From a bacterium (GTDB lineage Bacteria > Actinomycetota > Acidimicrobiia > Spongiisociales > JAENVV01), in NCBI GenBank assembly GCA_024639975.1, contig JAHEFX010000012.1, forward strand, positions 1 through 33,938: a DNA stretch of 33,938 nucleotides, in the 5' to 3' direction. Below the pieces are notes generated by a model, which saw only the letters and a program-made list of their open reading frames with translations, did no database searches and was not told the DNA's origin. This document shows, piece by piece, positions 1 through 33,938 of this stretch (position 1 is the stretch's first letter; each line of letters starts with the position of its first letter). Both the position numbers and the translations under genes were made by a program.

Positions 1-633
1 GCGTTCGCTGCGTTCGCCGCCTACGCCTTCGCCTGGATCCCCTTCAAGGGTCGCGAGGGGTTGTTCATCTTCACGGTCTCGCTGTTGGCCATCCCGCTAC
101 AGGTCGCCCTGATCCCGCTGCTGCAGATGTACGCCGGCGGTGCCCACCTGACCCTCCCGTTCTTCGAGAAGACCATCACGCTCTTCCCGGACCTCGACCT
201 GGCAGGCGAAGTCGCGGCCGTCTGGCTCACCCATACCGGGTTCGCGCTCCCGTTCGCGATCTTCCTGCTCCACAACTACATCAGTGGGCTACCGAGCGAC
301 ATCTTCGAGTCGGCGCTGATCGACGGGGCCGATCACTTCACGATCTTCTGGCGCCTCGTGCTCCCGCTGTCGGTACCCGTCCTCGCTGCATTCGCCATCT
401 TCCAGTTCCTGTGGACGTGGAACGACTACCTCATCGCCGTAACGATGATCGGACCGAATCCGCTCAATGTCCCGGCGACCGTGGTGATCGCGGCCAAGGC
501 CGGGGAATTCGGCCAGACCGAGCACCTATTGACCGCGGGCGCGTTCATCCAGGCGTTCGTTCCGATCGTCGTCTTCTTCGCGCTGCAGCGCTACTTCGTG
601 CGGGGCATCCTGGCGGGTTCGGTCAAGGGCTGA
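1..633 (+). CDS. Carbohydrate ABC transporter permease (MalG-type), 5' end outside window
   Basis: Inner-membrane permease subunit of a binding-protein-dependent ABC importer, probably for a sugar or sugar derivative. The frame is open from base 1, so the N-terminus lies outside the window and about 210 residues are visible. The EAA cytoplasmic loop that docks on the ATPase is clear: 'ESALIDGADHFTIFWRLVLP', followed by a membrane segment with 'FLWTWNDYL', a run typical of MalG/UgpE-like proteins. At least four hydrophobic segments remain, and the C-terminus 'RYFVRGILAGSVKG' is the usual MalG-type ending. The matching binding protein and MalF-type permease should lie upstream. The following ABC genes are of a different (export) class, with their own promoter and ribosome site, so they are probably a separate unit. 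The substrate cannot be told from sequence. Confidence 0.9.
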   Translation, partial: AFAAFAAYAFAWIPFKGREGLFIFTVSLLAIPLQVALIPLLQMYAGGAHLTLPFFEKTITLFPDLDLAGEVAAVWLTHTGFALPFAIFLLHNYISGLPSDIFESALIDGADHFTIFWRLVLPLSVPVLAAFAIFQFLWTWNDYLIAVTMIGPNPLNVPATVVIAAKAGEFGQTEHLLTAGAFIQAFVPIVVFFALQRYFVRGILAGSVKG

Positions 634-644
634 TCCAAGCGTCG

Positions 645-650
645 TAGCCT
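645..650 (+). promoter_or_regulatory. -10 element of the ABC exporter operon, with strong Shine-Dalgarno
   Basis: TAGCCT at 645-650 is followed by AGGAGGTGA at 658-666 and the ATG at 674. Transcription starting 6-8 nt after the hexamer would give a very short leader of about 17 nt that still holds a near-perfect ribosome site. No convincing -35 is seen. This contrasts with the many genes here that seem to start at the codon itself. Confidence 0.5.
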
Positions 651-673
651 TCTTCCCAGGAGGTGAGACCGTC

Positions 674-1534
674 ATGACCCAGCCCTCCATCGAGGCTCGG
701 GGCCTCCGATACGCCTATGGCGAACACCTGGCGGTCGACGGCGTGGACGTGGTGGTCCAACCCGGCGAGATCCTCGGGTTCCTCGGCCCCAACGGTGCCG
801 GCAAGTCGACCACCATCAAGATGATCACCGGGCAGCTCCGCCCGGACGACGGGACCGTCACGATGCTCGGGATGGACCTGGCCTCGCACCGGGCCGAGGC
901 GCAGAGCCGCCTCGGCGTCGCCTTCGAGGAGAAGAACCTCTACGACGTCATGTCGGCGCGGGAGAACCTCCGATTCTTCGGCAGGCTCTTCGGGATCAAG
1001 GAGGTGGACGTCGACGGCCTGCTCCGACGTGTCGACCTCGCCGATCGGGCCGATGATCGGGTGGCCGGATACAGCAAGGGCATGCGCCAACGGCTGATGA
1101 TGGCGAGGGCGATCGTGAACGAGCCCGACGTGCTCGTGCTCGATGAGCCGACCGATGGGCTCGACCCGGTGTCAGCCCGGGCCATCCGCGCCCTGATCCG
1201 GGCCGAGGCCGACCGCGGGGCTGCCGTGCTCCTCACGACCCACGACATGCACGAGGCAGACGAGCTCTCGGACCGGGTGGCCTTCATCAACGAAGGTCGA
1301 ATCCTGGCCGAGGACAGCCCCGAGGCCCTCAAGCTCGAGCACGGGTCCCGTTCCATCCTGGTGCGGGTGAAGGGTGGCGCCGGTGTCGAGGAGCGGCGGA
1401 TAGCCCTCGACGGAGCCGAGACCGCCGAGGACCTGACCGCGGCCATGGGCGGCGACATCCTCACGGTCCACACCGAGGAAGCCACGCTCGAGGACATCTT
1501 CGTGACGTTCGCGGGGAGGGGGTTGGCCGGCTGA
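674..1534 (+). CDS. ABC-2 type exporter ATP-binding protein
   Basis: Cytoplasmic ATPase driving an ABC-2 type exporter (DrrA/NatA/CcmA-like family), 286 residues. Walker A is 'GPNGAGKST' (about 38-46, Lys44), the signature is 'YSKGMRQRL' (133-141), Walker B with D-loop is 'VLVLDEPTDGLD' (153-164), and the switch histidine is in 'TTHD' (His190). The Q-loop position reads 'VAFEEKNLY', with Glu where Gln is usual; I have a memory of similar sequences in this exporter subfamily, so it is not necessarily a defect. The C-terminal 'LEDIFVTFAGRGL' is typical of ABC-2 partner ATPases. The ATG at 674 follows AGGAGGTGA by 7 nt. The gene overlaps the next permease at TGATG. Drug, lipid or ion export are all possible. 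Confidence 0.93.
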   Translation: MTQPSIEARGLRYAYGEHLAVDGVDVVVQPGEILGFLGPNGAGKSTTIKMITGQLRPDDGTVTMLGMDLASHRAEAQSRLGVAFEEKNLYDVMSARENLRFFGRLFGIKEVDVDGLLRRVDLADRADDRVAGYSKGMRQRLMMARAIVNEPDVLVLDEPTDGLDPVSARAIRALIRAEADRGAAVLLTTHDMHEADELSDRVAFINEGRILAEDSPEALKLEHGSRSILVRVKGGAGVEERRIALDGAETAEDLTAAMGGDILTVHTEEATLEDIFVTFAGRGLAG

Positions 1535-2613
1535 TGCGCCCCCACGTCATCGCGGCGATCATGGGAAAGGACCTACGGGAGTTCTCCCGGGACCGCTTCT
1601 TCATGGTGATGACGGTGCTGGGGCTCGTCTTCTATGTCGGCATCTACTGGTTCCTGCCCGACACGGTCGACGAGACCTTCACCGTCGGGGTCGCCGGTGA
1701 TCCCGCGATCGTGGACGCATTGACATCGACGGGCGGGGGCGACGGCCTCGAGCTCGTCGTCCACGACGACGCGGGGGCGCTCGAGGCGGCGGTCGCGGAT
1801 GGCGATGACGTGCTGGCCGGTCTGTCGTTCCCCGACGGCTTCGTCGACGAGCTCATGGGAGGTGGGACCCCTACCGTGACCGTGTATGTCGGCCCGGCGC
1901 TCCCTCCGGAGCTGGAGCCGGCCCTCAGCGCGATGGTGCGCGAGCTGGCCTTCGCCGCCAGCGGGCAGCCCCTCCCGGTCGAGTCACTCCCCGAGGACCA
2001 GGTGGTGGTCGGTGAGGATCGGGTCGGGGACCAGGTGAGCCTCCAGCAACAGATGGAGCCCCTGTTCGCCTTCATGGTCTTGCTCGTCGAGTCGATCACG
2101 CTCGGGGCCCTCATCGCCGGTGAGATCCAGTCCCGGACGGTCACCGCCGTGACCGTCACACCCGCCAGCGTCACCGACTTCCTGACCGCCAAGGTGGTCT
2201 TCGGGACGCTGCTCGCGTTCTTGCAGGCGATGGTCCTTCTCCTCGCGATCCGGGCCCTCGGGGCCGAACCGCTGGCGATGGTCGTGGCCATCGGGCTCGG
2301 CTCGCTCCTCGTGACCGGCTTCGCCATGATCTCGGGCTCGATCGGCAAGGACTTCATCTCGGTGATGTTCTGGTCGATCGCCTTCATGCTCCCGCTGATG
2401 ATCCCCGCCTTCTCCGTCCTGTTCCCGGGCAGTTCGGCCGCCTGGGTGCAGGTCATGCCGTCCTACCCGCTGGTCGACTCCATCCTCGATCTCAACGCCT
2501 ACGGGGCGGGGTGGTCCGACATCGCCGGCAACCTCGTCCTCTTGGCGGGCTGGTGTGTGGTGGTGGTCTTCGTCGGCTGGGCCGCGCTTCGCCGTCGGAT
2601 CTCGGTTCTCTAG
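1534..2613 (+). CDS. ABC-2 type transporter permease, first of two
   Basis: Membrane subunit of the exporter powered by the preceding ATPase. It has 359 residues and the ABC-2/NatB-like layout. A first membrane helix lies near residues 25-45 ('FFMVMTVLGLVFYVGIYWF'), followed by a long extracytoplasmic domain to about residue 170, and then five C-terminal helices beginning 'FAFMVLLVESITLGALI'. The motif 'GEIQSRTVTAVTVTP' after that helix matches the conserved ERE-type coupling region ('E-x-G-T-x-x-x-L-x-x-T-P') of ABC-2 permeases. The start ATG shares bases with the ATPase stop (TGATG), so translation is probably coupled. The two permeases resemble each other in layout and likely form a heterodimer. 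Substrate unknown. Confidence 0.88.
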   Translation: MRPHVIAAIMGKDLREFSRDRFFMVMTVLGLVFYVGIYWFLPDTVDETFTVGVAGDPAIVDALTSTGGGDGLELVVHDDAGALEAAVADGDDVLAGLSFPDGFVDELMGGGTPTVTVYVGPALPPELEPALSAMVRELAFAASGQPLPVESLPEDQVVVGEDRVGDQVSLQQQMEPLFAFMVLLVESITLGALIAGEIQSRTVTAVTVTPASVTDFLTAKVVFGTLLAFLQAMVLLLAIRALGAEPLAMVVAIGLGSLLVTGFAMISGSIGKDFISVMFWSIAFMLPLMIPAFSVLFPGSSAAWVQVMPSYPLVDSILDLNAYGAGWSDIAGNLVLLAGWCVVVVFVGWAALRRRISVL

Positions 2614-2622
2614 GAGGCTCGG

Positions 2623-3687
2623 ATGCACGCCGCCACCATCGGGTCGATCCTGGGACGGGAGCTCCGGCTGGGCTACCGGGCCCCGTTCCTCGTCTGGGCG
2701 TTCGCCCTCCCGATCTTCATGACGCTCCTGGTGCAGGGCATCTTCGGCAACCTCCTCGGCCAACCGCCATCGCTCGGGATCGTCGACGAGGGAGCCTCGG
2801 AGGTCGCGGCCGCCGCAGCCGGGTTGGACGACGTGGAGGTCGTTGCGTACGGGTCGGCCGACGAGCTCGCCGAGGCCGTGGCCGCCCACGACGTCGATGC
2901 CGGTCTCGTGCTGCAGGAGGACTTCGACACCGCCCTCCTCGCCGGCGAACGACCCGTGCTCCAGTTCACCGTCGCGGGGGAGTCGCTCGCTTCCGATCGG
3001 GCGGTGCTGGCGGTGACCGCGCTCGACCTGGTGCGCGCCGTGGAGGGATCGATGGCCCCGGTCTCGGTCGAGATCGTCGAACTGGGGGAGACCGGACTCG
3101 ACCTCGCGAGCCGGATGATCCCGACGCTCGTCGTGATGGCAGTCGCCGTCAGCGGCGTGTTCGTCCCGGCCATGGGCCTGGTGCAGGAGCGGGAGCGGGG
3201 AACGCTGGACGCCGTCCTGGTCACCCCGGCGACGCTCTGGGACGTGTTCGCAGCGAAGATCGCGCTCGGCGTCGGGGTCGCCGTGGTGACCGGCAGCCTG
3301 ACCCTCGCGCTCAACGGGGTGTGGGGTGCGGCGCCGCTGGCGCTGGCGCTCGCCGTGGCGGTCGGCGGTCTGATGATGGCCGAGATCGGGTTGCTCCTCG
3401 GGTCGTGGGCCAAGGACCAGAACACGCTCTTCGCCGTCTGGAAGACCGGCGCCATCTTCATCATCTACCCGGTCATCTTCTTCATCTGGCCCAACCTGCC
3501 GGAATGGATCGCCAAGGTCGCGCCCACCTGGTGGTTCCTCGACCCGGTCTTCTCACTCTCCCTCGAGGGGGCCACGTTGTCCGACGTTGCCGGTGAGCTG
3601 GCCATCGCCCTCGGGTGGTGTGTGGCGCTGATCCCCGCCGTGGTGGCGATGGGCCGATACCTGGAGCGGAGGATCGGCGAGGAGTAG
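2623..3687 (+). CDS. ABC-2 type transporter permease, second of two
   Basis: Second membrane subunit of the ABC-2 exporter, 354 residues. An N-terminal helix near residues 22-42 is followed by an extracytoplasmic region to about 165 and a multi-helix C-terminal domain. The coupling motif 'VQERERGTLDAVLVTPAT' (about 187-204) is the classic ABC-2 'ERERGTLE..L.TP' signature. The ATG lies 5 nt after AGGAGG (2612-2617), and that ribosome site overlaps the stop codon of the preceding permease, so the three genes form one operon. The gene ends 1 nt before the 3' end of the convergent oxidoreductase, leaving no room for a terminator between them. Confidence 0.9.
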   Translation: MHAATIGSILGRELRLGYRAPFLVWAFALPIFMTLLVQGIFGNLLGQPPSLGIVDEGASEVAAAAAGLDDVEVVAYGSADELAEAVAAHDVDAGLVLQEDFDTALLAGERPVLQFTVAGESLASDRAVLAVTALDLVRAVEGSMAPVSVEIVELGETGLDLASRMIPTLVVMAVAVSGVFVPAMGLVQERERGTLDAVLVTPATLWDVFAAKIALGVGVAVVTGSLTLALNGVWGAAPLALALAVAVGGLMMAEIGLLLGSWAKDQNTLFAVWKTGAIFIIYPVIFFIWPNLPEWIAKVAPTWWFLDPVFSLSLEGATLSDVAGELAIALGWCVALIPAVVAMGRYLERRIGEE

Positions 3688-3688
3688 C

Positions 3689-4747
3689 TCAGAGGATCTC
3701 GTCGATACCGACCCAACGGGACTCGGAGATGCTTCGCTGTGCGGCCAGCCCGACGGCGACGCTGAGCGTGCCGTCGGCGACCGAGACCTTGGGAGCCTCG
3801 CCGGCCTGACAGGCCGCGATGAAGTCGAGGTGCTCGAGCTGTGAACTGCCGTGGTGGTGGCCCTCGTAGGTGATGCGGTCGTCGGCGACCTCGTGGACCT
3901 CGACCCCACCGATGAAATGCCTGCCGCGGCGGCCGATCCGCACGATCTCGGAGGGAATGAGGGCCTCGACCTTGCCCCGGTCACCGACCACCGCCAACTC
4001 CTCCTGCTCGTGGGTCGCCTCGGCGAACATGTTCAGGTCGAGCAGGGCGCGGGCGCCGGAGTCGTACTCCACGATGACGTAGGCATGGTCGAGGATGTCG
4101 GGCACCTGGCCGTCGTACGCCTCGTCGAGGTGGTTGACCGCCTGGCCACCGGAGGCGACGACCCGGACCGGCGCAGCTTCGAGCACGTGGGTCATCAGGT
4201 CGAAGAAGTGGCAGCACTTCTCGACCAGCGTGCCCCCGGTGTTGGCGTTGAAGCGGTTCCAGTCGTCGACCTTCGGGAGGAACGGGAAGCGGTGCTCGCG
4301 GATCGCGAACGTGTGCGGTACACCGACCGTCCCGGCGCGTACCTCGGCGATCAGGCGCGCAACGGGCGGCATGTAGCGGTACTCGAGGCCCACCCAGGTG
4401 ATCGCGTCGCGATCGCCCGCCAACGCTTCGATGCGTCGACAGTCCTCGATCGTCGTCGCCAGCGGTTTCTCGGTCAGGACGTGGAGGTCGGTGGCCAGCA
4501 CCTCCTCGAGGACGGCGGCGTGCGTGTGGTTGGGGGTGGCCACCACGATGGCATCGCAGAGTCCCGACCCGAGTAGCTCCCGATGGTCGGTGAACGAAAC
4601 TGCCTCGGGGGCGATCGTGGCCGCGGCGATCCGGGACTGCTCGTGCGGGTCGGCGTAGGCCGTCACCTCGGCACCCTCGACCGAGCGAACATTCATCATG
4701 TGCTCGATGCCCATCATCCCGGTGCCGATCACGCCATAGCGAAGCAC
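3689..4747 (-). CDS. Gfo/Idh/MocA family NAD(P)-dependent oxidoreductase
   Basis: Cytoplasmic dehydrogenase of the Gfo/Idh/MocA family, which oxidises or reduces sugars, inositols or their derivatives. The N-terminal Rossmann fold opens with 'YGVIGTGMMG'. The family 'EKP' motif is in 'LTEKPLATT', and the substrate domain has 'GGTLVEKCCHFFDLM', where the conserved His sits in the catalytic region. I choose the GTG at 4747 (352 residues) because GGAGG lies 4 nt upstream and the Rossmann strand begins right after it. Starting further upstream at 4816 would add 23 unlike residues and overlap the divergent aldo/keto reductase. The aldo/keto reductase across a 44-bp gap and the upstream sugar permease hint at carbohydrate metabolism, but the substrate is unknown. 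Confidence 0.88.
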   Translation of the reverse strand: MLRYGVIGTGMMGIEHMMNVRSVEGAEVTAYADPHEQSRIAAATIAPEAVSFTDHRELLGSGLCDAIVVATPNHTHAAVLEEVLATDLHVLTEKPLATTIEDCRRIEALAGDRDAITWVGLEYRYMPPVARLIAEVRAGTVGVPHTFAIREHRFPFLPKVDDWNRFNANTGGTLVEKCCHFFDLMTHVLEAAPVRVVASGGQAVNHLDEAYDGQVPDILDHAYVIVEYDSGARALLDLNMFAEATHEQEELAVVGDRGKVEALIPSEIVRIGRRGRHFIGGVEVHEVADDRITYEGHHHGSSQLEHLDFIAACQAGEAPKVSVADGTLSVAVGLAAQRSISESRWVGIDEIL

Positions 4748-4777
4748 GCTGCCTCCGATCACTTCGTGGGTCACACG

Positions 4778-4783
4778 TAGGCT
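4778..4783 (+). promoter_or_regulatory. -10-like element for leaderless aldo/keto reductase gene
   Basis: TAGGCT ends 8 nt before the ATG at 4792, and no Shine-Dalgarno is present in the gap. This fits transcription starting at or next to the start codon. No good -35 is seen. Confidence 0.55.
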
Positions 4784-4791
4784 ACGCCGCC

Positions 4792-5700
4792 ATGGAACCC
4801 ACCCTCGTCGACCCATCGCCCCGCTCCATCGCCGGCCGGCAGGTCGGCCCGCTCGCCTTTGGCCATTGGCGCTTCGTCGGCGGTGACGACGCCGAAGCCG
4901 AAGCCGACGCCCTCATCGAGGCCACGCTCGATTTGGGCATGAACCTCCACGACACCGCCGACGTCTACGGGTTCGATTGGGGCGGGGAAGGGATGGGGCA
5001 CGCCGAACGTCGCCTTGGCGGCGTCCTGGCCAGGCACCCGGAGTGGCGCGAACGGATGGTGATAGCCACCAAGGGCGGGATCCTCCCCGGGGTCCCCTAT
5101 GACTCCTCGCCCGCCTACCTGCGAATGGCCTGTGAGGATTCCCTGTCCCGGCTCGGCGTCGACCACGTCGACGTCTACCTGGTACACCGCCCGGATCTCC
5201 TCGGCCACCCCGAGCAGGTTGCCGAGACCCTGGTCGGCCTGCGTGGCGCCGGGAAGATCGGGGCCATCGGCGTCTCGAACCACACGTTGGAGCAGACGAG
5301 GGCGCTCGAGGCGTTCCTCGGTGAGCCGGTCGCCGTGACCCAACCCGAGTTCAGCGTCGCCCAGCTCGCCCCGATGCGCGACGGGATCTTCGACCATGCG
5401 ATGGCCGGTGGCACGGTGCCGATGGCCTGGAGCCCCCTGGCCGGTGGCCGGGTGCCCAAAGGGGAGGGAATCCCCGCACCGCTGGTCGAGGTGCTGGACG
5501 AGTTGGCCGGCGAGCGAGGCGTATCCCGATCCGCCATGGCGATGGCCTTCGTGCTCGCCAATCCCGCCCGTCCGATCGCCATCGTCGGATCCCAGAACGT
5601 CGATCGCCTCGAGGACGCCTCGACGGCGCGCGAAGTGGCCCTGACGCGGGCCGACCTGTACCGAATCATCGAGGCCTCGGAAGGAGTGCCGCTGCCATGA
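4792..5700 (+). CDS. Aldo/keto reductase
   Basis: NADPH-dependent oxidoreductase of the aldo/keto reductase superfamily, a (beta/alpha)8 barrel of 302 residues. The catalytic tetrad is visible: Asp54 and Tyr59 in 'NLHDTADVYG', Lys94 in 'IATKGG', and His132 in 'DVYLVHRPD'. The C-terminal cofactor segment includes 'RPIAIVGSQNVDRLEDA'. The start ATG has a -10-like hexamer 8 nt upstream and no ribosome site, so the mRNA is probably leaderless. The gene overlaps the next one by ATGA, which places it first in an operon with a flavin monooxygenase and a YbaK protein. It may act on an aldehyde or ketone made by the monooxygenase, but that is a guess from neighbourhood only. Confidence 0.9.
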   Translation: MEPTLVDPSPRSIAGRQVGPLAFGHWRFVGGDDAEAEADALIEATLDLGMNLHDTADVYGFDWGGEGMGHAERRLGGVLARHPEWRERMVIATKGGILPGVPYDSSPAYLRMACEDSLSRLGVDHVDVYLVHRPDLLGHPEQVAETLVGLRGAGKIGAIGVSNHTLEQTRALEAFLGEPVAVTQPEFSVAQLAPMRDGIFDHAMAGGTVPMAWSPLAGGRVPKGEGIPAPLVEVLDELAGERGVSRSAMAMAFVLANPARPIAIVGSQNVDRLEDASTAREVALTRADLYRIIEASEGVPLP

Positions 5701-6776
5701 CCGTCGAGATCTCCTGGTTCGGAGCCCTGTGCGACGACGACTACGAATTCCTCGGACATCCCGACCCGAAGCTGCGCACGTCCTACGAGCACAACCGCAA
5801 CATCGTCCTCACGGCGGATCGGTACGGATACGACAACATCCTCCTGCCGTCCGGGTACGAGTTGGGTATCGAGACGATCGCATTCGCCGGAGCGCTGGCC
5901 CCACAGGTCAAGCACATGCACCTGCTCACGGCGGTTCGGATGGGTGAGATGTGGGTACCCCAGCTGGCCCGCCAGCTCGTGACGCTCGACGAAGTTCTCG
6001 ACGGGCGCCTGACGATCAACATCATCTCTTCGGACATCCCGGGAGAGAAGCTGCCGTCGGAACCCCGCTACCAACGGACGCTGGAGTGGATGCAGGTGCT
6101 CCGGCTCCTGCTCGACGGCCAGCCCGTCGACTACCACGGCGAGTTCCTGGACCTCGAGCTCGATGCGCCGCGCATTGCCCGGGAGACGTCCAGGCCGGCG
6201 CCACCCTTCTACTTCGGCGGCTTCTCGGATGCAGCGAAGGACGTGGCAGCGAAGGAAGCGGACGTGTTCCTGACCTGGCCCGACACGGTGGCCGGCGTGG
6301 CGGGAACGGTCGACGAGATGCGGGGCCGGGCCGCCGAGCACGGCCGCGAGTTGGTCTACGGGCTGCGTGCCCACGTGATCGTCCGTGAGACGGAGGCGGA
6401 GGCGAAGGCAGCGGCGCGACGGCTCGTCTCGAAGCTGGACGACGAGGAGGGCGCTGCCATCCGCGCCAAGTCGCTCGACTCGGTGTCGAAGGGGGTCTCC
6501 CGCCAGAGCGAACTGCGGGAAGGGTCCGACGACGAGGGCTACGTGGAGGAGAACCTCTGGACCGGCGTCGGTCGAGCTCGCTCGGGCGCCGGTGCGGCCC
6601 TCGTCGGGGACCCCGACCAGATCGTCGCCAAGATCGAGGCGTACAGGGAGGTGGGCGTGGAGGCGTTCATCTTCTCCGGCTACCCGCACGCGGCGGAGTG
6701 TGACCTCTTCGCCCGCCACGTCCTCGATCGGGTCGGCCATGCCCCCCTGCGCCCGCGCTGGAGTCGTTCGGGGTGA
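5697..6776 (+). CDS. Luciferase-like FMNH2-dependent monooxygenase (SsuD-like)
   Basis: Luciferase-like (LLM) flavin-dependent monooxygenase, 359 residues, which uses reduced FMN and O2. The opening 'EISWFGALCDDDYEFLG', then 'ADRYGYDNILLPSGYELG' and 'LDEVLDGRLTINIISSD', match the alkanesulfonate monooxygenase (SsuD) branch more than bacterial luciferase. In that branch the enzyme cleaves an alkanesulfonate to aldehyde plus sulfite. The ATG overlaps the preceding stop (ATGA) and has AAGGAG upstream, so translation is likely coupled. No sulfonate transporter is seen nearby, so the substrate is open. Such enzymes need a separate NAD(P)H:FMN reductase, and a flavin reductase lies at 7736 on the same strand but in a different transcription unit. 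Confidence 0.88.
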   Translation: MTVEISWFGALCDDDYEFLGHPDPKLRTSYEHNRNIVLTADRYGYDNILLPSGYELGIETIAFAGALAPQVKHMHLLTAVRMGEMWVPQLARQLVTLDEVLDGRLTINIISSDIPGEKLPSEPRYQRTLEWMQVLRLLLDGQPVDYHGEFLDLELDAPRIARETSRPAPPFYFGGFSDAAKDVAAKEADVFLTWPDTVAGVAGTVDEMRGRAAEHGRELVYGLRAHVIVRETEAEAKAAARRLVSKLDDEEGAAIRAKSLDSVSKGVSRQSELREGSDDEGYVEENLWTGVGRARSGAGAALVGDPDQIVAKIEAYREVGVEAFIFSGYPHAAECDLFARHVLDRVGHAPLRPRWSRSG

Positions 6777-7237
6777 CCGAGCCGGAGAACACCGCAACCA
6801 TGGCGGCCCGCTCGGCGGGCATCGAGTTCCGGCTCGTCCACTACGGCGAGGTGCGCGGTGCCGAGGCCGCAGCCGAGGCGCGCGGTGTACCGCTCGGTTC
6901 GCTGGTGAAGACGCTCGTCGTGCGGGTGGGCGAAGGCGACTACGTGTTGGTCTGTATCCCCGGCACCGGGCGGCTCGACTACAAGGCCCTCCGGTCCCTC
7001 CTGGGTGTCCGTCGGCTGACCATGCCCGACCCCGCAGAGGCCTTCGAGGCGACCGGCTACGTCCGGGGCACGATCACACCCTTCGGCGCCGGTGGCTGGC
7101 CCGTCGTGGTGGACACGGCCCTCACCGAGCTGGCAGAGGTGTCCCTGGGGGCGGGGGAGCAGCAGTGGGCCCTGCACTGTTCCGGGCCCGACCTCGTGGC
7201 GGCGACGGCGGCCACGGTCGCCTTGGTGACTACCTAG
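6773..7237 (+). CDS. YbaK/EbsC-type aminoacyl-tRNA deacylase
   Basis: Small cytoplasmic editing-domain protein of the YbaK/ProX family, 154 residues, which hydrolyses mischarged aminoacyl-tRNAs (for example Cys- or Ala-tRNA(Pro)). Family hallmarks are 'GAEAAAEARGVPLGSLVKTLVV', where the conserved Lys contacts the substrate, and 'GYVRGTITPFG' with the 'G-x-x-x-x-x-x-P-F/I-G' loop. The GTG start shares GTGA with the monooxygenase stop, so it is the last gene of the aldo/keto reductase operon. Its stop codon shares CTAG with the convergent SRPBCC gene. The exact mischarged substrate cannot be read from sequence. Confidence 0.9.
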   Translation: MTEPENTATMAARSAGIEFRLVHYGEVRGAEAAAEARGVPLGSLVKTLVVRVGEGDYVLVCIPGTGRLDYKALRSLLGVRRLTMPDPAEAFEATGYVRGTITPFGAGGWPVVVDTALTELAEVSLGAGEQQWALHCSGPDLVAATAATVALVTT

Positions 7238-7671
7238 CGGCCCTCGACCCGAGCGGCCAGCCGACGGAGGTTCGCCGACCAGATCCTGCGGAAGATGGGG
7301 CGGGCCACGGTCGCCCCGATCGGTCCCCCGAAGAGGATCGGAAAGCGGAGGTCCTCCTCCCAGCGGACGGTGGAACCGGTCTCGGTCGGCTCGATGGTGA
7401 AGGTCCCCGTCCCCGATACGAGGCCCTCGTGGACCACGGTCATCGAGCGGCCCTCCTCCCACTCGGTGAACCGCATGCGGTCGACCGTGCGCAGCGGGCC
7501 CACCCGGGTCACGACCTCGATCGTCGTTCCCACGCCAGACCGCTGGTCCGAGGTGAACTCGATCGATTCGGCGTCGGTCATCCACTGGTCGTGGGACGCA
7601 ACGTCGGCAAGCTCCGCCCAGACCCGGTCCGGGGGAGCAGCGATCGCGATGTCGACGGTTACGGCGGCCAT
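7234..7671 (-). CDS. SRPBCC (START/polyketide cyclase-like) family protein
   Basis: Protein of 145 residues with the helix-grip fold used to bind hydrophobic ligands. It starts 'VTVDIAIAAPPDRVWAELAD', the standard first strand and helix of the family, and has 'MRFTEWEEGRSMTVVHEG' and 'VRWEEDLRFPI' in later strands. No catalytic residues can be assigned and the ligand is unknown. The C-terminal 'FRRIWSANLRRLAARVEGR' is an amphipathic helix. The start is supported by TACTAT ending 7 nt upstream. It lies divergent to the flavin reductase and overlaps the YbaK gene tail to tail. Confidence 0.82.
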   Translation of the reverse strand: MAAVTVDIAIAAPPDRVWAELADVASHDQWMTDAESIEFTSDQRSGVGTTIEVVTRVGPLRTVDRMRFTEWEEGRSMTVVHEGLVSGTGTFTIEPTETGSTVRWEEDLRFPILFGGPIGATVARPIFRRIWSANLRRLAARVEGR

Positions 7672-7678
7672 GTCGGAG

Positions 7679-7684
7679 ATAGTA
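7679..7684 (-). promoter_or_regulatory. -10-like element for leaderless SRPBCC gene
   Basis: On the minus strand TACTAT ends 7 nt before the ATG at 7671, without a Shine-Dalgarno. It faces the plus-strand element at 7724-7729, with 39 bp between them. Confidence 0.55.
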
Positions 7685-7723
7685 CGGAGCGGGATCGCAG
7701 GGGGATCCCTCCCGGGCGGCTCC

Positions 7724-7729
7724 TAGCCT
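7724..7729 (+). promoter_or_regulatory. -10-like element for leaderless flavin reductase gene
   Basis: TAGCCT ends 6 nt before the ATG at 7736. The gap (GCTCCC) contains no ribosome site. Confidence 0.55.
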
Positions 7730-7735
7730 GCTCCC

Positions 7736-8275
7736 ATGATCGATCGTGAGATGAAGCGGGTCCTCGGGCAGTTCACCGACGGGGTGACGGTGGTGGCTGC
7801 GACGCACGAAGGCGTGACCCGGGCCTATACCTCACACTGGACGCAGCAGGTTTCCTTCACCGAGCCGATCATCGCCCTCAGCATCAGCCCCAAGCACGAC
7901 ACGCATCCGCTGTTGGTCGCGTCCGGGGCATGCACGATCTCCATCCTGGCGGGGGACCAGATCGACGCCGGGCAGTACTTCTCCTACCCCGGGCACAAGT
8001 TCAAGTACGTCGCCGACTTCCTCACCAACACGCCGGTGGGCCCCGGTGTTGGTGACGCGATCGGGTGGCTCGGGTGCACGGTGATCGATACCTACGCCGG
8101 CCTCCCGGACCACGACCTCGTCTTCGCCCGGGTGGACGCCGTCGAGGTCGGTCGGCTCGATGAACCGGCACTCACGTACTCGTCCCGGAAGGGATGGCGG
8201 ATCGCCGATACCCCGGCGAGGAAGAAGGGTGAATCGGTGCGGGATCGCCTGCTGGCCATGCTCGAAGACGACTAG
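7736..8275 (+). CDS. Flavin reductase-like domain protein (FMN-binding)
   Basis: Flavin reductase/FMN-binding split-barrel protein, 179 residues. Members reduce FMN with NAD(P)H for two-component monooxygenases, or bind flavin or F420. The N-terminal 'LGQFTDGVTVVAATHEG' followed by 'YTSHWTQQVSFTEPIIALSI' is the family's conserved flavin-contact region, and 'YFSYPGHKFKYVADFL' resembles the substrate/flavin loop. The C-terminus is charged. It could supply reduced FMN to the luciferase-like monooxygenase at 5697, but it is in a separate transcription unit, so this pairing is only an inference. Its stop shares CTAG with the convergent GNAT gene. Confidence 0.85.
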   Translation: MIDREMKRVLGQFTDGVTVVAATHEGVTRAYTSHWTQQVSFTEPIIALSISPKHDTHPLLVASGACTISILAGDQIDAGQYFSYPGHKFKYVADFLTNTPVGPGVGDAIGWLGCTVIDTYAGLPDHDLVFARVDAVEVGRLDEPALTYSSRKGWRIADTPARKKGESVRDRLLAMLEDD

Positions 8276-8778
8276 AGCGGGCGCACCATCCGGACCTCGT
8301 GCAGCTCGAGGTCGGCCCACGGCTCGGACTTCTCGGCGCCGTCTTGCGCCCAGCCGTGCCGTTCGTAGAACCTGATCGATCGATCATTCCCCTCGAGGAC
8401 CCAGAGCAGGGCTGACGGGTAGCCGCGGGCCGCGAGGGCGGTGACCGAGGCGTCGAGCAGAACCGACCCGACGCCCTTGCCCCAGATGGCTCCAAGGACG
8501 TAGATGGCCTGGAGCTCGCCGTCTTCGGGGCGATCGGGATCGCGGCTCGCCGAACTGGAGCTGAAGCCGACGACCAAACCGTCGACCTCGGCGACGAAGA
8601 CGTCGAGGTCCGGGTCGGTGGTGGCTCGGGTCCATCCCTCCACCCGATCCTCCAGGTCGGTGTCCAACCCGTCGAGGAAGGAGTCGGGGAGCTGGCCCCG
8701 GTACCCGACCTGCCAGGCGCGTATGTGTACTTCGGCGATGGCCGGGGCGTCCTCCGGCTTGGCTCGACGGGTACCCAT
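8272..8778 (-). CDS. GNAT family N-acetyltransferase
   Basis: GCN5-related acetyltransferase, 168 residues, transferring an acetyl group from acetyl-CoA to an amine. The order of motifs is right: 'IRAWQVGYRGQLPDSFLDGL' at the N-terminus, 'VDGLVVGFSS' (strand 2-3), 'ELQAIYVLGAIWGKGVGSVLL' holding motif A with the pyrophosphate loop (W-G-K-G-V-G, a variant of Q/RxxGxG/A), and 'ALLWVLEGNDRSIRFYERHGW' as motif B. The ATG at 8778 is chosen because TACCGT ends 6 nt upstream; the longer open frame upstream of it is antisense to the desulfurase gene. Substrate unknown. Confidence 0.88.
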   Translation of the reverse strand: MGTRRAKPEDAPAIAEVHIRAWQVGYRGQLPDSFLDGLDTDLEDRVEGWTRATTDPDLDVFVAEVDGLVVGFSSSSASRDPDRPEDGELQAIYVLGAIWGKGVGSVLLDASVTALAARGYPSALLWVLEGNDRSIRFYERHGWAQDGAEKSEPWADLELHEVRMVRPL

Positions 8779-8784
8779 TCGGCG

Positions 8785-8790
8785 ACGGTA
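8785..8790 (-). promoter_or_regulatory. -10-like element for leaderless GNAT gene
   Basis: On the minus strand TACCGT ends 6 nt before the ATG at 8778. Only 24 bp separate it from the plus-strand -10 element at 8815-8820. Confidence 0.5.
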
Positions 8791-8814
8791 CCCACGGAGC
8801 ACCGGCGCCGACCC

Positions 8815-8820
8815 CATAAT
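8815..8820 (+). promoter_or_regulatory. -10-like element for leaderless cysteine desulfurase gene
   Basis: CATAAT (5/6 match to TATAAT) ends 7 nt before the ATG at 8828. Sequences needed for a -35 would overlap the divergent GNAT promoter. Confidence 0.55.
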
Positions 8821-8827
8821 CGGGGAT

Positions 8828-9949
8828 ATGTACCTCGACCACGCTGCCACCACCCCCTTGCGCCCGGAGGTCTGGGAGGCGATGCGCCCCTTTGCCACCG
8901 ACCTGTGGGGGAATCCTTCTGGGAGCCATACCCATGCGAGGCGAGCGAAGGACGCCGTCGAAGAGGCACGCGAGCAGGCCGCCGGCCTCCTGGGGTGTCG
9001 GCCGGCGGAGATCGTCTTCACCGGTGGTGGGACCGAGTCGGACAACCTGGCGATCAAGGGCTCGCTGCTGCGCGGCGGGGAGCTCGCCGGGCTCGTCACG
9101 ACCGCCATCGAGCACGAGGCCGTGCTCGATGCCGCCGAGTGGCTCCAGAAGCTCGGTGGCACGGTGCGCCACGCCCAACCCGACCGGGACGGCGAGGTCG
9201 CCGTCGAGGAGGTTCTCGAGCTCGTCGACGACACCATCGGGCTGGTGTCGGTCATGTATGCCAACAACGAGACCGGTGTGTTGCAGCCGGTGACCGAGCT
9301 GGCGCACACGATCCGGGCAACCCACCAGGGCACCCTGGTCCACACCGACGCCGTCCAGGCCTATGGGACCGAGCGACTCGACATGGACGCCTTGGGCGTC
9401 GACCTGTTGACCCTCGCCGCCCACAAGCTCGGCGGCCCGAAGGGCGTCGGCCTGCTCTACGTCCGGTCCGGCACGGCCATCGAGCCCCTGCTGCACGGTG
9501 GGGGCCAGGAGCTCGGCCGCCGGTCCGGCACGCTGAACCCGATGGGCATCGCCGGGATGGTGGCGGCCATGGAGCTCGCCGACGCCGATCGCGGTCGCAC
9601 CCGGCGACGGGTCGCCACCGAGCGGGATGCCTTCGAGGCGAGCCTCAGATCGGCGATCCCGGGGTTGGTGGTCAACGGGGAGACGGCCCGACGACTGCCC
9701 ACACACAGCCATGTCCTGGTACCCGGCGTCGACCAGCAGATCGCCCTCATCAAGCTCGACCGGGCCGGCATCGAAGCATCCGGCGGAGCGGCCTGTGCCT
9801 CCGGGGCCACCGCCGCCAGCCACGTCCTGCTCTCCATGGGGGTCGATGCCGTCGCCGCTCGGACGGCCCTGCGTTTCACCTTTGGGTGGACGACCAAGGG
9901 CGGCGATGGGGCGAAGGCGGCCGAGGCGGTTGCGGAGGCACTCACGTGA
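8828..9949 (+). CDS. Cysteine desulfurase (NifS/IscS family)
   Basis: PLP-dependent enzyme of 373 residues that converts cysteine to alanine and carries the sulfur as a persulfide. The opening 'YLDHAATTPLRPEVWEAM', the 'TGGGTESDNLAIKG' loop, the PLP lysine in 'LAAHKLGGPKG' (Lys200) and the persulfide cysteine in 'GGAACASG' (Cys323) are all present. The ATG at 8828 is set by the N-terminal motif and by CATAAT 7 nt upstream; the longer open frame in front is not coding. The gene overlaps mnmA by GTGA. This pairing strongly suggests its sulfur goes to tRNA thiolation, although it may also feed iron-sulfur assembly. I leave the symbol open because iscS and nifS cannot be told apart here. Confidence 0.93.
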   Translation: MYLDHAATTPLRPEVWEAMRPFATDLWGNPSGSHTHARRAKDAVEEAREQAAGLLGCRPAEIVFTGGGTESDNLAIKGSLLRGGELAGLVTTAIEHEAVLDAAEWLQKLGGTVRHAQPDRDGEVAVEEVLELVDDTIGLVSVMYANNETGVLQPVTELAHTIRATHQGTLVHTDAVQAYGTERLDMDALGVDLLTLAAHKLGGPKGVGLLYVRSGTAIEPLLHGGGQELGRRSGTLNPMGIAGMVAAMELADADRGRTRRRVATERDAFEASLRSAIPGLVVNGETARRLPTHSHVLVPGVDQQIALIKLDRAGIEASGGAACASGATAASHVLLSMGVDAVAARTALRFTFGWTTKGGDGAKAAEAVAEALT

Positions 9950-11012
9950 GGGTGCTGGCAGCTCTCTCGGGTGGGGTGGACTCCTCGGTCGCAGCGGCTC
10001 GCATGGTCGGCGAGGGCCACGAGGTCATCGGCGTGACGATGAAGCTCTGGGAAGGGCCTGGAGGGGAAGCGCCCACGGCCGGCTGCTGCACGGTCTCAGA
10101 TGCCGAGGACGCGCGCCGGGTGGCCGGGGTGCTCGGCATCCCGTACTACGTGCTCGATTACACCGATGAGTTCGCCGACGGCGTCGTCGACCGGTTCGTC
10201 GCCGACTACGCCGCCGGACGCACCCCCAACCCATGCATCGAATGCAATCGGACCGTGAAGTTCGATCGGCTGCTCGGGCATGCCGAGGAGCTCGGCTGTG
10301 ACCTCCTCGTGACCGGTCACTACGCCCGGGTCGAAGAGCGCGGGGGCACCTGGCACCTGCTGCGGGGAGTCGATCGCTCGAAGGACCAGTCGTACGTACT
10401 GACGATGCTCGGCCAACCAGAGCTGGCCCGGATCCGCTTCCCGGTGGGGACGATGACCAAGGCCGAGACGAGGGCCGAAGCGGCTGCCGTCGGTCTGCGG
10501 ACGGCCGACAAGCCCGACAGCCAGGACATCTGCTTCGTCGGCCAGGGCGACTACCGCGACCTGGTCCGGCGCCTCGCCCCCGATGCCGCAGAGCCCGGTG
10601 ACGTCGTCGACCTCACCGGTGAGGTGGTCGGCTCCCACGGAGGCGTCATGGACTTCACCGTCGGCCAGCGGCGCGGCCTGGGCGTGTCCGTCGGGGAGGC
10701 GCGCTACGTGGTGGAGCTCCGACCCGACCGGCGCGAGGTCGTCCTCGGCCGGCGCGACGACCTGGCCTCCGACGGGGCGCTCGTCGAGGGCATGACCTGG
10801 GTGTCGGGGGAGCCACCGGTTGCCCGGGACGGGTTGTCGGCCAAGATCCGCTACCGCGCACAACCGGCACCGGTCGCGTCGATGCGACACGTGACCGATG
10901 GTTGGGAGGTCCGGTTCGAGGAGGCCGAACCGGCGGTCGCCCCCGGTCAGACCCTGGCCGTCTACCGGGACGAGGAAGTCCTGGGCGGTGGGATCATCCG
11001 CCGGCCCGTCGG

Positions 11013-14244
<3,232 letters not shown>

Positions 14245-14250
14245 GGGTCG

Positions 14251-14256
14251 ATTGTC
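14251..14256 (-). promoter_or_regulatory. -10-like element for leaderless small membrane protein gene
   Basis: On the minus strand GACAAT ends 6 nt before the GTG at 14244. It is one of two hexamers in this set that break the TANNNT pattern (T to G at position 1). Confidence 0.4.
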
Positions 14257-14273
14257 CCAGACCCCGCCCGGTA

Positions 14274-15044
14274 TCAGCCCACCTTGAGTCGGAAGTCGCC
14301 CGAGACCGAGGTGTACCGGAGTCGCCTGCGGACCCGGTCGGCGGGGTCGATGTCGGTGTTTCCGCCGTCCGGCAGGTGGATGGTCCCCGACAGCGAGTTC
14401 AGGTTGAGATCGGCCGTGGTGCCGGTGGGCACAGAGACGGAGGCGTCGCCCGAGACGGTCTTGACGGCGAGCTCGGTGCCGGTGAACGAGCCGATGTGCA
14501 CGTCGCCGCTGGCAGTCTTCACATCGACGCGTCCGCCGATCCGTTCGACGTTGATGTCGCCCGAGGCAGAGCTGGCGGAGAGCGCTTCGCCGATCGTCTT
14601 GGCACGCAGGTCCCCCGAGGCGAGTTTGGCCCGGACGTCACCCGTGACTTCGCCGACCAGGAGGTCCCCGGAGGCGCTCTTGGCCGACAGTGCAGCGACG
14701 GTCTCGAAGCGGAGGTTGCCCGACGCCGTGGAGGCGTCGACGTTCCCGAGGGCCACCCCGGCCCTGAGGTTCAGGCTGGCCGATCGAAAATCGAGGTCCA
14801 TGCCCGCCGGGATGCGTATGTCGAATCGGAGGCGTCCGCCACCCCATTGGCGGCGTTGCGGGTCATGGCGGATGGTGACCGTGTCGCCGGAGGTCGACAC
14901 CTCGACCTCGTCGGCCTTGTCCCCGTCGATGGAGATGTGGACGGCGTCGTCGTCGGATGGTGTGATCTCGGCACTGCCGCTGGTCACGCTGAGGACCAGA
15001 CGGCTGGGTGCTTCGGGAAGCTCGATGGTTTCTTCGCGGCTCAC
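14274..15044 (-). CDS. DUF4097 family beta-strand repeat protein
   Basis: Protein of 256 residues built from short repeated beta strands, typical of the DUF4097 (putative adhesin-like) family. The repeat is seen as successive 'SASGD' or 'TASGN/D' turns: 'DASTASGNLRFETV', 'SAKSASGDLLVGEV', 'RAKLASGDLRAKTI', 'SASSASGDINVERI', 'VKTASGDVHIGSF' and 'VKTVSGDASVSV'. They are spaced about 18-20 residues apart, as expected for one turn of a right-handed beta helix or stacked sheet. No signal peptide or membrane helix is visible, so it is probably cytoplasmic. Its GTG start shares GTGA with the stop of the ribbon-helix-helix gene upstream, so the two are translationally coupled. The role of this family is not established. 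Confidence 0.88.
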   Translation of the reverse strand: MSREETIELPEAPSRLVLSVTSGSAEITPSDDDAVHISIDGDKADEVEVSTSGDTVTIRHDPQRRQWGGGRLRFDIRIPAGMDLDFRSASLNLRAGVALGNVDASTASGNLRFETVAALSAKSASGDLLVGEVTGDVRAKLASGDLRAKTIGEALSASSASGDINVERIGGRVDVKTASGDVHIGSFTGTELAVKTVSGDASVSVPTGTTADLNLNSLSGTIHLPDGGNTDIDPADRVRRRLRYTSVSGDFRLKVG

Positions 15045-15490
15045 AGTTCGTAGCTCCCTCGCACTCGGCTGGGCGTTGGCTTCTTGTTCCCGGTGACTTC
15101 GGTGTTGAGCGACTTCACGATGTAGGCATTGACCGAGTCGCCGCCGTCGGTGGCCGCACCCTCGATGAGGTCCTTCAGTGCGCTCGGCAGCCGGAGGGTG
15201 ATCCGGGCATCGAGGTCGGAGGCCTCCACCGACGGGGCGCCGACAGCGGACTCGCCGACCCGGAGTACCGGGTCGTCGCCGTCGAGGACGACGTCCACGG
15301 ACCGATCGGGTAGCTGGGCGGCCACCTCGTCGGCGGCCTGGCGAGCCAGCTCGAAGGCGGCGTCGCGGAGGGCGGGGCCGAGTACTTCGAGGATGGCCCG
15401 TCCGGCCTCTTCCACGGCGGCGTCCCCGACCAGTCTCAGCTGGGCCTCGGTTCGGGCTTCCAGCGACGTGGTGACAGCGGTGACGTTCAT
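15041..15490 (-). CDS. HicB-like ribbon-helix-helix DNA-binding protein
   Basis: Likely transcription regulator of 149 residues. An N-terminal alpha-helical region (residues about 8-52, 'EEAGRAILEVLGPALRDAAF') is followed by 'RSVDVVLDGDDPVLRV' and then a C-terminal ribbon-helix-helix domain: the strand 'DARITLRLP' that inserts in the major groove, 'SALKDLIEGAATDGG', and 'SVNAYIVKSL', which is the Arc/HicB 'S-x-N-x-x-I/L-x-x-x-L' helix. The ATG at 15490 is preceded by AAGGA at 6 nt and overlaps the stop of a micro-ORF by ATGA. From memory, similar HicB-like genes sit before DUF4097 genes in streptomycetes. No HicA toxin is nearby, so I read it as a regulator, not an antitoxin. Confidence 0.8.
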   Translation of the reverse strand: MNVTAVTTSLEARTEAQLRLVGDAAVEEAGRAILEVLGPALRDAAFELARQAADEVAAQLPDRSVDVVLDGDDPVLRVGESAVGAPSVEASDLDARITLRLPSALKDLIEGAATDGGDSVNAYIVKSLNTEVTGNKKPTPSRVRGSYEL

Positions 15491-15594
15491 CGAAGGTCCT
15501 TGCTGCGGGGCTCGGCCCGGCGCGGGTGGCTGCGGCGGGGGCTCATGCGCTCTTGCCAGGCCTCGTGGAATCGGATGTTGTGGGTGGTGTACAT
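15487..15594 (-). CDS. 35-residue basic micro-ORF, leader of the RHH/DUF4097 cassette
   Basis: Short open frame of 36 codons including stop. It begins 'MYTTHNIRFHEAWQERM' and ends in an Arg-rich stretch 'SPRRSHPRRAEPRSKDLR'. GGAG lies 6 nt before the ATG, within a purine-rich AAGAGGAGAGGA. The stop TGA overlaps the ATG of the ribbon-helix-helix gene (ATGA). It lies just downstream of a TTGACA-containing promoter. These three points make translation likely. The product could be a coupling leader that loads ribosomes for the regulator, or a small nucleic-acid-binding peptide. I do not recognise a family. Confidence 0.6.
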   Translation of the reverse strand: MYTTHNIRFHEAWQERMSPRRSHPRRAEPRSKDLR

Positions 15595-15607
15595 GGTCCT
15601 CTCCTCT

Positions 15608-15641
15608 TGGTGACACCATGATGATGTCATAGTGATGTCAT
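15608..15641. promoter_or_regulatory. Putative RHH operator: tandem TGATGTCAT repeats plus TGGTGACACCA dyad
   Basis: Two exact 9-bp repeats TGATGTCAT at 15622-15630 and 15633-15641 have an 11-bp period, one helical turn. The core TGA-NN-TCA is a dyad. A third related element, TGGTGACACCA (15608-15618), is an 11-bp palindrome with a free central base and contains TGACACCA, which differs from TGACATCA (the reverse of the repeat) at one base. Ribbon-helix-helix proteins bind tandem short boxes on one face of DNA. Lying on the -10 and spacer of the cassette promoter, this suggests autorepression. Confidence 0.6.
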
Positions 15642-15649
15642 CTTGTCAA
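15621..15649 (-). promoter_or_regulatory. Promoter of the micro-ORF/RHH/DUF4097 operon
   Basis: On the minus strand a perfect TTGACA -35 (15649-15644) is followed, with a 17-bp spacer, by CATCAT (15626-15621; 4/6 match to TATAAT). Predicted transcription would start near 15614, giving a leader of about 20 nt with a ribosome site. The spacer and -10 are covered by the repeat pair described separately. Confidence 0.6.
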
Positions 15650-15709
15650 GAAGCAAGTTCGCAGCTTCTGGTTCACGGCTCATCCGAGCATCCGCTCCGA
15701 GCCGGTCTT

Positions 15710-15783
15710 CAGTACCTGGGTACCTGCTCGAGTGGGTGCCAGCCCCTGCCAGTGCGTCAGTACGTCGGTACCACATCACGTAC
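15710..15783. promoter_or_regulatory. Repeated GTAC dyads upstream of dapC (putative operator)
   Basis: GTACC-TG-GGTAC at 15712-15723 is a perfect dyad with 5-bp arms. A second copy GTACGTCGGTAC at 15760-15771 keeps 4 of 5 arm pairs. Both sit in the longer direct repeat CAGTAC-S-T-S-GGTACC (15710-15724 and 15758-15772), 48 bp apart. A further GTACGTC begins at 15780, close to the dapC -10 (TACCCT, 15788-15793). The site at 15760-15771 would cover the -35 region of dapC. Confidence 0.45.
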
Positions 15784-15787
15784 GTCC

Positions 15788-15793
15788 TACCCT
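15788..15793 (+). promoter_or_regulatory. -10-like element for leaderless dapC
   Basis: TACCCT ends 8 nt before the ATG at 15802. The gap GCGCCGCC has no ribosome site. Confidence 0.55.
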
Positions 15794-15801
15794 GCGCCGC
15801 C

Positions 15802-16950
15802 ATGCGGTTGAACCCGGTGTTGACGGATCTTGGGCCGAACCCGATGGCGGCGCTGCATGAACGCGTCCGGTCGATGGCCTCGGATGGTCCGATCCTCGAC
15901 TTCTCGGTGGGGGACCCCGATGAACCCACACCGCCGGATGCCCGTCAGGCGTTGATCGACGCCGTGGGCCCTTCGTCGTCGTACCCCATCGCGGCGGGCA
16001 CGATCGAAGCCCGGGAGGCGGTGGCCAGCTATGTGGCCCGTCGATTCGGGCGAGACGTGGACCCGCGAACCCAGGTGATCATCACGGCCGGCTCCAAGGA
16101 GGCCGTGTTCCACCTCCCGATGACGGTCGCCAAGGCGGGTGACCCGGACACCGTGCTCCATCCCACTCCGGGCTACTCGGTCTACGGACGTGGGGCCGTC
16201 CTCGCCGGTCTGGCGGCCAGGCCCTACCGGCTCTCGGGGGACTTCTCCGTCACGGCCGAGCTGCTCGAGCGGGCGGGGTGGTCCGGCGTCGGCCTCGCCT
16301 GGATCTCGTCGCCCCACAACCCCTCGGGGACGGTGATCGACCGCAACGACCTGCGATCCATCCACGACCGGGCCCGCGAGGAAGGGGCGTGGCTGGCGTC
16401 CGACGAGGTCTACTCCGACTTGCACGAACCCGACCTCGAACCCCCGGCTTCCGTCCTGGAGGTCGCCGATCCCGATCTGACCGGCGTCGTGGCGCTGTTC
16501 TCGGGGTCCAAGCGTGACGGGATGACCGGGTACCGGATCGGTGCGATGGTCGGCGATGCACGGTTGATCGAGGCGACCCGGGTGCTCAAACAGGTGTCCG
16601 GCACCGTCCCCCCGGCCTTCGTCCAAGCCGCCGCGGCGACGGCCTGGTCCTCCGATGACCATGTCGCCGGGCGCAACCAGCTGTTCTCGGCCAAGCGTGC
16701 GGCGCTTGCCGACGCATTCGCCGGCGTCGGGTTCGAGGTGGTCGGGTCGAGCGCCGGTCTCTACCTCTGGGTGCGGGTCGACGACGACCTGGCCGTGACC
16801 GAACGACTCCTCGCCGCACGTATCGTGGTCACCCCCGGCCGCGCGTTCGGCCCCGGGGGTGAAGGTCACGTGCGGCTGGCGTTGGTGCCGACCGTCGAAG
16901 CGTGTGAGCGAGCCGGCGAGGAGATCAAGGCATGTCTGACCAGCGATTGA
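15802..16950 (+). CDS. dapC: Succinyldiaminopimelate aminotransferase (DapC), class I/II
   Basis: PLP-dependent fold-type I aminotransferase, 382 residues. With dapD directly downstream it is best read as DapC, which converts N-succinyl-2-amino-6-oxopimelate to N-succinyl-LL-diaminopimelate. Visible features are 'LRLNP'-like N-terminus ('RLNPVLTDLGPNPMAAL'), 'FSVGDPDEPTPPD', 'ITAGSKEAVF', the conserved Asn/Pro loop 'SSPHNPSGTVI', 'LASDEVYSDLHE' with the PLP Asp, and the Schiff-base Lys in 'SGSKRDGMTGYRIG'. The ATG at 15802 is supported by the N-terminal motif and TACCCT 8 nt upstream. An open frame continues 53 codons upstream but covers the putative operator. The 3' end overlaps dapD by 19 bp. 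Without the neighbour, only 'aminotransferase' would be safe. Confidence 0.85.
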   Translation: MRLNPVLTDLGPNPMAALHERVRSMASDGPILDFSVGDPDEPTPPDARQALIDAVGPSSSYPIAAGTIEAREAVASYVARRFGRDVDPRTQVIITAGSKEAVFHLPMTVAKAGDPDTVLHPTPGYSVYGRGAVLAGLAARPYRLSGDFSVTAELLERAGWSGVGLAWISSPHNPSGTVIDRNDLRSIHDRAREEGAWLASDEVYSDLHEPDLEPPASVLEVADPDLTGVVALFSGSKRDGMTGYRIGAMVGDARLIEATRVLKQVSGTVPPAFVQAAAATAWSSDDHVAGRNQLFSAKRAALADAFAGVGFEVVGSSAGLYLWVRVDDDLAVTERLLAARIVVTPGRAFGPGGEGHVRLALVPTVEACERAGEEIKACLTSD

Positions 16951-17738
16951 TCGAAGAGGCCTACGACGATCGGTCGCTCCTCGGTGATGCCACCGAAGCC
17001 GTGCACCGCACCATCGCAGCGCTCGACCGCGGGGAGTTGCGGGTCGCCGAACCATCGGGTGACGGCTGGGTCACCAACGAGTGGGTCAAGAAGGCCGTCC
17101 TCCTCTACTTCGCGGTCACCGAGATGACCGAGATGCGGGCCGGGGATTTCGTCTATCACGACAAGCTGCCGACCAAGACCGACCTGGCAGCCCAGGGCGT
17201 CCGGGTCGTGCCGCCGGGCACGATCCGATATGGGGCGCATTGCGAACGCGGCGTCGTCGTCATGCCCGGATACGTGAACATCGGTGCCTACGTCGGGGCC
17301 GGGACGATGGTCGATACCTGGGCGACCGTGGGCTCTTGTGCCCAGATCGGCAAGGGCGTCCACCTCTCGGGCGGCGTCGGTATCGGAGGTGTGCTCGAGC
17401 CCCCCTCGGCCAGCCCGGTGATCATCGAGGACGGCGCATTCATCGGAAGCCGGTCGATCGTGGTCGAGGGATTCCGGGTCCGCTCCGAAGCGGTGCTGGG
17501 AGCCAACACGACACTCACCGCATCGACCCCGACATACGACGTGACGGTCCCCGAGCGGACCGAGTACCGGGGCGAGGTACCGCCACGCGCCATCGTCGTT
17601 CCCGGGACCAGGGAGAAGGAACTGCCGGGTGGCGTCGCCCACCTGCAGTGCGCCTACATCATCGGCTACCGGTCCGAGGCGACCGACCGCAAGGTGAGCC
17701 TCAACGACGAACTGCGGGACTTCGGCGTCAGCGTTTGA
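16932..17738 (+). CDS. dapD: Tetrahydrodipicolinate N-succinyltransferase (DapD), proteobacterial-type
   Basis: Transfers succinyl from succinyl-CoA to tetrahydrodipicolinate, the first step of the succinylase branch of lysine/diaminopimelate synthesis. It has 268 residues. The N-terminal helical domain has 'TNEWVKKAVLLYF'; the central left-handed beta helix shows hexapeptide repeats through 'PGYVNIGAYVGAGTMVDTWA', 'VGSCAQIGKGVHLSGGVGIG' and 'GVLEPPSASPVIIEDGAFIG'. These segments are very close to the E. coli enzyme as I remember it (274 residues), and unlike the longer form described from mycobacteria. The ATG at 16932 lies inside dapC, with GAGGAG about 9 nt upstream, so coupling is likely. 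The tail overlaps the convergent MpaB-like gene by 11 bp. Confidence 0.93.
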   Translation: MSDQRLIEEAYDDRSLLGDATEAVHRTIAALDRGELRVAEPSGDGWVTNEWVKKAVLLYFAVTEMTEMRAGDFVYHDKLPTKTDLAAQGVRVVPPGTIRYGAHCERGVVVMPGYVNIGAYVGAGTMVDTWATVGSCAQIGKGVHLSGGVGIGGVLEPPSASPVIIEDGAFIGSRSIVVEGFRVRSEAVLGANTTLTASTPTYDVTVPERTEYRGEVPPRAIVVPGTREKELPGGVAHLQCAYIIGYRSEATDRKVSLNDELRDFGVSV

Positions 17739-18636
17739 GCAGCTCCACCGGCAGTTCCTGCTTGAAACGTTCGTCATCAACTCCGGATGCGCCGACCCGC
17801 AGCAGGGCGAGACGCCAAGTCGGACTGGACCCGAGCGCCCAACGCAGGCCCGACACCGACACCTGACCGATGCGGTGGCCGCCAGGTCGCTCGGACAAGC
17901 CGAGTGCCATCCTGATCCGGACGGGCAGGGTGTCGACGGCACCAGCGAGCAGGGCTGCGTAGCCGAGACGCTGGCCGGTGGACAGGGGGGGATTGGCGAG
18001 GAACGCCACCGCCTCCTTCAGACCGGGTGATGGACCAACGGCTGGGTGTCCTGCCACCCAACGGGCGAGCTCCTCGGCGGTCAGCGGTAGTGGGTCGGCA
18101 TCGAGCAGTTGCCCGATCCGGGCCTGCTCGGCAACGAACCGGTCGGCCTCGGCTGTCGTCAGCCGCCTCGGCCCGAAGGCTTGGAAGGCGGTGAGGAACG
18201 AATCGGTCAGGGCGTTGTGCACCCAGGCGGCGAGTGCCGGGGCACCCGCCGAGTAGGGCTTTCCCCGGTGTGACGTCCCTTCGACCGGCCGGTGGGCGCG
18301 GCGGACGGTCGCCACCGCCGCCTCCACCTCCGGCATGGCCCCGAAGGTGGTTGCCGTGACGTAGGACGACGTCCTCGACAGGCGCCCGAGCGGGTCCTCC
18401 CGATAGCGACTGTGATCTGAAACGCCCGCCACCACCTCGGGATGGGCTGCCTGGACGAGGAGGCCCCTGATCCCCCCGAGGAACACGGCCGGGTCACCGA
18501 TCACCTCCCACGAGACCGAGCCGGGTCCGAAGAGGCCGGGATCGGGAGCGTGGTCCATGGTGTCGGCGAGTGGATACCGGGCGTGACCGAACGGCCCGGT
18601 GGCCGAGGCAACGACTCGTCGTCGAAGGACTTCCAT
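17728..18636 (-). CDS. MpaB-like oxygenase (DUF2236 family)
   Basis: Member of the oxygenase MpaB/DUF2236 family, 302 residues, related to the haem-binding latex-clearing protein group. Family marks are 'LFGPGSVSWEVIGDPAVFLG', 'LVQAAHPEVVAGVSDHSRY', 'DPLGRLSRTSSYVTATTFG' (Arg/Thr of the active-site region), 'VRRAHRPVEGTSHRG' and 'AAWVHNALTDSFLTAF', giving the conserved His residues expected to hold haem or line the pocket. No signal peptide is seen, so it should be cytoplasmic. It starts 7 nt after the stop of the histidine kinase, so it is the third gene of the two-component operon, which is an unusual partner. Its substrate is unknown. Confidence 0.85.
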   Translation of the reverse strand: MEVLRRRVVASATGPFGHARYPLADTMDHAPDPGLFGPGSVSWEVIGDPAVFLGGIRGLLVQAAHPEVVAGVSDHSRYREDPLGRLSRTSSYVTATTFGAMPEVEAAVATVRRAHRPVEGTSHRGKPYSAGAPALAAWVHNALTDSFLTAFQAFGPRRLTTAEADRFVAEQARIGQLLDADPLPLTAEELARWVAGHPAVGPSPGLKEAVAFLANPPLSTGQRLGYAALLAGAVDTLPVRIRMALGLSERPGGHRIGQVSVSGLRWALGSSPTWRLALLRVGASGVDDERFKQELPVELLKR

Positions 18637-18643
18637 GCGGGAC

Positions 18644-19828
18644 CTACGCAGTCGTCCCGGTGGGTGGATGCCTCGGAAGGGTCACCTCCACGGCTCCACC
18701 CGGGCCGGCAGCCAGCCGAATGGACCCGCCGTGGGCCACGGCCACGGAGCGGGCGATGGCCAGTCCGAGGCCGAAGCCTTCCTCGCGGCGCGATGGGTCC
18801 CCGGTCACGAACCGGTCGAACACCCGGTCGCCGAGGTCGGCGGGGAACCCCGGACCGTCGTCGGTGACGGTGAGAACGAGCAGCGGTCCCAGGCCGACGC
18901 CGAGGTGCACGGATCGATCCGCGTGGCCGATGGCGTTCTGGATGAGGTTCCGCAGGAGGCGACCGACGGCGTGGGGATCGAGCTCCCACCCTCCTTCCAC
19001 CTCGTCGGCCGTCAACGCCACCCCGGCCCCCTCGGCCAGCGGCCCCATGACCTCGAACGTCTCGTCGATGAGCTCGCCCAGGTCGATGGGTTCGATGTGG
19101 ACGTCGCCGGCCTCGAGAGCGGTGAGGCGGGTCAGGTCGGCCACAAGTCGCTCCATGGTCGAGACTTGGGTCCGAATCGCCCTCGAGTAGCTCGCCGGGT
19201 CGGAGGCAATCCCGTCCTCGATGGCCTCGGCGGCGGCCGAGATGGCCGTGAGTGGCGTGCGGAGGTCGTGACCGACCGCCACGAGGAACGCGCGCCGGGC
19301 CGCTTCGTCGGTGGCTCGCTGTTCTTCGGCGGTCTCCAGGGCGGCGACCATCCGGTCCACCGCCGCGGCCAGCTGGCCGATCTCATCGGGCCGGTCGACA
19401 CCGGTGCGGGCCTCGAGGTCTCCGTCGGCGACGTCCCCGGCGACCGCGAGCACCCGTCCGAGGTCGTCGACCGCCTGTTGGGCGACCAAGGCGGTGGCGA
19501 GGATCGCAAGTCCCGCTCCCAGTCCGATGGCCACGAACACCACCGGGAGCTGGGGGGTGTCGAGGACCATGCCGGCGGCGGCGAGGGTGACGACGATCGC
19601 CACCACGACCAGCGACCCGACCGCCGGGATCCCGAGCAACATCGGTAGTGAGGAGACCCGGTCGCCGAGGCGCTGGAGCAGCCATCGGAGACCGAATGCA
19701 ATGGCGGCTGCCACCACCACGACGACGGCGAGCCGGATCCAGTCCGAGGTCGTCGGATGCATGGTGAGGCCAAAGATGGCGATCGACCCGATGACGAGCG
19801 CGGCGGCGAACCAGGCGGCGCCCCTCAT
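18644..19828 (-). CDS. Sensor histidine kinase, HAMP-containing
   Basis: Membrane sensor kinase of 394 residues. Four hydrophobic segments are predicted near residues 6-23, 32-50, 64-86 and 94-116, with almost no extracytoplasmic domain, so it may sense within or at the membrane. A HAMP linker follows (about 112-165, 'VADGDLEARTGVDRPDEIGQ'). The H box is 'FLVAVGHDLRTPL' with His187; the N box is 'LLRNLIQNAIGHA' (Asn298); the G boxes are 'DDGPGFP' (323-329) and 'GFGLGLAIAR' (351-360). The ATG overlaps the response regulator stop by ATGA. The signal is unknown. The downstream MpaB-like gene is in the same operon. Confidence 0.93.
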   Translation of the reverse strand: MRGAAWFAAALVIGSIAIFGLTMHPTTSDWIRLAVVVVVAAAIAFGLRWLLQRLGDRVSSLPMLLGIPAVGSLVVVAIVVTLAAAGMVLDTPQLPVVFVAIGLGAGLAILATALVAQQAVDDLGRVLAVAGDVADGDLEARTGVDRPDEIGQLAAAVDRMVAALETAEEQRATDEAARRAFLVAVGHDLRTPLTAISAAAEAIEDGIASDPASYSRAIRTQVSTMERLVADLTRLTALEAGDVHIEPIDLGELIDETFEVMGPLAEGAGVALTADEVEGGWELDPHAVGRLLRNLIQNAIGHADRSVHLGVGLGPLLVLTVTDDGPGFPADLGDRVFDRFVTGDPSRREEGFGLGLAIARSVAVAHGGSIRLAAGPGGAVEVTLPRHPPTGTTA

Positions 19829-20505
19829 GGGTCGAACCGATAGCCTGCCCCGCGCACCGTGCGCAGGTGCGTCGGATGCGACGGGTCCTTCTCGACCTTC
19901 GTGCGCAGCCGACGCATGTGGACGGTGACCGTGCCGGGATCCTGCCAGTCGGCGCTCGAGCCCCAGACGGCCTCCAACAGCTGGCCGCGGCTGTAGACGC
20001 GCTTCGGCCTGGATGCGAGGTGGAGGAGCAGGTCGAACTCGAGGGCGGTGAGGTCGACGGTGCTCCCGTCGACGAGGACCTCTCGTGTCGACGGGGAGAT
20101 GACCATGTCGTCGAACTCGAGCGGCCGGTCAGGCGGATCCATCCGCTGCGCCCGCCGGAGGACGGTTCGTACCCGGGCAGCCAGCTCCCGGGCGCTGAAC
20201 GGCTTCACGACGTAGTCGTCGGCGCCGAGCTCCAGGCCGGCGACCCGATCGGCCTCGTCCTCACGGGCCGTGAGCATGATCACCGGGACCTCGGATCGGC
20301 GCCTGACCTCACGCAGCACCTCGAAGCCGTTGACGCCCGGGAGCATGACGTCGAGGACCACGAGGTCCGGCGAGGTCTCCCGGATCCGGTCCGCGGCCCC
20401 GGCGCCGGTGGCGAGGACCTCGCACTCGATCCCGTCCCGTTCGAGGTAGGACGCGACCACCTCGCCCACGAGGGGCTCGTCGTCGATGATCAGGACCCGG
20501 GTCAC
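19825..20505 (-). CDS. OmpR/PhoB-family response regulator
   Basis: Two-domain transcription factor of 226 residues, partner of the kinase that overlaps its 3' end. The receiver domain has the acidic pocket 'IIDDEP', the phospho-acceptor Asp52 in 'VVLDVMLPG', Thr79 in 'MLTARED' and Lys101 in 'VVKPFSARE'. The C-terminal winged helix shows 'VDLTALEFDLLLHLASRP', the recognition region 'GTVTVHMRRLRTKVE', and the wing 'LRTVRGAGYRFDP'. The start is GTG at 20505, with TAGATT ending 6 nt upstream, so it is likely leaderless. It is divergent to a gene for a secreted protein that it might control. Confidence 0.95.
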   Translation of the reverse strand: MTRVLIIDDEPLVGEVVASYLERDGIECEVLATGAGAADRIRETSPDLVVLDVMLPGVNGFEVLREVRRRSEVPVIMLTAREDEADRVAGLELGADDYVVKPFSARELAARVRTVLRRAQRMDPPDRPLEFDDMVISPSTREVLVDGSTVDLTALEFDLLLHLASRPKRVYSRGQLLEAVWGSSADWQDPGTVTVHMRRLRTKVEKDPSHPTHLRTVRGAGYRFDP

Positions 20506-20511
20506 GAGGAG

Positions 20512-20517
20512 AATCTA
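20512..20517 (-). promoter_or_regulatory. -10-like element for leaderless two-component operon
   Basis: On the minus strand TAGATT ends 6 nt before the GTG at 20505. The intervening CTCCTC is not a ribosome site. Confidence 0.5.
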
Positions 20518-20545
20518 CGGTCCGAGGGGCACGTCGGCGGACGGT

Positions 20546-20572
20546 GTCACCGAGTCGTAAGGATTCGTCACC
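20546..20572. promoter_or_regulatory. Direct repeat GTCACC x2 in the divergent response-regulator/secreted-protein region
   Basis: GTCACC occurs at 20546-20551 and 20567-20572, 21 bp apart, two helical turns. TAAGGA (20558-20563) lies between them. OmpR-family regulators bind direct repeats, usually 10-11 bp apart, so half of this spacing would be expected for one dimer site. The sequence is short and the call is weak. Confidence 0.25.
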
Positions 20573-20651
20573 TGGGCGCATGGGGGACGTCAGGTGGATG
20601 GGGGAGCGTGGGGTCTGACCGGGGAAGGCCCCCGGGGACAGGAAGAGACCC

Positions 20652-21059
20652 ATGCGCAAGACACTGCTGGTGGCGATGGCCGCCATGCTCGTACTCGCCT
20701 TCGCCCTCCCGGCGTCGGCCCGATCGGAGAACGCCCCGACCAAGATCGAGTCACTCATCTGGGCCGACGGGGACCAGTACGGGACGATCCTCCTCGGTTC
20801 GCTCCCGGCCACCCACCAGAACGCCCATTCGTTCGACACCCTCTACATGTTCGAGGAGCAGGCACCGGTCGCCGAGGCGGCCCACGGCCGCGACTACAAC
20901 GGCGGACGTTGGCTGCCGACACCGGTCACGTGGGCGGATGGTGTTGATCCGTACCTGCTCACGTCAGAGGACGCGGTCCACGAAGCAGCGGCGGCCGGGC
21001 ACGTCGAGATCGGGATGCCCCAGTATGACGGGGCGTTCCTCTGCCCCCTGATCCCATAG
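20652..21059 (+). CDS. Secreted protein of unknown function
   Basis: Protein of 135 residues with a clear Sec signal peptide: 'MRKTLLVAMAAMLVLAFALP', then a likely cleavage site after 'ASA' (about residue 23). The mature part, about 110 residues, is neutral to acidic and has 'WADGDQYGTILLGSLP', 'HSFDTLYMFEEQ' and 'GRDYNGGRWLPTPVTWADG'. A single cysteine sits near the C-terminus ('GAFLCPLIP'). I do not recognise the family. The ATG at 20652 has AGGAAGAG 4 nt upstream, and the leader is not leaderless. It is divergent from the two-component operon, 146 bp away, so it is a candidate target. No signs of transfer. Confidence 0.8.
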   Translation: MRKTLLVAMAAMLVLAFALPASARSENAPTKIESLIWADGDQYGTILLGSLPATHQNAHSFDTLYMFEEQAPVAEAAHGRDYNGGRWLPTPVTWADGVDPYLLTSEDAVHEAAAAGHVEIGMPQYDGAFLCPLIP

Positions 21060-21321
21060 ACCCGAGCGCTGCACACTCGATGGGGCCCGGCAGATCCGTG
21101 TGGTCGAAGCCTTGCCGTCGACGGCCCTCCTCCCGTTGGGCGCCGACTTCGACGCTTGGATGCCGGCGCCCCGCAGGCTTGGCGGACAGCTACGGACCCT
21201 GCTCACGCACCGGCGGAACCGGCCGTACCACCAAGGATCATTGGACACCGTGCGAGAACGGTTCGGCGTGCGGTGCGGTCCGATGGAGCGGGGAACGGCC
21301 TGACCTGAGGGCCAGAGCGGC
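21060..21321. other. Gene-free convergent gap
   Basis: No gene is supported here. A plus-strand frame at 21100-21303 (67 codons) has no ribosome site, no -10 element and no recognisable motif. The right edge carries a stem-loop at the end of the nucleotidyltransferase gene. The rest looks like plain GC-rich spacer. Confidence 0.6.
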
Positions 21322-21327
21322 TCAGGT
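21303..21327 (-). terminator. Hairpin at the 3' end of the nucleotidyltransferase gene
   Basis: ACCTGAG (21303-21309) and CTCAGGT (21321-21327) form a 7-bp stem with an 11-nt loop. The stem covers the stop codon of the minus-strand gene. No T tract follows on either strand, so intrinsic termination is uncertain. Confidence 0.35.
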
Positions 21328-22017
21328 GTTCTCGAAGAGTCGACCGCCGTGTGGCTCCAGCACCCGGTCGGCCACGGCCACCAGGACGGACGGGTCGTCA
21401 CCAACCTTCGACCAAGCAGAGGCGAGCTCCTGGGCGAAGTCGTCGTCGACGGCAACGAGGTTGCGGTGGATCGCCTTGCCCTCACCCACCCACGCCTCGT
21501 TGGTCGCGAGCACGAGCTCGGAGATCGCCCGGACGAGCCGTGCCGAGGCGAACATGACTTCGCCCAGTGGGCGGGGGTCCGACAGGTCGGAGATGCCATC
21601 GGTGATCCGGTGCCGGAACCCGGCGAGCTCGGCATCCGAGACGGGGGCGGGCCCGGCTTCGAGCAGACCGCGCAGGCGGGTTCGCATCGTTCCGCCCCGG
21701 CCGTCGTTGTCGAACAGCATTTCGCCGTTGACGTAGATGAAGGGCAGAGAGGCCCGGCGCTTCGTCGCGTCCAGCGTGCACTGGTCCCAGAGGGACTCGG
21801 GGGTATGGACGTGGATCTCGAGCGGCCACCCGTCGAACACGATCGTCTCCCGCAAGGGCGCTCGAGGGATGGGGCCGACCACGACGAGGTCGATGTCGGC
21901 ATGTTCCTTGTCCTCCCCGCGCACGGGCGAGCCGAACGCGACGGCGGCCGAGGCCTGCTCGTAGCGGCCCTTGACGAGCCGTAGGACGACGGGTTTCCAG
22001 GGTTGGCGTGCGGTCAT
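21322..22017 (-). CDS. Nucleotidyltransferase-fold domain protein
   Basis: Protein of 231 residues with an N-terminal nucleotidyltransferase fold of the DNA polymerase beta superfamily. The motif 'AVAFGSPVRGEDKEHADIDL' gives G-S and the D-x-D metal pair ('DIDLVVVG'). A third acidic position may be in 'LEIHVHTPES'. The remainder is alpha-helical, with 'ASARLVRAISELVLATNEAW' resembling the helical domain of MNT/HEPN-type or aminoglycoside nucleotidyltransferases. The substrate is unknown: candidates are a small molecule, a protein (AMPylation) or a tRNA. No HEPN gene lies beside it, so a toxin-antitoxin role is not supported. The ATG has TAGATT ending 6 nt upstream. Confidence 0.78.
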   Translation of the reverse strand: MTARQPWKPVVLRLVKGRYEQASAAVAFGSPVRGEDKEHADIDLVVVGPIPRAPLRETIVFDGWPLEIHVHTPESLWDQCTLDATKRRASLPFIYVNGEMLFDNDGRGGTMRTRLRGLLEAGPAPVSDAELAGFRHRITDGISDLSDPRPLGEVMFASARLVRAISELVLATNEAWVGEGKAIHRNLVAVDDDFAQELASAWSKVGDDPSVLVAVADRVLEPHGGRLFENT

Positions 22018-22023
22018 ACCCCG

Positions 22024-22029
22024 AATCTA
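22024..22029 (-). promoter_or_regulatory. -10-like element for leaderless nucleotidyltransferase gene
   Basis: On the minus strand TAGATT ends 6 nt before the ATG at 22017. The same hexamer and spacing occur before the response regulator gene. It lies 37 bp from the dapE element. Confidence 0.55.
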
Positions 22030-22066
22030 GGGAATCGCGGGAGCGCGAGGTCGCGGGGGCCATCAC

Positions 22067-22072
22067 TACGCT
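22067..22072 (+). promoter_or_regulatory. -10-like element for leaderless dapE
   Basis: TACGCT ends 7 nt before the GTG at 22080, with no ribosome site between. Confidence 0.55.
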
Positions 22073-22079
22073 GCGCGCC

Positions 22080-23123
22080 GTGACGATCACGGACACCCTC
22101 ACCTGGCTGGTGGACACCCTGTCCCCCTATGGGGACGAAGAAGCGCTCGCCGACGCGGTCGAGGCACGGCTCGCTTCCTTCCCCACCGTCCGACACGGAA
22201 ACGGGCTGGTCGTCGGTGAACGAACCGGCAAGCCATTGATCCTGCTCGCCGGACACCTCGACACCGTTCCCCACCAGGGCCAACCCCCGGCATGGATCGA
22301 CGACGAGGGGAGGCTCCATGGGCTCGGGGCGTCCGACATGAAGTCGGGGCTGGCCGTGATGCTCCACCTCCTGGAGGACGAGGAGGTACAAGCCGGTCCG
22401 TATGACGTCGCGGCCGTCTTCTACGACATGGAGGAGGGCCCGATCCAGTACAACCAGCTCGGACCGATCCTCGAAGCCGAGCCTTGGCTGACCGAGGCCG
22501 AGTTCGGCGTGGTCTGCGAGCCGACCGACCTCCAGCTCGAAATCGGCTGCAACGGTGCGATGAACATCCGGTGCCACTTCTCGGGCCGGTCGGCGCACTC
22601 CGCGCGGCCCTGGTGGGGGGAGAACGCGATCCATCGGGCGGGTCCGCTGCTGGCGAAGTTGGCAGCGCGAGAGCCGGTCGACGTCGAGATCGGCGGCCTG
22701 GTGTTCCGTGAGGTCATGTCGGCGACGATGGCCGAGGGAGGGGTGTCCCGCAACGTGATCCCCAAGGACTTCTGGGTCAACGTCTCCTACCGATTCCCGC
22801 CGACGCTGAGCCTCGATGGAGCCGAAGCCCGATTCCGGGAGTTCGTTGGGGGAGACGCCGATCGCCTCGAGTTCGTCGATCGCGCGCCCGCCGGCCCGGT
22901 GCCGGATCACAACCCGCACCTCGAGCGCCTCGAGGCCGTCTCGGGAGCGGAGACCCACCCCAAGCAGGGCTGGACCGACGTCGCCCGCTTGGCCGAGTTC
23001 GGCATATCGGCGGTGAACTACGGACCCGGTGAGACGGCGCTCGCCCACCAGGTCGAGGAGTCGGTTCCGCTGGCGAACCTCGAGGTGGCGTTCACCACCT
23101 TGAAGGCTTGGCTCGTCAGCTAG
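22080..23123 (+). CDS. dapE: Succinyl-diaminopimelate desuccinylase (DapE)
   Basis: Zinc-dependent M20 peptidase-family enzyme of 347 residues that removes succinate from N-succinyl-LL-diaminopimelate. Metal and catalytic motifs are 'LLAGHLDTVP' (His59, Asp61), 'LHGLGASDMKSG' (Asp86, bridging), 'DMEEGP' (Glu118 and Glu119) and 'VCEPTDLQLEIGCNGA'; the dimer lid region has 'SGRSAHSARPWWGENAIH', which is characteristic of actinobacterial DapE. A conserved late His is in 'GPGETALAHQVEE'. The GTG at 22080 is chosen from the leaderless -10 at 7 nt and the family N-terminus. It completes three consecutive steps with dapC-dapD, although it lies about 4 kb away. Its 3' end overlaps the FabH-like gene by 8 bp. 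Confidence 0.92.
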   Translation: MTITDTLTWLVDTLSPYGDEEALADAVEARLASFPTVRHGNGLVVGERTGKPLILLAGHLDTVPHQGQPPAWIDDEGRLHGLGASDMKSGLAVMLHLLEDEEVQAGPYDVAAVFYDMEEGPIQYNQLGPILEAEPWLTEAEFGVVCEPTDLQLEIGCNGAMNIRCHFSGRSAHSARPWWGENAIHRAGPLLAKLAAREPVDVEIGGLVFREVMSATMAEGGVSRNVIPKDFWVNVSYRFPPTLSLDGAEARFREFVGGDADRLEFVDRAPAGPVPDHNPHLERLEAVSGAETHPKQGWTDVARLAEFGISAVNYGPGETALAHQVEESVPLANLEVAFTTLKAWLVS

Positions 23124-24180
23124 GCGTCCGGTGCAACGCGGCTCCCCAATGGGCGCCGGCACCGAAGGCCACGAACAGCGTGGTGCTACCCGGACCGATC
23201 CGATCCGCCGTCTTCAGCTCGTGGTAGAGGATCGGCAGCGTCCCCGCCGTCGTGTTCCCGTACTTGTCGAGATTCATCGGGACCAGTTCGGCGTCGATGC
23301 CGAGCTGCTTTCGGACTCCGTCGAGGATCCTCGCATTCGCCTGGTGGGCGACGACCACGTCGATGTCTTCGAGGCCGAGCCCGTGCCGCTCGAGGAGTGC
23401 GTTCGCCGAGGCAGGCATCTTCCGCACAGCCTGTCGATAGAGCATCGGCCCTTGCATTCGGGGGATGTGGTCGCCGGCCCGCACTTGGTCGGCGTCCACC
23501 AGCGGTCTCGATGCCGAGCCCAATCCGGGCACATGGATGAGCTCGAACATCGACCCATCGGTGTGCAGGGTGGTCCCGAGCAATCCGTCTCCCTCCCGCT
23601 CGGTGCGGCGCAGGACAGCTGCCCCGGCGCCGTCGCCGAACAGGACGGCCCAGGCTCGGTTCGCGGTCGCCGAGTCCCACTCCTCGTCGGTCGGCCCCGC
23701 ACCCGTCTCCTTCCACCGGTCGAATGCCTTGATCCACGGCTGGACGCCGGCGTGTACCTCGGCACCGACCACCAGCACCGTCTCGGCGCGCCCGGACCCG
23801 ATCATCGCGTCTGCCATGTCGAGCGCGTAGAGGAAGCCCGAACACTGCTGGCGGATGCAGAAGGCGGGGATGTCCGTCCGTAGGCCGACGGCATGCTGTA
23901 CCAGCGGGGCCGGGCCCGGTGCGTAGAAGTCGGGTGTCATCGTGGCAACCACGAGGGCATCGACCTCCCCCGGATCGATCCCGGCGTCCTCCAGCGCGGC
24001 GAGGGCGGCTTTGCTCCCGAGGGTCGATGAGGTCTCGCCGGGTGCGGCGATCCTGCGCTCCTCCACTCCGGTGCGCGAGCTGATCCACTCGGGGTCGGTG
24101 TCCATGAACCGCGTCAGGTCCTCGTTGGTCACCACTTGGGAGGGAAGGGCCACTCCGGTTCCGACGATCGTTCCAGCCAT
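23116..24180 (-). CDS. 3-oxoacyl-ACP synthase III family (FabH-like)
   Basis: Thiolase-fold condensing enzyme of 354 residues that joins acyl-CoA to malonyl-ACP to start fatty-acid or related synthesis. The triad is Cys113 in 'IRQQCSGFLYAL', His279 in 'VVAHQANARI' and Asn309 in 'LDKYGNTTAGTLPI'. 'DPEWISSRTGVEERR' and 'LFGDGAGAAVL' are typical. The protein is longer than the usual 310-325 residues because of about 25 extra residues around 'QPWIKAFDRWKETGAGPTDE' (147-166). This places it among KAS III-like proteins that may use unusual primers, so I do not call it fabH outright. TAACCT ends 6 nt before the ATG. It is divergent from the EVE gene. Confidence 0.9.
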   Translation of the reverse strand: MAGTIVGTGVALPSQVVTNEDLTRFMDTDPEWISSRTGVEERRIAAPGETSSTLGSKAALAALEDAGIDPGEVDALVVATMTPDFYAPGPAPLVQHAVGLRTDIPAFCIRQQCSGFLYALDMADAMIGSGRAETVLVVGAEVHAGVQPWIKAFDRWKETGAGPTDEEWDSATANRAWAVLFGDGAGAAVLRRTEREGDGLLGTTLHTDGSMFELIHVPGLGSASRPLVDADQVRAGDHIPRMQGPMLYRQAVRKMPASANALLERHGLGLEDIDVVVAHQANARILDGVRKQLGIDAELVPMNLDKYGNTTAGTLPILYHELKTADRIGPGSTTLFVAFGAGAHWGAALHRTPS

Positions 24181-24186
24181 CGTCCA

Positions 24187-24192
24187 AGGTTA
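24187..24192 (-). promoter_or_regulatory. -10-like element for leaderless FabH-like gene
   Basis: On the minus strand TAACCT ends 6 nt before the ATG at 24180. Only 27 bp lie between it and the EVE element. Confidence 0.55.
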
Positions 24193-24219
24193 CGTCGCCC
24201 ACCCATCGATGGATGGCGG

Positions 24220-24225
24220 TACGGT
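24220..24225 (+). promoter_or_regulatory. -10-like element for leaderless EVE gene
   Basis: TACGGT ends 6 nt before the ATG at 24232. No ribosome site is seen. Confidence 0.5.
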
Positions 24226-24231
24226 GGCGCC

Positions 24232-24693
24232 ATGGCGCATTGGCTGATGAAATCGGAGCCGTACGAGTACGGCATCGACGATCTGGAACGTGACGGCACC
24301 GAGGTCTGGGACGGGGTCCGCAACTACCGGGCCCGCAACTACATGCGGGACGACATGGCGGTCGGCGACCTCGTCTTCTTCTACCACTCGAACGCAAAAC
24401 CGCCCGGAGTGGCCGGGATCATGCGGATCCATCGCACCGGGGTGGCCGACCCGACCCAGTTCGACCCCGACTCCAAGTACTTCGACCCGAAGTCGACTCC
24501 GGAGGAGCCCAGGTGGATCTGCGTCGAGGTCGAGTACGTGTCGACCTTCGCCGAGGTCGTCCCGTTGGAGGTCCTCAAAACGACCCCCGGCCTGGAGGAC
24601 ATGGCGGCCGTCCAGCGCGGTCAGCGGCTCAGCGTCCAACCGGTGACCGATACCGAGTGGGAGATCGTCGTGGATCTGGCCGAGGCCCGCTGA
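24232..24693 (+). CDS. EVE domain protein
   Basis: Single-domain EVE (PUA-like) protein of 153 residues. The family signature runs 'HWLMKSEPYEYGIDDLER', 'WDGVRNYRARNYMRDDMAVG', 'LVFFYHSNAKPPGVAGIMRI' and 'WICVEVEYVSTFAEVVPLE'. The aromatic pocket (Trp, Tyr and Phe in these motifs) is known in the family to bind modified bases in DNA or RNA. Stand-alone EVE proteins are widespread, and their bacterial role is still unclear; some are fused to restriction-type partners, but none is present here. The ATG at 24232 is set by the family start and TACGGT 6 nt upstream. A long hairpin begins right after the stop. Confidence 0.93.
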   Translation: MAHWLMKSEPYEYGIDDLERDGTEVWDGVRNYRARNYMRDDMAVGDLVFFYHSNAKPPGVAGIMRIHRTGVADPTQFDPDSKYFDPKSTPEEPRWICVEVEYVSTFAEVVPLEVLKTTPGLEDMAAVQRGQRLSVQPVTDTEWEIVVDLAEAR

Positions 24694-24737
24694 TCCGAGC
24701 AGGGATCCCCCCGCCAGGGTGATGGGACCCGCTCGGA
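24694..24737 (+). terminator. Long hairpin directly after the EVE stop codon
   Basis: TCCGAGC (24694-24700) pairs with GCTCGGA (24731-24737), GGG (24702-24704) with CCC (24728-24730), and TCCC (24706-24709) with GGGA (24724-24727), leaving single A bulges at 24701 and 24705. That is 14 pairs, and CCC/GGG in the loop can add three. It starts 1 nt after the TGA. No U tract follows, so it would be a U-less terminator or an mRNA 3'-end stabiliser. Confidence 0.5.
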
Positions 24738-24874
24738 CGCAAGGGCCCGTGTGAGGGGCGAAGGTGGATGGTTCCCGACGTACTCCTCGTGCTTCGAGGC
24801 GGACCCGTGATGTCTCCACGCCTCTTTCTCAGGAGTCCGCCCTCCGGGGACTTCGGGGCCTTGGAAGAACGGAC
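24738..24874. other. Convergent gap with secondary hairpins
   Basis: CCTCG-TGCTT-CGAGG (24785-24799) is a small 5-bp hairpin. GTCCG (24835-24839) pairs with CGGAC (24870-24874), a 5-bp closing stem that ends next to the lipoprotein stop (24875-24877) and could mark its 3' end. No coding frame is supported. Confidence 0.35.
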
Positions 24875-26269
24875 CTAGCCCTCTGGTATCCCGCCCAGCT
24901 CGGTCCAGGCGCCGTCCTCGGTGATGACGATCGACAGGCCGTCGAACGGGGCCCGGCCGTCGCGCCATTCGGCGATTCGTTCCTCGTTGTAGAGGAGGCG
25001 AAGCAACTCCCAGTCCTCGTCGGTCGGCTCGTCGTCGAGGATCGACGGCCACACGAACTCGATGCCGCCATCGAGTGAAGCCCGTTCCCCGTGCGCGAGT
25101 CCGAGCGTGTTGGCGATATCGGCCATCACCGGGATGCCGTTGGCCTCACGCTCGATCATCGTCAGAGCGAGGTCTTCGGGGCCGTCGAACTCGGGCGAGG
25201 CCAGGGAGCCGAGCCGCCAGTAGTTGCAGTCGAGGGCGGCGGCGGCGACGGCCGTGCGGGTTTCGTCAGCTGCCGGCGTGAGGCCCGACGCAGGAGCGGG
25301 GTCGGGCAACCCGGTGGCAGAGCAGTCGACCGGGATCGAGACGCCCCCCAGCGATGCGAGGTCCGATGGTGTCACGGGTGCCCGCAGCTCCGAGGCGAAC
25401 ACGGGTGTTCCCAGCGGGAGCCAGTCCAGGTCCTCTCGATTGCCGGCGAGGTCCACCCGCTCGATCGTGTCGGGGGATGCGACGATCGCCGTCTCCTGTC
25501 CGGCGGTGACCGAGACCACTTCGTCGGCCACCTGCCAACGGGCCACCTCCTCCCCGGTCGCCAGGTCGAGGAAGATCACCCGGGTCGATGCCCCGGCGTC
25601 GAGCAAGATCGCGTGGTCGGCGTTCGAGGTGACCTGCACGGGGAATGCCGAGCAGATCCCCAGGGGTCCGGCGACGAGCTCGCCGTCCGCCGACAGGAGC
25701 GTGAGGTCGTGGCACTCGCCGTCCTCGGTGGTGGAGACGCCGATGACGTCGCCTCCGAGTGACACCCCCGACACGTCCCCGTCGGGGAGGGGGAGCTCGA
25801 CGCGGAGGAGTACCTCCGGCGCCCCGCCCTTGACCGTCTGCAGGATCAGCGTGGTCTCGTCCCACAGTGCGGCCGTCGGTGGCCGTTCGCCGAGGAAGTC
25901 GACGTCGCCGAGTCGGGCGCCGGGGATCGAGAACTCGGTCGGTTCCTGGCGGCCTGCGGGCAGGTACCAGGACGACCAGACGCCGTCGACCAGTTGCTCG
26001 AAGATGATCCCGCCCGCCAGGTCGTCGTAGGCGGCGCCGATGCCCCTCCCGATCCCGACAGCCAGAGATGGGCCGTCGGGAACGCTTCCCAACGCCGCGA
26101 CGGACGTGCCCAGGGCCGAGAAAGGCAGGGGTGCGAGGGTCGTGGTGGTGGTCGGCGCGGTCGATGGGGGCGTGGTGGTCGGAGCCAGGGTCGTCGTCGA
26201 CGACTCCGGCGTCGAGCAGGAAGCCGTGACGAGGAGGACCACTGAAGCTGCGAGAGCGACCCGGTGCAT
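24875..26269 (-). CDS. Putative lipoprotein of unknown function
   Basis: Likely exported lipoprotein of 464 residues. The signal peptide 'MHRVALAASVVLLVTASC' ends in a lipobox-like T-A-S-C with the acylated Cys at residue 18. A Thr/Pro-rich spacer follows to about residue 49 (repeats of T and P, such as 'TTTLAPTTTPPSTAPTTTTT'), typical of cell-wall-spanning linkers in actinobacteria. From 50 to about 300 there are many short strands with a beta-propeller-like pattern ('GELVAGPLGI', 'ILLDAGASTRVIFLDLATGE', 'IVASPDTIERVDLAG'). The C-terminal part is alpha/beta ('LRLLYNEERIAEWRDG'). I do not recognise a named family. TACCAT ends 6 nt before the ATG. Confidence 0.78.
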   Translation of the reverse strand: MHRVALAASVVLLVTASCSTPESSTTTLAPTTTPPSTAPTTTTTLAPLPFSALGTSVAALGSVPDGPSLAVGIGRGIGAAYDDLAGGIIFEQLVDGVWSSWYLPAGRQEPTEFSIPGARLGDVDFLGERPPTAALWDETTLILQTVKGGAPEVLLRVELPLPDGDVSGVSLGGDVIGVSTTEDGECHDLTLLSADGELVAGPLGICSAFPVQVTSNADHAILLDAGASTRVIFLDLATGEEVARWQVADEVVSVTAGQETAIVASPDTIERVDLAGNREDLDWLPLGTPVFASELRAPVTPSDLASLGGVSIPVDCSATGLPDPAPASGLTPAADETRTAVAAAALDCNYWRLGSLASPEFDGPEDLALTMIEREANGIPVMADIANTLGLAHGERASLDGGIEFVWPSILDDEPTDEDWELLRLLYNEERIAEWRDGRAPFDGLSIVITEDGAWTELGGIPEG

Positions 26270-26275
26270 GGCCGG

Positions 26276-26281
26276 ATGGTA
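26276..26281 (-). promoter_or_regulatory. -10-like element for leaderless lipoprotein gene
   Basis: On the minus strand TACCAT ends 6 nt before the ATG at 26269. It is 26 bp from the M20 gene element. Confidence 0.55.
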
Positions 26282-26307
26282 CGTCGGGAAGACACGGTGA
26301 CGGTGCC

Positions 26308-26313
26308 TACCCT
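26308..26313 (+). promoter_or_regulatory. -10-like element for leaderless M20 amidohydrolase gene
   Basis: TACCCT ends 6 nt before the ATG at 26320, with no ribosome site. The same hexamer is used before dapC. Confidence 0.55.
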
Positions 26314-26319
26314 CACCGA

Positions 26320-27507
26320 ATGGACCTCATCGAACACGCTCGCTCCATCCAGCAGGACACGGTCGCACTGCGCCGTGCCCTCCATCGGCGACCCGAGGTG
26401 GGCAACCACCTTCCGGCGACCCGGGAGATCGTCCTCGGGGCGCTCGAAGGCCTGGGTCTCGACATCGTCCTGCACGAGTCGACCAGCGGGATCGTCGCCG
26501 TGCTCGAGGGGAGCCGACCGGGACCGACGATCCTCCTGCGCGGGGACATGGACGCCCTGGCCATGCCCGAGGACACCGGCCTCGACTTCGCCAGCGAGAA
26601 CGAAGGCACCATGCACGCCTGCGGCCACGACCTGCACACCGCGATGTTGGCGGGCGCCGCCCGGGTCCTGTCGGAACGAAGCGACGAGCTCGCTGGTCGT
26701 GTGGTCTTCATGTTCCAGCCGGGGGAGGAAGGACACCACGGGGCCCGGTTCATGCTCGACGAGGGGCTCCTCGCCGCCACGGAACCCGCCCCGACGGGTG
26801 CCTTCGCCATCCACGTGACGTCGTGGTTCGCCTCCGGGACCATCTCGCATCGGCCCGGGCCCGAGATGGCTTCGGCCGATACGATCCGGGTGACGATCCA
26901 CGGTCGCGGCGGTCATGCCTCGGCCCCGTTCCTCGCCGCCGACCCGGTGCCGGTCGCAGCCGAGACCGTGCTCGCCATCGAGACGGCCTTGACCAGGACG
27001 CTCAACCCGTTCGACCCGGCAGTCGTCACGTTCGGGAGCATCCACGGCGGCACGACGGACAACGTCATTCCGGCCTCGGTCGAGATGCTCGGAACGATGC
27101 GGGCGTTCTCGGCCGAGACCCGCACCAAGGTGCAAGAGCTCATTCGGCGGGTGGCCACGGGCATCGCAGCGGCACACGGTGTCGAGGCCGAGGTGTCGTT
27201 CGACGCCGGGTACCCGGTGACCGTGAACGATGCCGACTTCGCATCGTTCGTCGACGAGGTGGCGACCGGGCTCCTGGGTGCCGAAGCGCTCACCCCCCTT
27301 CCTGCGCCGATCATGGGTGCCGAGGACTTCTCCTATGTCCTCGAGGAGGTGCCCGGGATCATGACCTTCCTGGGGGCCTGCCCGACCGATCTCGAACCGG
27401 GGGAAGCGCCGGGCAACCACAGCAACCTCGTCACTTTCGACGAGGGGGCGATGTCGGTCGGTGTGGCGCTCCACGCCGCCGTCGCTCTGGCACATGGGGA
27501 ACGCTGA
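26320..27507 (+). CDS. M20 family amidohydrolase (HipO/IAA-amino acid hydrolase-like)
   Basis: Metal-dependent amidohydrolase of the M20D group, 395 residues. Members cleave N-acyl amino acids such as hippurate, indole-acetyl amino acids or N-acetyl-diaminopimelate. Motifs are 'LRRALHRRPEVG', 'LLRGDMDALAMPE', 'MHACGHDLHTAML' (Cys101 and His103 metal ligands), 'FMFQPGEEGHHGA' (Glu136 catalytic, Glu137 metal), and a late 'PIMGAEDFSYVLEEVPG'. Since dapE is also present, this one is not needed for the succinylase branch, but an acetyl-branch or scavenging role is possible. TACCCT ends 6 nt before the ATG. The stop codon lies within a 14-bp palindrome upstream of gatC. Confidence 0.9.
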   Translation: MDLIEHARSIQQDTVALRRALHRRPEVGNHLPATREIVLGALEGLGLDIVLHESTSGIVAVLEGSRPGPTILLRGDMDALAMPEDTGLDFASENEGTMHACGHDLHTAMLAGAARVLSERSDELAGRVVFMFQPGEEGHHGARFMLDEGLLAATEPAPTGAFAIHVTSWFASGTISHRPGPEMASADTIRVTIHGRGGHASAPFLAADPVPVAAETVLAIETALTRTLNPFDPAVVTFGSIHGGTTDNVIPASVEMLGTMRAFSAETRTKVQELIRRVATGIAAAHGVEAEVSFDAGYPVTVNDADFASFVDEVATGLLGAEALTPLPAPIMGAEDFSYVLEEVPGIMTFLGACPTDLEPGEAPGNHSNLVTFDEGAMSVGVALHAAVALAHGER

Positions 27508-27516
27508 CGCGTCAGC
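27503..27516. promoter_or_regulatory. Perfect 14-bp palindrome upstream of gatCAB
   Basis: GCTGACGCGTCAGC is a perfect palindrome that includes the stop codon of the M20 gene (27505-27507). It ends 5 nt before the gatC -10 (27522-27527), so it covers the spacer and the end of the -35 region. It could be an operator for the gatCAB operon. With no loop it is a poor terminator. Confidence 0.4.
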
Positions 27517-27521
27517 ACTCC

Positions 27522-27527
27522 TAACCT
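27522..27527 (+). promoter_or_regulatory. -10-like element for leaderless gatC
   Basis: TAACCT ends 7 nt before the ATG at 27535. The same hexamer occurs on the other strand before the FabH-like gene. Confidence 0.55.
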
Positions 27528-27534
27528 GCCGCCC

Positions 27535-27825
27535 ATGCCGATCGAGATCGATGTAGCCCATGTGGCGCGCCTCGCCCGCCTGTCACTCCCCGAGGAGGAC
27601 CTTGCCCGCTACGGCGAGCAACTCGGTCTGATCCTGGAGCACGCCGCCGCCATCCAGGGTGTCGAAACGGAAGGGGTCGAGCCCACGGCCCACCCCCTCG
27701 GGATCGTCAACCGCTTCCGTCCCGACGAGGTGAGACCTTCCCTCGATCGGGGTGTGGTCCTCGAACAGGCGCCGGACTCGACCGAGACCCACTTCCGGGT
27801 ACCCCCGGCACTGGACGCCTCGTGA
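27535..27825 (+). CDS. gatC: Asp/Glu-tRNA amidotransferase subunit C
   Basis: Small subunit of the GatCAB amidotransferase, 96 residues, the usual size. It wraps around GatA and GatB and stabilises the complex. The conserved N-terminal helix 'DVAHVARLARLSLPEEDLARYGEQL' and the Pro-rich C-terminal segment 'PTAHPLGIVNRFRPDEVRPS' are present. It is the first gene of the operon; the TGA overlaps the gatA GTG (GTGA). A leaderless -10 element is 7 nt upstream of the ATG. Confidence 0.95.
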   Translation: MPIEIDVAHVARLARLSLPEEDLARYGEQLGLILEHAAAIQGVETEGVEPTAHPLGIVNRFRPDEVRPSLDRGVVLEQAPDSTETHFRVPPALDAS

Positions 27826-29288
27826 GTGCCGCCGACCTTTCCATCGGTGGGGCACGGGCAGCGCTCGACGCGGGCGACCTCAGCGCCGTCGAACTCGCGG
27901 ACGCTGTGCTCGACCGGGCCTCGGCGACCGAGGCCCAGCTCCACGCCTACCTACTCATCGACCATGAGGGCGCCCGCGCTGCGGCCGTTGCTGCCGACGA
28001 GGCAATCGCCGCCGGAACCGCCGGTCCGCTCACCGGGATTCCCATCGCACTCAAGGACAACATGGTCACCGAGGGCGTGGAGACCACCTGCGCCTCGCAG
28101 ATCCTGGCCGGGTGGGAGCCCCCCTATGACGGCACCGCAGTCGCCAAGCTGAAGCAGTCGGGAGCCGTCATCGTCGGCAAGACGAACCTCGACGAGTTCG
28201 CGATGGGTTCGTCCACCGAGAACTCGGCATTCGGGACGAGTCGCAACCCATGGGACACCGACCGGGTCCCGGGTGGCTCGTCCGGCGGTTCCGCGGTCTC
28301 GGTGGCCGTGGGTTCGGCACTCGGGGCGTTCGGCTCGGACACCGGTGGCTCGATCCGCCAGCCGGCGGCGCTCACCGGCACCGTCGGCTTCAAGCCGACG
28401 TACGGGCTCGTCTCCCGCTACGGGCTCATTGCCTTTGCCTCCTCCCTCGACCAGATCGGACCGTTCGCCCGGGACGTCGATGACGCCCTCACCTTGTTCG
28501 AGGCCGTCGCCGGCCACGACCCGATGGACTCGACGTCGTGGGACGGAGCCGTGCCCGACGCCCGCCCGACGCTCGATGCTGGGCCGGAAGGCCTTCGGGT
28601 CGGCGTGGTCGAGGAGATGAACGGCGAGGGGGCCGACCCACAGGTCCTTGCCCGGTACCGGGAGGTCCTCTCGGCTCTGGAGTCGGCGGGAGCGACGCTC
28701 GTGGATGTGTCCATGCCGTCGATCGCCCACCCCGTCAGCACCTACTACCTCATCGCACCGGCCGAGGCCTCGGCGAACCTCGCCCGATTCGACGGCATCC
28801 GGTACGGCCACCGCGCCGACGGCGAGACCGTCGAGGAGCTGATGGCGCGGACCCGCGGCGAGGGTTTCGGACCCGAGGTCATCCGGCGCATCCTGCTCGG
28901 CACCTACGCCCTCTCGGCGGGTTACTACGACGCCTTCTACGGCCAGGCCCAGAAGGTCAGGACACTGGCCATCCAGGACTTCGAGCGGGCGTACGAGCAG
29001 GTCGACGTCATCGCGGCCCCGACCAGTCCGACGACGGCGTTCAAGATCGGGGAGCGGTCCGAGAACCCGCTCGCCATGTACCTGTCCGACGTGTTCACGA
29101 TCCCGTCCAACCTCTCGGGGCACCCGGCCATCAGCGTCCCGGCGGGCACCGATGACGCCGGTCTCCCGATCGGTTTCCAGCTGCTGGCGCCCGCCCTCGG
29201 CGAGCCGGTGCTGTTCCGGGCGGCGAAGGCGGTCGAGTCGCTCATGGGGGTCTCGGCGAGGCCGCGGCTGGAGGAGGTGGCCGGATGA
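27822..29288 (+). CDS. gatA: Asp/Glu-tRNA amidotransferase subunit A (glutaminase)
   Basis: Amidase-signature subunit, 488 residues, which releases ammonia from glutamine for transamidation of Glu-tRNA(Gln) or Asp-tRNA(Asn). The Ser-cisSer-Lys triad is at Lys78 ('PIALKDNMVT'), Ser153 ('GGSSGGSAVSVAVG') and Ser177 ('GSDTGGSIRQPAA'), positions that match known GatA enzymes closely. 'TSPTTAFKIGE' and 'LPIGFQLLAPALGE' are standard C-terminal signatures. The GTG start at 27822 shares GTGA with gatC, and the stop shares ATGA with gatB, so the three subunits are translationally coupled. Confidence 0.97.
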   Translation: MSAADLSIGGARAALDAGDLSAVELADAVLDRASATEAQLHAYLLIDHEGARAAAVAADEAIAAGTAGPLTGIPIALKDNMVTEGVETTCASQILAGWEPPYDGTAVAKLKQSGAVIVGKTNLDEFAMGSSTENSAFGTSRNPWDTDRVPGGSSGGSAVSVAVGSALGAFGSDTGGSIRQPAALTGTVGFKPTYGLVSRYGLIAFASSLDQIGPFARDVDDALTLFEAVAGHDPMDSTSWDGAVPDARPTLDAGPEGLRVGVVEEMNGEGADPQVLARYREVLSALESAGATLVDVSMPSIAHPVSTYYLIAPAEASANLARFDGIRYGHRADGETVEELMARTRGEGFGPEVIRRILLGTYALSAGYYDAFYGQAQKVRTLAIQDFERAYEQVDVIAAPTSPTTAFKIGERSENPLAMYLSDVFTIPSNLSGHPAISVPAGTDDAGLPIGFQLLAPALGEPVLFRAAKAVESLMGVSARPRLEEVAG

Positions 29289-30748
29289 TCGTGGAATCCG
29301 CCTCCGGCCGGTGGGAGCCCGTGATCGGGATCGAGGTCCACGTGGAGCTCGAGACCAAGTCGAAGATGTTCTGCGGCTGCACGGTCGACACCGAGGCCGA
29401 GCCGAACACCAACGTCTGCCCGGTCTGCCTCGCCCTTCCGGGTGCCCTGCCGGTGATCAACGAGCGGGCGATCGAGTGGATCGCCCGCATCGGGCTTGCG
29501 CTGGGGTGCACGGTGACACCCGACACGGTCTTCAGCAGGAAGAACTACTTCTACGCCGACATCCCCAAGGGGTACCAGATATCCCAGTTCGACCTCCCGG
29601 TGTGCGCCGACGGGCACCTCGACATCGAGGTCGACGGCGTGGCTTCCCGGGTCGGCATCGAGCGGGCGCACATGGAGGAGGACACGGCGAAGTCACAACA
29701 TGCCGGCGACGGCGGCCGGATCCATACGGCCACCTCGACGCTGGTCGACTTCAACCGGGCGGGGGTCCCGCTGGTCGAGATCGTGTCCCGCCCGGACATG
29801 CACACCGGTGCCCAGGCCCGCGCCTATGCCCAGGCCCTCCGACAGGTGGTCCTGGCGCTGGACGTGTCCGACGCCAAGCTCGAAGAGGGCTCGATGCGCT
29901 TCGACGCCAACGTCTCCGTCCGGCCCGAAGGAGAGCCGGAGCTCGGGACGAAGGTCGAGGTCAAGAACATGAACTCGTTCCGCTCGCTGGAGCGGGCCGT
30001 GGACCACGAGATCTCCCGACAGATCGCCCACATCGAGTCCGGTGGGACCGTGATCCAGGAGACCCGCCACTGGGACGAGGCTGATGGGAGGACCCACGGC
30101 ATGCGGACCAAGGAAGGGTCCTCGGACTACCGGTACTTCACGGAGCCCGACCTGCCGCCGATGCACCTCGACGAGGACTGGGTGGCGCCCATCCGGGCGG
30201 CCCTGCCCGAACTGCCGGAAGCCCGCGCTGCACGGTATCGCCAGATGGGCCTCGAGGCGGGGGCGGCCGACGTCCTGGCGCCGGCTTCGCCCCGGGCCCG
30301 TGAGCTCTTCGAGTCGGCGGTGGGCGCCGGTGGCGATCCACGACAGGTGGCCAACTGGCTCGTCCAGGACGTGACGGCCTGGCTGCGCAAGGCCGACACC
30401 GACCTCGAGGCGACACCGCTCTCTGCCGGACATCTGGTCGAGCTCGGTCGCCTGGTCGACGACGGGAAGCTGTCGTCATCGGCCGCCGTGATGGTCCTCG
30501 GCCACGTCCTTGCCGGTGACGGGGCTCCCGCCGGCGTCGCCGAGGCGAACGACCTGATCCAGATCTCCGATGCCGGAGCGCTCGAGTCGGCGATCGACGA
30601 GATCATCGCCGCCAACCCCGAGGAGTGGGAGCGCTATGTGGGCGGCGAACAGAAGCTCACCGGCTTCTTCGTCGGCCAGGTGATGCGTGTCACCCAAGGC
30701 AAGGCCGACCCGAAGCTCGTCTCACAGATCCTTCGCGACAAGGCCTAG
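29285..30748 (+). CDS. gatB: Asp/Glu-tRNA amidotransferase subunit B (kinase/transamidase)
   Basis: Subunit that phosphorylates the mischarged aminoacyl-tRNA and amidates it with ammonia channelled from GatA. It has 487 residues. It begins 'WEPVIGIEVHVELETKSKMF', the hallmark of GatB, with the Cys-rich zinc region 'CGCTVDTEAEPNTNVCPVCL'. 'GVASRVGIERAHMEEDTAKS', 'STLVDFNRAGVPLVEIVSRP' and 'SMRFDANVSVRP' follow. The C-terminal helical and YqeY-like tail ends 'GQVMRVTQGKADPKLVSQIL', the normal tRNA-binding end. GGAGG is about 8 nt before the ATG. A GTG start of the HAD gene comes 4 nt after the stop. Confidence 0.97.
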   Translation: MIVESASGRWEPVIGIEVHVELETKSKMFCGCTVDTEAEPNTNVCPVCLALPGALPVINERAIEWIARIGLALGCTVTPDTVFSRKNYFYADIPKGYQISQFDLPVCADGHLDIEVDGVASRVGIERAHMEEDTAKSQHAGDGGRIHTATSTLVDFNRAGVPLVEIVSRPDMHTGAQARAYAQALRQVVLALDVSDAKLEEGSMRFDANVSVRPEGEPELGTKVEVKNMNSFRSLERAVDHEISRQIAHIESGGTVIQETRHWDEADGRTHGMRTKEGSSDYRYFTEPDLPPMHLDEDWVAPIRAALPELPEARAARYRQMGLEAGAADVLAPASPRARELFESAVGAGGDPRQVANWLVQDVTAWLRKADTDLEATPLSAGHLVELGRLVDDGKLSSSAAVMVLGHVLAGDGAPAGVAEANDLIQISDAGALESAIDEIIAANPEEWERYVGGEQKLTGFFVGQVMRVTQGKADPKLVSQILRDKA

Positions 30749-30752
30749 GGCC

Positions 30753-31385
30753 GTGCGGCCGATCGTCTTCGACATGGACGGGGTCCTCGTGGACTCCGAG
30801 GAGCTCTCGTGGGCGTCGTGGGCCGAGGTACTGGCTCCGTACGGCGTCGAGGTGACCTCGGACGACCGGGCGTCGCTCACGGGGAGGACGGCCGAGGCCT
30901 GCCATGCGGCATTCGGGGAGCGAGCCGAGCTCCCGGCCTATGAGGAGTTCGCCAAGGAGATCGCCGCCGTGGTCCATGCTGCCCTCGAATCGCGCCTGCA
31001 GGCGTTCGAAGACGCGGTCGACACACTCGAGGTACTGGCCGGCCGGGTGCCGATGGCCGTGGCCAGTTCGTCCACCCGGGCGCGCCTGGATGTTTCGCTG
31101 GCGGCCACGGGCCTCGGCGAGGTGTTCGACGTCACCGTCGCCGGGGACGAGGTGGCCGAGGGAAAGCCTGGGCCAGACCTCTACCTCGCCGCAGCGGCGG
31201 GGTTGGGCGTCGATCCGGCCGAGTGCCTCGCCGTCGAGGATGCGCCGGCGGGCGTCATGGCCGGCGTGGCTGCGGGCATGACGGTGGTCGCCGTCGTTCG
31301 GGGAGCCTTCTCCGAAGAGGGGTTGCGCGAAGCCGGTGCCGATGTGGTCGTGCCCCGGCTGACGCCGGCCGTCCTGATGCGCTAG
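30753..31385 (+). CDS. HAD-superfamily hydrolase (beta-phosphoglucomutase-like)
   Basis: HAD hydrolase of 210 residues with a helical cap of the beta-phosphoglucomutase/phosphatase type. Motif I is 'FDMDGVLVDSEEL' (nucleophile Asp7, general acid Asp9), motif II is in 'VASSSTR', motif III Lys is in 'EGKPGPDLYL', and motif IV is 'VEDAPAGVMAGVAAGM'. The GTG at 30753 is 4 nt after the gatB stop, so the gene is probably expressed with gatCAB although its function is not obviously linked. Substrate unknown: a sugar phosphate or phosphoglycolate are plausible. Its TAG shares CTAG with the convergent thioesterase. Confidence 0.9.
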   Translation: MRPIVFDMDGVLVDSEELSWASWAEVLAPYGVEVTSDDRASLTGRTAEACHAAFGERAELPAYEEFAKEIAAVVHAALESRLQAFEDAVDTLEVLAGRVPMAVASSSTRARLDVSLAATGLGEVFDVTVAGDEVAEGKPGPDLYLAAAAGLGVDPAECLAVEDAPAGVMAGVAAGMTVVAVVRGAFSEEGLREAGADVVVPRLTPAVLMR

Positions 31386-32155
31386 CTGAGGATCTTCGCC
31401 ATCTGGCGGGACTTGGCCACCACGAGACCCTCGGCATCCCAGATCGTCCCGTCCTCCTCGAACAGGCCGTCGCGCACGACCTCCGTCTCGAAATGCCCCT
31501 GGAGCCACCCGGGGGCAGGGATCGACCGGAAGTGGACGGTCAGCTCGAGTGTCGGTACCCAGCCGAGGACGTTGAGGCTCATGACGGTCGGCGGGAACCC
31601 GTCGGCGAACAGCGGCATCGAGAGCAGGTCGGGATCTCGTCCGTCGGCGAACCGGATCCACCCACCGATCTCCGTGGCCGACGTCTGGGCGAGCTCCGGC
31701 ACGATTCTTATGTCGAACTGCTCGATGAACCGGAACGGCGCCTCGGTTCCTTCCTCACGCCTCAGGCAATCCTCGGGACCGGGCCAAGACGGTGGGTAGA
31801 CGCGTTGGAGGGTCCTGCCCCGTTGGGCGCCGAGGTCGGTGAACGTGGCCATCGTCCGGACCCGCTCCTTGCCGTCCTGGACGATGGAGGCGGTTCCCGT
31901 GGAAACCGTGCTGCCCCGCCGGACCGTCTCGACGACGATGTCCGCGTCGTGGTCGGACGCGAGCGGACGGAGGAAGTGGCTCGTGGCCGTCAACGGGTGG
32001 GGGTGTGGGAGCTCCCGGCCGATCGCCTGGAGGCACATGGCCTGGACATAGCCGCCGTTGGGATTCGTGCCGATGTCCCACGCCGACGACACACGCGTGT
32101 GCCAGCGGTGGTCGCCCGCAGGTTCTAGCTCGAGGTCGGCATCGAAGCGGAGCAT
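31382..32155 (-). CDS. Acyl-CoA thioesterase-like (double hotdog) protein
   Basis: Protein of 257 residues with the TesB-like double-hotdog layout. The N-terminal half has 'SSAWDIGTNPNGGYVQAM' and 'PHPLTATSHFLRPLASDHDA', the conserved strand and 'P-x-x-x-x-x-H-F-L/P-R-P' motif. The C-terminal half has 'TLELTVHFRSIPAPGWLQGH' and ends 'GTIWDAEGLVVAKSRQMAKI', where a catalytic Asp is expected in the family. It probably cleaves a fatty or branched acyl-CoA thioester. TAGCCT ends 6 nt before the ATG at 32155. It lies divergent to serA. Confidence 0.88.
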   Translation of the reverse strand: MLRFDADLELEPAGDHRWHTRVSSAWDIGTNPNGGYVQAMCLQAIGRELPHPHPLTATSHFLRPLASDHDADIVVETVRRGSTVSTGTASIVQDGKERVRTMATFTDLGAQRGRTLQRVYPPSWPGPEDCLRREEGTEAPFRFIEQFDIRIVPELAQTSATEIGGWIRFADGRDPDLLSMPLFADGFPPTVMSLNVLGWVPTLELTVHFRSIPAPGWLQGHFETEVVRDGLFEEDGTIWDAEGLVVAKSRQMAKILS

Positions 32156-32161
32156 GGTCCG

Positions 32162-32167
32162 AGGCTA
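32162..32167 (-). promoter_or_regulatory. -10-like element for leaderless thioesterase gene
   Basis: On the minus strand TAGCCT ends 6 nt before the ATG at 32155. It lies 44 bp from the serA -10. Confidence 0.55.
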
Positions 32168-32189
32168 GTGATGACGCCGATGGACGCGA

Positions 32190-32217
32190 TGGACAGGCTG
32201 CAGCGCACATCTACGCT
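32190..32217 (+). promoter_or_regulatory. serA promoter with -35 and -10
   Basis: TGGACA (32190-32195, 5/6 match to TTGACA), a 16-bp spacer, then TACGCT (32212-32217). Transcription near 32225 would leave a leader of about 28 nt with AGGAAA (32242-32247) 5 nt before the ATG at 32253. This gene is therefore a normal ribosome-site gene using the same -10 type as the leaderless ones. Confidence 0.6.
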
Positions 32218-32252
32218 GCGTGCACCCTGAAACCCGACCCCAGGAAACGCAC

Positions 32253-33836
32253 ATGGCCAAGGTCGTCGTCGCCGAAGAACTAGCCCCAGCAGGACTCGAG
32301 GCGCTCGCCGCGGGTGGAGAGGTGGTCAACGCCGCCGGCTTCAGCAGGCAGGCGCTCGCCGAGGTGCTGGCCGATGCCGATGCCTTGGTCGTCAGGTCGG
32401 CCACACAGGTGGACGCCGAGCTCCTCGCCGCCGCCCCGACGCTGCAGGTCGTGGGCAGGGCCGGCATCGGTGTCGACAACATCGACCTCGCTGCTGCCAC
32501 CGCCGCCGGTGTCATGGTGGTCAACGCCCCGGCGGCCAACATCGTCTCGGCAGCGGAGCACACCATGGCCCTGCTGCTCGCCCAGGCACGCAATGTCGCC
32601 GTCGCCGACGCCTCGATGCGGGCCGGCCGCTGGGACCGAGCGAAGCTGAAAGGCGTGGAGCTGAACGGCAAGACCCTCGGGATCATCGGCTTCGGCCGGA
32701 TCGGCCGCTTGGTGGCGGCCAGGGCCGCCGGCTTCGGCATGGAGCTCGTCGCGTACGACCCGTACGTCTCCCCGGACTCCGGCAGGCGCCTGGGCGTCGA
32801 AATCCTGACCCTCGACGAGCTCTTCTCCCGAGCCGATTTCATCACCGTCCACCTCCCCAAGACCGATGAGACCGCCGGGCTCATCGGCGAGTCGGCCTTC
32901 GCGAAGATGAAGGACGGCGTCCGGATCGTCAACACCAGCCGCGGCGGGATCATCGACGAGGAAGCGATCGTCGAGGCCGTTCGCGCCGGCAAGGTCGGCG
33001 GTGCGGGACTCGATGTCTACGAGGTGGAGCCGCTCGACGAATCGAGCCTCCTTCGGGAAGAGCCGCGAATCGTCCTCACCCCCCACCTCGGGGCGTCGAC
33101 GGCCGAGGCACAGGATCGGGCCGGCATCGACGTGGCCGAGGCCGTCTCCGCCGCCCTCGGCGGTGAGCTGGTCTCGTCCGCCGTCAACCTCGACGCCGGG
33201 CCCCCCGCCGACCTCGAGGTGACCGAGTACCTGCCGTTGGTCGAGCGCATGGCGGCGCTGTTCGTCTCGCTGGCTCGAGGCCTGCCCAGCCAGATCACCT
33301 TCCGGGTCGGCGGGGAGCTCGCCGACCACCCGCTCGCCCCACTCCGACTGGCGCTGTTGAAGGGCGCCCTCTCGGGAGTCACCTCCGAACACATCACCTA
33401 CGTGAACGCCGGGGCGATGGCCGAGGCGAAGGGCGTGCGGATCGTCACCGAGACCTCGGAGGACGCCCGTGAGTTCGTCTCACTCGTCGGCATCTCGGGG
33501 ACGCTCGGCGAGCGCTCGCCCTCGGTCACCGGCACGGTCACCGGCAAGGGGGAGACCTTGGTCGGGATCGACGACATGGAGATCGAGCTCCCGTTCGGCG
33601 CCAACATGCTCGTGCTCCGCCACGAGGACAAACCGGGTGCCATCGGGCGTGCCGCGACGTTCCTCGGCGAGCAGGGCATCAACATCGCCAACATGGTCGT
33701 CGGCAGGAACGTGGTGCCGGGCGCACCGGCCCTCATGGGCTTCGACCTCGACCAACCGCTGAGCGAGTCCCAGGTGGACGCTCTACGTGCCATCCCGGGC
33801 ATCGAGAAGGCCCGATTCCTCCAGTTCCGCTCGTGA
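32253..33836 (+). CDS. serA: D-3-phosphoglycerate dehydrogenase (SerA), long form
   Basis: First enzyme of serine synthesis, oxidising 3-phosphoglycerate with NAD+. It has 527 residues, the long (type I) form with an intervening ASB domain and a C-terminal ACT domain, as in mycobacteria. The nucleotide-binding domain has 'GKTLGIIGFGRIGRLVA' (Gly146, Gly148, Gly151) and Asp169 in 'YDPY'. The catalytic residues are Arg230 ('NTSRGGIIDE'), Glu259 ('DVYEVEPLD') and His278 ('TPHLGASTAE'). The ACT domain begins near 'GANMLVLRHEDKPGAIGRAA' and is likely to bind serine as feedback inhibitor. The ATG at 32253 has AGGAAA 5 nt upstream. The stop shares GTGA with the next gene. Confidence 0.97.
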   Translation: MAKVVVAEELAPAGLEALAAGGEVVNAAGFSRQALAEVLADADALVVRSATQVDAELLAAAPTLQVVGRAGIGVDNIDLAAATAAGVMVVNAPAANIVSAAEHTMALLLAQARNVAVADASMRAGRWDRAKLKGVELNGKTLGIIGFGRIGRLVAARAAGFGMELVAYDPYVSPDSGRRLGVEILTLDELFSRADFITVHLPKTDETAGLIGESAFAKMKDGVRIVNTSRGGIIDEEAIVEAVRAGKVGGAGLDVYEVEPLDESSLLREEPRIVLTPHLGASTAEAQDRAGIDVAEAVSAALGGELVSSAVNLDAGPPADLEVTEYLPLVERMAALFVSLARGLPSQITFRVGGELADHPLAPLRLALLKGALSGVTSEHITYVNAGAMAEAKGVRIVTETSEDAREFVSLVGISGTLGERSPSVTGTVTGKGETLVGIDDMEIELPFGANMLVLRHEDKPGAIGRAATFLGEQGINIANMVVGRNVVPGAPALMGFDLDQPLSESQVDALRAIPGIEKARFLQFRS

Positions 33837-33938
33837 TCGAACGCGTCGTCGCCTCCTGGTTCGGGAGCGGGCTCGTCCTGCGTCGGTTCCGGGGGAGTGA
33901 CGACGGCTCCGGGACCGTCGGCTCGGCGCTGGCCCTGG
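33833..33938 (+). CDS. PgpA-like phosphatidylglycerophosphatase A, 3' end outside window
   Basis: Only the first 35 residues are in the window. They begin 'MIERVVASWFGSGLVLRRF' and continue 'SDDGSGTVGSALAL'. Phosphatidylglycerophosphatase A proteins start with a conserved 'A-T-x-F-G-x-G-x-x-P-x-x-P-G-T-x-G-S', and the spaced Trp-Phe-Gly-Ser-Gly and Gly-Thr-Val-Gly-Ser here fit it well. PgpA dephosphorylates phosphatidylglycerol phosphate in the membrane. The GTG start shares GTGA with serA, so it is likely cotranscribed and coupled. The middle of the motif lacks the usual prolines, which lowers my confidence. Confidence 0.5.
   Translation, partial: MIERVVASWFGSGLVLRRFRGSDDGSGTVGSALAL

Follow-up and report, generated by a model that had tools for sequence, protein, structure and literature searches.

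Three 8-bp dyads with an exact 11-bp period cover the promoter of an operon for a ribbon-helix-helix (RHH) protein in the window, the whole 33,938-nt stretch of DNA analyzed here. These boxes are very probably the operator of the RHH protein, whose dimers, aligned on one DNA face, would autorepress their own operon and repress exporter genes in trans. Sequence comparison supports the reading of this protein as a putative autorepressor, as proposed in the initial annotation. The same boxes are found at promoters of exporter pumps and tiny proteins in relatives and so open an apparently undescribed regulon; a repeat spotted by hand becomes a defined, testable regulon across the actinobacterial phylum, with one operator and one regulator family.

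Box array and promoter in the window

A sigma-70-like promoter is located on the minus strand, with the -35 element TTGACA (15644..15649), a 17-bp spacer, the -10 hexamer CATCAT (15621..15626) and an extended TG. It is the sole promoter-like site in 4 kb, where 0.1 were expected, and the same -35 element and spacing are present upstream of most orthologs. Box 1 (TGATGTCA, minus strand TGACATCA, 15633..15640) fills the spacer at a position conserved in orthologs. Box 2, with the same letters (15622..15629), overlaps the extended -10 and supplies most of it, and the hexamer consists mostly of its letters. Box 3 (TGACACCA, minus strand TGGTGTCA, 15611..15618) lies over the predicted transcript start at about 15614, and in-phase third boxes are found in many orthologs. 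The three boxes form one array with the consensus dyad TGRYRYCA, and the minus strand reads TTGACA-AGA-TGACATCA-CTA-TGACATCA-TCA-TGGTGTCA-CCAAGAGGAGAGGACC-ATG.

The initial annotation had described two identical 9-bp boxes on the -10 and spacer; these are indeed TGATGTCAT at 15622-15630 and 15633-15641, 11 bp apart from start to start, in the positions given above. The related palindrome that it placed downstream, TGGTGACACCA (15609-15619), is present too, and contains what had gone unstated, the third box TGGTGTCA (15618-15611, minus strand) in phase with the others.

Perfect TGATGTCA-N3-TGATGTCA pairs occur in the 2.35 Mb genome only at this promoter and in a second array on contig C81 (38330-38359). 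Allowing at most three mismatches adds two isolated places with three mismatches each, and a reversed-pattern control returned none in the same genome. The second array comprises three boxes with the 11-bp period, the last with one mismatch, and its register to TTGACG-N17-CATCAT is the same as at the window promoter. Directly downstream are an ABC ATPase gene and then two permease-like ORFs; a divergent TetR gene beside the array could share the promoter region. The suggested genome scan for two boxes 11 bp apart has thus yielded one further array, before an ABC exporter operon, and a search with the RHH protein for related loci in the genome contigs found no relatives.

The operon and its proteins

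Three ORFs on the minus strand follow the array, each sharing four nucleotides with the next. The first, P0001 (15487..15594), encodes an Arg-rich protein of 35 aa without a Pfam match, is preceded by a good Shine-Dalgarno sequence (AGGAGAGG, 15598..15605, minus strand), and overlaps the RHH start with its stop (ATGA). The second, P0002 (15041..15490), encodes the 149-aa RHH regulator. The third, P0003 (14274..15044), whose start overlaps the RHH stop (GTGA), encodes a 256-aa LiaG-like protein of the DUF4097/Toastrack family (PF13349, E 4e-21), which gives the operon the DUF4097 component of a Toastrack/Lia-like module; its match to the LiaG model has an E-value of 3e-18, yet lies far under the equivalog cut-off of that model. 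A 135-aa ORF (13837-14244, minus strand) with a single apparent membrane helix begins 29 bp past the DUF4097 gene and may be a fourth operon gene; no gene like it was found after DUF4097 in the relatives inspected. A histidine kinase and response regulator pair (18644-20505, minus strand) is also encoded near the cassette and is devoid of operator boxes.

The AlphaFold2 model of P0002 (mean pLDDT 81.8) has two helices and a beta hairpin in its N-terminal part, joined through a loose linker to a C-terminal RHH domain (residues 95-132), in which a strand region with Thr98 in the DNA-reading strand is followed by helices 103-116 and 120-132. Foldseek matched the RHH part over about 40 residues to AtaR, Arc, KacA, NikA and CopG in the PDB, with probabilities of 0.77-0.99, mostly above 0.9, and E-values of 0.3-3, none below 0.001; the N-terminal domain had no structural match there. 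The family profile matches AtaR, Arc and KacA by sequence as well (E 0.002-0.007), and Pfam HicB/RHH matches are found in most orthologs, while P0002 of the window is itself under the Pfam cut-off. With one strand and two helices, the modeled domain belongs to the RHH (MetJ/Arc) superfamily, and a dimeric state is predicted. The earlier statement that the operon encodes an RHH protein is therefore borne out by the helices of the model and by the fold and profile matches to Arc, AtaR and KacA.

Conservation at orthologous loci

P0002 is matched in 35 of the 59 close genomes (counting its own), and a wider profile search found the family in 57 of the 397 genomes sampled across the phylum. For 82 distinct orthologs we took the best pair of TGRYRYCA boxes within 320 nt upstream, with a cut-off of at least 15 of 16 positions. 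Absence of the boxes at orthologous cassettes had been set beforehand as the outcome that speaks against the autorepressor; a pair with the same 11-bp period was present at 78 of the 82, perfect in 62. Any other period from 8 to 15 bp gave a pair in at most 11 of the 82, and dinucleotide shuffles gave 0.05 orthologs with a pair on average. A good pair was absent upstream of four orthologs (L019, L094, L142 and L156). The boxes track the RHH gene and not its varying neighbours.

Among the 56 orthologs with a recognisable -35 element, 38 carry A2 and T6 in the hexamer at N17, and the commonest hexamer there is CATCAT (23/56). The array takes two main registers relative to the promoter, both of which cover the spacer and the -10 with boxes. 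In many lineages, such as the 6-11 Mb genomes that appear Streptomyces-like from protein resemblance and genome size, the end of the array falls on the RHH start codon, which points to transcripts that are probably leaderless there. Phased dyads over the own promoter and their conservation at orthologous loci, as expected of a tandem-operator RHH autorepressor, are both found.

Some RHH proteins activate transcription, and the sequence looks repeat-like, so one may ask whether the box-bound protein is an activator or the tandem repeat a chance or structural one without a regulator. Boxes on the -10 and start point fit classical activation poorly, however, and their letters, period and register are conserved over 78 of 82 orthologs, far above shuffles; we regard either reading as exceedingly improbable.

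Probable regulon in relatives

The pattern TGAYRTCA-N3-TGAYRTCA has sites in 39 of the same 59 genomes, and the reversed-pattern control had none in any of them. RHH gene and boxes occur together in 33 genomes and are both missing from 18, with the RHH gene alone in two and boxes alone in six (Fisher p 2.9e-8, uncorrected for relatedness). Two of the six boxes-only genomes were rejected as exceptions, G023 for an N-filled gap at the locus and G036 for a contig end inside the RHH gene.

Every perfect array in the 59 genomes is located at the RHH operon, an MFS exporter, an ABC exporter, a standalone 35-aa ORF or a copy of the RHH promoter. The extra arrays precede MFS exporters in 16 cases, ABC exporters in four (one of them in the window's own genome) and standalone small ORFs in two; one more is an RHH promoter duplicate at a contig end (L070). 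Most trans sites keep the promoter register TTGACA-N17-yATnnT, and single matches with one mismatch (e.g. in G034, G038 and G055) were counted as noise. In five Streptomyces-sized genomes the pattern is found at one locus each, the RHH promoter. The exporter of the Streptomyces-like lineage lies inside the operon, in the order RHH, DUF4097, ABC ATPase and permease, and one genome of f55 has the order RHH, DUF4097 and MFS; DUF4097-type proteins come after RHH in most phylum loci inspected. With an MFS or ABC exporter in trans, or an exporter in the RHH operon itself, an exporter would thus remain under this regulator although both its kind and its position vary. The operator had been expected to be searchable for a wider regulon, and the scan returned a coherent set, in which the exporters and the conserved small ORF had not been foreseen.

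The divergent TetR gene next to the C81 array invites the explanation that the boxes bind another regulator, of TetR or GntR type for instance, and that the RHH operon is merely one target. Across the whole phylum, however, RHH and DUF4097 are the sole genes that keep reappearing at the boxes, genomes without the RHH gene are almost always without boxes, and the box letters follow the RHH strand residue described below; this explanation is highly improbable.

Strand residue and box letters

Orthologs with TGA..TCA boxes possess T, S or A at the position of Thr98, and those with TGG..CCA boxes possess N. Judged by the majority of half-sites, the agreement is complete (77 of 77): N at residue 98 goes with G at box base 3, and T, S or A with base A. 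On the tree the match amounts to about two changes and one supported independent pair (two when all branches are used); it is therefore taken as a lead and not as a test, and carries no statistical claim. High-GC lineages could favour G-C boxes regardless of residue 98.

Two orthologs of f13 (L114 and L115) display a third operator flavour, with Ala at the strand position and TGATATCA boxes. Genome G469 encodes two RHH-DUF4097 paralogs (L161 and L162), each with its own boxes and with strand Asn in one and Thr in the other, a natural test of cross-talk.

The small ORF

Between the operator and the RHH gene, most members of the window's order and some other lineages have a small ORF of 25-58 aa, usually with an Arg-rich tail; L028, L030 and L034 have two of them in tandem. 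Codon comparisons showed amino-acid changes to be fewer than under a null of random substitution, at P < 0.05 in nine of ten pairs (the pairs are not independent), with 8 non-synonymous codons against 19.1 expected for the pair L027/L029. In two f4 genomes a 35-aa ORF (MLSIPIMGTTYHQTRRSELMRAFRP...; L079:3020-3240 and L074:2850-3060, minus) stands on its own, preceded by TTGACA, three perfect boxes and a ribosome site; a terminator-like hairpin with a T-run, read by eye, comes after it, and no further same-strand gene follows. The f5 genomes lack a small ORF before RHH and, as read by eye, have one between the same operator and the MFS gene (L085:3052-3205, L086:3079-3230 and L180:2830-2940, minus). 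Codon conservation together with these standalone and pre-MFS copies indicates that the small ORF is likely a translated micropeptide and a member of the regulon rather than a mere leader.

Its placement before RHH, before an MFS gene, or alone with its own operator and terminator-like hairpin suggests a bolder idea, a micropeptide-gated export switch. The Arg-rich micropeptide would itself be a working component of the circuit, for instance as an anti-repressor or sensor that targets RHH or Toastrack, or as an exporter subunit, with an RHH recognition code linking residue 98 to box base 3. We consider this combination rather unlikely; if true, it would make the regulon such a switch with such a code.

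A small basic ORF in first position, an ATGA overlap as in toxin-antitoxin operons and Pfam HicB matches in 15 of 16 phylum orthologs could also denote a HicB/TacA-type antitoxin, with the small ORF or DUF4097 as toxin and the boxes serving toxin-antitoxin autoregulation with conditional cooperativity; profile libraries likewise place the regulator family near HicB-type antitoxins. The conserved partner, however, is a Toastrack protein and not HicA or another listed toxin, and PADLOC found no defence family. Many lineages have no micropeptide between operator and RHH (distance 18-30 nt), exporters in trans are also under the operator, and a standalone micropeptide gene exists although that genome encodes RHH elsewhere. 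Membership in HicAB/TacAT was rejected, the neighbours being a 35-aa ORF without a Pfam match and DUF4097, with no HicA or GNAT toxin. An antitoxin role is accordingly judged very unlikely.

Proposed mechanism

In the autorepressor model, one RHH dimer would occupy each box and bind cooperatively with its neighbours, which would lie on the same face of the DNA at a distance of about one helical turn. The RHH protein is presumed to be the binder because of synteny, its co-occurrence with the boxes and the match between strand residue and box, and the position of the boxes suggests repression as the sign of control. With spacer, -10 and start point all taken up by boxes, bound dimers would shut out RNA polymerase and so autorepress the operon. 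The same protein would repress an exporter in trans, the ABC-2 operon on C81 here and MFS or ABC exporters in relatives; in other lineages the exporter is the last part of the RHH operon. Exporter targets, the Toastrack context (PMC11237479) and exporter neighbourhoods (PMC9866976) point to envelope or drug stress as the presumed signal. Speculatively, derepression in response to an envelope or antibiotic-type signal would bring up exporter, Toastrack and micropeptide at once, and the co-translated DUF4097 protein might act on the RHH N-terminal domain to relieve repression. One operator would hold exporters of two unrelated kinds, encoded in cis or in trans, together with a conserved micropeptide. 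This gives a handle on DUF4097 (Toastrack) function and, for RHH recognition, a naturally occurring specificity switch.

Comparison with known systems

The tandem-operator principle of RHH autorepressors (PMC4803016) and the RHH-Toastrack-ABC association (PMC11237479) are already known, whereas the regulon and its micropeptide appear undescribed. In the open literature, subscription papers and supplements aside, we found no account of the operator, the trans-exporter regulon, the specificity switch or the micropeptide, and nothing on the operator letters with RHH, HicB antitoxin with DUF4097, or HicB with DrrA. Toastrack operons with an ABC exporter and an RHH or GntR regulator have been noted in Actinobacteria (PMC11237479), with the same association of RHH regulator, Toastrack, ABC ATPase and permease as here; unlike here, its main text, as far as consulted, describes no operator, regulon, trans MFS/ABC targets or micropeptide.

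Antibiotic clusters such as that of lunaemycin carry self-resistance DrrAB-type exporters with DUF4097 neighbours (lun25-27), and lun1 (177 aa) precedes the DUF4097 gene lun2 (PMC9866976). The DUF4097 gene beside a DrrA/DrrB-type exporter is the common trait; the regulator is not described there. LltR of Listeria is a PadR autorepressor with a DUF4097 operon, and the related PadR regulator LftR answers antibiotic (PMC6624303). LltR resembles our system as an autoregulated repressor over a DUF4097 gene, repression being predicted here, but is a PadR winged helix with other partners.

Arc, CopG, MetJ and omega of pSM19035 share with our system phased short promoter dyads, the dimeric RHH fold and autoregulation (the last two predicted here); the omega repressor uses arrays of 7-bp heptads with one dimer each (PMC4803016). 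In contrast to all four, the system described here combines an 8-bp box with an 11-bp period, carries an additional N-terminal domain of helices and a beta hairpin that matches nothing in the PDB, and has a regulon of Toastrack and exporters.
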